Part shown: piece by piece, positions 1 to 48,421 of the stretch | Layout of the letters: each line of letters opens with the position of its first letter | Numbering within the stretch: position 1 is the stretch's first letter | Assembly (NCBI GenBank): GCA_024281055.1 | Contig: JAMXLF010000091.1 | Coordinates: forward strand, 1-48,421 | DNA from: Geobacteraceae bacterium | Lineage (GTDB): Bacteria; Desulfobacterota; Desulfuromonadia; Geobacterales; Geobacteraceae | Direction of reading: 5' to 3' | DNA length: 48,421 bases | Position numbers and translations under genes: made by a program | Notes under the pieces: model-generated | Database searches by the model: none | Told to the model about the DNA's origin: nothing | The model's input: only the letters and a program-made list of their open reading frames with translations

Positions 1-323
1 CTCCGACCCCGGCTCCGACCCCGGCTCCGACCCCGGCTCCGACCCCGGCTCCGACGCCTGCTCCGACCCCGGCACCGACGCCTGCCCCGACTCCGAAGCC
101 GACGCCTGCTCCGACCCCGGCCCCGACGCCTGCTCCGACCCCTACCCCGGCGCCTGCTAAGACCTGGGCTACCTACAATACCTACTGCTCCGGTTGCCAC
201 GGCACCGCGATGCAGGGTGTGACCGTCGCCCAGATTCAGGCCGCCATCGCTGCCCAGCCGGCCATGAGCGGACTGTCCTCCCTCTCTCTCGCGACGCTGA
301 ACGCCATTGCCTCCGGTCAGTAA
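1..323 (+). CDS. Pro-Thr-Pro repeat single-heme c-type protein, copy 1 (5' end missing)
   Basis: This is the 3' part of a gene that begins before the window; the reading frame is set by codons from base 3 to the TAA at 321-323. The visible 106 residues are about 52 residues of PTPA/PTPK tetrapeptide repeat followed by a 54-residue C-terminal domain with one CSGCH heme c attachment motif. A downstream Met in 'QPAMSGL' is a plausible sixth heme ligand. The C-terminal domain is identical to that of the next gene at 48 of 54 positions, and the DNA after the stop is also alike, so the two genes are tandem duplicates. By analogy with that gene the missing N-terminus should carry a signal peptide. 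The likely role is electron transfer outside the cytoplasm. I do not recognise a named family for the whole protein. Confidence 0.85.
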
Positions 324-404
324 CAATCTCCTCAGTCCGGCCGCCGGTTCCCAATCTGCGACCGGGCTGAGAGCGATTGATGTACGATCGGCCTGAACAC
401 GAAC

Positions 405-437
405 AACCGGGAGGGCCTTGGCCCTCCCGGTTTTCTT
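405..437 (+). terminator. Intrinsic terminator after heme protein copy 1
   Basis: A perfect inverted repeat (arms 405-417 and 420-432, closed by two T) is followed by a T-rich run. It lies about 80 bases after the stop codon. The equivalent hairpin after copy 2 differs at stem positions on both arms with pairing kept. Confidence 0.9.
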
Positions 438-588
438 TAGGGTCTATGGAATGCCGCGCTGACAGTTCCCATCACTGGACTTCCAGAGTGCGATGACGGG
501 AAATAGCAGGCAGTTGTGCTGAAGGAAGCACTGTCAGCAGAACTCAAACCGGCGCTCAGAGCCAAACCAACCCAAAGGAGTGTATAGA

Positions 589-1206
589 ATGAAGCAAATT
601 CAAAAAGCCCTTGCATTGCTCGTGTGTGTCAGCATGATATCCGGCGTCGCCGCCGTCAGCTTCGCCGACGGCAGTGGAGATTCCGCTTTCCGCTATGGCC
701 ACAGGGGTGATAACGGCAAAGGCCACGGACGGAAGCCCACGCCGACCCCGGCTCCGACACCGGCCCCGACGCCGAAGCCCACGCCTATGCCGACGCCGAA
801 GCCGACGCCCATGCCGACACCGGCCCCGACTCCGAAGCCGACGCCTGCTCCGACGCCGAAGCCGACGCCTATGCCGACCCCGGCCCCGACGCCTGCTCCG
901 ACGCCGAAGCCGACGCCTGCTCCGACCCCGGCACCGACGCCTGCTCCGACTCCGAAACCGACGCCGGCCCCGACTCCGGTTCCGACTCCAGCGCCGACGC
1001 CTGCTCCGACCCCGGCTCCGACGCCGACCCCGGCGCCTGTTAAGACCTGGGCTTCCTATACTACCTACTGTGCCGGTTGCCACGGCACCGCGATGCAGGG
1101 TGTGTCCGTCGCCCAGATTCAGGCGGCCATCGCTACCCAGCCGGCCATGAGCGGACTGTCCTCCCTCTCTCTCGTGACGCTGAACGCCATTGCCTCCGGT
1201 CAGTAA
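589..1206 (+). CDS. Pro-Thr-Pro repeat single-heme c-type protein, copy 2
   Basis: This gene encodes 205 residues. Residues 1-26 form a signal peptide ending in VSFA, so the product is exported. Residues 27-49 are a short Gly/His/basic segment, residues 50-151 are about 24 PTPx tetrapeptides (x = A, K, M or V), and residues 152-205 carry the heme motif CAGCH (Cys161, Cys164, His165) with a possible Met ligand in 'QPAMSGL'. The repeat should form an extended, Thr-rich polyproline-like stalk presenting one small cytochrome-like domain. The start is the ATG at 589, with AAAGGAG at 574-580; the GTG at 580 overlaps that site and is less likely. It is followed by its own terminator. The Thr density resembles O-mannosylated Pro/Thr-rich secreted proteins, and an O-mannosyltransferase-like gene lies just downstream; that link is inference. 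Confidence 0.9.
736..1041 (+). repeat. In-frame 12-bp tandem repeat (PTPx codons)
   Basis: About 25 tandem 12-base units of the type CCGACNCCGNNN encode the PTPx stalk. The same repeat fills bases 1-158 in copy 1. Such arrays are prone to in-frame expansion and contraction, so stalk length is likely to vary between strains. Confidence 0.9.
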
Positions 1207-1289
1207 CAATCTCCGCAGTCCGGGCACCCTCAGGTTCCCAATCTGCGCCCGGCTGAGAACGATTGATGTACGATCGGTCTGACACACAC

Positions 1290-1322
1290 AACCGGGAGAG
1301 CCTCGGCTCTCCCGGTTTTTTT
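1290..1322 (+). terminator. Intrinsic terminator after heme protein copy 2
   Basis: A 13-bp perfect stem (1290-1302 with 1305-1317) is followed by a run of T. It is homologous to the hairpin at 405-437, with compensatory changes in the stem. Confidence 0.92.
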
Positions 1323-1424
1323 ATAGAGTGCCGCGCCGACACGTCAAGGGAAAGTGAAAAACCTTACAAGGTGCTTGATTTTTTGTGCCAGTTTTGGCAC
1401 AATAAAAATACAAATAAGCAACAC

Positions 1425-1532
1425 AATGGATATGCGATACTACTAAACCATCCGCAAGGGTGGGGCGGAAAGCCTAGGGTCTTACGAAGACAGCCGGGAT
1501 GTCGAAATAGATGAGAGTTCCGGCGTTTTTTT
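1425..1532 (+). promoter_or_regulatory. GEMM-I type cyclic-dinucleotide riboswitch
   Basis: The segment matches the GEMM-I aptamer layout. A P1 helix can form between 1435-1439 and 1500-1504. The conserved AAACC lies at 1445-1449. P2 (1448-1453 with 1458-1463) is closed by a GCAA tetraloop, followed by GGAAAGCC at 1467-1474, P3 (1479-1483 with 1487-1491) and the conserved AGCCGGG at 1492-1498. The GCCGGGA that closes the aptamer is also the 5' arm of a terminator (1493-1532), which implies that ligand binding prevents termination and turns expression on. GEMM-I RNAs bind c-di-GMP, and a Geobacter subset binds 3',3'-cAMP-GMP. I cannot decide the ligand by eye. The nearest downstream gene is the mannosyltransferase-like gene at 1696. 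Confidence 0.82.
1493..1532 (+). terminator. Riboswitch expression-platform terminator
   Basis: Arms 1493-1499 and 1518-1524 form a 7-bp stem including one G-U pair, followed by seven T (1526-1532). The 5' arm overlaps the 3' part of the GEMM aptamer, so the two structures exclude each other. Confidence 0.75.
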
Positions 1533-1540
1533 GCCCTAAC

Positions 1541-1684
1541 CAGGTTGTTGAAAAAACGTTATGAGGACCCAGAGGGCCTAAAGCGCAAGTGAGCGAAAAC
1601 GCGAGGCGTACCAAGAGGTACGTTGAGCTTTTGAGCGAACGGCAACACCGCAGACCAGTCCCGTAATAGTTTTTCAACAACCTG
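1541..1684. repeat. 144-bp palindromic repeat element (type A)
   Basis: The ends are a perfect 15-bp inverted repeat (1541-1555 and 1670-1684). The interior has further pairing potential, including GTACC-N4-GGTAC near the centre, and no credible gene. It lies between the riboswitch terminator and the start of the mannosyltransferase-like gene, so it is probably transcribed as part of that leader. It resembles in layout the element at 19640-19755. I read it as a MITE- or REP-like intergenic element. Confidence 0.75.
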
Positions 1685-1695
1685 CGAAAGGAAAG

Positions 1696-4254
1696 ATGAC
1701 AGGAAACATGAAAATGATCAACATGAAGCGAGTGCTTCTGACGGCGGCTCTGCTTGTCTCCATGGCGGCGGGAGTGTTTGCCGCAGAGACGCACTCTCCG
1801 ATGGATCACACCACGCAGAGCGCGGTGCAATGGACGAAATACGATTGGAATGCATCCTCCGGAAAAAGCGACGTTGCGCGCTTTGCAATCGAAGGAGAGA
1901 AAGAGGCGGTTCGACTCCACATTACCGCTTCAACACCCGACGACGCGCGTTTTGTCCGTGAAGTGGCGGTGGAACCGGCCACGATCTACCATTTCGCCTC
2001 CCGGGTGCGGACGGAAAATGTCGGAACTAAGGCTCGCGGGGCGGGAATTTCGGTTTCGGGGATCCTCGGCGGCTCGCGCGACATTACCGGGACGAGCGCC
2101 GGGTGGCAGACAGTCGACTTTTTCGGGAAGACCGGGACTGAGCAGCGACGGCTTTCCGTCACCGTCGGCGTCGGGGGGTATGGCAGCCTGAACAGCGGCA
2201 GCGCCTGGTTTGAAGACATAACTGTGGAGAAGGCGACGAGCGTGCCGCCGGGAGTCACAGTAGCATCGTTAGAGCCGCTGGCGGTGAGGGCCTCCGTCCC
2301 TCCCCCACAAAGCAGCAAGATGGGAGGTAATGTCATTGCCGCTTTCGTCTGCCTCGGCGCGATTCTCGTGGCGGTCGGGCTCTTCGGACGCCGCCGGAGC
2401 GGCGGCAAGGGGAGCGACGGCAATACTAGCGGTAGCGGCGGCAATAGTGGCGGCACTGGTGGCAATGCCACTGGTGGCATTGCTGAAGAAGGCGGGGAAA
2501 AGGCAGAGAGGCACGCTGCCACGCCCGGTGGGGTGAGCAGAGGCGCGCAGCGGAGCGATGTCGCCGTCATGGCCGCTCTGACAGTGGTCTGCCTTGCCGT
2601 TTCCCTCTTCAATCTCGGCGGCCACGTCGCGCCGGATACGGGGTGGCAAGCGGCTGCACCGGAAGAAACGGTAACCGTCGAACTGGGCCGGGAGGTCGAG
2701 CTGTCCCGATTCTACTACTACTGTGGCATTAACGATCGGAGCGGGGACGACAGCCGGTTCGCGCTCGCCGCCCGCAACGCCGCAGGGGCATTCGTTCCGC
2801 TCCTCTCCTTTACCAAGAACGACTCCAGCGTCTGGAAGTTCTCCGAAATTGCCGTACGGACCAGCGCCATCCGCCTCACCGCCGACACCGCCGGCGGCAG
2901 GCTCAACGAAATAGCTCTTGTGGAAAAGGGGAGGCGGATCCCTCTTTCCGGTCTGCGGATCGGCGAAAGGCAAGTCTCCGCCAAGGACGTGGGGAAGCCT
3001 GAGAATCTCATCGATGAGCAGGCGGCCTTCGAGTACGCCCCCTCTTTCCGGACCGGTTTCTACTTCGACGAGATCTATCACGGCCGCACCGCCTGGGAAA
3101 TGCTCCATGGGATCGAGCCGTACGAGACCACCCATCCGCCGCTGGGTAAACTCCTCATCTCCGCGGGAATTGCCCTCTTCGGGATGAACCCCTTCGGCTG
3201 GCGGATCGTGGGCACGCTGTTCGGGGTGGCGCTGGTGCCGCTTACGTACCTGTTCGGCCTGAAGCTCTTTCGGAACCGGTTCTACGCCTTCGGCGCCGCG
3301 TTCCTGATGATGTTCGACTTCATGCGCTTCGCCCAGAGCCGGGTGGCGGTGATCGACGTCTACGGCGTTTTCTTCATCCTGGTAATGTACTACTTCATCC
3401 TCGACCTCTTCCCCGAGGCGGGGGAGCGTCCGACCCGGAGCACGAACGCCACGCTCCTCCTGACCGGGGTCGCTTTCGGTGTCGGGGCCGCGTGCAAGTG
3501 GATCGCCGTCTATGCCGGCGGCGGGATCGCCCTCCTGGTGGTCCTCAAGACGGTGACGGAGCTGAAGAGGCGGAATTTCTCGCCCGGGCAGGGAGCGGCC
3601 GGATTTCTCCTCAAGCGGGTTGCCGTCTGCGTCCTCACCTTGGCGGTGGTTCCCGCGGTGATCTATCTCCTGGCGTACCTGCCGTACCTGGCCCTCCCCG
3701 GAGCGGGGCACGACCTGGCAGGGGTCTTCCGCCTCCAGGCGCATATGCTGAATTACCATCGGACGCTGCAGGCGACACACCCCTTCTCCTCCCAATGGTG
3801 GTCGTGGCCGCTCGACCTGCGTCCGATGTGGATGTACACAGGCCAAGGGCTTCCGGCCGGGATTGTCTCCAGCATCGCCTCCTTCGGCAATCCCGCCATC
3901 TTCTGGCTTGCCATTCCGGCCGTCGCCGGTGCGGCCTTTCTTGCCGTATCGCGGCGCGACGCGAGGATCGGAGTCGTGCTGACGGCTCTGCTCTTCCAGT
4001 ACCTGCCGTGGGTGGGCATAAACCGGCTCGCCTTCATCTATCACTTTTTCTCGTCGGTGCCGTTCGTGATCTTCTGCATCGTGGCTATTCTGAAAAGCCT
4101 GGAACTCCAATTCCCCCGCTTCCGCACCGTCACCTGGGGGTACCTCGTCATCACGGCCGGGCTCTTCGTCCTCTTCTACCCGGTCCTTTCGGGGCTCCCG
4201 GTCAGGGAGGGATACATGGCGGGGCTCAAGTGGCTGCCGACCTGGCTCTTCTAA
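1696..4254 (+). CDS. Protein O-mannosyltransferase-like GT39 (PMT family) membrane protein with extra N-terminal domains
   Basis: The protein has 852 residues. Enzymes of this family transfer a sugar from a polyprenyl-phosphate donor to Ser/Thr of exported proteins. In order there are a signal peptide (about residues 10-30); a beta-rich, carbohydrate-binding-like region (about 40-185); a membrane segment near 215-232; a Gly/Asn/Ser-rich linker (about 234-272); a second membrane segment; a discoidin-like stretch (about 320-415); and the PMT catalytic core from about 455. The core shows the acidic pair in FYFDEIYHG (Asp458, Glu459), the THPPLGK loop near 480 and many membrane helices, with the HPFSSQWW motif of the PMT C-terminal region later. 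ATG 1696 follows AAAGGAAAG; ATG 1708 or 1723 are possible alternatives. The gene is downstream of the riboswitch and is followed after 52 bases by a polyprenyl-phosphate glycosyltransferase gene that could make its donor. The sugar and targets are unknown. Confidence 0.82.
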   Translation: MTGNMKMINMKRVLLTAALLVSMAAGVFAAETHSPMDHTTQSAVQWTKYDWNASSGKSDVARFAIEGEKEAVRLHITASTPDDARFVREVAVEPATIYHFASRVRTENVGTKARGAGISVSGILGGSRDITGTSAGWQTVDFFGKTGTEQRRLSVTVGVGGYGSLNSGSAWFEDITVEKATSVPPGVTVASLEPLAVRASVPPPQSSKMGGNVIAAFVCLGAILVAVGLFGRRRSGGKGSDGNTSGSGGNSGGTGGNATGGIAEEGGEKAERHAATPGGVSRGAQRSDVAVMAALTVVCLAVSLFNLGGHVAPDTGWQAAAPEETVTVELGREVELSRFYYYCGINDRSGDDSRFALAARNAAGAFVPLLSFTKNDSSVWKFSEIAVRTSAIRLTADTAGGRLNEIALVEKGRRIPLSGLRIGERQVSAKDVGKPENLIDEQAAFEYAPSFRTGFYFDEIYHGRTAWEMLHGIEPYETTHPPLGKLLISAGIALFGMNPFGWRIVGTLFGVALVPLTYLFGLKLFRNRFYAFGAAFLMMFDFMRFAQSRVAVIDVYGVFFILVMYYFILDLFPEAGERPTRSTNATLLLTGVAFGVGAACKWIAVYAGGGIALLVVLKTVTELKRRNFSPGQGAAGFLLKRVAVCVLTLAVVPAVIYLLAYLPYLALPGAGHDLAGVFRLQAHMLNYHRTLQATHPFSSQWWSWPLDLRPMWMYTGQGLPAGIVSSIASFGNPAIFWLAIPAVAGAAFLAVSRRDARIGVVLTALLFQYLPWVGINRLAFIYHFFSSVPFVIFCIVAILKSLELQFPRFRTVTWGYLVITAGLFVLFYPVLSGLPVREGYMAGLKWLPTWLF

Positions 4255-4306
4255 CCCAGTAACCAATGACCGCGGGGACCACCCCGCATCAATGAGAGGT
4301 GAAAAA

Positions 4307-5317
4307 ATGAAACAACAGGTAATTTCCGTAGTGGTTCCCGTTTACAATGAAGAAGCGGTGGTTTTCGAGTCCTATAAACGGCTCACCGGGGTACTGAAAG
4401 CGCTGCCCGATCCGTACGAGCTGATCTTTGTGAATGACGGCAGCCGAGACGCCACAGCGGACATCCTGCGCCGCATCTGTGGGACCGACCCCGCCGTCCA
4501 CCTGATCGACTTCGCCCGCAATTTCGGCCATCAGACCGCCATTACGGCCGGGATGAATTACGCATCGGGAGATGCGGTGGTCGTCATCGATGCCGACCTC
4601 CAGGACCCCCCCGAGGTGATTCCTGCAATGATCGACAAGTGGCGCGAGGGGTATGACGTCGTTTACGGACAGAGGGCCAAGCGGAAGGGGGAGACCTTTT
4701 TCAAGCGCTTCACCTCCGCAGCCTTCTACCGCGTCCTCCAGAAGCTGACCGACGTCGACATCCCGGTGGATACCGGCGATTTTCGCCTCATTGACCGGAA
4801 GGTGTGCGACGCCCTCAAGCAGGTCAAGGAACGGAACCGCTACGTCCGCGGGATCATCAGCTGGCTTGGCTTCAAGCAGACGGGAGTGGAGTTCGATCGG
4901 GACAAGCGATTTGCGGGAGAGACCAAGTATCCCCTCAAGAAGATGCTGCGCTTCGCCTTCGACGCCATTGCATCGTTCTCCTACAAGCCGCTGAAACTGG
5001 CGTCCTATGTCGGGGTCACCGTCTCCATTACCGGGTTTGCGTACCTTCTGGTGGTCGTCTACGAGAAGCTCTTCACCACAATGACGGTGACCGGTTGGAC
5101 ATCGATGATGGCGGTCAGCCTCTTCTTCAACGGCGTTGTGCTGATGATGCTGGGGATCATAGGCGAGTACATCGGCAGGATCTATGATGAAGCGAAGGGG
5201 CGGCCGCTCTATGTGGTTCGCGAAACGCTGCATGTCTCCGGGGCGGAAAAGCTGACGGGCGGAGAACCGGCGCCGGCACACGGCCGGGAAGGCAGGCGCC
5301 ATCCCTTGGCCGCCTGA
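4307..5317 (+). CDS. Polyprenyl-phosphate glycosyltransferase (GT2, DPM1/GtrB/ArnC-like)
   Basis: This 336-residue protein starts with the GT-A fold motif VVPVYNEE, followed by FVNDGSRD and the DxD-containing VVIDADLQDPPEV. Two C-terminal membrane helices (about residues 230-255 and 265-290) end in the family motif GEYIGRIYDEAKGRPLY. Such enzymes move a hexose from a nucleotide sugar to polyprenyl phosphate on the cytoplasmic face. The product would be a natural donor for the PMT-like enzyme encoded 52 bases upstream. ATG 4307 is chosen for the GAGAGGTG ribosome site at 4295-4302. A short GC hairpin (about 4271-4286) lies in the gap before it. The sugar transferred cannot be read from the sequence. 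Confidence 0.88.
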   Translation: MKQQVISVVVPVYNEEAVVFESYKRLTGVLKALPDPYELIFVNDGSRDATADILRRICGTDPAVHLIDFARNFGHQTAITAGMNYASGDAVVVIDADLQDPPEVIPAMIDKWREGYDVVYGQRAKRKGETFFKRFTSAAFYRVLQKLTDVDIPVDTGDFRLIDRKVCDALKQVKERNRYVRGIISWLGFKQTGVEFDRDKRFAGETKYPLKKMLRFAFDAIASFSYKPLKLASYVGVTVSITGFAYLLVVVYEKLFTTMTVTGWTSMMAVSLFFNGVVLMMLGIIGEYIGRIYDEAKGRPLYVVRETLHVSGAEKLTGGEPAPAHGREGRRHPLAA

Positions 5318-5335
5318 TCCGGCCTTCGTATCTGA

Positions 5336-6640
5336 TTACGCGAGATAGCGCCGGTATCCGATCCTGACGAGGAGGAGCAGCAGGAGTACGTTGGCCAGAG
5401 ACACCGCCAGCAGCAGCGGATCGAACCGCGGCACGGCGTAAACGCTGCGATGGCTGAGGGCCAGGACCTCAGCCATATTGAGGAACTGGGTCGTGCTGAA
5501 GCCGGCGAAGAGCAGAAGCCCGTGTCGGTCACGGTTGGCGATGGAGAACCCCAGGGCAAGTGCAAGCGCCGGGAAGAGGTAGCGTTCATGCATCTTTGCC
5601 GACAGAACGAAAACCGCCGCGAAGAGAAACAACGGTACATACCAGAAGCGGGAGGGTTCTTTCCCGCGTAGTGCCACCGCTGCCGCGAAGAGGAGCGTGA
5701 GGACGATGAAGATGTTTCCCCAGACCGCGTACGGGATGAGAAGGAACCGGTCTGCCGTCGAGGAGAGGTTTCCGCCGATCAGGGCATAGAGGTTGAAAGC
5801 GTTCAGGGTGGCGTAGGGATACGAGGCAAGAGTGCCGACGTATTTCCCGATGATCCAGCCGGGGCTCTCGTTCACGGCAAAGGGGAGGATGCCGAGGCAG
5901 AAGACCACGATTGCCGTTCCCGCGAATACGAGGAGGTCCGCGGCTGCATGCCTTGTCCGGCGCAGGAACCGGTCCGCGAACCAGAGGATCGGGAGCGGGG
6001 CGAAGATGAGTGCCTGGGGTTTCACCAGAAGCGCCACCGCGAAAGAGGCCGCGGAACCCGCCGGGTGGCTTTCCAGCAGGAGCACCCCCAGCAGGAGGAA
6101 AAGGGTCAGGATGCCGTCCACCTGTCCCCAGACCGCCGAATCGAGAATCACGGCGGGGTTGAACGCATACAGCGCTGCCGCTGCCAATGCCGCCCCGCTA
6201 CTCCACTCCTCCCCTCGTGCCAGGAGGTAGAGGAGCCATGCCGTGAAGGTGTCCGCCAGGATTGCCGGGAGTTTCAAGAGGACCATGAAGGCCGGGGACG
6301 CAAAATCGAGTCCCAGGAGGAGCCGCAGCTTTCCCACCAACCAGAGCACGTATATATAACCCGGGGGGTAGTCGGCAAAGTAGCCCGGCGAATAGAAGGA
6401 GGTCAATCCTTCGGCGGCGTGCGCCGCCCAGGCGCTGAACGTTGTGATGTCAGTGTCGTACCCCTTGGTCGTCGCCGCCAGGATCACCCTCACCACCACG
6501 GCCACGGCCAGGAGCAGCGCCAGCCGCCAGCCGTCACGCTCCCCATCCCCCCCCTGCGTTCCCCGTGCCGCCGCCAGCCAGGCGCCCCACAGGAAGAGTG
6601 CGCAGCAGGCCGATACCAGAATCCACCATCCTCCGCTCAT
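5336..6640 (-). CDS. GT-C fold membrane glycosyltransferase (Gpi18/COG5542-like)
   Basis: The 434-residue protein is almost entirely hydrophobic, with roughly ten membrane helices. A first-loop acidic motif (KGYDTDITTF) and the later YPPGYIYVLW and AVWGQVDG motifs are typical of polyprenyl-phosphate-sugar-dependent GT-C mannosyltransferase-like proteins. It should act on the periplasmic face. It is 12 bases downstream of the gtrA-like gene, forming a two-gene leftward unit convergent with the PMT/GT2 pair. It may use the same lipid-linked sugar pool. The acceptor is unknown. The start is the ATG at 6640, with only a weak ribosome site. Confidence 0.75.
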   Translation of the reverse strand: MSGGWWILVSACCALFLWGAWLAAARGTQGGDGERDGWRLALLLAVAVVVRVILAATTKGYDTDITTFSAWAAHAAEGLTSFYSPGYFADYPPGYIYVLWLVGKLRLLLGLDFASPAFMVLLKLPAILADTFTAWLLYLLARGEEWSSGAALAAAALYAFNPAVILDSAVWGQVDGILTLFLLLGVLLLESHPAGSAASFAVALLVKPQALIFAPLPILWFADRFLRRTRHAAADLLVFAGTAIVVFCLGILPFAVNESPGWIIGKYVGTLASYPYATLNAFNLYALIGGNLSSTADRFLLIPYAVWGNIFIVLTLLFAAAVALRGKEPSRFWYVPLFLFAAVFVLSAKMHERYLFPALALALGFSIANRDRHGLLLFAGFSTTQFLNMAEVLALSHRSVYAVPRFDPLLLAVSLANVLLLLLLVRIGYRRYLA

Positions 6641-6652
6641 AGTGCAAACCCC

Positions 6653-7048
6653 TTACCTGAAGACCCAGAGTTTGTTTCCAAGGAAATTCGCTGCCAGGGC
6701 GCACGCCGTAGCCCCCCCCTTGGCAACGGCCAGTGTCAGTCCCGTCACGTCGTGAAGAAGAGCGAGGCAAGCGACCGATATCCCCAGCGAAATCAGGTTC
6801 ACGACGACAAAACGGACCATCTCGGCATAGGAGAGCCCACAGGAGCGAAACGTCCAGACCTTATTGAGCAGATAGCTGTTTGCTGCCCCGCAGGAGTAAG
6901 AAACGACCTGTGCCGCCACATAAACGATTCCCAGCCATGTCAGCAGAAAAAAGACCGCTACATCGATTCCCGTATTCAAAAGACCGACCAGCATGAATTT
7001 GACAAATTCACCGATCGAATGGTGATGGCGCGCGATAAGCTGTTTCAT
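6653..7048 (-). CDS. GtrA family membrane protein
   Basis: This 131-residue protein has four predicted membrane helices and the GtrA signature pattern (FVKFMLVGLLNTGIDV near the start, NSYLLNKVWTF in the middle, NFLGNKLWVF at the end). GtrA proteins are thought to help flip polyprenyl-phosphate-linked sugars across the inner membrane. It lies directly upstream of the GT-C gene. Together with the GT2 gene opposite, the locus holds a synthase, a candidate flippase and two transferases. A good promoter lies upstream on the same strand. Confidence 0.88.
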   Translation of the reverse strand: MKQLIARHHHSIGEFVKFMLVGLLNTGIDVAVFFLLTWLGIVYVAAQVVSYSCGAANSYLLNKVWTFRSCGLSYAEMVRFVVVNLISLGISVACLALLHDVTGLTLAVAKGGATACALAANFLGNKLWVFR

Positions 7049-7125
7049 GGGGAAGTGCTTGACAGATTCTCCAAAAGATTTCTTTGTGGTATTGCTTGAA
7101 TTTCATGCAAAGTTGTTTTCGTACA

Positions 7126-7153
7126 AGTATAAAGGCCCCTCCCCCGATGTCAA
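7126..7153 (-). promoter_or_regulatory. Sigma-70-like promoter for the gtrA-like/GT-C unit
   Basis: Read on the minus strand, TTGACA (7148-7153) and TATACT (7126-7131) are separated by 16 bases. It lies about 80 bases upstream of the GtrA start. Confidence 0.7.
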
Positions 7154-7274
7154 ATCACCGGCTCCCGGCGATACAACCAACTCGCCCCTTGTGGCGTGAA
7201 GGGAAATATATTACTCTGACAGCAAGGGGAAGGATGATGAAAGAAGCGGAATCGTTCCAGGGACAGGAGGTTTC

Positions 7275-7619
7275 ATGAGAGATCTGCTCGTCAGGTGGGG
7301 GATCAACAGCATCGCGCTCTTCGTCGTGGTGCACCTGGTGGCCGGGGTGAGCGCGGAACGGTGGCAGAGCGTGCTGGCCGGGGCGCTGGTCCTCGGACTC
7401 CTGAACGCCTTTCTTCGGCCGGTGCTCATTCTCCTTACCCTGCCGGTGAACGTCCTGACGCTGGGGCTCTTCACCCTCGTGGTGAACGGGATCGTCTTCT
7501 ACCTGGCCGCCTCGCTCGTCAAGGGATTTTACGTGGCCGGCTTCTGGAGCGCCATGGTTGCTGCGCTTGTCTTCAGTATCGTCAGTTTCCTCCTGAACAT
7601 GCTGATCAATTCCGGCTAA
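7275..7619 (+). CDS. Four-helix membrane protein, phage-holin superfamily IV-like (PF04020 type)
   Basis: This 114-residue protein has four membrane helices and the conserved central pattern ALVLGLLNAFLRPVLILLTLP. Despite the family name, these are common chromosomal proteins of unknown function. A strong AGGAGG site precedes the ATG. The stretch between the divergent gtrA start (7048) and this gene holds the minus-strand promoter and nothing else I can identify. Confidence 0.82.
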   Translation: MRDLLVRWGINSIALFVVVHLVAGVSAERWQSVLAGALVLGLLNAFLRPVLILLTLPVNVLTLGLFTLVVNGIVFYLAASLVKGFYVAGFWSAMVAALVFSIVSFLLNMLINSG

Positions 7620-7773
7620 CGGCACTGGAGTTCACTTCAGGTGGCGAGACGGTTGAGCTGCAGGACCTCCACGTTCAGACCCATGGGCAGCTCCTTGCAG
7701 CCTTTTCTCCCCTAAAAGGGTGGCATCAGCGCCGGTCTTTGCAAGGCGTGGCCATTGACGGAGGTACGGTACG

Positions 7774-8343
7774 ATGCAGGAAGACGGTGCCAAATGGAAT
7801 GAACGGTACGCCCAGGCCGGCCTGTACCACGGGGCAGCCCCATCCCCTTTCCTGGCCGAACGGATCGGTTTCCTCGCCTTCCTCACGCCTGGCCGCAGGG
7901 CCCTTGATCTTGCCTGCGGCGAAGGGCGCAACAGCATCTTTCTCGCCCACAACGGCTACATCGTCACCGGGCTCGACATCTCGGGCGAGGGGCTCGCCAA
8001 GGCCGCCCGCCGGGCGGCGGCGGAGGGGCTTGCCATTGACTTCCGTCGTGTCGATCTGGAGGGATACGGGTTCGAGGAGCGCTGGGACCTGATCATCAAT
8101 TTCAATTTTCTGCTGCGCGACCTGATCCCCAAGATGGTCGCCGCCCTCAATCCGGGCGGGGTGATCGTCTTCGACACCATCCTCGCCACCCCGGCCCTCG
8201 CCGGGACCCACAACCCCGCATTTCTCCTCCAGCCGGGGGAGCTGCGGCGGATCTTTTGCCGCTTACCCGGTACGATCCTCTACGACGAAGAGTGTCACGA
8301 AGGGCCGGCCCCCACTGCCAGGCTGATCTTCCAGGGGCATTGA
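7774..8343 (+). CDS. Class I SAM-dependent methyltransferase (TehB-like)
   Basis: The 189-residue protein has the SAM-binding motif ALDLACGEGRNSIFLA (motif I), followed by VTGLDIS (motif II) and a later LNPGGVIVFDT strand. The WNERYAQ opening is common in small TehB-like methyltransferases. The substrate is unknown. GGAGGT sits about 9 bases before the ATG. The 154-base gap upstream has no clear gene. Confidence 0.82.
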   Translation: MQEDGAKWNERYAQAGLYHGAAPSPFLAERIGFLAFLTPGRRALDLACGEGRNSIFLAHNGYIVTGLDISGEGLAKAARRAAAEGLAIDFRRVDLEGYGFEERWDLIINFNFLLRDLIPKMVAALNPGGVIVFDTILATPALAGTHNPAFLLQPGELRRIFCRLPGTILYDEECHEGPAPTARLIFQGH

Positions 8344-8432
8344 TGCCGCCTCTTCGCCGTTGACTTCCCGGGAAATCCTGTCAAAATTTAATAAGAGACT
8401 GAGCAACATTCACGTCATCCGGGGGAATTGAA

Positions 8433-11400
8433 ATGAAGCGCTGGCAGAAGTGGGTTCTGGGGGTGGCCGCATTCTTTTCCCTTGTCATTGCCTTTATCGC
8501 CATGATTCTACCCGGCATCGTCCGCACCAAGGCTGTCGAGGGGATCGCGGCGGCAACAGGACGAAGGACGGCGATCGCCCGGGTCGACATCGATCCCTTC
8601 ACCTGGACGGTGCGGGTCGAGGGGGTCCGCCTCAACGAGAAGGGGAGCGACGTAACTTTCGTCTCCTTCAGCAGCGTGAGGGTGAAAGTGAGCCCACGCT
8701 CCCTCTTCCGCCTTGCCCCCATCGTCACCGAAGCGCACCTGACATCGCCCTATCTCCATGTCGTCCGGACTTCTGCCAATACCTACAACTTCTCCGACCT
8801 CCTGGAAGGGAAGGGGCCGAAGAAGGGAGAGGCGGGAAAACCGCTCCGCTTTTCCCTGAACAACATAACAATCGGCAACGGTGCCGTCGATTTCGTCGAC
8901 CGGGCACTGGCCACGGAGAAACGGCACACCCTGCGGCAGATCGAGGTGGGGGTGCCGTTCATCAGCAACATTCCCTACCTGGCCGATCGCTACGTCCAGC
9001 CCCGTTTCAGCGCAGTGGTGAACGGCGCGCCCTTCAACCTGGCGGGGCGGCTGAAACCCTTCGTCAAGGGGGCCGAGACGACCATCGATGTCAACCTGAG
9101 GGAGTTGTCACTCCCCTTCTATGTCTCCTACTATCCCGGCACGCTGCCGGTGCAGGTGGATTCCGGCCGTCTCTCCATGACCCTGGAGATCGTCCACCGG
9201 ATTGCCGGGGAAAACAAACCCGAGCTGGAGGTGAAGGGGAGCGTCGTCCTGGCGGATGTTGCTGTGCGGGACCGGCGCGGCGCGCCCCTCGCATCACTGA
9301 CCCGGGGAGAGGTGAAGATCGGCCGGGCCCGGGTCATGGCCCGGGATTTCTCTGTCGCCGCCGTGGATGTCCAGGGCCTGGAGGCGTACCTTGCCCGCAG
9401 CCGCGACGGGGCATGGAACTTCCAGCAGTTCGGCGAGGGGAGGGAAGAGAAGCCTTCCACAGCTCCCGCGGCCAAGCCGGTCATCACTGTTGACGACATC
9501 CGCTTTGCGAAGTGTCTGCTCCATGTCGCCGACAGCGTGCCTCCCGGCGGCTTTGCGACCGACCTCACCGATATCTCCCTCGGTGTGCGGGGATTTTCAA
9601 CCTTGCCGGGCAGGAAGGGGACGTATGACCTGGCCTTCGCCACGGCGCGCGGCGAGAAAGGGAAAATCACCGGCGAGGTCGTCCTGGAGCCCCTCGCCGT
9701 GACCTCTACCATTGCACTGGGCGCGGTTCCCCTCGCTTCATACTATCCGTATCTCGCAGGGGTCCTCAACGGACCGGTCAAGGGGTATGCGGACCTCTCC
9801 GGCGAGGTCGCCTACCGCGACAAGATACTTTCCGCGGACAAAGTCATGCTCGGGTTCAGGGACCTCGCCGCCAGTTTCGGCCCCAAAGAAGGCATTCTCT
9901 TCAAGCGCGCCACCATGGCGGGTGGGCGGTACAGCCAGTGGGCGAACCTGCTCGAATTTGACGCGATCACGGTTGCCGGAGGCGATATCCGTTTCTCCCG
10001 CGACCGGGAGGGGAATTTTTCCCCGGTCACGCTTCTTCGGAAAACGCCGGCCGGCAAGACGGGCGTGGCGCATCCGCAGAAGAGCGCGGGGCCTGAATTT
10101 CGCTACCGGACCCGGCAATTCGCTCTGAGCGGCCTCTCCGTAGCCTTCACCGACCACAAGGTGGAGGGGGACCCGAGCTTTTCCCTGCGACGGGGCGAGG
10201 TTGCCATCCGCAACTTTGCCTGGCCCCGGCGCGAAACCATGCCGTTCAGCCTGAAGGCGGGCTACGGTGCCTCTGGTTCTGTCCGGTTGTCGGGAAATGT
10301 TGCAGTATCGCCCTTCGCGTTGAAGGGGGAGTGCTCGCTGCAGAGAATCCCCCTCGACGATTTCGATCCCTATCTTCCCGCCAACCTGAATCTCACGGTT
10401 GCCGACGGAAATCTCGACACGAAGCTATCCTTTGCTCTGTCAGAGGCCGGCGGAAAGACAACCGGGAACTTCCGCGGCGACCTGGGTGTCCGCTCCTTCT
10501 ATGCCCTTGACGCGGACGGCGAAGACCTCCTCAAGTGGGAAAGCCTGGAGCTCGACAATCTGCGCGGCACCCTCAGCCCCTTCTCCCTTGATATCGCCGG
10601 GGTTGCCCTCAACCGCTTCTATTCGCGGATCGTCGTCGAGAAAGACGGCGTCCTCAACCTCAAGCAGCTCTATACTCCGGAGGAGGGGAAGGAGAAGGAA
10701 CCGCAGGCATCCGCCGCCGACCCGCCACCCGCCCCGGCAAAACCCTCGCCGGTGACGTCTCCTGCTCCCCCGGCCCGGGGGACGGTGCGGATCGATACGG
10801 TTACCCTCCAGGACGGGACCATCGCCTTTATCGACCGTCATACGTCCCCGGAATATGCTTCGAGCATGGTCAACCTCGGCGGGAGGATCAGCGGCCTCTC
10901 CTCCGCAGCGAACACCCTCGCCGACGTGGACCTGCGGGGCAACCTGGAGAACCAGTCGCCGCTCCGGATCACCGGCCGGATCAACCCGCTGCGGGACGAC
11001 CTGTTCGTCGACCTCAAGGTGAGCTTCAGCGACATCGAGCTCTCCCCGATGACCCCCTACTCCGGCACCTTCCTCGGCTATGCTGTGGACAAGGGAAAGC
11101 TCTACCTCGACCTTACCTACCACATCGAGAAGAAGGAGCTCAATTCGCGGAACAAGGTCTTCATCGACCAGCTCACCTTTGGCCGCAAGGTCGAGAGCGA
11201 CCGGGCAACCAGCCTTCCCGTGCGGCTCGCGGTGGCGCTGCTCAAGGACCGCAAGGGGGAGATTCACCTCGACCTCCCGGTGGCGGGGCGCACCGACGAC
11301 CCCAAGTTCAGCGTCTGGCGGGTGGTGTTCCAGATGCTGCGCAACCTCCTCGTCAAGGCGGCCACCTCGCCCCTCGCCCTTCTCCAGTCAGCCTTCGGCG

Positions 11401-11984
11401 GGAAGGAAGACTTCAGCACCGTCAACTTTGCCTACGGCACGGCTCGGCTGGCGGAAAGCGAGCAGGAGAAGCTCCGCAACCTTGCCCGGGCGCTCGCCGA
11501 CCGGCCGGCCCTCAAACTCGAGGTGACCGGGTTTGTCGACCGGGAGCGGGACCCGGAAGGGTACCGGAGCGAGATCCTCGTGAAGAAGATGAAGACGGAG
11601 AAATTCCTCGCCCGCGTGAAGGAGAACAGGGCCGGGGCGGGGGAAAGCGCCGACACCATGGATATCCAGCCCCAGGAGTATTCCACCTGGCTGAAGGCGG
11701 TCTACCGGAAGGAGAAGTTCCCCAAACCGCGCAATTTTATCGGTATGGTCAAGGACCTGCCGGACGAGGAGATGAAGAAGCTGATCCTCGCCCACACGGT
11801 CGTCGGCCAGGCGGAGTTGCAGGGACTGGCGCGGGAGCGGGCCATGGCGGTGCGCACCTTCCTGGTCACCGACGGAAAGCTCCCTCCGGAGAGGATATTC
11901 GAGAAGGGGGGAGACATATTCAAGGCGCCGGACAAGGAAGGGGAACGTGCGAGCCGGGTGGCGTTCGGTGTGACGGCACAGTGA
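8433..11984 (+). CDS. AsmA-like / DUF748 domain protein with OmpA-like C-terminal region
   Basis: This very large protein (1183 residues) has one N-terminal membrane anchor (about residues 8-28) and then long beta-rich repeats of the DUF748/AsmA type. Motifs such as VDIDPFTWTVRVEGV, the DFVDRA and FIDRHTSPEYA segments, and a DLPVAGRTDDPKFS stretch near the end of the repeats fit this group. A Pro/Ala-rich linker lies around residues 750-785. The last ~200 residues, starting at the VNFAYGTARL segment, resemble the OmpA-like pattern seen in some DUF748 proteins. AsmA-like proteins bridge the periplasm and are linked to lipid transport to the outer membrane, so a role in envelope biogenesis is likely but not shown here. 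The start has GGGGGA upstream. A terminator follows 90 bases after the stop. Confidence 0.82.
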   Translation: MKRWQKWVLGVAAFFSLVIAFIAMILPGIVRTKAVEGIAAATGRRTAIARVDIDPFTWTVRVEGVRLNEKGSDVTFVSFSSVRVKVSPRSLFRLAPIVTEAHLTSPYLHVVRTSANTYNFSDLLEGKGPKKGEAGKPLRFSLNNITIGNGAVDFVDRALATEKRHTLRQIEVGVPFISNIPYLADRYVQPRFSAVVNGAPFNLAGRLKPFVKGAETTIDVNLRELSLPFYVSYYPGTLPVQVDSGRLSMTLEIVHRIAGENKPELEVKGSVVLADVAVRDRRGAPLASLTRGEVKIGRARVMARDFSVAAVDVQGLEAYLARSRDGAWNFQQFGEGREEKPSTAPAAKPVITVDDIRFAKCLLHVADSVPPGGFATDLTDISLGVRGFSTLPGRKGTYDLAFATARGEKGKITGEVVLEPLAVTSTIALGAVPLASYYPYLAGVLNGPVKGYADLSGEVAYRDKILSADKVMLGFRDLAASFGPKEGILFKRATMAGGRYSQWANLLEFDAITVAGGDIRFSRDREGNFSPVTLLRKTPAGKTGVAHPQKSAGPEFRYRTRQFALSGLSVAFTDHKVEGDPSFSLRRGEVAIRNFAWPRRETMPFSLKAGYGASGSVRLSGNVAVSPFALKGECSLQRIPLDDFDPYLPANLNLTVADGNLDTKLSFALSEAGGKTTGNFRGDLGVRSFYALDADGEDLLKWESLELDNLRGTLSPFSLDIAGVALNRFYSRIVVEKDGVLNLKQLYTPEEGKEKEPQASAADPPPAPAKPSPVTSPAPPARGTVRIDTVTLQDGTIAFIDRHTSPEYASSMVNLGGRISGLSSAANTLADVDLRGNLENQSPLRITGRINPLRDDLFVDLKVSFSDIELSPMTPYSGTFLGYAVDKGKLYLDLTYHIEKKELNSRNKVFIDQLTFGRKVESDRATSLPVRLAVALLKDRKGEIHLDLPVAGRTDDPKFSVWRVVFQMLRNLLVKAATSPLALLQSAFGGKEDFSTVNFAYGTARLAESEQEKLRNLARALADRPALKLEVTGFVDRERDPEGYRSEILVKKMKTEKFLARVKENRAGAGESADTMDIQPQEYSTWLKAVYRKEKFPKPRNFIGMVKDLPDEEMKKLILAHTVVGQAELQGLARERAMAVRTFLVTDGKLPPERIFEKGGDIFKAPDKEGERASRVAFGVTAQ

Positions 11985-12073
11985 AAAAAGGTAAAATAAT
12001 TTAATTTAATAAACTTGCAAAACGGCAAAACTCTGGTACATAAATAAGGCACGAAAATCATGCACCTCTGAAG

Positions 12074-12105
12074 CCGGTCTACCTTAACAAGGCGGACCGG
12101 TTTTT
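12074..12105 (+). terminator. Terminator after the DUF748 gene
   Basis: A stem with outer arms CCGGTC (12074-12079) and GACCGG (12095-12100), with inner pairing, is followed by TTTTT. The rest of the 277-base gap before the kinase gene is AT-rich at first; a TATACT (-10-like) occurs at 12215-12220 without a convincing -35. Confidence 0.85.
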
Positions 12106-12261
12106 ATTGTCCACGGCGGCTGCGTGGGGCGGTTTGCACGCCCGACCTGCCGCACTCGTCCCGCAGGCCGAGGAAAATGCGATTAGTTGTAATTAATCCG
12201 GAGTTGGTTTAAAGTATACTGCCACTGCTTCGTGGAAAGAATCTCTGGAGGGGAAACAGCG

Positions 12262-14235
12262 TTGAACGACCATGGCAAACCCGAAGTTTTGGAAGACTCC
12301 CGAATGTCTCAAAAGCATCTCCTCGACTGCCTAGCCGTTACAGCCGAGTGGGGAGCGGATCAGACCTGCACACAGCTGTTCGTGTGCAATCCTCAGCCGA
12401 TGTGGGTCTATGATGTGGAAACGCTTCGCTTCCTTGCGGTGAACAAGGCGATCGTCACTGAGTACGGCTATTCCCGGGAGGAATTCCTGGGAATGACCAT
12501 CGAGCAAATCTATCCGGCCGAGGACCGCACGGCGCTGGTCGAAGCGGTAAGGGGCCTGAAAGGGGAGCGCCGCAAGGCGGGCGGGTGGCGGCATGTGAAG
12601 AAGGATGGCACCGTCATCGACACGGATATCACCACCCACGACCTGAACTTCAAGGGGAAGAATGCCAGGCTTGTCCTCGCCATCGACATCACGGGCCGCA
12701 GGCAGGCCGAGGCGGCCCTGCACGACGTCATGGCCGCACTGGCCGGAGAGAAGGCCAAGTCGGCGGCGATTATCGAATCGCTCGGGGAATCCATCGTCAT
12801 TCAGGACACGAACAACATCATCATATACCAGAATCGCAAGCACAGGGGGCTGATGGGAGACTGTGTCGGCGAACTGTGCTACCGCGCTTTCGGGGATAAT
12901 GACGGCCCCTGCGAGGAATGTCCGGTCGCCATGTCTTTCACGGACGGAGCGACGCACAAGACCGTCAGGACCGTCTCCGGCAGTCAGGGCACGAGATACG
13001 TCGAACTCACGGCCACGTCACTGCGCGATGCGGCGGGAACGATCATCGCCGGCATCAAGGTTGTCCGGGACATCACCGAGCAGAAGAGGGTCGAGGACGA
13101 AATCCAGCGACTCGCCTCCTTCATGCAACTGAACCCGAACCCGATCCTCGAGCTCGATGCTGCCGGAAAGGTCACCCTGTGCAACAAGGCGACGATCGAG
13201 ATTCTGGAACGAATCGGTGGGAACAGCGGGACTGCCGTGTTCGTCCCCGGAGGGCTGGAGGAGATCCTCCAGGACTTGCGGGCAGGGAAACCGGGCCAGC
13301 ACTACCGGGAAATCTCCATTGGCGACAGGATCTTTGCGGAGCATATCTACCTGACGCCGCAATTCGACTCTGTCCGCATCTACGCTGACGACATCACCGA
13401 GCGGCGCAAAGTCGAGGAGGCCCTCAATCTCAAGCACCAGCAGTTGGAGGACCTGAACCGGAGCCTGGAAAAAAGGGTCCGTGAAGAGGTGAGCAAGAAC
13501 CGCAAAAAGGACCATATCCTGATCCAGCAGACCCGCCAGGCCGCCATGGGGGAAATGATCGGCAATATCGCCCACCAGTGGCGCCAGCCCCTGACCGTTG
13601 TAGCACTCATCATCCAGGACCTGGCCGAGTGCCATACCTACGGTGAATTTACCAGAGAGTATCTCTTCTCCAGCATTGACAAGGCCATGGAAGTGATCCA
13701 GCACATGTCCCAGACCATTGACGACTTCAGGAGCTGTTTCCGGCCGGACAAGGAGAAGAAGGTGTTCTCCATCCGGGACGTGATCGGCAAAGCCCTGTCC
13801 CTGGTCGAACCGCATCTGAAGCATCACGGCATCGCGGTCGAGCTCGATATCGAGGAGGATTGTTTCTGTTTCGGCTATCTCAATGAATATTCCCAGGTCC
13901 TGCTCAACATCCTGACCAATGCCAAGGAGGCATTTCTCGAAAGGGGCACGCCGCAACCCCATATCCGTGTGGCATCGTGGCGGGAAGGCGCCCGGGCGGT
14001 GGTGAGCATCACCGACAACGCCGGGGGGATCACGAAAAAAGTGATCGGAAAAGTATTCGAGCCCTATTTCACCACCAAAGACATGGGGACCGGGATCGGC
14101 CTCTACATGTCGAAGAATATCATCGAAAAAAACATGCACGGTCGCCTGACGGTCGCCAACTCCGAAACCGGGGCGGAATTCAGGATCGAAGTATCGGCAC
14201 ATTCCAACCTTACGGATGAAATCCCTTTGTCCTGA
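12262..14235 (+). CDS. PAS-domain sensor histidine kinase (soluble, three PAS)
   Basis: The 657-residue protein contains three PAS-like domains (about residues 35-140, 165-275 and 285-380), a coiled-coil linker and a histidine kinase core. The phosphoacceptor is His438 in GNIAHQWRQPL; the ATPase shows an N box (Asn553), DNAGGI (Asp585) and GTGIGLYMSK. There is no membrane segment, so sensing is cytoplasmic. The second PAS carries Cys residues (CYRAF, then CEECP), a pattern that could bind metal or sense redox state. I start it at TTG 12262 because GGAGGG lies at 12247-12252; the upstream GTG at 12232 lacks a ribosome site and would put that site inside the gene. No response regulator is adjacent. 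Confidence 0.88.
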   Translation: MNDHGKPEVLEDSRMSQKHLLDCLAVTAEWGADQTCTQLFVCNPQPMWVYDVETLRFLAVNKAIVTEYGYSREEFLGMTIEQIYPAEDRTALVEAVRGLKGERRKAGGWRHVKKDGTVIDTDITTHDLNFKGKNARLVLAIDITGRRQAEAALHDVMAALAGEKAKSAAIIESLGESIVIQDTNNIIIYQNRKHRGLMGDCVGELCYRAFGDNDGPCEECPVAMSFTDGATHKTVRTVSGSQGTRYVELTATSLRDAAGTIIAGIKVVRDITEQKRVEDEIQRLASFMQLNPNPILELDAAGKVTLCNKATIEILERIGGNSGTAVFVPGGLEEILQDLRAGKPGQHYREISIGDRIFAEHIYLTPQFDSVRIYADDITERRKVEEALNLKHQQLEDLNRSLEKRVREEVSKNRKKDHILIQQTRQAAMGEMIGNIAHQWRQPLTVVALIIQDLAECHTYGEFTREYLFSSIDKAMEVIQHMSQTIDDFRSCFRPDKEKKVFSIRDVIGKALSLVEPHLKHHGIAVELDIEEDCFCFGYLNEYSQVLLNILTNAKEAFLERGTPQPHIRVASWREGARAVVSITDNAGGITKKVIGKVFEPYFTTKDMGTGIGLYMSKNIIEKNMHGRLTVANSETGAEFRIEVSAHSNLTDEIPLS

Positions 14236-14349
14236 CTGTTTTGCAGGCAGTATATTTATGACGTATCATCCGGGTAACGTCGATCGCCATTTGTGCTGTT
14301 TTGTTGTGCAAACAGGTCTAACCCCCGGGAATTTCGTTTCCTCTTTTCA

Positions 14350-14395
14350 TTATCCATAGCGTTATCCACAAGATTGTCGACAGATTTGTGGATAG
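14350..14395. other. Cluster of three DnaA-box-like 9-mers
   Basis: TTATCCATA (14350-14358) and the perfect DnaA-box sequence TTATCCACA (14362-14370) lie on the plus strand. TGTGGATAG (14387-14395) is CTATCCACA on the minus strand. They lie in the 364-base gap between the kinase and the lipoprotein gene. No dnaA or dnaN is near, so a DnaA-binding regulatory or titration site is more likely than an origin. Beyond these boxes, the promoter and the palindrome below, I see nothing else in the gap. Confidence 0.5.
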
Positions 14396-14524
14396 CGTTC
14401 CCTGCCAGGAAAGCACTTCCGATTTTTCCCCGAAAAAATAACACGTTGGGCTTTTTGCGGTCTCGATACTATCTTGACGGAAATGTCGGGGATATCTGAC
14501 GGGCAAGAAAAGAAAAAGAAACTC

Positions 14525-14554
14525 TTGAAAACGCGCGAGGGTTTTTGGTAATAA
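14525..14554 (+). promoter_or_regulatory. Putative sigma-70 promoter of the small lipoprotein gene
   Basis: TTGAAA (14525-14530) and TAATAA (14549-14554) are separated by 18 bases, giving a start point near 14560, about 40 bases before the lipoprotein start. Confidence 0.55.
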
Positions 14555-14558
14555 TGGA

Positions 14559-14572
14559 CGAACGATTGTTCG
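14559..14572. promoter_or_regulatory. CGAAC-N4-GTTCG palindrome at the predicted transcription start
   Basis: A perfect 5-4-5 inverted repeat immediately follows the -10 box, a position suited to a repressor. It resembles the Gram-positive LexA-box pattern, but Geobacter LexA is reported to use a different motif. The binding protein is unknown. Confidence 0.45.
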
Positions 14573-14599
14573 CAACGTCTCGAGTATGGAGGGAATGTA

Positions 14600-15043
14600 A
14601 TGAGGAAGTTTTGTCTGCTGTTCGTGATCTGTCTTCTGTTCTGTGGATGCCAACAGGGTGGCAACAAGGCTGCTGCTCCCGGTCCTGCCGGTGCGGCCAA
14701 GTTTTCCACTGCCCCCCTTGCTAACAAAGGCCTGAAAGCATCGATTGCCTCCATGCCGGTGACCGGCAAGGACGCAACCGTCGTTACGTACGGGGTAAAC
14801 GTCCAGGTCACCAATACCGGCTCTGCCCCCGCAACCGTCAACGCCATAACCATATCGGCACTGGACGCAGCCGGCGCTGTTCCGCCACCCCCCGCTCCCC
14901 CCAACAATTTCGGCTATTCGCAGACCTTCACCCCCGATAACGCAACGCTTGCTCCGGGAGCGACCCAGACGTTTACTATCGTGGCCAAGGCTCTGGTTGC
15001 CGATGAGCCCAAGCTTTCCTGGAAAGTTTTTAGCATCGAATAA
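14600..15043 (+). CDS. Small lipoprotein of unknown function
   Basis: The 147-residue product has a lipoprotein signal ending in the lipobox-like LFCGC, with Cys17 as the lipidated residue. The mature part has a predicted beta-rich domain with VQVTNTGSAPATV and a later LAPGATQTFTIV, patterns seen in Ig-like adhesion or CARDB-type folds. I recognise no named family. GGAGG precedes the ATG by about 8 bases. It appears monocistronic, with its own promoter upstream and a strong terminator after it. Confidence 0.8.
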   Translation: MRKFCLLFVICLLFCGCQQGGNKAAAPGPAGAAKFSTAPLANKGLKASIASMPVTGKDATVVTYGVNVQVTNTGSAPATVNAITISALDAAGAVPPPPAPPNNFGYSQTFTPDNATLAPGATQTFTIVAKALVADEPKLSWKVFSIE

Positions 15044-15080
15044 GAGGGTAGCCGGTCTTGCATACCCCTCTCACGCTGAA

Positions 15081-15110
15081 AAAGGCCCGCATGCGCGGGC
15101 CTTTAATTTT
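15081..15110 (+). terminator. Terminator after the small lipoprotein gene
   Basis: A perfect 10-bp stem (15081-15090 with 15095-15104, loop ATGC) is followed by AATTTTT. Confidence 0.92.
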
Positions 15111-15248
15111 TCTGGTCTCTGGAGTGCCGCCAGTAAAGCGTCCATGTCAGGTTCCGACCAGCACCTCCCAATGCAAAAATCAAAGGAGGTGGTTAAAGCG
15201 GGATAGACATTTTCGCTTTTAGTCTTTGGGAAGGGGGGCAAATGGGGG

Positions 15249-16061
15249 TTATTGTCCAGGGAGTAATCGCCCGTTTATCTGCACCACATAAGGAAAAACT
15301 ATTTTGTCGGCGGTTATTCCCAAGCTGCTGATATGATAATTAAGAATGGATGGTTTATCAGGAAATGCTATCAGGTCATCGACCCTGATCGTTTCCGTTC
15401 CTCTGCATGCAACCCACAATGGTCGTCCTTTTTCGATTACTTGACTATAGGTATATCCATCTGAGCTTTTTGTTGTTATAACCTTTCCCTGGTGCCTGAA
15501 TGCCGGATGCTTATTGGTCCGATGCCTGGAGTTGTGACGATTGCTGGCTTCTGCAGGCATACTGATTGTTGTTGGCTGATAGGCCAAATTCTGCTGACTG
15601 TTCTGCTTGGGGGGAATAGCAAATCCATCTTTCTTGTGGGTTATTAATACGATACCCGTTACAGAGATGGTCACAAGGCTAAGAAATATAAGGAAATAGT
15701 GAAGTGGATTGAGACCAGATTTAGCAGGTGGTTTTTCTTTTTGGATATAATTCTGATCTTTTTCTGTCCGTTGGTTGACAGTGCATAATTCTTCTGTCAT
15801 AACGGACGTCTGCTCATCAGTTTGCGATAATGAGATATTTGGTGTTTCACGAATGAGAAAGCTATTAGAGATATACTTATACGCCTCGATCAATTCGTCC
15901 AAATTTTTTGTTGCTTCCTCGATGGCGTAAGCATTATTGCCAATTCTCTCCTTATCCGATAGCATAAAAGCAATTTTTTCATTATATGCCTGTTCGATCT
16001 CCTGCTGAGTTGCACCGGGGTCAACACCGAGGGTTTTGTAGTATGTGGTGAATCTTGCCAT
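15249..16061 (-). CDS. Membrane-anchored J-like protein lacking the HPD motif
   Basis: The 270-residue protein begins with a J-domain-like helix pair (TYYKTLGVDPGATQQEIEQAY), but the loop where HPD should occur reads differently (AFMLSDKERIG). It is therefore unlikely to stimulate Hsp70 in the usual way. A single membrane segment lies around residues 118-145, followed by a low-complexity Gln/His/Arg region and a small C-terminal domain. I start it at ATG 16061; an upstream TTG at 16094 is a weaker option. It lies 54 bases downstream of a J-domain gene on the same strand and is probably cotranscribed. The region is clearly AT-richer than its surroundings. Function unknown. Confidence 0.72.
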   Translation of the reverse strand: MARFTTYYKTLGVDPGATQQEIEQAYNEKIAFMLSDKERIGNNAYAIEEATKNLDELIEAYKYISNSFLIRETPNISLSQTDEQTSVMTEELCTVNQRTEKDQNYIQKEKPPAKSGLNPLHYFLIFLSLVTISVTGIVLITHKKDGFAIPPKQNSQQNLAYQPTTISMPAEASNRHNSRHRTNKHPAFRHQGKVITTKSSDGYTYSQVIEKGRPLWVACRGTETIRVDDLIAFPDKPSILNYHISSLGITADKIVFPYVVQINGRLLPGQ

Positions 16062-16115
16062 GACTAAATCCCATTGATCTGATTGCGAAAACAATTTAGA
16101 GCCGGTGTGGGTGCT

Positions 16116-16721
16116 CTACCCCCTTCTCCCCTGTAACAAATTTATTACATCCTTCTCCGCATCCATGCCAAAGGGATAATGAGCTTCGAGCAGTGGGTTG
16201 GGGCTGATCCGGTGTTGGCTCTGCTCGACCTGATCGACGCCTAGTGCGGTGATCGCCATTTGCCCCCCATCAAGGCGTTCCACCCAACCCTTGGCTTTAA
16301 GGTACCACAGGTGGAATTCCACCAATTCGGGCTGAGAGCAGAGGAGACGGGCAATTTCGACTTCGCCCATACCCGGATTTCCCATGTTGCGCCGACGCTG
16401 AACATACAGCAGTGAAAGCAGGCGCTCCCTAGTGACCTGGTCGTCGCTGAACGCAGATCTGTTACTGGCTTCCGATGCGAGTCCCCATTTGCGGTTCCAG
16501 TAATCCTGGTATTTGGCGTCGTAACCGGCCCGGGTTTCAGGATTCGCAAGCGTCTGGTGCGCCACTACGATTTGGCGGAATCGGTCAGGGTCAGCCGATT
16601 CGGCGTTATCTGGATGGAATTTCTTGGCGAGATGCCGAAAGACACGTTCAATGGTTTCAGCGTCGGCGTTCGGACTTAGTTGCAATAATTCGTAGTAATC
16701 GATGAATTCATTCGAGATCAT
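16116..16721 (-). CDS. J-domain protein with C-terminal winged-helix-like region
   Basis: This 201-residue protein has an N-terminal J domain with an intact HPD (residues 36-38, in KKFHPDN), so it should be able to act with DnaK. The rest (about residues 85-175) contains EVEIARLLCSQPELVEFHLWYLKAKGW, split here as helix-turn-helix-like helices, suggesting a winged helix used for protein or DNA contact. GAGG precedes the ATG. AT-rich -10-like sequence lies upstream on the minus strand (16790-16795). It is followed by the J-like membrane protein gene. The partners are unknown. Confidence 0.8.
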   Translation of the reverse strand: MISNEFIDYYELLQLSPNADAETIERVFRHLAKKFHPDNAESADPDRFRQIVVAHQTLANPETRAGYDAKYQDYWNRKWGLASEASNRSAFSDDQVTRERLLSLLYVQRRRNMGNPGMGEVEIARLLCSQPELVEFHLWYLKAKGWVERLDGGQMAITALGVDQVEQSQHRISPNPLLEAHYPFGMDAEKDVINLLQGRRG

Positions 16722-16910
16722 GAGTACCTCGTTCTGGATAAGGTGTTATCGTTTTTGGGACATTTGCTGAACTTTGTTTTTAATTATAATTATACACTTC
16801 TTTTGCAATCTGTGTTTCATCAGAGAGTAATTTAATCAAAAAACATTTTTTGCGGGGAGCGGTCGAGTATCCCTAGGTAAACCTGCCGTTCCTGAAGAAG
16901 TAACCCCTCA

Positions 16911-16939
16911 ACCAAAAGAAAGGGCCGATCTCTCGGCCC
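16911..16939 (-). terminator. Probable terminator for the leftward beta-propeller lipoprotein gene
   Basis: A 7-bp stem (16922-16928 with 16933-16939) is followed on the minus strand by a T-rich run. It lies 165 bases after the stop at 17104. The rest of the 382-base gap (16722-17103) is AT-rich and shows no gene. Confidence 0.55.
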
Positions 16940-17103
16940 CCTCTTCCTTCATGATGTTCGTGTTAACATGCTAACCGGTGGTGACACTCCGTCAATAATG
17001 CTTCCTTAATGTCATTCATAATTTCCCGGCCTCAGCTTCCCCTTAAGCGCCTCTTTTGCCGCAGGCAGAAAGTTCTAAGCTCTTGAAGTTTTCAAAATTT
17101 ATG

Positions 17104-18396
17104 TCAGTGAAATAACCCTATGCCTAGGCTCATGGTGGTCACGGTGGAATTAGCATCCATTGGCGGATAGATGTTCCACCAAGTTGCCACCGCTTCGCCC
17201 AGCTGGTTCATTGCTATGTTTGGAAAGGCCGCATCAGTATCCAACTTTCCCATGTATTCCGGCGCCTTCCAACCAACTCCATACTGGAATCTGCTACAGT
17301 AAACATGCTCGATGCCGGGAATCGCATCATAGCCCTGCCAGACAAGAAGATAATTGCCAGCTTCATCAGCTTTGAGATTATTCACTAATTGCAATAGATC
17401 AGGAACCTTGCCCCAGTTGATATCGACTGGCTGCTGCCAACCGCTACTGCTTGTGTATTGAATCGCAAGATATCTAGCAGATGAAGAGGAAACTGCAAAA
17501 ACAAGCATTGCATTTCCGTCCCTGTCAAGTGCCAGTTGTGGCGGCGTATAGGAAGTTGATTGTTCCTTCTGGAAGATCGGCATGAGCTGCGTCCATCCAG
17601 CCCCTTGCATGTTTGTCGCAACCCTTATGTCACTCGCCGTTGAAACAACAACCATGGCATCTCCAGCCCCATTGATAGCAACGCTGTGGGCTGTTACGTA
17701 TGAATACTGCCCGATTGAAACTGGAGCAGCCCAACTGCCATTTACATCATAGCTTCGGACATAAGCATTGTCAGTAGAATCGCTCCACGCAATCACAGCT
17801 TTGCCGGAGCGGTGGAAACCGCAAGTAAATAACGTTTGACCCAATGGCTCGGGTGACTGCCATCCTTGGGAAACGTCAAATCGGCGAGAATAAGCCTGTA
17901 GGCCATCGGGACTAACTATACTGTAGATAATAAAGAGCGAGCCATCTGAAAACATGGCGGCATCAAGGCGCAGCGCATCGGCAGCAAACGAACCCAGAGC
18001 TGTGGTCGGTTGCCAAACTCCACTATCATACCGTGCACAGTATAGTTCGATCATGTTGCCGTTCCTGACCTGCCAGAAAACCGCAAAGTTATCATTGGCA
18101 GACACGATGGAGATAGGGTTGATGAAACCAACTTGCCCCAGGTTCACAGGCGGCGACCAATCCCCGTTTGTATTAATGGATGCATAAGTGCCAGTTGTTG
18201 TGCGCCAGACTAACATAACCCTACCCTGGTCATCTATTGCCGCTCTGCCGCTATTTGTAACGGCAGTTTGAGGCGGCACTAGCGTATCCCAGAGCATGTC
18301 ACTTGTTCCCTGCGTTACACTGGCTGGAGTGCCGCTGCTGCCACATCCTGTTAACATCGCTAACAGTGCAATGAATGGCACCAGAAACTTTAACAT
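17104..18396 (-). CDS. Lipoprotein with beta-propeller-like repeats
   Basis: The 430-residue protein starts with a lipoprotein signal (MLTGC, Cys18 lipidated). The mature protein is a series of about seven or eight repeats of ~45 residues. Each has a Gly/Asp turn (for example DDQGRVMLVW, DRDGNAMLVF, NGAGDAMVVV), a Tyr strand and a closing GW..P..LG motif, which is the pattern of a beta-propeller such as a sialidase-like fold. No catalytic residues can be assigned. The start at 18396 is supported by AGGAGG just upstream; longer readings lack a signal. It lies in the AT-rich segment with the J-protein genes and is probably acquired with them. Ligand unknown. Confidence 0.78.
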   Translation of the reverse strand: MLKFLVPFIALLAMLTGCGSSGTPASVTQGTSDMLWDTLVPPQTAVTNSGRAAIDDQGRVMLVWRTTTGTYASINTNGDWSPPVNLGQVGFINPISIVSANDNFAVFWQVRNGNMIELYCARYDSGVWQPTTALGSFAADALRLDAAMFSDGSLFIIYSIVSPDGLQAYSRRFDVSQGWQSPEPLGQTLFTCGFHRSGKAVIAWSDSTDNAYVRSYDVNGSWAAPVSIGQYSYVTAHSVAINGAGDAMVVVSTASDIRVATNMQGAGWTQLMPIFQKEQSTSYTPPQLALDRDGNAMLVFAVSSSSARYLAIQYTSSSGWQQPVDINWGKVPDLLQLVNNLKADEAGNYLLVWQGYDAIPGIEHVYCSRFQYGVGWKAPEYMGKLDTDAAFPNIAMNQLGEAVATWWNIYPPMDANSTVTTMSLGIGLFH

Positions 18397-18500
18397 GATA
18401 GTCCTCCTATTTGCATTGTTGATTAATAACACAATTTTAATACAGTTGACAATGTTTAAGGCGAGCCCGTAAGTGACAGAGGTGCCCATGGATAGGACAG

Positions 18501-18541
18501 AAATTAAAAACCCGCTTAATCTGTCGTAAAGATTAGCGGGC
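18501..18541 (-). terminator. Terminator of the hpnH-end operon
   Basis: Arms 18511-18522 and 18530-18540 pair with one bulge, and on the minus strand the stem is followed by TTTTTAATTT. It lies 80 bases after the hpnH stop. Confidence 0.85.
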
Positions 18542-18623
18542 TTTAGTAGGAATTCAAACCTTAACTATTCAATTTTGTGCTATTTATTGTGTCATAAAAA
18601 AGCTTCGAAAACGTTCACAATGG

Positions 18624-19622
18624 CTAGGTCAAGTTCCAGAGCACCATCTCCCAGATGTCCTTCCAGCTCTTCCCGACCTCGGTTACGACGGTAGGTTCGA
18701 AGCCGCAGTGCATCATGCACTGGGCGCAGCGCTCGTCTTTCCCCACGCCGTACCTGCTCCAGTCGGTTTTTTCCATCATCTCGCGGTAGGTAGGGTAGTG
18801 GGTGTCGGTGATGAGGTAGCAGGGGGCCTTCCAGCCGCGCGTGTTGCGGGTCGGGTTCCCCCATGGGGTGCACTGCAGCTTCCGCTCACCCTTCAGGAAC
18901 TTCATGTACATGGGGGTGGAGTAGAAGCGGAACCGCTTGCTCATCTCGTAGACTTCCTCGAACTTCTTTTCGATCTCGCGCCGCTCCAGGAAGAGTTTTT
19001 CCCCGACAGCCTCGTAACCGAAGCCGGGGGCCACGAGGATGCCGTCCACTCCCAGGTCCGTGAGGTGCGAGAAGAGCATCTCGATCTCCACCAGGTTGGT
19101 TTCCTTGAAGATGGTGGTGTTGGTACAGACCCGGAAGCCGAGGCGCTTGGCCTTTTTGATCGCCTCGATGGCAACCTTGAAGGTACCTTTGCGCTCAAGA
19201 ATCCGGTCGTGGGTCTCCTCCATGCCGTCCATGTGGACGTTGAGGGTGAAGTTGGGATGGGGGCGCATGCTGTCGAGGGACTTTTCCAGGAGCAGGCCGT
19301 TGGTGCAGAGGTAGATGTGCTTGCCCCGCTCGAGCACCCCCTCGATCAGCTCGAAGACGTGGGGGTAGAGAAACGGCTCGCCGCCGGTGATGGTGACAAC
19401 CGGGGCGGGGCACTCGTCCACCGATTTGAGGCACTCTTCCAGGGTCATCATCTCCTGGATGGTGTCGGCGTATTCACGGATCCGCCCGCAGCCGGAACAG
19501 GCCAGGTTGCAGAGATGGGTCGGCTCCAGCATCAGGACGAGGGGAAATTTCTCGATCTTGTTCAGCTTGTTGCTGATGATGTATTTGGTGAGGTCGTAAT
19601 TCAGACGCCAGGGGAAACGCAT
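18624..19622 (-). CDS. hpnH: HpnH, adenosyl-hopane synthase (radical SAM)
   Basis: This 332-residue radical SAM enzyme joins the 5'-deoxyadenosyl group to diploptene, giving adenosylhopane, the first step of hopanoid side-chain extension. The FeS-binding cysteines are Cys38, Cys42 and Cys45 (CNLACSGC), followed by TITGGEP. A late Cys cluster (ERCAQCMMHCGFEP) is typical of HpnH. The start is ATG 19622, supported by AAAGGAT upstream and by the family start MRFPWRLNYD; an open frame continues upstream only through a repeat element. It is the last gene of shc-hpnA-dxs-hpnH. The hpnG nucleosidase that normally follows in the pathway is not in this window. Confidence 0.93.
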   Translation of the reverse strand: MRFPWRLNYDLTKYIISNKLNKIEKFPLVLMLEPTHLCNLACSGCGRIREYADTIQEMMTLEECLKSVDECPAPVVTITGGEPFLYPHVFELIEGVLERGKHIYLCTNGLLLEKSLDSMRPHPNFTLNVHMDGMEETHDRILERKGTFKVAIEAIKKAKRLGFRVCTNTTIFKETNLVEIEMLFSHLTDLGVDGILVAPGFGYEAVGEKLFLERREIEKKFEEVYEMSKRFRFYSTPMYMKFLKGERKLQCTPWGNPTRNTRGWKAPCYLITDTHYPTYREMMEKTDWSRYGVGKDERCAQCMMHCGFEPTVVTEVGKSWKDIWEMVLWNLT

Positions 19623-19639
19623 GTCATCCTTTCCGAGTG

Positions 19640-19755
19640 AAACGCGGCTTTTCCGCCATCTCGGCGTTGCCCGGCGGGATTCCTTGTGCGACGTAGCGCT
19701 GCTACGTCTCCGCGTCATCCTTTGGGCGCCTTGACCTGGCGAAAAATCCACGTTT
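19640..19755. repeat. 116-bp palindromic repeat element (type B)
   Basis: The outer inverted repeat pairs 19640-19658 with 19737-19755 (16 of 19 matches), and the centre is a perfect hairpin (19690-19697 with 19701-19708, loop GCT). It lies between dxs and hpnH and should be transcribed within the operon. Its layout, and scattered sequence such as GGCGTTGCC and CGCGT, resemble the element at 1541-1684 read on the other strand. Confidence 0.7.
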
Positions 19756-19793
19756 CCTGAGTTAAACGTTGTTGTTAATCGAAATTCGGTGGG

Positions 19794-21701
19794 TTACTTA
19801 ACCCGTGCCAGAACCGGTCTGGCTTTCTGGCTGAGGAACGCCTCGACGGTGGCGGCGATGCCGGCGGCGTCGAGGCCCAGGTCCTTGCGCAGCTGCGCCT
19901 GGCTTCCCTGCTCGATGTAACGGTCGGGGATCCCGATCCGCTTCACTCTGATGTCCGTGATTCCCTCCTGTTCCAGGAGTTCCAGTACCGCTGAGCCGAA
20001 CCCCCCGTGGAGGGCGTTTTCCTCGACGGTCACGAGGCAGCCGGTGCGACGGGTCGCCGAGAGAATCAGGTCCCGGTCGAGGGGCTTGACGAAGCGGGCG
20101 TTGAGAACGGTGGTTGCGATCCCCTGTGTTTCGAGGAGACGGGCCGCTTCCAGGGCCGGGTAGACGGTGGCGCCGATGGCGACGATGGCGATGTCGCCGC
20201 CGTCCAGGAGTACTTCCCCTGTACCGATGGGGATCGTTTGCAGCTCCTGGTCAAGGCTCACGCCGTATCCGGCGCCGCGGGGGTAGCGCAGGGCGATGGG
20301 GCGGCCTGAGTAGACGGCGGTTTTCACCATGTGCTGCAGCTCGTTTTCGTCCTTCGGGGCCATGACCGCCATCTCCGGCAGATGGCGGAGATAGGAGAGG
20401 TCGAAGACCCCGTGGTGGGTGGGACCGTCGTCGCCGACGAGCCCGCCCCGGTCGAGGGCCAGGGTCACCGGCAGCTTCTGCAGGCAGATGTCGTGGAATA
20501 CCTGGTCATAGGCCCGTTGGGTGAAAGTGGAGTAGATGGCGGCCACCGGCTTGAACCCTTCGGCAGCGAGCCCGGCGGCGAAGGTGAGGGCGTGCTGCTC
20601 GGCAATCCCCACATCGAAGAAGCGGTCGGGATGTGCCTTGGCAAAGGGGGTGAGGCCGGTACCGTCGGGCATGGCGGCAGTGATGGCGATGATCTCCCGG
20701 TCCTCGGCGGCGAGCCGGACCATGGTGTCGCCGAAGACCCCGGTGTAGGACTTGGGGCCTCCCTTGCCGGCGCTTACCGTGCCGGTGGCCACATCGAAAG
20801 GCCCCACGCCGTGAAACTGCGCGGGGTTCGCTTCCGCCGGGGCATACCCCTTTCCCTTCCGGGTCATCACGTGGATGAGGAGCGGCCCCTCCAGGGACCG
20901 GCTATTCTGGAATATCTCGATCAGCTGGGGAAGGTCATGGCCGTCGAGGGGGCCGAGATATTCGAAGTTGAGGGCCTCGAAGAGGGCGCCGGGGGTGAGG
21001 AACCCCTTCAGTGAGTTCTCGGCCCTGCGGGCAAAGCGCAGGATATTGTGCCCCACGGCCGGGATGCTCGTGATAAGCCCCTGCATCTCCTTTTTCAGGT
21101 CCCGGTAGTAGTTCGCGGTCATCTTGCGGGAAATGAAGGCGGAGAGCGCCCCCACGTTCTTCGAGATGGACATCTCGTTGTCGTTGAGAATGACGATGAG
21201 GTTCTTCTTCAGGTGACCGGCCTGATTGAGTGCTTCGAAGGCGATGCCACCGGTGAGCGAACCGTCGCCGATTACGGCGATGACCTTGTTCCCTTCCCCC
21301 TTCAGCTCGCGGGCCACCGCCATGCCGAGGCCGGCGGAGATGGAGGTGGAGGAATGTCCGGCGCCGAATGCATCGTGGGGTGATTCGGAGCGTTTCGGGA
21401 AGCCGCTGATACCCTGGTACTGGCGCTGGGTGGGGAACTGCTCCCTGCGGCCGGTGACGATCTTGTGGGTATAGGCCTGGTGTCCCACGTCCCAGATGAT
21501 ATGGTCGGCGGGGGAATCGAAGCAGTAGTGGAGCGCCAGGGTAAGCTCCACGCACCCGAGGTTGGAAGCAAGATGGCCGCCGGTCTTCGACACCGTTGCC
21601 AGAAGGAACTCCCGCACCTCGGCGGCGAGGGCGACCAGTTCCTCGGGCTTCAGCTTTTTCAGGTCTGCGGGGCTGTTGATGTTGTCGAGCAGCTTGTACA
21701 T
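19794..21701 (-). CDS. dxs: 1-deoxy-D-xylulose-5-phosphate synthase
   Basis: This 635-residue enzyme condenses pyruvate with glyceraldehyde 3-phosphate, using thiamine diphosphate. It is the first step of the MEP isoprenoid pathway that feeds squalene and hopanoid synthesis. The TPP-binding motif GDGSLTGG, the [11 protein letters not shown] segment with its catalytic-site His, and [13 protein letters not shown] are all present, and the length is normal. AAGGAG precedes the ATG. The gene sits inside the hopanoid operon between hpnA and hpnH, which couples precursor supply to hopanoid production. Confidence 0.96.
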
Positions 21702-21718
21702 AAAAACTCCTTACGGAA

Positions 21719-21814
21719 GTTCAACGTTCAAGGTTCAATGTTCAACGTTCGAGAAACCTCGAACCTTGTGTTTCAGGCTTTTTAACTTTGAACCTTGAAC
21801 TTCGAACATTGAAC
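21719..21814. repeat. GTTCAA/TTGAAC repeat cluster 1
   Basis: The hpnA-dxs gap is built of GTTCAACGTTC-like units followed by inverted GAACATTGAAC-like units, which can fold into a long imperfect hairpin. The same units occur at 27893-27941 and 37142-37210. Confidence 0.8.
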
Positions 21815-21820
21815 AGCCTT

Positions 21821-22807
21821 TCACCGCGCATATCCGTTGGCGCGGAACCACTCCACCGCGGTGCGCAGCGCCTCGGCTACCGGCCGCTGCGGCAGCCCCA
21901 GTTCCCGCACCGCCTTTGAGGAATCGAAGAACATGAATTTTCGTGCCATCTGGACGCCGGCGAGGGGAATGAGGGGTTCTTTGCCGGTAAGCCGGGAGAT
22001 GGTCTCGTTACAGCAGGCGGCGAGAAGGATGGGAGTATAGGGAAGCCTCACCCGCGGCGCCGCCAGCCCGGTAATCTCTTCGAGCAGGAGGAAAATCTGC
22101 CGCAGCGTCAGGTTCTCGTTGCCGAGGATGTATTTCTCGCCGATGCGTCCGTGGCGGGCGGCGAGGATGTGTCCCCGGGCGCAGTCTTCCACGTCGATAA
22201 TGTTGAGCCCGGTGTCGAGGTAGGCCGGCATCCGGCGGTTGAGAAAATCGACGATGATCTTCCCGGTCGGCGTGGGTTTGACGTCGTGCCCCCCCACCGG
22301 GGTGGAGGGGTTGACGATCACCAGCGGAAGTCCCCGGGCAAGGAAGCTTTCCGCTTCCTGCTCGGCCAGGAACTTGCTCTTCTTGTAGTGACCGACCATG
22401 TCGGCAAAGGTTACCGGGGTGGCTTCCGTGCCGGGGGTACCATCGCCGGGATTCCCGAGGGTGCCGACGCTGCTCGTGTAGACCGCCCGGGAGGCCCCTG
22501 CCGCCAGGGCCGCCTCCAGGATGTTGCGGGTGCCCCCCACATTGATGTCGTACATGGCCGCCGGGTCTTTGGTCCAGAGACGGTAATCGGCTGCCGCATG
22601 AAAGAGCCATTCGCAGCCGGCGAGCCCCCGGGCAAGAGAATCCCGGTCGCGCAGGTCCCCTTCGCAGACTTCAATGCCGAGGCCGGCGAGGTTTCGCCGG
22701 TCAGAGCCGGGTCTGACCAGTGCCCTGACTTCGTAGCCGTCCGCGAGCAGCTCCCGTGCCAGGCTTGCGCCGATGAAACCGGTTGCCCCGGTGATGAAAA
22801 CCTTCAT
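21821..22807 (-). CDS. hpnA: HpnA, hopanoid-associated NAD-dependent sugar epimerase
   Basis: This 328-residue short-chain dehydrogenase/epimerase has the N-terminal NAD motif GATGFIGA (residues 7-14), a YTSSVGTLG strand and the catalytic YKKSK. The sequence matches the hopanoid-associated HpnA group. Its precise reaction is not settled; it is thought to act on a sugar precursor or side-chain intermediate. It lies between shc and dxs on the same strand, with repeat elements in both gaps. AAGGAAC lies just before the ATG. Confidence 0.92.
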   Translation of the reverse strand: MKVFITGATGFIGASLARELLADGYEVRALVRPGSDRRNLAGLGIEVCEGDLRDRDSLARGLAGCEWLFHAAADYRLWTKDPAAMYDINVGGTRNILEAALAAGASRAVYTSSVGTLGNPGDGTPGTEATPVTFADMVGHYKKSKFLAEQEAESFLARGLPLVIVNPSTPVGGHDVKPTPTGKIIVDFLNRRMPAYLDTGLNIIDVEDCARGHILAARHGRIGEKYILGNENLTLRQIFLLLEEITGLAAPRVRLPYTPILLAACCNETISRLTGKEPLIPLAGVQMARKFMFFDSSKAVRELGLPQRPVAEALRTAVEWFRANGYAR

Positions 22808-22825
22808 ATGTTCCTTAATACTGAT

Positions 22826-22854
22826 GTAGGGGCGGGTTTGATACCCGCCCCTAC
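22826..22854. repeat. Perfect 12-bp hairpin repeat (GTAGGGGCGGGT type)
   Basis: Arms 22826-22837 and 22843-22854 pair perfectly around a 5-base loop in the shc-hpnA gap. It looks like a REP-type dispersed palindrome. There is no U-tract, so it is not a classic terminator, though it could protect or pause the transcript. Confidence 0.75.
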
Positions 22855-22885
22855 GGCCATCCCGTCCCCCGTGGCTATTCCGGGC

Positions 22886-24925
22886 CTATTTCTCCTCCCC
22901 GAGCAGGCGGCGGTAGGTGCCGAGTGCCATGAGGGGGAAGCAGTTACGGTAGATGTGATACTTGATCATGAAATATTTGGGAAAGCCGGTACCGGTGAAA
23001 TGATCCTCGTTCCAGGTGCCGTCCGGTTGCTGGGTGGCGAGGAGGTACTGAACTCCCCGGGCTACCGCCGACGAATTCACTTCTCCGGCAGCCATCAGGG
23101 CCAGCAATGCCCAGCCGGTCTGGGAAGCCGTGCTCTCACCGACCCCGGCCAACCTGGGGTCGTGGTACGACTCGCAGGTTTCGCCCCAGCCGCCGTCCAT
23201 GTTCTGCCGGGATTTCAGCCAGTTTACCGCCCGCTTGATGTAGGGCTGGGTGAGGTCTTCGCCGATGGCGGCAAGGCCGCAGAGGACCGACCAGGTGCCG
23301 TAAATGTAGTTGACCCCCCAGCGTCCCCACCAGGCCCCTTCCGCTTCCTGGGTCTCCCGGATGAACCGCAGTGCCCGTACCGCTGCCGGGTGGTCCTTCT
23401 TGTACCCGAAGGTCCCCATGAGTTCCAGCATCCTCCCGGTGAGGTCGGCGGTGGGGGGGTCGATGAGTGCTTCCAGGTCTGCGAAGGGGATCTTGTTGAG
23501 AAGGTGCTTGGTATTGTCCTTGTCGAAGGCCCCCCAGCCGCCGTTTTTGCTCTGCATCCCGAGGCACCAGGCGATGCCGCGCTTGATCGCTTTTTCCTTT
23601 GCCTTCGGGTCCTTGACCTTGATCTCGTTGATGGCCATCATGACGAAGCCGGAATCGTCCACGTCGGGATACCAGTCGTTGAGAAACTCGAAGGCCCAGC
23701 CTCCCGGCTCCAGGTCCGGGCATTTGACCTTCCAGTCGCCGGTCTTGTGTACTTCCCGGTCGAGGAGCCACTGGGCAGCCTTGCCGAGGGAAGGGTGATC
23801 GGTCGGGACGCCTGAGTCCGCCAAGGCCTTGAGGGCCAGCGCTGTGTCCCAGACCGGGGAAATGCAGGACTGGAGGACGAGGCTTTTCTCTCCCTCGATG
23901 CAGAAATTGGCGAGGGCTTCCAGCCCCTTGACGATCACCGGGTGGTCGTTGGCGTATCCGAGACAGTGGAGGGCGAGGACCGCGTTGAGCATGGCCGGCT
24001 GGATTCCGCCCCAGTCACCGGAGGGTTCCTGGTGGTCGAGGACCCATTGTTCGGCAAGAGCCATCGCCCGGTTCTTGAACGGCCGGATGGGGCCCCGTTC
24101 GTAAATCTTCAGCATGTGGTCGACGCCGATGAAGATATTCTTCCACGTGAGGATTCCATCCTCCTTGGTGAAGGTATAGTCGATGGGGCGGGGTGGGCGA
24201 ACGTAAAGTTCTTGTACCCGCGCATCGGGAGGGAGCTTCCGCACCGGCCGCTCCATCATGACGATGGAGAGGGGAATGATGGTTGCCCGCGACCAGCTGG
24301 AGAGCTCATACATGTTGAAATAGGCCCAGTTGGGAAGGAGCATGAGCTCGATCGGCATGGAGGGGACGCCGAGCCAGGAAAACTCGCCGAACAGGGCGAG
24401 AAAGATCTTGGTGAAGACCCGGCACTTGATGATGCCACCTTTTTCCAGAATGAAGGCGCGGGCCTTGGTCATGGCGGGGTGGTCGGCGGGATAGCCCGCC
24501 AGCTTCAGGGCGAAATAGGCCTCGACCGTGGTGGAGAGGTCGCCGGGGCCGCCGTAGTAGATGGCCCAGTGTCCTCCAGGGGTCTGCTTGTCGAGAAGGT
24601 AGTTTGCCATCTTCCGCTCTTTGTCGCGGTCCACCAGTCCCATGATGTGGAAGAGCATGACGTACTCGGCGGTGATGGTCACATTCGATTCGAGCTCGGC
24701 CCACCAGTAGCCCGCCGGCAGTTGCTCCCGAAAGAAAAAGTCGCGGCTCCGTTCGATGGCCAGGTCCAGCACTCCCGTACTCTCCCCCTCCTTCTTTTTC
24801 CAGAGGGATGCGGGGAGGTGGTGAACCTTGGCACCGGGTTTGGTTTGCGTCGTTTGGTTGTTATCGGGGGTTACGCCGTTAAACGAGGTAAGGGCATGGG
24901 AAATGGGATATTTAAAGCTTGCCAT
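22886..24925 (-). CDS. shc: Squalene-hopene cyclase
   Basis: The 679-residue membrane-associated enzyme cyclises squalene to hopene/hopanol. The catalytic DxDD motif is DVDD at residues 421-424. Several QW repeats are visible, for example GGWGAFD and GGWGET. The length is typical of bacterial SHCs. The gene is the first of the leftward hopanoid operon and is divergent from hpnN across a 287-base region. AAGGAGAAG lies about 10 bases before the ATG. Confidence 0.96.
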   Translation of the reverse strand: MASFKYPISHALTSFNGVTPDNNQTTQTKPGAKVHHLPASLWKKKEGESTGVLDLAIERSRDFFFREQLPAGYWWAELESNVTITAEYVMLFHIMGLVDRDKERKMANYLLDKQTPGGHWAIYYGGPGDLSTTVEAYFALKLAGYPADHPAMTKARAFILEKGGIIKCRVFTKIFLALFGEFSWLGVPSMPIELMLLPNWAYFNMYELSSWSRATIIPLSIVMMERPVRKLPPDARVQELYVRPPRPIDYTFTKEDGILTWKNIFIGVDHMLKIYERGPIRPFKNRAMALAEQWVLDHQEPSGDWGGIQPAMLNAVLALHCLGYANDHPVIVKGLEALANFCIEGEKSLVLQSCISPVWDTALALKALADSGVPTDHPSLGKAAQWLLDREVHKTGDWKVKCPDLEPGGWAFEFLNDWYPDVDDSGFVMMAINEIKVKDPKAKEKAIKRGIAWCLGMQSKNGGWGAFDKDNTKHLLNKIPFADLEALIDPPTADLTGRMLELMGTFGYKKDHPAAVRALRFIRETQEAEGAWWGRWGVNYIYGTWSVLCGLAAIGEDLTQPYIKRAVNWLKSRQNMDGGWGETCESYHDPRLAGVGESTASQTGWALLALMAAGEVNSSAVARGVQYLLATQQPDGTWNEDHFTGTGFPKYFMIKYHIYRNCFPLMALGTYRRLLGEEK

Positions 24926-25212
24926 CGCCGGTAGCTTCTCCTTGGGTGATTTCAGCAGTTCAGTTTACACCGTCCCGGTGAGCGGGATGGCCGGCAAACA
25001 ATCTGTTCTTATTACCATATTCCGCGGTAAAGGTATACCATTTTCGCGTAAAACCGCGCTCCTTCCGGTATACGGAATAATAATATCACGTTTTTCCCGT
25101 ATGTCGCGGCATGAGAGCGAATAGTGCCACAACTATGCGGTATGGTTGATTTCATCGGGAAGCTGTGCTAGCCTTCACAGGTTTTTCCGATAACTGAGAT
25201 GTGCGAGGCACC
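24926..25212. promoter_or_regulatory. Divergent shc / hpnN intergenic control region
   Basis: The gap should hold promoters for both hopanoid units. It contains an inverted repeat (ATATTCCG near 25018-25025 and CGGAATA near 25074-25080) that flanks GGTATACC and CGGTATACGG palindromes, and a CTGTG-N8-CACAG repeat near 25162-25179. I cannot place -35/-10 boxes with confidence. These look like operator candidates. Confidence 0.4.
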
Positions 25213-27876
25213 ATGAACCAATGCAATAACTACCGGGGGCCGTTTGGCCTGATTATACGGTACCCGCGGCTTATCCTCGGTGCGGCCCTGCTGCTGGCGG
25301 CCCTGTCCGTGCTCTATACCTGGGAAAAGATGGCGTTTCTCACCGGCCGTGATCAGCTGATGCCGGCCAATACCTCTTTCAACCGGGACTATCAGGCGTA
25401 TCGCCGCGAATTCGGCGATCAGGAGGAGATCGCCGTCGTGATCGAGAGCGGCGACAGCGCCCGGGCCGGCCAGTTCGGGGAGAGGCTGGCCGAGTGCCTG
25501 CGTGGCGACCGGCAGCACTTCCGCGAGGTCTTCTTCCCCTTCGGTCTCCCCTTTTTCCAGAAGAACGGGCTCCTCCTCATGCCGAAGGAGGAGTTGGCGA
25601 CGTTCACCGCCAACCTGGCCAAGGCGGCGCCGACCCTCAAGGCCCTGGCGGCGGCCCCCTCGGTGCAGACACTTTTCACGAGCCTGACCGGCGACATGGA
25701 AAAGTACCTGGCGGCCCCGGACGCACCGGGGAGCGGGGAGCGGCTCGACCGTCTCGTCTTCATGCTCGGGGCGCTGGGAGACGGCATCGGCAGCTTCGCC
25801 AACGGAGGGGGCGCGGGACTGTCCCTGGAGTCGGTCATGTTCCGGCGGGCCGACGGCTCCGAATCCTCCTTTGTCGCGGCCGGCCGCCAGCAAGTGCTGA
25901 CGGTCCTGCCGGTGAAGGACGAGTCGAGCTTCATGCAGTCCGCCGCCGCCATCGACGCGCTGCGCAAGGAAATCGCGGCGCTGAAGAAGCGTCCCGAATT
26001 CGCGGGGGTGACCATCGGGCTCACCGGAACGCCGGTCCTGGAGCATGACGAGATGCTGACGAGCAAGCGGGACATCACGCTTGCCACCGCCATCACCGTG
26101 GTGCTGACGGTGATCCTCCTGCTCGTCGCCTTTCGCGGCCTCCTCAACACGATCGCCGCAATGGTCGCCCTGGCGGTGGCGATCTCCCTCTCCTTCGGTT
26201 TCGCCACCCTGGCCGTGGGTCACCTGAACATCCTCTCTTCGGTCTTCGCCGTGATGCTCATCGGCATCGGCATCGAATACGGCATCCAGGTGGTGCTCCG
26301 CTACCAGGAAGAGCTCGCGCGCGGCAGGTCACGGGACGAGGCATTGCGGCTCTCACTGTCCCGCAACGGCTGGGCCATCGTGATGGCCGCAGCGACCGTC
26401 GCCGCCGCCTTCGGCACCTTCGCTTTCACCGATTTCAAGGGGATCGCCGAGCTGGGGGTCATCGCCGCTGGCGGTATCGCCATCTGCGTCCTCGTCACCT
26501 TCACCGTCCTGCCGGCCCTCCTCGTTCTCTTTCCAGTCCGCATGCCCCGCACCCGGCCCGCAGTCGGGGCTGAGCCCGGCTGGCAGCGCCTGCTGTTCGG
26601 CTACCCCCGCATGGTTTTGCCCATTGCCCTCATTCTGGCCTTTGTCTGCCTCTGGCCCCTTTTCCACAGCGAGTTCGACTATAACCTGATGAACATGCAG
26701 GCGAAGGGGCTCGAGTCGGTCAACTACGCCTACAAGCTCATGCGGAGCAAGGAGAACGCCGGCTACTTTGCCGTCGTTACCGCCGCCACCAAGGAGGAGG
26801 CGGCGGTAAGGGCGAAGACCCTCGAAAGCCTTCCAACCGTCGACCATGTGGTCTGGGCGGGCTCCTTCGTCCCCGACGACCAGACGGAGAAGCTCCGCCT
26901 GCTGGCCGCGGCGCGAAAGGAGTTGGCTGACGTCAAGCCCGTTCCCTACGAGGAGGACCTGCGCCTCATGGAACTCCCGGCGGTGTTCGAGAACTTCCGC
27001 AACACCGTGGAGAAGCTGAAGACGGGCCTTGCAAAGGAAAACAAGCCCGCGGCCCGACCGGTCGGCGCCTTCCTCGCCACCCTCGACAAGTTCTTCGCGG
27101 GCCTCGAGAAGGAGAAGGACCGGAACGCCGTGGGGATGTTGAAGGACTTCCAGGGGGGGATGTTCGCCGAGCTTCCGGCCCGCATCGAACTCCTCAAAAA
27201 GAGTCTCGACGCCGCGCCGGTGCAGGCGGCTGACGTACCCCCCGAGCTGATGCGGCGCTTTATCAGCAAGAACGGCACGTACCTCCTCCAGGTGGCGCCG
27301 AAGGAAGAGATCTTCGCCCGGGGGCCGCTGAAGCGTTTCCTCGACGACGTGCGGAAGGTCGACCCTGCCGCCACCGGCGAACCGGTCATGGTCTACGAAT
27401 CGATGACCGTGCTGCGCGACTCTTACCGGAGCGCCTTCATCTTTGCCTTTGCCGCCATCGCCGCTATCCTCCTCGTCACCTTCCGGAGCTTCCGCTACGC
27501 CCTCATCGGCCTCGTGCCGCTGGTGGCGGGGATTCTCTTCATGGTGGCGGGCATGCGTCTCTTCGGCATCTCCTTCAACTCTGCCAATGTCATCGTGCTG
27601 CCCCTCGTCCTGGGCATCGCCGTCGATTCGGGGATCTACCTGATCAGCCGCTACCGCCGCGAGGACGAGACGCCGCGCCAGGTGATCCTTTCCAGCACCG
27701 GGATCGGGGTCTTCCTCAACACCCTCACCATCATGGCGAGCTTCGGCGCGCTCATGGTCGCCCACCATCAGGGGGTGTTCAGCATCGGCGCGGTGATGAG
27801 CCTGGGGATGGTGGCGTGCCAGATGGCGTTCATCATTGTTCTGCCAGCTGTTTTGACGCTGTTCGGCCGGAAATAG
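25213..27876 (+). CDS. hpnN: HpnN, RND/MMPL-type hopanoid transporter
   Basis: This 887-residue RND-superfamily protein has an N-terminal membrane helix, two periplasmic domains and two blocks of membrane helices. Each block carries the MMPL/RND signature (GIGIEYGIQVVLRYQEE in the first, GIAVDSGIYLISRYRRE in the second). HpnN proteins move hopanoids from the inner to the outer membrane. Divergence from shc supports this assignment. The start is ATG 25213; an upstream GTG in frame (25201) is less likely. The following gap carries a GTTCAA repeat cluster. Confidence 0.92.
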   Translation: MNQCNNYRGPFGLIIRYPRLILGAALLLAALSVLYTWEKMAFLTGRDQLMPANTSFNRDYQAYRREFGDQEEIAVVIESGDSARAGQFGERLAECLRGDRQHFREVFFPFGLPFFQKNGLLLMPKEELATFTANLAKAAPTLKALAAAPSVQTLFTSLTGDMEKYLAAPDAPGSGERLDRLVFMLGALGDGIGSFANGGGAGLSLESVMFRRADGSESSFVAAGRQQVLTVLPVKDESSFMQSAAAIDALRKEIAALKKRPEFAGVTIGLTGTPVLEHDEMLTSKRDITLATAITVVLTVILLLVAFRGLLNTIAAMVALAVAISLSFGFATLAVGHLNILSSVFAVMLIGIGIEYGIQVVLRYQEELARGRSRDEALRLSLSRNGWAIVMAAATVAAAFGTFAFTDFKGIAELGVIAAGGIAICVLVTFTVLPALLVLFPVRMPRTRPAVGAEPGWQRLLFGYPRMVLPIALILAFVCLWPLFHSEFDYNLMNMQAKGLESVNYAYKLMRSKENAGYFAVVTAATKEEAAVRAKTLESLPTVDHVVWAGSFVPDDQTEKLRLLAAARKELADVKPVPYEEDLRLMELPAVFENFRNTVEKLKTGLAKENKPAARPVGAFLATLDKFFAGLEKEKDRNAVGMLKDFQGGMFAELPARIELLKKSLDAAPVQAADVPPELMRRFISKNGTYLLQVAPKEEIFARGPLKRFLDDVRKVDPAATGEPVMVYESMTVLRDSYRSAFIFAFAAIAAILLVTFRSFRYALIGLVPLVAGILFMVAGMRLFGISFNSANVIVLPLVLGIAVDSGIYLISRYRREDETPRQVILSSTGIGVFLNTLTIMASFGALMVAHHQGVFSIGAVMSLGMVACQMAFIIVLPAVLTLFGRK

Positions 27877-27892
27877 ACGGCTCGCAGAAACT

Positions 27893-27941
27893 GTTCAACG
27901 TTCAAGGTTCGAAGTTCAACGTTGAACATTGAACATTGAAC
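27893..27941. repeat. GTTCAA/TTGAAC repeat cluster 2
   Basis: A GTTCAACGTTCAAGGTTC unit is followed by inverted GAACATTGAAC units. It sits immediately after the hpnN stop and fills most of the gap before the next gene. Confidence 0.8.
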
Positions 27942-27961
27942 AAATGTGAAGTGATGGAGCC

Positions 27962-28546
27962 ATGAACAAGAGAATTGACGAAAATCTCCGCGGGGCTGTG
28001 CCTCTGGCCCACCTTTTCCTGCGGGAGCGGGTGAAGGCGGGAGATCGGGTGGTGGACGCCACCAGCGGCAATGGCCGCGACACGCTCCTCCTGGCCCAAC
28101 TCGTGGGGGAGGGGGGGCAGGTCTGGGCCTTCGATCTCCAGGAAGACGCGCTTACCGCGACCAGGGAGATTCTCGCCGCCCACGGCGTTCTCGGCAGGGT
28201 GGAGCTTGTCCTGGCCGGGCATGAGCGGCTTGCGGAGGTGGTGGACGGGCCCCTGGCGGCGGTGGTCTTCAACCTTGGCTACCTCCCCGGCGGCGACCAG
28301 CGTATTATCACCCGGCCGACGACCACACTGCCCGCTCTCGCCGCCGCCCTCGGGCTCCTTGCCCCCGGGGGGCTTCTCCTTATCGTTATCTACACCGGCC
28401 ACGACGGTGCGCGGGCGGAGGAAGAGGCAGTGACAGGGTGGGCAGCCGGGCTCGATCCCCGTGCGTTCAACGTCTGGGCGTGCCGCCAACCCAACCGTTC
28501 GACCGCCGCTCCTTATCTCGTGCTTGTGGAAAAGGGAAAGCCATGA
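27962..28546 (+). CDS. mnmM: MnmM/YtqB-like tRNA wobble-uridine methyltransferase
   Basis: The 194-residue class I methyltransferase shows DATSGNGRDTLLLA (SAM-binding) and the family-specific VFNLGYLPGGDQ motif, as in Bacillus YtqB (MnmM). MnmM methylates 5-aminomethyl-2-thiouridine at tRNA position 34. Alignment from memory with YtqB is good over the full length, but the substrate here is inferred. A GGAG site precedes the ATG. Its stop overlaps the start of hpnI (ATGA), so the two are translationally coupled, which is odd for a tRNA enzyme. Confidence 0.78.
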   Translation: MNKRIDENLRGAVPLAHLFLRERVKAGDRVVDATSGNGRDTLLLAQLVGEGGQVWAFDLQEDALTATREILAAHGVLGRVELVLAGHERLAEVVDGPLAAVVFNLGYLPGGDQRIITRPTTTLPALAAALGLLAPGGLLLIVIYTGHDGARAEEEAVTGWAAGLDPRAFNVWACRQPNRSTAAPYLVLVEKGKP

Positions 28547-29682
28547 TCCGTTCCGTCCTGCCGTTCCTCGTCATCCTGCCCCCGCTTGCCTACGGGGTGA
28601 TCGCCCTCTGGTGCGGCCGCGCCTACTTCCGCCGGGAAAAAACTGAGAGTACGTATGCCCCCCCGGTCACCATCCTCAAGCCGGTGAAAGGGATGGACGC
28701 GGAGAGCTTCGAGAACTTCGCCTCCTTCTGTCGGCAGGAGTACCCCGCGTTCCAGCTCGTCTTTGCCTGCGCCGCGGCGGACGACCCGGCCATCCCGGTC
28801 ATCGAGCGGCTGCGGCAAGAATTCCCTGACATCGACATGGAACTGGTGGTGGACGGCCGGATCTACGGCCCCAACTACAAGGTCTGCAACCTGATGAATG
28901 CCTGGCCCCGGGCGAAGCACGACCTGGTCATCATCTGCGACAGCGACATCCGCGTCGGCCCGGACTATCTCGGCGAGGTCTGCGCTCCCTTTGCCGACCC
29001 GCGGGTGGGGCTCGTCACCTCCCTCTACCGGACCTCCGGCGTGAAGGGGGCCGGGTGCGCGGTGGAGGCCATGGGGTTCACCGTGGAGATGATCCCCAAC
29101 GTCATGGTGGCCCTGCGGCTGGAGGGGCTCTCCTTTGCCCTGGGTGCCTCCATGGCGGTGCGCCGGGCCGCCCTGGAAGAGATCGGGGGCTTTGCCGCCC
29201 TGGTCAACTACCTGGCCGACGACTACCAGCTCGGCAACAGGATCCATAGGGCCGGCTACCGGCTGGAGCTCTCCGACTGCTTCGTGGAGAGCATCATGCA
29301 CCGGGAATCGCTCGCCACAGTCCTTTCCCGGCAGCTGCGCTGGTCGAGGACCATGCGCGTCTCCCGCCCCGGCGGCTACCTCGCCGCGGGTATCACCCAG
29401 CCGTTTCCTTTCGCCCTCCTTGCCCTCGCCGTTGCCGGCTCCTCCCCCGCCGGGGTTGCCGCTGCCCTTCTCCTCTACCTTGTCCGTGCAGCTTCGGCCA
29501 TCATCTTCAGCCGTTGCTATGTGCGGGACAACGTCTTTCCCTGCTGGCTCTGGCTTCTGCCTTTCCGCGATCTCTGCGCCTTTGCCACCTGGGGGCTCGC
29601 CTTCCTCGGCAACCGGGTCCGTTGGCGCGGCCACCTCTATCGTCTTCTCCCCGGTGGGAAGATGGCGGAGATCTCCCAATAA
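28543..29682 (+). CDS. hpnI: HpnI, hopanoid glycosyltransferase (ceramide glucosyltransferase-like)
   Basis: This 379-residue GT2 enzyme has an N-terminal membrane helix, the opening VTILKPVKGMD, the nucleotide-sugar motif VIICDSDIRVG, a later DDYQLG and the QLRWSRTMR (QxxRW) motif, then C-terminal membrane helices. This is the ceramide-glucosyltransferase-like pattern of HpnI, which adds N-acetylglucosamine to bacteriohopanetetrol. The start at 28543 overlaps the preceding stop. No hpnJ or hpnK follows. The AT-rich inverted repeat downstream may end the transcript. Confidence 0.88.
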   Translation: MIRSVLPFLVILPPLAYGVIALWCGRAYFRREKTESTYAPPVTILKPVKGMDAESFENFASFCRQEYPAFQLVFACAAADDPAIPVIERLRQEFPDIDMELVVDGRIYGPNYKVCNLMNAWPRAKHDLVIICDSDIRVGPDYLGEVCAPFADPRVGLVTSLYRTSGVKGAGCAVEAMGFTVEMIPNVMVALRLEGLSFALGASMAVRRAALEEIGGFAALVNYLADDYQLGNRIHRAGYRLELSDCFVESIMHRESLATVLSRQLRWSRTMRVSRPGGYLAAGITQPFPFALLALAVAGSSPAGVAAALLLYLVRAASAIIFSRCYVRDNVFPCWLWLLPFRDLCAFATWGLAFLGNRVRWRGHLYRLLPGGKMAEISQ

Positions 29683-29716
29683 GCAACCCCCAAAATCGTC
29701 TCACTCAGATTAACTT

Positions 29717-29796
29717 CGGATAAAATCTGATAAAAATCTGATTGATTGGATGAAGGGTGATCCGACTTTTATCCGAATTTATCAGATTTTTATCCG
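29717..29796. repeat. AT-rich long inverted repeat after hpnI
   Basis: The 18-base arm 29717-29734 and the 19-base arm 29778-29796 are inverted copies differing by one inserted A. The loop of about 43 bases contains a further TTATCCG. It could act as a terminator-like hairpin. Confidence 0.7.
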
Positions 29797-29916
29797 TGTG
29801 AAACCGCCTCTGTTTTTTCCTGAGCGGCTCCGACCCTTGGTTGCAAATGGCTCTCAAGGTGGTACGCTGGACCTGCATGACAGGCAGGCTCAGGCCGCAA
29901 CGACACGGAGGGTACA

Positions 29917-31542
29917 ATGGACATCCGGGAAAGGATCAACGGGATATTCCCCGCTGAAGAGGAGATACCGGCGGAATGCCGCCTCGACGGGGCGGTGGAG
30001 CTGCGGGAGTACCTGGTCAACGGCGAGTTGCGCCCTTGGGAAGGGGCGCTCCAGGAGGTCCGCTCGCCGGTCTGCGTGCGGACCAGAACCAGCGTTGAAC
30101 GGAAGCTGATCGGCGGCTTTCCCCTCCTGACGGAGAAGGAGGCGCTCGCCGCCCTCGACGCCGCGGTGTGCGCCTATGACAGCGGCCGGGGGCTCTGGTC
30201 GACCATGTCTGTGGCATGTCGGATCGACCGAGTGCGGGAGTTCGCCTCCCGCATGGAAGGGGAGCGGGACCGCGTGGTCGAACTCCTCATGTGGGAGATC
30301 GGCAAGTCTCGCCGCGACGCGGAGAAAGAGTTCGACCGGACAGTCGACTACATCGCCGACACCATCGATGCCCTCAAGGACCTGGACCGGGTCTCCTCCC
30401 GCTTCGTCATCGCCCAGGGAATCATCGGTCAGGTGCGCCGAGCTCCCCTCGGGATGGTCCTCTCCATGGGGCCCTACAACTACCCCCTCAACGAGACCTT
30501 CACGACCCTCATTCCGGCGCTCATCATGGGGAACACCACGGTGGTGAAGCCGCCGCGCCATGGGGTCCTCCTGTTCCAGCCGCTCCTCGAGGCCTTCCGC
30601 GACTCCTTCCCGCCGGGTGTGGTGAACTTCGTCTTCGGTGAAGGACGGAAGATCGGCCCGCCCCTCATGGCAAGCGGCAAGGTGGACGCCCTCGCTTTCA
30701 TCGGCACGAGCAAAGCCGCCAACGCCCTGCAGAAGGCCCATCCCCGGCCGCACCGGCTCCGCCTTGCCCTCGGGCTCGAGGCGAAAAACCCTGCCGTCAT
30801 CCTCCCCGATGCCGACCTGGAGCTAGCCGTTGCCGAATGTCTCGCCGGAAGCCTCTCCTTCAACGGTCAGCGCTGTACGGCCATAAAGATTGTCTTCGTC
30901 CACGAGAGCATCGCTGCTCCCTTCCTCCACCTCTTCGGCGAGGCCATCGAGAAGCTCCCCTGCGGCATGCCGTGGGAGCAGAACGTGGCCATAACCCCGC
31001 TCCCGGAGCCGGACAAGCCGTCCTACCTGACAGAGCTCATAGCCGACGCGGAGCGCCACGGCGCCCGGGTGACGAACGAGTGGGGAGGCCTGGCGAATGC
31101 CACCTTCTTCTATCCTGCGGCGGTCTACCCGGTCGACGAGCGGATGCGCCTCTACCGCGAGGAGCAGTTCGGCCCGGTGATCCCGGTCGTCCCCTTCGGC
31201 GACATCGCCGCTCCCGTCGACTACATCGTTTCCTCCGACTACGGCCAGCAGGTGAGCATCTTCGGCCGCGACTCCGCCCATATTGCCAGCCTCGTCGACC
31301 ACCTCGTCAACCAGGTCTGCCGGGTGAACATCAACAGCCAGTGCCAGCGCGGCCCCGACATCTTCCCCTTCACCGGGCGGAAGGACTCGGCGGTGGGGAC
31401 CCTCTCCGTCTCCGACGCGCTTCGCGCCTTCTCCATCCGGACCCTGGCCGCGGCCAAAGAAACCAAGGCGAACAAGGAGCTGATCCGGACCATCATCCGG
31501 GATAGAAAGTCCAATTTTCTCTCTACCGATTTCATTCTGTGA
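29917..31542 (+). CDS. gapN: NADP-dependent glyceraldehyde-3-phosphate dehydrogenase-like aldehyde dehydrogenase (GapN type)
   Basis: This 541-residue aldehyde dehydrogenase has the catalytic Cys320 in FNGQRCTA and the general base Glu288 in GLEAKNPAV. The C-terminal GPDIFPFTGRKDSAVGTL block is typical of non-phosphorylating GapN enzymes, which oxidise glyceraldehyde 3-phosphate straight to 3-phosphoglycerate with NADP. It is longer than Streptococcus GapN because of an N-terminal extension of about 50 residues. GGAGGG precedes the ATG. Substrate specificity is inferred from motifs. Confidence 0.78.
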   Translation: MDIRERINGIFPAEEEIPAECRLDGAVELREYLVNGELRPWEGALQEVRSPVCVRTRTSVERKLIGGFPLLTEKEALAALDAAVCAYDSGRGLWSTMSVACRIDRVREFASRMEGERDRVVELLMWEIGKSRRDAEKEFDRTVDYIADTIDALKDLDRVSSRFVIAQGIIGQVRRAPLGMVLSMGPYNYPLNETFTTLIPALIMGNTTVVKPPRHGVLLFQPLLEAFRDSFPPGVVNFVFGEGRKIGPPLMASGKVDALAFIGTSKAANALQKAHPRPHRLRLALGLEAKNPAVILPDADLELAVAECLAGSLSFNGQRCTAIKIVFVHESIAAPFLHLFGEAIEKLPCGMPWEQNVAITPLPEPDKPSYLTELIADAERHGARVTNEWGGLANATFFYPAAVYPVDERMRLYREEQFGPVIPVVPFGDIAAPVDYIVSSDYGQQVSIFGRDSAHIASLVDHLVNQVCRVNINSQCQRGPDIFPFTGRKDSAVGTLSVSDALRAFSIRTLAAAKETKANKELIRTIIRDRKSNFLSTDFIL

Positions 31543-31559
31543 GGAGAGGAATAGTGGTG

Positions 31560-31620
31560 GTCTGTAGGGGGGGCTTGTACCCACCCGCTGCAGGGCAACC
31601 ACAAGGGTTGCCTCCTACCA
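31560..31620. repeat. Palindromic REP-like element (GTAGGGG type)
   Basis: Outer arms GTAGGGGG (31564-31571) and CCTCCTAC (31611-31618) enclose GGCAACC-N4/5-GGTTGCC. The element belongs by its ends to the same dispersed type as 22826-22854. Confidence 0.6.
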
Positions 31621-31669
31621 AAACCCCGATTTCACCCCATGAGAAGGAGAAAAAACGGAGGCCATTTCC

Positions 31670-32308
31670 ATGAAGTACATGATCATCAGCAAGCATCTCG
31701 TCATTGTCCTCCTCATCGCTGCTGGCCTGACCTTTGTTGCCGGCGTAGCCGGCGCTGCGCAGAAAGGGACAGCCGGGCTGGCGAAGGCGACCTTCGCGGG
31801 GGGGTGCTTCTGGTGCATGGTGCATCCCTTCGACGAGCTTCCGGGTGTCGTGTCGGTCACATCGGGGTACACCGGCGGGACGAAGAAAAAACCGAACTAC
31901 GAGGAAGTCTCCGCCGGCACAACCGGCCACGCCGAGTCGGTGGAGATCGTTTTCGACCCGACGAAGATCAGCTACGAAAAGCTCCTCGACGTCTTCTGGC
32001 ACAACATCGACCCGACCACGAAGGACCGCGAGTTCTGCGACACGGGGCACCAGTACCGCACCGCCATCTTCTACCACGACGAGAACCAGAAGCGGCTTGC
32101 CGAGGCCTCGAAACAGGCCCTCGAAAAGTCCAAGCCCTTTCCCGGGCCCATCGTCACCGAGATCGTCCCAGCCTCCATCTTCTACCCCGCCGAGGAGTAC
32201 CACCAGAACTACTACAAGAAAAACCCGATTCGCTACAAGTACTACCGCTGGGGGTGCGGTCGTGACAAGCGGCTGCAGGAGCTGTGGGGGAGCGCGGCGG
32301 GGCACTGA
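31670..32308 (+). CDS. msrA: Exported peptide methionine sulfoxide reductase A
   Basis: This 212-residue MsrA reduces the S form of methionine sulfoxide. The catalytic Cys46 lies in GGCFWC, followed by GYTGG and, later, the EFCDTGHQYRTAIFY and AEEYHQNYY blocks that bind substrate. Residues 1-30 form a clear signal peptide ending AGAAQ, so the enzyme acts outside the cytoplasm, repairing periplasmic or surface proteins. GGAGG lies about 9 bases before the ATG. The reductant system is not encoded nearby. Confidence 0.93.
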   Translation: MKYMIISKHLVIVLLIAAGLTFVAGVAGAAQKGTAGLAKATFAGGCFWCMVHPFDELPGVVSVTSGYTGGTKKKPNYEEVSAGTTGHAESVEIVFDPTKISYEKLLDVFWHNIDPTTKDREFCDTGHQYRTAIFYHDENQKRLAEASKQALEKSKPFPGPIVTEIVPASIFYPAEEYHQNYYKKNPIRYKYYRWGCGRDKRLQELWGSAAGH

Positions 32309-32337
32309 GGCGACTACGAATTCGGAAAATAACGACC

Positions 32338-32366
32338 TTGACAGGGGAGGAATTAAAAGGTACTTT
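32338..32366 (+). promoter_or_regulatory. Possible promoter of a short leader RNA
   Basis: TTGACA (32338-32343) and TACTTT (32361-32366) are 17 bases apart. The -35 is perfect and the -10 weak. A terminator follows about 55-90 bases later. Confidence 0.4.
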
Positions 32367-32419
32367 CGGCTAATCTTTCTTCAGGAAGGGCGTTTATGAG
32401 GGATGCCTGGGTAGATACG

Positions 32420-32457
32420 AGCCGCTGCTACGGTTTAAGCCGTGGGGCGGCTTTTTT
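32420..32457 (+). terminator. Terminator or attenuator upstream of the Cys-motif gene
   Basis: Outer arms AGCCGC (32420-32425) and GCGGCT (32447-32452), with an inner ACGG/CCGT stem, are followed by a run of T. It lies between msrA and the Cys-motif gene, only about 35 bases before that gene's start. Confidence 0.75.
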
Positions 32458-32490
32458 GTGCCTCAACATGCTTCAGAGGACAAGAACACC

Positions 32491-32778
32491 GTGAACAATA
32501 CCTGCTGCTCCTGCAAACACGGCCATGACAAGAAATCCGACGGGCAGAAGGCATCACCCGGCACGGTGTGGTGCGCCCAGCGCAACGTGCAGATGGGCCG
32601 CACCAGGCAGATGCCCTGCTTCGTGGCCAGGGGCGGCATGAAGGTCAATCACTGCGCCGATTGCCGAAGGGCTAAGATCCTGACGAACACCGGGGAGAGC
32701 CCGCGGCTCGGCAATGTCTGGTGCGAGAAGAAGCGCCTCGAGATAAACAAACAGCGCAGCATGGCGTGTTTTGAATGA
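32491..32778 (+). CDS. Small protein with duplicated Cys motif (possible zinc site)
   Basis: The 95-residue protein consists of two related halves. Each has C-x2-C, a central WC and a closing CF: CCSCKHG / VWCAQR / MPCF, then HCADCRR / VWCEKK / MACF. The spacing in the two halves is nearly the same, suggesting an internal duplication of a four-Cys metal-binding unit. There is no signal peptide. I start it at GTG 32491, with AGAGGA upstream, because the frame further upstream runs into the terminator; GTG 32458 is possible. I do not recognise a named family. The preceding hairpin may control it. Confidence 0.65.
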   Translation: MNNTCCSCKHGHDKKSDGQKASPGTVWCAQRNVQMGRTRQMPCFVARGGMKVNHCADCRRAKILTNTGESPRLGNVWCEKKRLEINKQRSMACFE

Positions 32779-32798
32779 AATGACGAGGAGGGCTCATC

Positions 32799-33632
32799 AT
32801 GCGGTGGTTCAAACTGCTCATCGCCGGCATCACGTTCTGTATCCTGGCGGGCTGTTTCCAGGTGGCGACGGTCGTTCATGTCAATCCCGACGGGAGCGGG
32901 ACGGTGGAGGAGCGGATGCTCCTCAGCAAGAAAGTCGTGGCCCAGCTCGATGCCATGTTCCAGGGATTGGCGGGCGAGGGGGCTGAAAAGCCCAAAGGGA
33001 TGGAGATATTCGAGCCGGAGAAGCTCAAGGCCGAGGCCGCTACCATGGGGGAAGGGGTCACCTACCGCTCGGGGGAAAGGGTGGAAACCGCCGACTATAC
33101 GGGGTACACGGCAACGTATGCATTCACCGACATCACCAAGCTCAGGCTCAGCAACACGGGCAGTGACGCGGTGCGCGCCGGGGCCGGAGGGGAGAAACCC
33201 TCGGCACTGCCGATGACCTTCCGCTTCAGCAAGGGTTCGCCGGCAACCCTGACCGTTGTTCATTCCCGGGAGAAAACGACCGATGACGCCGCAGCCAAGC
33301 CGCCGACGGAGCCGGCACCCGCATCAATCGCCCCAGCTGAGCCGCCTAACGAAGAGGCCAAGAAACTCGCGGAGCTCTTCCTGGGTCTGAAATTCCAGGT
33401 GGCAATCGAGGTAAACGGCACCATCGTCTCCACCAACGCCACCCACCGCGACGGCCAGCGCGTTACCCTCATCGACTTCGACCTGGCAAAACTCGGCCAT
33501 GCCGCAACGAACCTTGAGAAGCTCGGCAGGCTCAACGGCGCTTCCTTCGACGAGGCAATGGTACTGCTCAAGGACATTCCCGGGATGAAGGCGGACATGA
33601 ACGAGGAGCTGAAGGTGGTGTTCAGGAAATGA
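32799..33632 (+). CDS. Lipoprotein of unknown function
   Basis: The 277-residue product has a lipoprotein signal with LAGC (Cys19 lipidated). The mature part begins VHVNPDGSGTVEER, a motif of secreted beta-rich lipoproteins found in many bacteria. It contains a Pro/Ala-rich segment around residues 170-190 and a second beta-rich half. No enzymatic motif is visible. It starts 20 bases after the Cys-motif gene, with GAGGAGG upstream, so the two may be cotranscribed. A bidirectional terminator follows. Confidence 0.78.
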   Translation: MRWFKLLIAGITFCILAGCFQVATVVHVNPDGSGTVEERMLLSKKVVAQLDAMFQGLAGEGAEKPKGMEIFEPEKLKAEAATMGEGVTYRSGERVETADYTGYTATYAFTDITKLRLSNTGSDAVRAGAGGEKPSALPMTFRFSKGSPATLTVVHSREKTTDDAAAKPPTEPAPASIAPAEPPNEEAKKLAELFLGLKFQVAIEVNGTIVSTNATHRDGQRVTLIDFDLAKLGHAATNLEKLGRLNGASFDEAMVLLKDIPGMKADMNEELKVVFRK

Positions 33633-33654
33633 TGCCGGAGGGATAACAATACGC

Positions 33655-33694
33655 AAAAGGGACAGGATGCGAACTGACATCCTGTCCCTTTTTT
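33655..33694. terminator. Bidirectional terminator between convergent genes
   Basis: A 15-bp stem (33655-33669 with 33678-33692) is flanked by A on one side and T on the other, so it can serve both the lipoprotein gene and the convergent receiver gene. Confidence 0.92.
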
Positions 33695-33720
33695 GCCGGC
33701 CTGTCTTCGCGGCAGCGCTC

Positions 33721-34125
33721 TTAGTTCATGGTCTCCCGGTAGCGGAAAGATGTCTGTGTCGCGCTGGTCAGGGAGGCGATCTTCAGCTCCAGCACGTCAA
33801 AATCCGTCCCTTTGGCAAAGTAGTCATCCGCCAGACCACTTGCCACCACTTGCCGGAGATCATCCTCATCCTCGCTGGAGATGACGATGATGCGCGGCTG
33901 CTGAACGCCGCCCGTTTCACGGCAGAGCCGGGCGACTGTCTCTCCCCGCAAGCCGGGCAAACCGAGGTCGATGAGCAGTACGTGGGGGGTGAACTCCTTT
34001 ATCGCGTTCAGGATCCCGAACGGGGAGTTGCTCGTCCTGACTTCGTACCCCTTCTGACAGAGGTGCTGGGATATCATCCCGGTTACCAGCATGCTGTCGT
34101 CAACGACCATAATCCTTTTCTGCAT
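33721..34125 (-). CDS. Stand-alone CheY-like response regulator receiver
   Basis: This 134-residue single receiver domain has the acidic pair Asp9/Asp10 (VVDDS), the phosphoacceptor Asp53 (LLIDLGLPG), a Ser in VISSED, and the Lys of YFAKG. There is no output domain, so it should act by protein contact or phosphotransfer. ATG 34125 is chosen for the GGGGGAAC upstream. A TGTATAC-C-GTATACA palindrome lies further upstream at 34194-34208 and may be its operator. No kinase is adjacent. Confidence 0.88.
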   Translation of the reverse strand: MQKRIMVVDDSMLVTGMISQHLCQKGYEVRTSNSPFGILNAIKEFTPHVLLIDLGLPGLRGETVARLCRETGGVQQPRIIVISSEDEDDLRQVVASGLADDYFAKGTDFDVLELKIASLTSATQTSFRYRETMN

Positions 34126-34193
34126 AGTTCCCCCGCCATCGAATAATAAGGCTTCCCCGGAGAGCACAGCGGGGCTTCTCCGGATTGTCGAAG

Positions 34194-34208
34194 TGTATAC
34201 CGTATACA
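34194..34208. promoter_or_regulatory. TGTATAC-C-GTATACA palindrome upstream of the receiver gene
   Basis: A perfect 7-1-7 inverted repeat about 70 bases upstream of the receiver start, overlapping AT-rich -10-like sequence on the minus strand. Binding protein unknown. Confidence 0.4.
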
Positions 34209-34262
34209 AAAGAATACCAGAGTTCCTGCAAACCGCAACTTTGGGGTGAAGGGGAGGGATGG

Positions 34263-35117
34263 TTAACCGATGGTCAGTCGGTTATTGTGCCGACGAATGA
34301 ATCCCTCGGTTTCCATCCGGAGAAGATTGCTCCGGACTTGTTCCGGATCGGAGCCGAGTCGTGTGATGAGCTCGATCTCGGTCATCTCCGGAAAGGTGAG
34401 GATCGTCTTGAGGATGCGGCTGCGGAGCTCACGGTTTGACCCCTTGAAGGGAGATTGACGCGCGTGGTGGGCGCTGCGCCGGCCCGGGTTGGCGTGGGCC
34501 TTCTTCAGTGACACCCCGTAATCCATGAGGGCGTAGTACCAGTCGCGCGGGTTGCGGCGGTCGAGGGTTTGGGCTACGAGGGGAAGTACCTCCCGGTCGT
34601 GGACCCCCTGCCGGTCGTGGAAGAAGTGATGGATGAAGACGGTGCGGATGTTGGTTTCGATGAAGACCGTGGGCCGGCTGAAGGCGAAGGTTGCGATGGC
34701 GCGGGCGGTGTAGGGGCCGATCCCCGGCATGGCCTCCAGTTCCTCCTCGTTGGCGGGAAGGATTCCTTCCCGGCGCTCGACGACCATTTCCGCGCACCTC
34801 TTCAGCGCCACGGCCCGCCGGTTGTAGCCGAGCCCCTGCCAGGCGGCGAGGACCGTATCCAGGGGAGCCTGAGCGAGGGTGGCGATGTCAGGAAAGAGGG
34901 CGAGGAACTCCGCGTACTTCGTGCGGACCCGGTCCACCTGGGTCTGCTGGAGCATGATCTCGGAGACGAGGATGGCGTAAGGGTCGCGGGTTTCCCGCCA
35001 GGGAAGGGAGCGCCCGTTGGCCCGGTACCACTTCCGGATCATCTTTCTGAACGCCGTCAGCTGTTGAGGGGTGAGCGGAACCATGGGGTCGCTCTTTTCC
35101 CGGTCGCGATTCGACAT
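34263..35117 (-). CDS. MutY-like HhH-GPD DNA glycosylase without the FeS cluster
   Basis: The 284-residue protein aligns with A/G-specific adenine glycosylases over the HhH-GPD core: LPWRETRDPY, SEIMLQQTQV (Glu53, the catalytic Glu in MutY) and the helix-hairpin-helix AMPGIGPYTARAIATFAF. The usual LDGNV with its catalytic Asp is replaced by IETNIRTV (Glu154). The four FeS cysteines are absent; that region reads as NPGRRSAHHARQSPF instead. The C-terminal 60 residues look like a winged helix, not the MutY NUDIX-like domain. It therefore belongs to a separate clade, and substrate specificity is uncertain. ATG 35117 is preferred; TTG 35132 is an alternative. It is 11 bases downstream of the Smr gene. 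Confidence 0.8.
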   Translation of the reverse strand: MSNRDREKSDPMVPLTPQQLTAFRKMIRKWYRANGRSLPWRETRDPYAILVSEIMLQQTQVDRVRTKYAEFLALFPDIATLAQAPLDTVLAAWQGLGYNRRAVALKRCAEMVVERREGILPANEEELEAMPGIGPYTARAIATFAFSRPTVFIETNIRTVFIHHFFHDRQGVHDREVLPLVAQTLDRRNPRDWYYALMDYGVSLKKAHANPGRRSAHHARQSPFKGSNRELRSRILKTILTFPEMTEIELITRLGSDPEQVRSNLLRMETEGFIRRHNNRLTIG

Positions 35118-35128
35118 CTTTACCCTGT

Positions 35129-35410
35129 TCAATTGTGCCGTCGAAGTTCCACGAGGGTAGCCCCCCAGCCGCCGGCGTCCTCGCCTGCCAGGCGGAAGGC
35201 GGCCACCTCCGGGAGTCGGCTGAGAATGCTGTGCACCGTGCGGCGCAGCTCCCCTTTCCCCTTACCGTGAACGATCCGTACCGCGAAGATCCCCCGCTTG
35301 CGGCACTCTTCCAGGTAGACCGGGATGAGCTCCCGCACCTCTGCCGGCCGGAACGTATGAAGGTCGAGCACCCCGTCGATGGGGAGCTCGACCGATTCGG
35401 TCTCGTCCAT
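35129..35410 (-). CDS. Smr domain protein
   Basis: The 93-residue protein is essentially a lone Smr domain, with LDLHTFRP and the VHGKGKGELR loop that matches the HGxGxxxLR motif of MutS2/Smr proteins. Such domains act on DNA or RNA, in some cases as nucleases. ATG 35410 is supported by AAAGGAA just upstream; the longer open frame has no good start. It is followed by the MutY-like gene on the same strand, so a nucleic-acid repair role is plausible. Confidence 0.85.
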   Translation of the reverse strand: MDETESVELPIDGVLDLHTFRPAEVRELIPVYLEECRKRGIFAVRIVHGKGKGELRRTVHSILSRLPEVAAFRLAGEDAGGWGATLVELRRHN

Positions 35411-35542
35411 TTCTTTTCCTTTCGGTAATTGTGCCAGTGTACACCAGATTTCGGCCTTTCCCGTGAAAAAATTTCCCCCACTCATGTTCTCTTCTCCCGG
35501 TGTCATCTCTCTCTTTGCCGCGCTAACCTGGGAGTGCGCAAC

Positions 35543-35570
35543 TTTACATTGACTGATCCTCATCTATACT
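35543..35570 (+). promoter_or_regulatory. Promoter of the mla-type operon
   Basis: TTTACA (35543-35548) and TATACT (35565-35570) are separated by 16 bases, giving a start near 35577, about 28 bases before the mlaE start. Confidence 0.6.
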
Positions 35571-35604
35571 TGACGAGAATCCCATTTTGCGCGCGGAGTC
35601 CCTT

Positions 35605-36375
35605 GTGTCCATCCTCGTCGACAAGCTTGGCGCTCTCACCCTCAGGCTCCTCCGGGAAATGGGGAGAATGCTCACCTTTCTCCTTTACAGCATCTACATG
35701 ATCGCGCGCCATCCCGGCAAACCGGTCCACGTCCTCAGGCAGGTCCATTTCATCGGCGCCAAGTCGTTCTTCGTCATTTTTCTCACCGCCTCCTTTACCG
35801 GGATGGTCCTTGGCCTCCAGGGGTACTACACCCTCGCCAAGTTCGGCTCCGAGGGGCTTCTGGGGTCGGCGGTGGCCCTCTCCCTCATCCGTGAACTCGG
35901 CCCGGTCCTCTCCGCTCTCATGGTGACGGGGCGGGCCGGCAGCGCCATCACGGCAGAGATCGGCATCAAGAAGATCACCGAACAGATCGACGCCCTTGAG
36001 GCAATGGCCCTCGACCCGTTCAAGTACCTGGTCTCGCCGAAGATCTTCGGTGCCCTGATCGCCGTACCGCTTCTCTGCGCCATCTTCGACGTGGTGGGAA
36101 TATACGGCGGATACATCGTGGGGGTGAAGCTCCTCGGGGTCAATCCGGGGGCCTATTTCCACGAGATGGAAAAGAGCGTGGAGTGGAAGGATGTCTACTC
36201 GGGCATTGTCAAATCGATTTCCTTCGGCCTCATCATCGCCTGGGTCTGCTGCTACAAGGGGTATTATGCCGGGCACGGCGCCGAGGGGGTGTCCCGCGCC
36301 ACCACCTCTGCGGTAGTGATGGCTTCGGTGGTGATCCTTATCTGGGATTACTTCCTGACCTCGGTGCTGTTGTGA
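35605..36375 (+). CDS. mlaE: MlaE-type ABC transporter permease
   Basis: This 256-residue permease has about five membrane helices and the MlaE family blocks FTGMVLGLQGYYTL, SLIRELGPVLSALMVTGRAGSA and EIGIKKITEQIDALEAM. With MlaF and MlaD it forms an inner-membrane complex that moves phospholipids or related lipids between the membranes. I start it at GTG 35605, because GGAG lies six bases upstream; TTG 35587 is an alternative. It is the first gene of mlaE-mlaF-mlaD-tolC-like-mlaC. No mlaA or mlaB is present here. Confidence 0.92.
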   Translation: MSILVDKLGALTLRLLREMGRMLTFLLYSIYMIARHPGKPVHVLRQVHFIGAKSFFVIFLTASFTGMVLGLQGYYTLAKFGSEGLLGSAVALSLIRELGPVLSALMVTGRAGSAITAEIGIKKITEQIDALEAMALDPFKYLVSPKIFGALIAVPLLCAIFDVVGIYGGYIVGVKLLGVNPGAYFHEMEKSVEWKDVYSGIVKSISFGLIIAWVCCYKGYYAGHGAEGVSRATTSAVVMASVVILIWDYFLTSVLL

Positions 36376-36388
36376 GCGGGGACCGCCA

Positions 36389-37135
36389 ATGATCAAACTG
36401 GTGAACGTGGAAAAGTCATTCAACGGCCAGCTGGTGCTCGACCGACTCAGCCTGGAAGTGCCCGAGGGAAAGATCACCGCCATCATCGGTCCGAGCGGCG
36501 GGGGAAAAAGCGTCCTCCTCAAGCATATGATCGGGCTGGTGCGACCCGACCGCGGCCAGGTGCTGGTTGACGGCGAGGATATCACCGCGATGGGTAAGAG
36601 CCGCCTCAACCAGGTGCGGGAGAAGTTCGGCATGCTTTTCCAGAATGCGGCGCTTTTCGATTCCATGACGGTCTTCGAGAACGTGGCTTTCCCGCTGGAA
36701 GAGAAGACGAGGCTCTCCCCGGATGAGATCAGGCGGCAGGTGCACGAGGCGCTCGAGCATGTGGGGCTCCGGGAGGTGGATGACAAGTACCCCGACGAAC
36801 TGTCGGGAGGCATGAAAAAGCGGGTGGGGCTTGCCAGGGCGGTGCTCCTCAACCCCCGGATAATCCTTTTCGACGAACCGGCCACCGGCCTCGATCCGAT
36901 CATCAGAAAAGCGATCAATCGGCTGATCCAGGAGACGCACGACAGATTCGGTTTCACTGCGGTTATCGTTACCCATGAAATCCCGGCGATTTTCGAGCTC
37001 TGCCATTACGTGGTTATGCTGCTGGACGGGAAGGTGCTGTTTGAAGGTTCACCGGCCGAGATCATGAACTCGCCGGACCCGAGGGTGCAGCAATTCATCA
37101 GGGGGGACCTGGAAGGCCCGCTGCACTTCATCTGA
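36389..37135 (+). CDS. mlaF: MlaF-type ABC transporter ATPase
   Basis: The 248-residue ATPase has Walker A GPSGGGKS (residues 34-41), the Q-loop MLFQNAALF, the signature ELSGGMKKRV and Walker B IILFDEPATGLDP, followed by VTHE. The GGGKS form of Walker A and the GGM of the signature are typical of MlaF. It lies 13 bases after mlaE. The following gap has a GTTCAA repeat cluster. Confidence 0.94.
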   Translation: MIKLVNVEKSFNGQLVLDRLSLEVPEGKITAIIGPSGGGKSVLLKHMIGLVRPDRGQVLVDGEDITAMGKSRLNQVREKFGMLFQNAALFDSMTVFENVAFPLEEKTRLSPDEIRRQVHEALEHVGLREVDDKYPDELSGGMKKRVGLARAVLLNPRIILFDEPATGLDPIIRKAINRLIQETHDRFGFTAVIVTHEIPAIFELCHYVVMLLDGKVLFEGSPAEIMNSPDPRVQQFIRGDLEGPLHFI

Positions 37136-37141
37136 AAAGCC

Positions 37142-37210
37142 GTTCAACGTTCTATGTTCAAGGTTCGACGTTAAACCTTAACCTTGAACGTTGAACCTTG
37201 AACATTGAAC
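37142..37210. repeat. GTTCAA/TTGAAC repeat cluster 3
   Basis: The mlaF-mlaD gap is filled with GTTCAACGTTC units followed by inverted GAACGTTGAACCTTGAAC-type units, as at 21719-21814 and 27893-27941. It lies inside an operon and would form a hairpin in the mRNA. Confidence 0.8.
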
Positions 37211-37230
37211 CCGTTCATAAGGGTGATGCC

Positions 37231-37680
37231 ATGAAAAAAGCCAGCCTGGAAACCGTCGTCGGGATTTTCGTCCTCATCGGGATCATCTGTCTTGCCTATC
37301 TCTCCATCAAGCTCGGCAAGATGGAGATTGTCGGCGGCCACCACTACGAGGTCCGGGGGGAGTTCGACTCCGTGGCAGGCCTGCAGGACGGAGCGTCGGT
37401 GGAGATCGCAGGTGTCGAGGTGGGACGGGTCGACCGGATAGCACTCGACCCGAAGAGCGAGCGGGCGGTGGTCTACCTGAGTATCAACGATGGGGTGAAG
37501 CTCACCGACGACGTTATCGCCTCGGTGCGGACCCGGGGGATAATCGGCGACAAGTACATAACCCTCGCTCCGGGCGGGTCGGACAAGCTCCTCGGCAATA
37601 ACGGGCTGATTCGCGATACGGAGTCGGCAGTCGACCTGGAAGAGCTGCTTAGCAAGTACATTCACGGCAAGGTGGACTGA
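37231..37680 (+). CDS. mlaD: MlaD-type MCE-domain protein
   Basis: This 149-residue protein has an N-terminal membrane anchor (about residues 8-26) and one MCE domain (HYEVRGEFDSVAGLQDGASV, then IAGVEVGRVDRI). MCE proteins form hexameric rings that carry lipids across the periplasm. It is short, like E. coli MlaD. ATG 37231 is chosen because the anchor follows directly; the upstream ATG at 37198 falls inside the repeat cluster. The next gene encodes a TolC-like protein. Confidence 0.92.
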   Translation: MKKASLETVVGIFVLIGIICLAYLSIKLGKMEIVGGHHYEVRGEFDSVAGLQDGASVEIAGVEVGRVDRIALDPKSERAVVYLSINDGVKLTDDVIASVRTRGIIGDKYITLAPGGSDKLLGNNGLIRDTESAVDLEELLSKYIHGKVD

Positions 37681-37760
37681 TCATGGCGCTCACGACAAAT
37701 AACCGCAGTTATAAGGCAAATCCCGAGAAACCACCGCATGCGAGAAGGGAGGAAAACGGC

Positions 37761-39113
37761 ATGAAGCTAATGTCCATGCTGCTTGCACTGGTCGTGCTGG
37801 GGGGAGGTCCCTGTTTTGCAGCCGAGCCGCCCGGCCAGGGGAAAATGGTGCTCGAACTCAAGGAGTGCATCAGGAAGGCCCTCGCTGCGGCGCCGGAACT
37901 GGGGGAAGCCGAGGCTGACATCATGCTGACCTCCTCGAAACTGGCGGAGGCCAAGGCACATCGCTATCCGCAGCTGGAAATCCTGGGACTAACCGGACCG
38001 GTCCCCCAGGCCAAGGGCAACCAGGTCTTCTCCCCTGACAGCATCAACCAGACCGACCGCTGGACCTGGTTCGCCCGCAGCGACGCGACCCTCATCCAGC
38101 CCCTCTACACCTTCGGCAAGATCTCCGAGAACATGAAGGCCGCTTCCCATGGCATCGAGGTGGACCGGGCGAAGAAGGAGCAGAGCCGCAACGAGATCGC
38201 CCTCAAGGTGAAGGAGTACTATTATGGCCTCCTGCTGGCCCGGGAGCTGAAGGAGCTCGTGCTGGAGGTGCAGGAAGACCTGGGTACGGCTCGCAAGAGC
38301 GCACAGAAGCTTCTCGACAAGGGCTCTGCCAATGTGGACGTGACGGACATCTATAAGCTCGATGCCTTCGGCGGCGAGGCCGAGAAATACCTGGAGGAGG
38401 CTAAGAAGGGCGAGGCCCAGGCCCTCACCGCCCTCCGCGCCCGGCTCGCCCTTCCCGCGAATGCAGAGCTGGATATTGCCACGGAACGTCTCGTGCCCGG
38501 GGAGGAAAAGGAGATCGGGCTTCCCGCCTACCTGGAGATGTCCCAGGTGCGCCGTCCCGAGTACCGGCAGATCCAGGAAGGGCTCAAGGCACGGGAGGCC
38601 CTCGTTGCCGCCGCCAGGGCCGCCTACTACCCCGATTTCTTCATTGCCGGCTATCTTTCCGCAGCCTATGCGGAGAAGCGGGACCGGGTAAGTAATCCCT
38701 GGGTTCCCGATGAATTCAACCATATCTGGGGCGGCATTGCCCTGGGCCTCAAGTGGACCCTCGATTTCGGCATCAAAGGGGCGAAGGTGGCGCAGGAACA
38801 GGCCCAGTACGACCGGCTCGTCAGCACGAAGGATTTCGCCGACACCAACATTCCTCTCCAGATCAGGAAATACTACCTTGATCTCCAGGAGGCGGACAAG
38901 AGCATCGAGGCGACGCGGAGCGGCTATTCCAATGCCAAGAAATGGCTGGTGGCGGCCCTTGCCAATTACGACTTCGGCATCGGGCCGGCCAGGGAGATAT
39001 TCGATGCCCTTCAGGAGTACGCCAAGATGCGCGGCGCCTATTTCCAGGCCATTTACAACCGGAAGATGGCCCGGGCCAACCTCGCGTACGCGACGGGGGA
39101 AGAGCCGCTGTAA
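37761..39113 (+). CDS. TolC-family outer-membrane efflux protein
   Basis: This 450-residue protein has a signal peptide (GGGPCFA) and the long coiled-coil helices of outer-membrane factors, with paired repeats (LKECIRKALAAAPELGEAEAD at the start, later LEMSQVRRPEYRQIQEGLKA, split in two parts by the membrane strands). It should form a trimeric outer-membrane and periplasmic channel. Its place between mlaD and mlaC is notable, because classic Mla systems use MlaA instead. GGGAGG precedes ATG 37761; the frame is open upstream but shows no signal there. Confidence 0.88.
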   Translation: MKLMSMLLALVVLGGGPCFAAEPPGQGKMVLELKECIRKALAAAPELGEAEADIMLTSSKLAEAKAHRYPQLEILGLTGPVPQAKGNQVFSPDSINQTDRWTWFARSDATLIQPLYTFGKISENMKAASHGIEVDRAKKEQSRNEIALKVKEYYYGLLLARELKELVLEVQEDLGTARKSAQKLLDKGSANVDVTDIYKLDAFGGEAEKYLEEAKKGEAQALTALRARLALPANAELDIATERLVPGEEKEIGLPAYLEMSQVRRPEYRQIQEGLKAREALVAAARAAYYPDFFIAGYLSAAYAEKRDRVSNPWVPDEFNHIWGGIALGLKWTLDFGIKGAKVAQEQAQYDRLVSTKDFADTNIPLQIRKYYLDLQEADKSIEATRSGYSNAKKWLVAALANYDFGIGPAREIFDALQEYAKMRGAYFQAIYNRKMARANLAYATGEEPL

Positions 39114-39142
39114 ATTCAGACCGGGTGAAGGAGGCTTGATAT

Positions 39143-39751
39143 ATGTCGTTAAAGTCTATGTTGTGCCTTTTAATGTTTGTTTTTCTTACGGTCGTGGGGC
39201 CGAGGGTGGCTGATGCTTCCATTACCGACGAGGTGAAGAAGACCGTCGACCAGGTGGTGGCGATCGTCTCCAGCAAGGAGATGAAGAAACCGCAGAACGA
39301 GCAGAAGCGCCTCCAGGCTCTGAAGAAGGCGATCAGTGCCATCTTCGATTACGGGGAAATGGCCAAGCGTTCCCTGGGCCGTTACTGGAACGAACGGAGC
39401 CCGGCCGAGCAGAAGGAGTTCGTGCAACTCTTCGCGACCCTTCTCGAAAATTCTTACGCCGGCAAGATCGAGTCGTATAACAACGAGAAGATCGTCTACG
39501 GTAAGGAGACCATGGAAGGGGAGTACGCCGAGGTGAGGAGCAAGGTGGTAACCGCCAAACGGGATGAATACAGCCTCGCTTATCGTCTCATGAACAAGGG
39601 GGGGAAATGGGTCGTCTATGACGTGGTCATCGAGGGGGTGAGCCTTGTTGCCAACTACCGCAGCCAGTTCAACAAGATCATCCAGAACCAGGGGTATGCC
39701 GAGCTCGTGAAAAAACTCAGGGCCAAGAGCGCGGAGATCACGGCGCCATAG
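39143..39751 (+). CDS. mlaC: MlaC-type periplasmic phospholipid-binding protein
   Basis: The 202-residue protein has a signal peptide (about residues 1-25) and the MlaC/Ttg2D fold, with FDYGEMAKRSLGRYWNERSP, EQKEFVQLFATLL and the C-terminal GVSLVANYRSQFNKII block. It carries a phospholipid across the periplasm. AAGGAGG lies upstream. It closes the operon and is followed by a terminator. Confidence 0.93.
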   Translation: MSLKSMLCLLMFVFLTVVGPRVADASITDEVKKTVDQVVAIVSSKEMKKPQNEQKRLQALKKAISAIFDYGEMAKRSLGRYWNERSPAEQKEFVQLFATLLENSYAGKIESYNNEKIVYGKETMEGEYAEVRSKVVTAKRDEYSLAYRLMNKGGKWVVYDVVIEGVSLVANYRSQFNKIIQNQGYAELVKKLRAKSAEITAP

Positions 39752-39775
39752 AAACTATCTCGTGCGGTTATTCCG

Positions 39776-41023
<1,248 letters not shown>

Positions 41024-41084
41024 TCGCATACAAACTCAAGCCTATAAATTTAAAACCTATAAATTTCAGAAAAGGAGTCCTCCT

Positions 41085-42185
41085 ATGAAAGTCGGACTTA
41101 TCGGTTGGCGTGGAATGGTCGGCTCGGTTCTCCTCCAACGCATGCAGGAGGAGAACGATTTCAGCCTCGGCTTCGAGCCGGTCTTCTTCTCCACCTCTCA
41201 GGCGGGGCAGCCCGCACCCATGAACGCCGGGACCCTCAAGGACGCTTCGGACATCGCGGAGCTCAAGAAACTCGACGTGATCATAACCTGTCAGGGGGGA
41301 GACTACACCAAGGCGGTGCATCCCGAGCTGCGCAAGCAGGGGTGGCAGGGGTACTGGATCGACGCCGCCAGCGGCCTGCGGATGGAGCCGAACGCGGTCA
41401 TCATCCTCGACCCGGTGAACCGCAACGTCATCGACGCCGCCCTGGCCAAGGGACAGAAGGATTTCATCGGCGGCAACTGCACCGTAAGCCTCATGCTGAT
41501 GGCTCTGGGCGGGCTGTTCCGGGCCGGGCTCGTGGAGTGGCTCACGTCAATGACCTACCAGGCTGCCTCTGGTGCCGGCGCCCCCAATATGCGTGAGCTC
41601 CTCGCCCAGATGGGAGTCCTGCACGGTTCGGTCGCCGACCTCCTTGCAAACCCCTCGTCGGCAATCCTGGAGATCGACCGGAAGGTGACCGCCGAACTCC
41701 GGGGCGATGCAATGCCGAAAAAGGAGTTCGGTGCTCCGTTGGCGGGGAACGTACTTCCCTGGATCGACCGGGAGGTTGAGGACGGTCAGAGCCGCGAGGA
41801 GTGGAAGGGCTTTGCTGAGACGAACAAGATCCTCGGCACTACGACGCCGATCCCGGTGGATGGCATCTGCGTGCGGGTCGGCGCCATGCGCTGTCACAGT
41901 CAGGGGCTGACCATCAAGCTTAACAAAGACGTGCCGCTGGCGGACATCGAGGAGCTGATCAAGAACGACAACCAGTGGGTCAGGTTCGTGCCCAACACCA
42001 AAGCCGACACCCTGGCGCAGCTCACTCCGGCGGCGGTATCGGGTCTTCTCGCTGTTCCCGTCGGCCGCGTGCGGAAGATGAAGATGGGGCCTCAATACGT
42101 CCAGGCGTTCACTTGCGGCGACCAGCTCCTGTGGGGAGCTGCCGAGCCGCTGCGGCGAATGCTGCGCATTTTGATGGAGAAATAG
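41085..42185 (+). CDS. asd: Aspartate-semialdehyde dehydrogenase
   Basis: The 366-residue enzyme converts aspartyl phosphate to the semialdehyde, feeding lysine, threonine and methionine synthesis. It has the N-terminal [21 protein letters not shown] motif and the catalytic Cys132 in GGNCTVS. The [18 protein letters not shown] block marks the proteobacterial type. AAAGGAG lies upstream, and two direct CCTATAAATTT copies occur in the short gap after leuB. A terminator follows. Confidence 0.97.
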
Positions 42186-42224
42186 AACGGGCTCTTTAAA
42201 ATAGATTGCTTACAGAAGCAGGGA

Positions 42225-42264
42225 GGGGAGCTGTCGGCCGTGCGGGCAGCTCCCCCCTTGTTTT
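42225..42264 (+). terminator. Terminator after asd
   Basis: GGGGAGCTG (42225-42233) pairs with CAGCTCCCC (42247-42255), followed by CCTTGTTTT. Confidence 0.85.
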
Positions 42265-42309
42265 GCGGACGGTAGGGCGGTAATCTGGAGCCCTGGCAAA
42301 ATGTCACGA

Positions 42310-42693
42310 TCAGGCAGCGGACTTCTGGCGGAGCGTCTCCTGAACCTTTGTGACGATCTGCTGGTTCGTGAAAGGTTTTCTTATGTAGCCGTCGGCACCC
42401 GATTGCTTCACCAGAAAACGAAGGTCGTCCAGTGGCTTCGATGAAATGAGCAGGATCGGGATTTCCCTGGTAAGCGGGTTGTCTTTGAGCATTTTTGCCT
42501 TCCGGTCCCCATCGAGGATCGGGAGCATAACATCGAGAATGATCAGGTCCGGTCGACTGTCACCGAAGAGGTGGCTGTCGACTTCCCGGGCGATCATGGC
42601 GGTGCTGACAGCAAATCCGGCCTGTTCCAGGGCATCGCGGGCCATCGCCAGAACTATTTCGCTGTCATCGACCACCAGGATTTTCTGCTTCAT
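42310..42693 (-). CDS. Stand-alone CheY-like response regulator receiver
   Basis: The 127-residue receiver has Asp9/Asp10 (VVDDS), the phosphoacceptor Asp54 (IILDVMLP), Ser84/Ser85 in LISS and Lys106 in RKPF. There is no output domain. Its PDLIILDVMLPILDG block resembles PilG/PilH-type and chemotaxis-like receivers. GGAGG lies before ATG 42693. It is convergent with asd and divergent from truA; no kinase is adjacent. Confidence 0.9.
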   Translation of the reverse strand: MKQKILVVDDSEIVLAMARDALEQAGFAVSTAMIAREVDSHLFGDSRPDLIILDVMLPILDGDRKAKMLKDNPLTREIPILLISSKPLDDLRFLVKQSGADGYIRKPFTNQQIVTKVQETLRQKSAA

Positions 42694-42917
42694 CGTTTTC
42701 CTCCGGGTTTCCGCGTAAGAGCTGGACTCATGCGGGAAATTAAAGTCTTGGATCTTGGGATTAATATAATAGAACTTCTTTTTATTCTGCATAATACATG
42801 ATTTTTGCATTAAAATCACGTTAATAATTTAATGTTAATTCTGTGGCAGGGCTCTTGCCGTCTCCAGTCCCTCCTGTGTTTTATGCTGAACAGGTGGTAG
42901 ATAGGCATTCCGCACTG

Positions 42918-42946
42918 TTGGTTTGCCGACGAGATTCTGTTATACT
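42918..42946 (+). promoter_or_regulatory. Putative promoter of truA
   Basis: TTGGTT (42918-42923) and TATACT (42941-42946) are 17 bases apart. The start point would be only about 5 bases from the truA ATG. Confidence 0.5.
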
Positions 42947-42957
42947 GACACAAAAGG

Positions 42958-43692
42958 ATGCGGAATATCAAACTGATAATTGAATATGACGGCACCAACT
43001 ACGCCGGATGGCAGGTGCAGCCCAACGGTCTCGCCGTCCAGCAGGTGCTGGAGGGGGCGCTGGCGAAGCTCACTGGCGCAAAGGTGAGGCTCTACTCCTC
43101 CGGGCGGACCGATGCCGGGGTTCATGCCAGGCGGATGGTTGCCACGTTTCGGACGGATAAGTCCATCCCCCTGCGCGCATTTTCCGATGGACTCAACACC
43201 CTTCTCCCCCCTGACATCGCGGTGCGGGAGGCCGAAGAGGTATCCGTCGATTTTGATCCCCGCCGGGATGCCAGGGGAAAGCATTACCGCTATACCATAC
43301 TGAATGCCCCCCGCCGCCTGCCGCTGGCCCGTCTGCATGCGTGGCACGTGCGGGAACGCCTTGATCTCGACGCCATACGGAAGGCCGCCGTCCACCTCGT
43401 CGGCGAGCACGACTTCGCCGCCTTTCGCGCGTCCGGGTGTGCGGCGGGAACTACAGTGCGGCGGATCGATGCCCTGGAAATCGGGCAGGAAGGGGATATA
43501 ATCCATATCGATGTGACCGGCTCGGGGTTTCTCCGGAACATGGTCCGGATCATGGTGGGAACGCTGGTGGAGGTGGGACTGGGGAAGCGGTCGCCCGACA
43601 GCCTTGCCTCCCTGTTTGAGGTCCCGGACCGGAGTGCTGCCGGTACGACCGCACCGGCGCACGGCCTCTGTCTGATGGAAGTTTTCTACTGA
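42958..43692 (+). CDS. truA: tRNA pseudouridine(38-40) synthase
   Basis: This 244-residue TruA makes pseudouridine at positions 38-40 of many tRNAs. The catalytic Asp52 is in SSGRTDAGVHA; GKHYRYTILNA and GSGFLRNMVRIMVG are further family blocks. The start agrees with the family, but AAAAGG lies directly against the ATG, which is too close for a normal ribosome site. Initiation may therefore be leaderless or nearly so. It is upstream of rplM. Confidence 0.96.
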   Translation: MRNIKLIIEYDGTNYAGWQVQPNGLAVQQVLEGALAKLTGAKVRLYSSGRTDAGVHARRMVATFRTDKSIPLRAFSDGLNTLLPPDIAVREAEEVSVDFDPRRDARGKHYRYTILNAPRRLPLARLHAWHVRERLDLDAIRKAAVHLVGEHDFAAFRASGCAAGTTVRRIDALEIGQEGDIIHIDVTGSGFLRNMVRIMVGTLVEVGLGKRSPDSLASLFEVPDRSAAGTTAPAHGLCLMEVFY

Positions 43693-43716
43693 CCGTTTCC
43701 GGGGTAAAGAATTTTC

Positions 43717-43745
43717 TTGACATGCCGGGCGGAATGAATTATTTT
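43717..43745 (+). promoter_or_regulatory. Promoter of rplM-rpsI
   Basis: TTGACA (43717-43722) and TATTTT (43740-43745) are separated by 17 bases; rplM starts about 45 bases later. Confidence 0.75.
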
Positions 43746-43798
43746 TTACGCTTCCTGTGAAAATTAGGGCATATTTCTCGATAGGTAGTGAGGGTTCG

Positions 43799-44227
43799 AT
43801 GAAGACGCAAACCGCGAAAAAAGAAGAAGTTAGCAGGGACTGGTATCTGGTCGATGTGGAGAACAAGGTGCTCGGCCGGGTTGCCACCCATATAGCCAAC
43901 GTGCTGCGTGGCAAGACCAAGCCGACCTATACTCCGAGCGTCGACACTGGTGATTTCGTTATCGTTGTGAATGCGGCGAAGATCACCCTGACCGGCAACA
44001 AACTCGGTGGCAAAGTGTACTACAACCATTCCGGGTACCCCGGTGGGATCAAGTCGATCACCGCGGGGAAGCTCATCGAGAAGAAGCCCGAGGAGATCAT
44101 CAGGAAGGCCGTCAAGGGGATGCTCCCCAAGAACAAGCTGGCCCGCCACATGCTCAGCAAGCTCAAGGTGTATGCCGGTGCCGAACATCCACATGAGGCC
44201 CAGCAGCCCAAGGTGCTTGACGTATAG
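43799..44227 (+). CDS. rplM: 50S ribosomal protein L13
   Basis: This 142-residue L13 has the [19 protein letters not shown] opening and the [13 protein letters not shown] block. The start is set at ATG 43799 by GAGGG upstream and by homology. It forms the conserved pair with rpsI 36 bases on. Confidence 0.97.
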
Positions 44228-44263
44228 ACACGGATCTCATTTCTACTCCAGGAGATATAACAA

Positions 44264-44656
44264 ATGGCAGCAAAGAGCTTCTATGGAACAGGGAAAAGGA
44301 AATCTTCGGTGGCCAGGGTCTGGCTGAAGCCGGGGGCAGGGCAGATTATCGTCAACAACAAGCCCCTCGACGAGTATTTCGGCCGGGAGACTTCCAAGAT
44401 GATCGTTAAGCAACCGCTCGAACTGACCGAGAACGTGGACAAGTTCGATATTTATGTCAATGTCAGCGGTGGTGGTGACTCCGGTCAGGCGGGTGCCATA
44501 AAGCATGGTATTACCAAGGCCCTCCTCGAAGCGGACGTGGAACTTCGCGGTACCCTGAAAAAGGCCGGTTTCATCACCCGCGACTCCCGCATCAAGGAAA
44601 GAAAGAAGTACGGCAAGGCCGCTGCCCGCAGGAGCTTCCAGTTCTCCAAGCGTTAA
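44264..44656 (+). CDS. rpsI: 30S ribosomal protein S9
   Basis: This 130-residue S9 has [16 protein letters not shown] at the start and ends in the typical basic [13 protein letters not shown], whose last residues reach the ribosomal P site. AGGAGAT precedes the ATG. A terminator follows. Confidence 0.98.
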
Positions 44657-44691
44657 GCTGCTTGCAGAATCGCCTGCAGAATATTTTTATG

Positions 44692-44719
44692 GGGGAAATC
44701 CGCAAGGGTTTCCCCTTTT
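44692..44719 (+). terminator. Terminator after rpsI
   Basis: A 10-bp stem (44692-44701 with 44706-44715) closed by a GCAA tetraloop is followed by TTTT. Confidence 0.92.
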
Positions 44720-44768
44720 GTTGTTTTCGGAATCTGCCAAAGAGGGAAGCAGGTTCAAAGGAGAACCC

Positions 44769-45809
44769 ATGCTGAATGTAGCCATCGTCGGAGCAAGCGG
44801 GTATACCGGTGTCGAGCTTGTGCGGATTCTTTACTGCCACCCGGAGGTGGCGGTGACTTGCGTGACGTCGGAGCAGAGTGCCGGCAAACGGATTTCGGAC
44901 GTCTTCCCGAGCTTGCGGGGCCGGTGTGACCTGGTGCTGGAGAATGTCGAGCCGGTGCGGGTCGCGGCCAAGGCAGATTTCATCTTTACCGCACTGCCCC
45001 ACAAAGCTGCCATGGAGGTCGTCCCAACCTTCCTCCAGCTCGGTAAGCAGGTCGTTGACCTCTCCGCAGATTACCGGCTGCAGGATGCGCAGGAATACGC
45101 GCGATGGTACGAGCCGCACATGAGCCCCGAGCTCCTGCAGCAGGCTGTCTATGGTCTGCCGGAACTCAAGCGTGCCCGGATCGCCGGGGCCGGCCTCGTA
45201 GCCAACCCCGGCTGCTATCCCACCAGCATCATCCTCGGCCTTGCGCCGCTCCTCAAAAAGAAGCTCATCGACCCGGCGACCATCGTCGCCGACAGCAAGT
45301 CAGGGGTTTCGGGGGCAGGACGAAGCGCCAAGGTGGACAACCTTTTCTGTGAGGTGAACGACGGCTTCAAGGCCTATGGAGTGGGTGGCGTACATCGGCA
45401 TATTCCGGAGATCGAGCAGGAACTGTCACAGCTGGCCGGGAAAAATGTGGCTATTGCCTTCACTCCGCACCTCGTCCCCATGGACCGGGGAATTCTCTCC
45501 ACCATCTACGCCGCGCCAGCCGAAGCCGTCACTGGGGCGGAGCTCACCCAGGTATACCGCGACTTTTACAAGGGGGAGGCGTTCGTTCGGGTGCTTTCTG
45601 CAGGGAGCTTTCCCTGTACCGCCTACCTCCGCGGGGCCAACTTCTGCGATATCGGCGTGACTGTGGATCAGCGGACCGGACGGGTGATCGTCGTCTCGGC
45701 TATTGATAATCTGGTGAAAGGGGCGTCCGGGCAGGCGGTGCAGAACATGAACGTGATGTGCGGTTTTCCGGAGAATATGGGACTGGAAGGGTTGCCTCTC
45801 TTTCCCTAA
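44769..45809 (+). CDS. argC: N-acetyl-gamma-glutamyl-phosphate reductase
   Basis: This 346-residue enzyme reduces N-acetylglutamyl phosphate in arginine synthesis. It opens with [14 protein letters not shown] (NADP motif), has the catalytic Cys149 in NPGCYPTS and a [11 protein letters not shown] block. AAAGGAG lies upstream of ATG 44769. The ygiQ gene starts 8 bases after the stop, so the two are probably cotranscribed. Confidence 0.97.
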
Positions 45810-45817
45810 GGGTACAA

Positions 45818-47590
45818 ATGTTTCTGCCTATCACCAAGGAAGAAGCCTTGAAGCGGGGCTGGGACGAGCTTGACGTAATTTTCGTCACTGGCGATGCCTA
45901 TATCGACCATCCCGCTTTCGGCGTGCCGCTCCTAGCACGGTGGCTGGAGTTTCACGGCTTTCGGGTCGGCATAATTTCCCAGCCCGACTGGCGTTCGAAG
46001 GAGCCATTCATGGTGCTTGGCCGGCCACGCCTATTCTTTGCCGTCTCTGCCGGGGCCATGGATTCCATGGTGGCCCACTACACCCCCTTGAAAAAGCTGC
46101 GCCGCGACGACGCTTATACGCCGGGGAACCGTCACGGCGCCCGTCCCAACCGGGCGACCATTGTCTATACTTCCTGCTGCAAGTCTGCTTACCGGGACGT
46201 GCCGGTGGTGATAGGCGGGATCGAGGCGTCGCTTCGCCGTTTTGCCCATTACGACTTCTGGGAGGACAAGGTGCGGCGCTCGATTCTCTTCGATGCCAAG
46301 GCGGACCTCCTCGTCTATGGCATGGGAGAGCGGCCCCTCCTCGAACTTGCGCAACGTCTGCGACATGGGGAGCCATTCGGGGAAATTACCGATATCCGCG
46401 GAACAGCATTTATCGCCCGGGGGAGTCTTTTTCGTCCTTGCGGGGAACTCCCCTCCTTCGAGGAAGTCGCCGCTGATCGTCTGAAGTATGCCGAAGCGTT
46501 CCGTATCATTTCCCAGGAGATGAATCCTTACAGTGCGAAGGTGCTTGCGCAAAAGCACGGCGACCGTTCGTTGGTCTGCAACCGTCCTGCCCTGCCTCTG
46601 AGCGAACAGGAGATTGATGCGGTATATGCCCTGTCCTTTGCGAAAGCTCCCCATCCGTTTTACCGTGAGCCGATTCCCGCCTGGGAGCAGATCAGAACTT
46701 CCATAACCACTCACCGCGGCTGCTTTGGCGGGTGTGCTTTCTGTGCAATTACCCATCACCAGGGAAAGGTGATTCAGTCGCGCAGCGAACGCTCGGTGCT
46801 TGACGAGGTCCGGCGGCTGACAGAACATGCCTGGTTCCGGGGAAGCGTGAGTGACGTAGGTGGGGCGACTGCCAACATGTATGGCCTTTCCTGCGGTAGT
46901 GTCGCCGCACAGACCCGTTGTCGGCGGGAGAGCTGTCTTTGGCCCTCCGTTTGCCGGCATCTCCAGAGCTCCGACCATCGTGGTGTGGCACTTTTGCGCA
47001 GAGTCAGACAGGTGCCGGGGGTGAAGCACGTGGCGGTTTCCTCGGGGGTTCGTTATGATCTCCTCGAGCGCCAGCCGGACTATTTCCGGGAGCTTCTCGC
47101 CCACCATGTTGGAGGGCTTCTCAAGGTAGCGCCCGAGCATACCGCCGAACGGGTCCTGGCCTGTATGCGCAAGCCGGGGCAGAAGTTCTTTGCAGAGTTC
47201 ATGGCGCGTTTCAAAACTGAGAGTCGGCGTCTCGGCAAGCGGCAAGCCATCGTCCCGTATCTTATGTCAGGGCACCCCGGCTGCACCCTTGATGACATGG
47301 TCGAGCTGGCAATCTTCCTCAAGCGGCAAGGGCTAAGGGTGGAGCAGGTCCAGGATTTCACACCGACCCCGGGGACACTTGCCACATGCATGTACCATAC
47401 GGGGATGGATCCGTTCACCGGTGCGCCCCTCCATATAGCGCGAACCGACCGGGAAAAGCGGTTGCAAAAGGCCCTGCTTCTCTGGCATCTTCCGGCGGAG
47501 CGGAGCACAGTCATCCAGGCGCTCCGGGCTGCGGGGCGGGAGGATGTGGCGGTGGAACTGTTCGGCGGGAAAGGACAGTATATACGGTAG
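45818..47590 (+). CDS. YgiQ family radical SAM protein
   Basis: This 590-residue protein has an N-terminal domain ([20 protein letters not shown]) and a radical SAM core with Cys302, Cys306 and Cys309 (CFGGCAFC). Further family blocks are [14 protein letters not shown], a Cys-containing stretch after it, and [14 protein letters not shown]. The function of this widespread family is unknown. AAGGGT lies just before ATG 45818. It follows argC closely; the link is positional only. Confidence 0.92.
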
Positions 47591-47659
47591 GATAGGCCGG
47601 CTCTAGTCTGTGTCTGAGTTCCGGGCAGTTGATTTTGGCCATATATTTGATAAAAATTA

Positions 47660-47688
47660 TTGACACCCGTGGGAAAGTCATCTATAAA
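47660..47688 (+). promoter_or_regulatory. Promoter of the tRNA-tuf operon
   Basis: TTGACA (47660-47665) and TATAAA (47683-47688) have the ideal 17-base spacing; the first tRNA begins 72 bases on. Confidence 0.85.
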
Positions 47689-47760
47689 AGGGACTTCCGC
47701 TTTATGGTTTAAATTATTTCTTGACCCGGCAGCAAATTTCGTGTATATGGTTAACTTTGC

Positions 47761-47836
47761 GCTGGCGTAGCTCAATTGGTAGAGCAGCTGACTTGTAATC
47801 AGCAGGTTGCGGGTTCGAGTCCCATCGCCAGCTCCA
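47761..47836 (+). tRNA. tRNA-Thr (anticodon TGT)
   Basis: The acceptor stem GCTGGCG/CGCCAGC, the D arm, the anticodon loop CTTGTAA and GGTTCGAGTCC in the T arm are all present, and the 3' CCA is encoded. Length 76. Confidence 0.97.
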
Positions 47837-47866
47837 CCAGAAATATGGATTGACCCGATCTTCCCT

Positions 47867-47952
47867 GGAGGGATTCCCGAGTGGCCAAAGGGAACAGACT
47901 GTAAATCTGTCGTCGGACGACTTCGGAGGTTCGAATCCTCCTCCCTCCACCA
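47867..47952 (+). tRNA. tRNA-Tyr (anticodon GTA)
   Basis: A class II tRNA of 86 bases with acceptor GGAGGGA/TCCCTCC, anticodon loop CTGTAAA, a long variable arm and encoded CCA. Confidence 0.97.
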
Positions 47953-48065
47953 TATAACAACTGCAGAAGCTGTAAGCGCTGGGCGTCTCCAGGAGACCAG
48001 AGGTCGTACGGACTGGGGATGAAACGGCCGTTTGCAGCTTCAAAAACATCGTAGAGACGGAATTG

Positions 48066-48142
48066 GCGGGAGTAGCTCAGTTGGCTAGAGCATCAGCCTT
48101 CCAAGCTGAGGGTCGCGGGTTCGAGTCCCGTTTCCCGCTCCA
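48066..48142 (+). tRNA. tRNA-Gly (anticodon TCC)
   Basis: Acceptor GCGGGAG/TTCCCGC, anticodon loop CTTCCAA and encoded CCA; 77 bases. It follows a 113-base spacer that contains inverted repeats but no tRNA. Confidence 0.97.
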
Positions 48143-48154
48143 ATTTTCCAACCT

Positions 48155-48230
<76 letters not shown>

Positions 48231-48294
48231 TCAAAAGATTTACTGAAAAACAGATTTCATAGCACAAATAGGGGTAACCCGGGAGGATTCCTTT

Positions 48295-48421
48295 ATGGCA
48301 AAGGCGAAATTTGAGAGGAAAAAACCGCACGTCAACATAGGGACGATCGGGCACGTAGACCATGGCAAGACGACGCTGACGGCGGCGATTACCAAGGTTT
48401 TGGCGGGGAAGGGGCAGGCTG
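48295..48421 (+). CDS. tuf: Elongation factor Tu (3' end beyond window)
   Basis: The first 42 codons encode the N-terminus of EF-Tu, which delivers aminoacyl-tRNA to the ribosome. [20 protein letters not shown] is followed by the GTP-binding P-loop [15 protein letters not shown] lies before the ATG. The gene runs past the window end. Its placement after tRNA-Thr-Tyr-Gly-Thr matches the classical tufB operon. Confidence 0.98.

Follow-up and report, generated by a model that had tools for sequence, protein, structure and literature searches.

A GEMM-Ib riboswitch precedes a protein O-mannosyltransferase homologue that is consistently encoded near stalk cytochromes in Geobacterales

A PMT gene, a riboswitch and stalk cytochromes in one locus

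A homologue of PMT-family protein O-mannosyltransferases and secreted monoheme cytochromes with long Pro-Thr/Ala stalks form a conserved gene pair that is often under cGAMP-type control, and this pair, rather than the riboswitch, is the interesting part of the locus described here. Taken alone, the riboswitch is an ordinary additional GEMM-Ib member of a known regulon. A fairly probable reading is that cGAMP induces an enzyme set whose task is to O-glycosylate the stalks of PgcA-like cytochromes; the regulatory part of this proposal is well supported by the sequence, and the glycosylation part derives from gene linkage. The window, that is, the whole 48,421-nucleotide stretch of Geobacteraceae DNA that was analysed, contains the following features of interest.

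1-323, +, 3' part of a second Pro-Thr-repeat monoheme cytochrome, truncated where the contig ends (sequence reading)
590-1206, +, monoheme cytochrome with a single CXXCH and a stalk of Pro-Thr repeats (sequence reading)
1290-1317, +, intrinsic terminator 3' of the cytochrome gene (terminator scan)
1375-1403, +, possible weak sigma-70 promoter, TTGATT-17-CACAAT (inference from reading the sequence)
1432-1506, +, GEMM-I (RF01051) aptamer of GEMM-Ib type, with A20 at window position 1442 (covariance score)
1493-1532, +, intrinsic terminator, its 5' strand overlapping aptamer P3 (stem 1493-1500/1517-1524, then G and seven U)
1541-1684, +, MITE-like inverted-repeat element between the terminator and the PMT gene (genome matches, alignment, fold)
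1696-4254, +, PMT-family protein O-mannosyltransferase homologue, 852 aa, with an N-terminal CBM-like domain (Pfam, profile, fold)
4292-5317, +, GT2 glycosyltransferase (nearest NCBIfam model PgfS, below cut-off)
5336-6640, -, membrane protein read by eye as a putative GT-C glycosyltransferase (a conserved cassette member)
6653-7048, -, GtrA-family membrane protein, putative flippase (Pfam PF04138; conserved)

At the other end of the window, four tRNA genes are clustered at 47761-48227.

The PMT homologue and its glycosylation cassette

The product of 1696-4254 matches PF02366 with 78.4 bits (cut-off 22.7) and PF16192 with 60.3 bits (cut-off 32.4), and PF13231 is also over its cut-off, i.e., the PMT, PMT_4TMC and PMT_2 domains all score above the respective thresholds. 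The FDE motif (D458-E459, between TMD1 and TMD2) and the HPPLGK motif are invariant in 12 of the 12 aligned homologues; in PMTs, the DE motif is reported to be invariant and catalytic (PMC12705809). A phmmer search of the PDB with the single protein found no chain at E 0.01, and only the 12-row profile retrieved fungal Pmt4 (E 1.1e-5), yeast Pmt4 and yeast Pmt2. The predicted model (mean pLDDT 68.7) aligns to fungal Pmt2/Pmt4 structures with Z of 25-27 and to ArnT with Z of 21.7; within the same whole model, the N-terminal CBM-like domain aligns to 4d0q with Z of 14.2. The NCBIfam equivalog NF058602 (PrMnsylTfPmt) gives 102.1 bits, below its cut-off of 800, and the protein is not filed there. 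Thus, the Pfam PMT models, the DE motif and the fold support the original prediction of a glycosylation gene behind the switch, and the protein can be classified as a PMT homologue with a predicted mannosyl transfer activity. It shares the PMT and PMT_4TMC domains, the DE motif and the predicted GT-C fold with fungal/yeast Pmt1, Pmt2 and Pmt4 but differs from them in that the long form in the window has an N-terminal CBM-like beta-sandwich.

The GT2 protein encoded next to the PMT gene scores 291.6 bits against NF047588 (PgfS), under the cut-off of 500, so that its likeness to PgfS is by analogy only, and the product of 5336-6640 has no Pfam or NCBIfam match at 1e-3. In Streptococcus mutans, PgfS and the PMT-type PgfM1 are reported to modify surface proteins, and the threonine-rich region of one of these, Cnm, is described as a predicted O-glycosylation site (PMC5856776). 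The S. mutans pgf operon, which modifies Cnm and WapA, resembles the present cassette in the PgfS-nearest GT2, in the PMT-type membrane partner and in an acceptor gene with a Thr-rich region adjoining the glycosylation genes; unlike in the pgf system, the acceptor proposed here is a heme protein, GtrA is present and the GT2 falls below the PgfS cut-off.

GT2 would supply a lipid-linked sugar that would be used by PMT, helped by the GT-C/GtrA pair, and PMT would most likely O-glycosylate Pro-Thr stalk threonines of the monoheme cytochromes encoded nearby. Both the sugar and the acceptor could differ from this proposal.

The PMT-cytochrome pair is conserved across genomes

When 141 genomes of the order were searched with the PMT protein (E 1e-80), 14 loci were identified in 13 genomes from two families; PF16192 (PMT_4TMC) at E 0.001 finds exactly the same 13 genomes. 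Apart from the window, 13 PMT loci from 12 genomes were available for comparison. Both in the window and in all 13 others, that is, in 14 of 14 loci, a Pro-Thr/Ala monoheme cytochrome is encoded no more than about 3 kb from the PMT gene. From the number of short stalk cytochromes per genome given below, we estimate the probability of a chance cytochrome neighbour within 6 kb to be of the order of 1% per locus, for loci that share ancestry. The PMT is therefore most likely to be grouped with the electron-transfer genes. The original prediction had placed a PMT-like gene near heme genes, and these heme genes prove to be its conserved partner; the contrast that it implied between a glycosyltransferase and the electron-transfer genes mainly found under GEMM-I control in Geobacter is accordingly misleading. 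No description of a PMT/stalk-cytochrome pair was found in a literature search that covered a minority of subscription journals and no preprints.

The complete set of PMT, GT2, putative GT-C and GtrA is present in 11 of the 13 loci, and the remaining two, L176 and L180, run off their contigs. GEMM-I aptamers were detected in seven of the 13 (18 matches, all 18 with A20); an eighth contig, L174, starts inside a cytochrome; and the other five loci (L181-L185) lack GEMM-I, with 11-18 GEMM-I held elsewhere in the respective genomes. The PMT of these five loci is shorter, has about 50% identity and lacks a CBM-like domain at its N terminus; their cytochrome is located past GtrA, at the opposite side of the cassette. 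Since the pairing persists in five loci without GEMM-I, it is independent of the riboswitch.

Several individual loci show particular features. In L175, two stalk cytochrome genes are each preceded by a pair of GEMM-Ib aptamers and PMT by a single one, with all five packed into 2.4 kb (6752-9196). The PMT copy of G028 reads in two frames. The public contig JAQTXD010000074.1 (L031) apparently corresponds to the PMT locus of G103; among the 49 loci other than L031, ten clostridial ones were examined, and none of these ten contains GEMM-I.

The stalk cytochromes as candidate acceptors

PgcA, a PTx-repeat cytochrome, is reported to be under the control of a cGAMP riboswitch (PMC5732950). PTx repeats with CXXCH are present in the window cytochromes and in those on contig C8 of the same genome, which can be described as PgcA-like only. 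By comparison with the description of PgcA, which is an extracellular cytochrome in G. sulfurreducens, the likeness consists in PTx repeats followed by CXXCH and, for the C8 copy, in the cGAMP-type riboswitch; the differences are that the window cytochrome (590-1206) contains one CXXCH rather than three hemes and has no lipobox readable by eye. At the end of C8 (L137), two GEMM-Ib aptamers in tandem precede one complete Pro-Thr cytochrome and the first part of a further one. Thus, a cytochrome directly preceded by GEMM-Ib is seen for the C8 copy and not for the two window copies, with cmscan finding no GEMM-I directly before either cytochrome in the visible part of the window. Both C8 and the window end inside Pro-Thr repeats, and our guess is that they may abut, although no exact overlap of at least 16 bases was found between the end of C8 and the start of the window.

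Among the matches listed, PMT-containing genomes encode roughly one to three short stalk cytochromes each. For comparison, we collected ten loci (L186-L195), nine from genomes lacking PMT and one, L195, from the PMT-containing genome G089; the loci from PMT-lacking genomes were chosen as strong or short A2 matches among the matches listed. A nearby PMT is absent from all ten. Seven of the nine loci from PMT-lacking genomes hold eight stalk cytochromes, and L191 and L194 are without such a stalk. The combined Thr and Ser fraction of the stalk is higher in 18 proteins from PMT-containing genomes than in the eight from PMT-lacking ones (one-sided Mann-Whitney p 0.0004, an optimistic value because the 26 proteins are related, four stalks, in window 3-320, L174, L189 and L192, are truncated at contig ends, and of the seven PMT-lacking genomes three, G078, G018 and G025, are 52-84% complete). 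Exceptions to this trend are L175:7108 (G124, PMT-containing), which is PA-rich, and L186:8514, L189 and L190, which are Thr-rich and come from PMT-lacking genomes. GEMM-I occurs at six of these ten loci, with 11 matches, all A20. In L186, L187, L188, L190, L192 and L193, a protein of about 490-770 aa, TolC-like when judged by eye, is encoded after the stalk cytochromes, many of which have PA-rich stalks.

We also weighed the possibility that the PMT cassette makes a surface polysaccharide or modifies other proteins, with the cytochrome linkage reflecting shared regulation or history only. Indeed, Geobacter cGAMP riboswitches are reported to precede polysaccharide genes as well (PMC6456294), ArnT, a lipid A enzyme, is on the fold list (Z 21.7), and Thr-rich stalks occur in the three PMT-lacking loci named above. 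Against this stand the PMT-specific Pfam models and the DE motif, the cytochrome near all 14 PMT_4TMC loci in the 141 genomes, and the five GEMM-I-less loci, which keep the pairing in a different gene order, so that shared riboswitch control cannot explain it. We regard this alternative as somewhat unlikely and favour glycosylation of the stalks. A broader version of the favoured proposal, plausible but more tentative, is that cGAMP, via separate GEMM-Ib switches, induces both the Pro-Thr-stalk cytochromes, including those of the locus, and the PMT/GT2/GT-C/GtrA machine that would glycosylate their stalks; Thr-rich stalks, mostly in PMT-containing genomes, and Ala-rich stalks, mostly in those lacking PMT, would then be two evolutionary states of one electron-transfer protein. 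Our confidence in both the favoured and the broader version is reduced by the fact that direct signs of joint control are confined to the C8 cytochrome and do not extend to the two window copies.

The aptamer and its likely ligand

The original prediction of a GEMM-I riboswitch was confirmed by a cmscan search of the whole window, in which positions 1432-1506 (+) match RF01051 (c-di-GMP-I) with 47.1 bits (gathering 35, E 3.4e-06), covering model positions 1-87 in full, with two P3 pairs flagged as non-standard in the alignment. That prediction had also read position 20 as other than the canonical G, and the residue is indeed an A: in the Rfam alignment, Vc2 position 20 corresponds to window position 1442, where the model column that we take to be position 20 was found by counting along the Vc2 sequence. 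ACUACU stands directly 5' of AAACC, and the C and U that follow A20 are each opposite a G, forming a C-G pair and a U-G wobble in place of the consensus G-C and C-G. For Gmet_0970, an A20G exchange is reported to shift selectivity from cGAMP to c-di-GMP (PMC6456294), and 12 of the 17 GEMM-I RNAs reported for G. sulfurreducens bind cGAMP in experiments (PMC8835794).

Among the 69 aptamers compared, the closest ones are located between the cytochrome and PMT genes in G124 (93%) and G119 (88%), both with A20; given that the nearest relatives are positional orthologs, the PMT-proximal switch looks inherited. Considering the A20, the closest similarity to two A20 positional orthologs and the GacA-like GGDEF protein encoded in the genome (see below), the aptamer can be assigned to GEMM-Ib, cGAMP-type by the published A20 mark, and cGAMP is its likely ligand. 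The original prediction had left the ligand open, and these three lines of evidence point to cGAMP as the probable one. The published A20 signature, the repeat element and the role of the heme genes as conserved partner do not figure in that prediction.

A probable ON switch with a reused P3 strand

Positions 1493-1500 (GCCGGGAU) pair with 1517-1524 (GUUCCGGC), after which come G and seven U (1525-1532), and the lowest free-energy fold of 1420-1540 contains this terminator hairpin (-39.5 kcal/mol, z -2.95; matched by 1 of 200 shuffles). The CCGGGAU stretch (1494-1500) is both the 3' strand of P3 in the Rfam alignment and the 5' strand of the terminator, and hence aptamer and terminator are mutually exclusive, as had been originally predicted; the same reuse is found in G. 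metallireducens pilM, a characterised ON switch whose aptamer and terminator likewise cannot form together (PMC9262584). With the terminator 3' strand forced unpaired, an aptamer-like fold is obtained at -21.7 kcal/mol vs -32.9 kcal/mol unconstrained, both energies being calculated without ligand and tertiary terms. The stricter terminator scan did not report 1493-1532, the loop being too long for its rule.

The aptamer/terminator layout of 1432-1532 recurs in paralogs and positional orthologs. In a survey that takes whichever downstream stretch pairs best and ends in a T-rich tail, a rule that favours pairing, 41 of the 47 A20 matches keep six of six stem pairs and the T-rich tail, R19 keeps five pairs, and R04, R06, R08, R09 and R17 (another scaffold) have none or doubtful ones; overall, six of the 59 rows (R02, R06, R07, R08, R14 and R17) show no hairpin. 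The terminator of L180:3008 carries a two-sided change, GCCAGG/CCTGGC.

We infer that 1432-1532 functions as a transcriptional ON switch. Without ligand, GCCGGGAU would pair downstream, giving rise to the intrinsic terminator upstream of the PMT gene; once cGAMP is bound, this strand would be held in the aptamer, and RNA polymerase would read on into PMT and GT2. The Geobacter GEMM-Ib switches of pgcA (GSU1761), Gmet_0970 and pilM are alike in the RF01051 fold, A20, the ON-switch layout and the link to Pro-Thr-repeat cytochromes; the window copy differs in that it directly precedes a PMT homologue, with a repeat element before the gene.

Because the terminator at 1290-1317 follows the cytochrome gene, the PMT unit is probably transcribed separately, and the reading of PMT as a mere tail of the cytochrome operon was rejected. 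The promoter scan gave no promoter at 1375-1403, where the possible sigma-70 promoter was read. A perfect palindrome, TTGTGCCA-GTTT-TGGCACAA (1383-1402), lies within this possible promoter and is the sole copy in the genome.

A repeat element and a weak hairpin

The 144-bp element downstream of the terminator has 15-bp terminal repeats (CAGGTTGTTGAAAAA), and the 1536-1695 stretch folds at -56.5 kcal/mol (z -5.39). The element has eight matches in its own genome, five of them, including the window copy, nearly full length, is found in 16 of the 37 relatives searched (17 of 38 genomes with its own included; 22 matches were counted in G009) and is missing from both positional orthologs (G124 and G119). 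Given this dispersal and absence, it was rejected as a part of the riboswitch.

The window terminator hairpin (-12.7 kcal/mol) is weaker than those of 23 own-genome paralogs, i.e., the weakest of the 24 that the pattern could measure among the 41 GEMM-I of the genome, with outer A-U pairs left out. Together with the repeat element that follows, this hairpin suggests that control may be leaky, and PMT expression may perhaps be leakier here than in the relatives. A stronger reading, which we consider unlikely, is that the switch is decaying, such that a weak terminator and an inserted element leave PMT near-constitutive or otherwise driven in this strain. The weak hairpin and the separation of terminator and ORF by the element fit decay, and pgcA riboswitch variants, including one with a destabilised terminator, are reported to allow expression without cGAMP (PMC6456294). 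However, the aptamer exceeds the Rfam cut-off, the P3/terminator overlap and the seven-U tract are intact, the PMT frame is open across 852 codons, and the PMT unit is set apart by the cytochrome terminator, all of which argue against decay.

The GEMM-I regulon and the GGDEF proteins

The RF01051 search of the 4.4-Mb genome (G000) yielded 41 GEMM-I matches, 40 of them above the cut-off, and none of the 14 control genomes gave a match; for G. sulfurreducens, by comparison, the reported number is 17 (PMC8835794). By ruler, position 20 is A in 29, G in 10 and C in 2 of the 41 matches, with some rows off by one column, R38 reading G by the AAACC anchor, and R41 apparently damaged. Some of these GEMM-I are in tandem, on contigs C26, C8, C29 and C35. 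L142 (G000:C24:25710-25786, -) has G20 on a GEMM-Ib-type scaffold, 5' of a gene for a 793-aa protein with one CXXCH, and is perhaps a natural A20G-like change that might sense c-di-GMP. L143 (G000:C26:38714-38790, +) is the sub-cut-off match, in tandem with an intact copy before a gene for a two-CXXCH protein; its 5' half is damaged, and it looks decayed.

The genome contains 26 GGDEF matches, and in the 20 with a readable motif, this is GHxxGD in 17, GHxxGS in two and GHxxGN in one. Of the two GHxxGS proteins, the one encoded on C95 (GGDEY) has 6D9M as its top PDB match (245 bits; next 145), and 6D9M also comes first for the other, on C8 (166 bits; next 134). The serine of the motif is presumably S347 of GacA, the Hypr serine. 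S347 is a residue mutated in the GacA work that describes 6D9M, a GacA GGDEF fusion structure (PMC6456294). By these similarities, the C95 protein is a GacA-like, putative cGAMP synthase of the Hypr type.

The prevalence of the ordinary GHxxGD motif, along with the description of position 20 as influencing selectivity without acting as a hard filter (PMC9262584), leaves some room for an aptamer that binds c-di-GMP, or both dinucleotides, despite A20, which would tie PMT to c-di-GMP. We consider this quite improbable, considering that A20 sits on a GEMM-Ib scaffold and is found in every GEMM-I match of the other PMT loci, and that the genome has a GacA-like protein; cGAMP remains the ligand that we favour.

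Implications

The PTx repeats of PgcA-like electron-transfer proteins are unexplained, and the pairing described here offers a specific, testable role for them. If the proposal is true, protein glycosylation would join cGAMP-controlled metal respiration.
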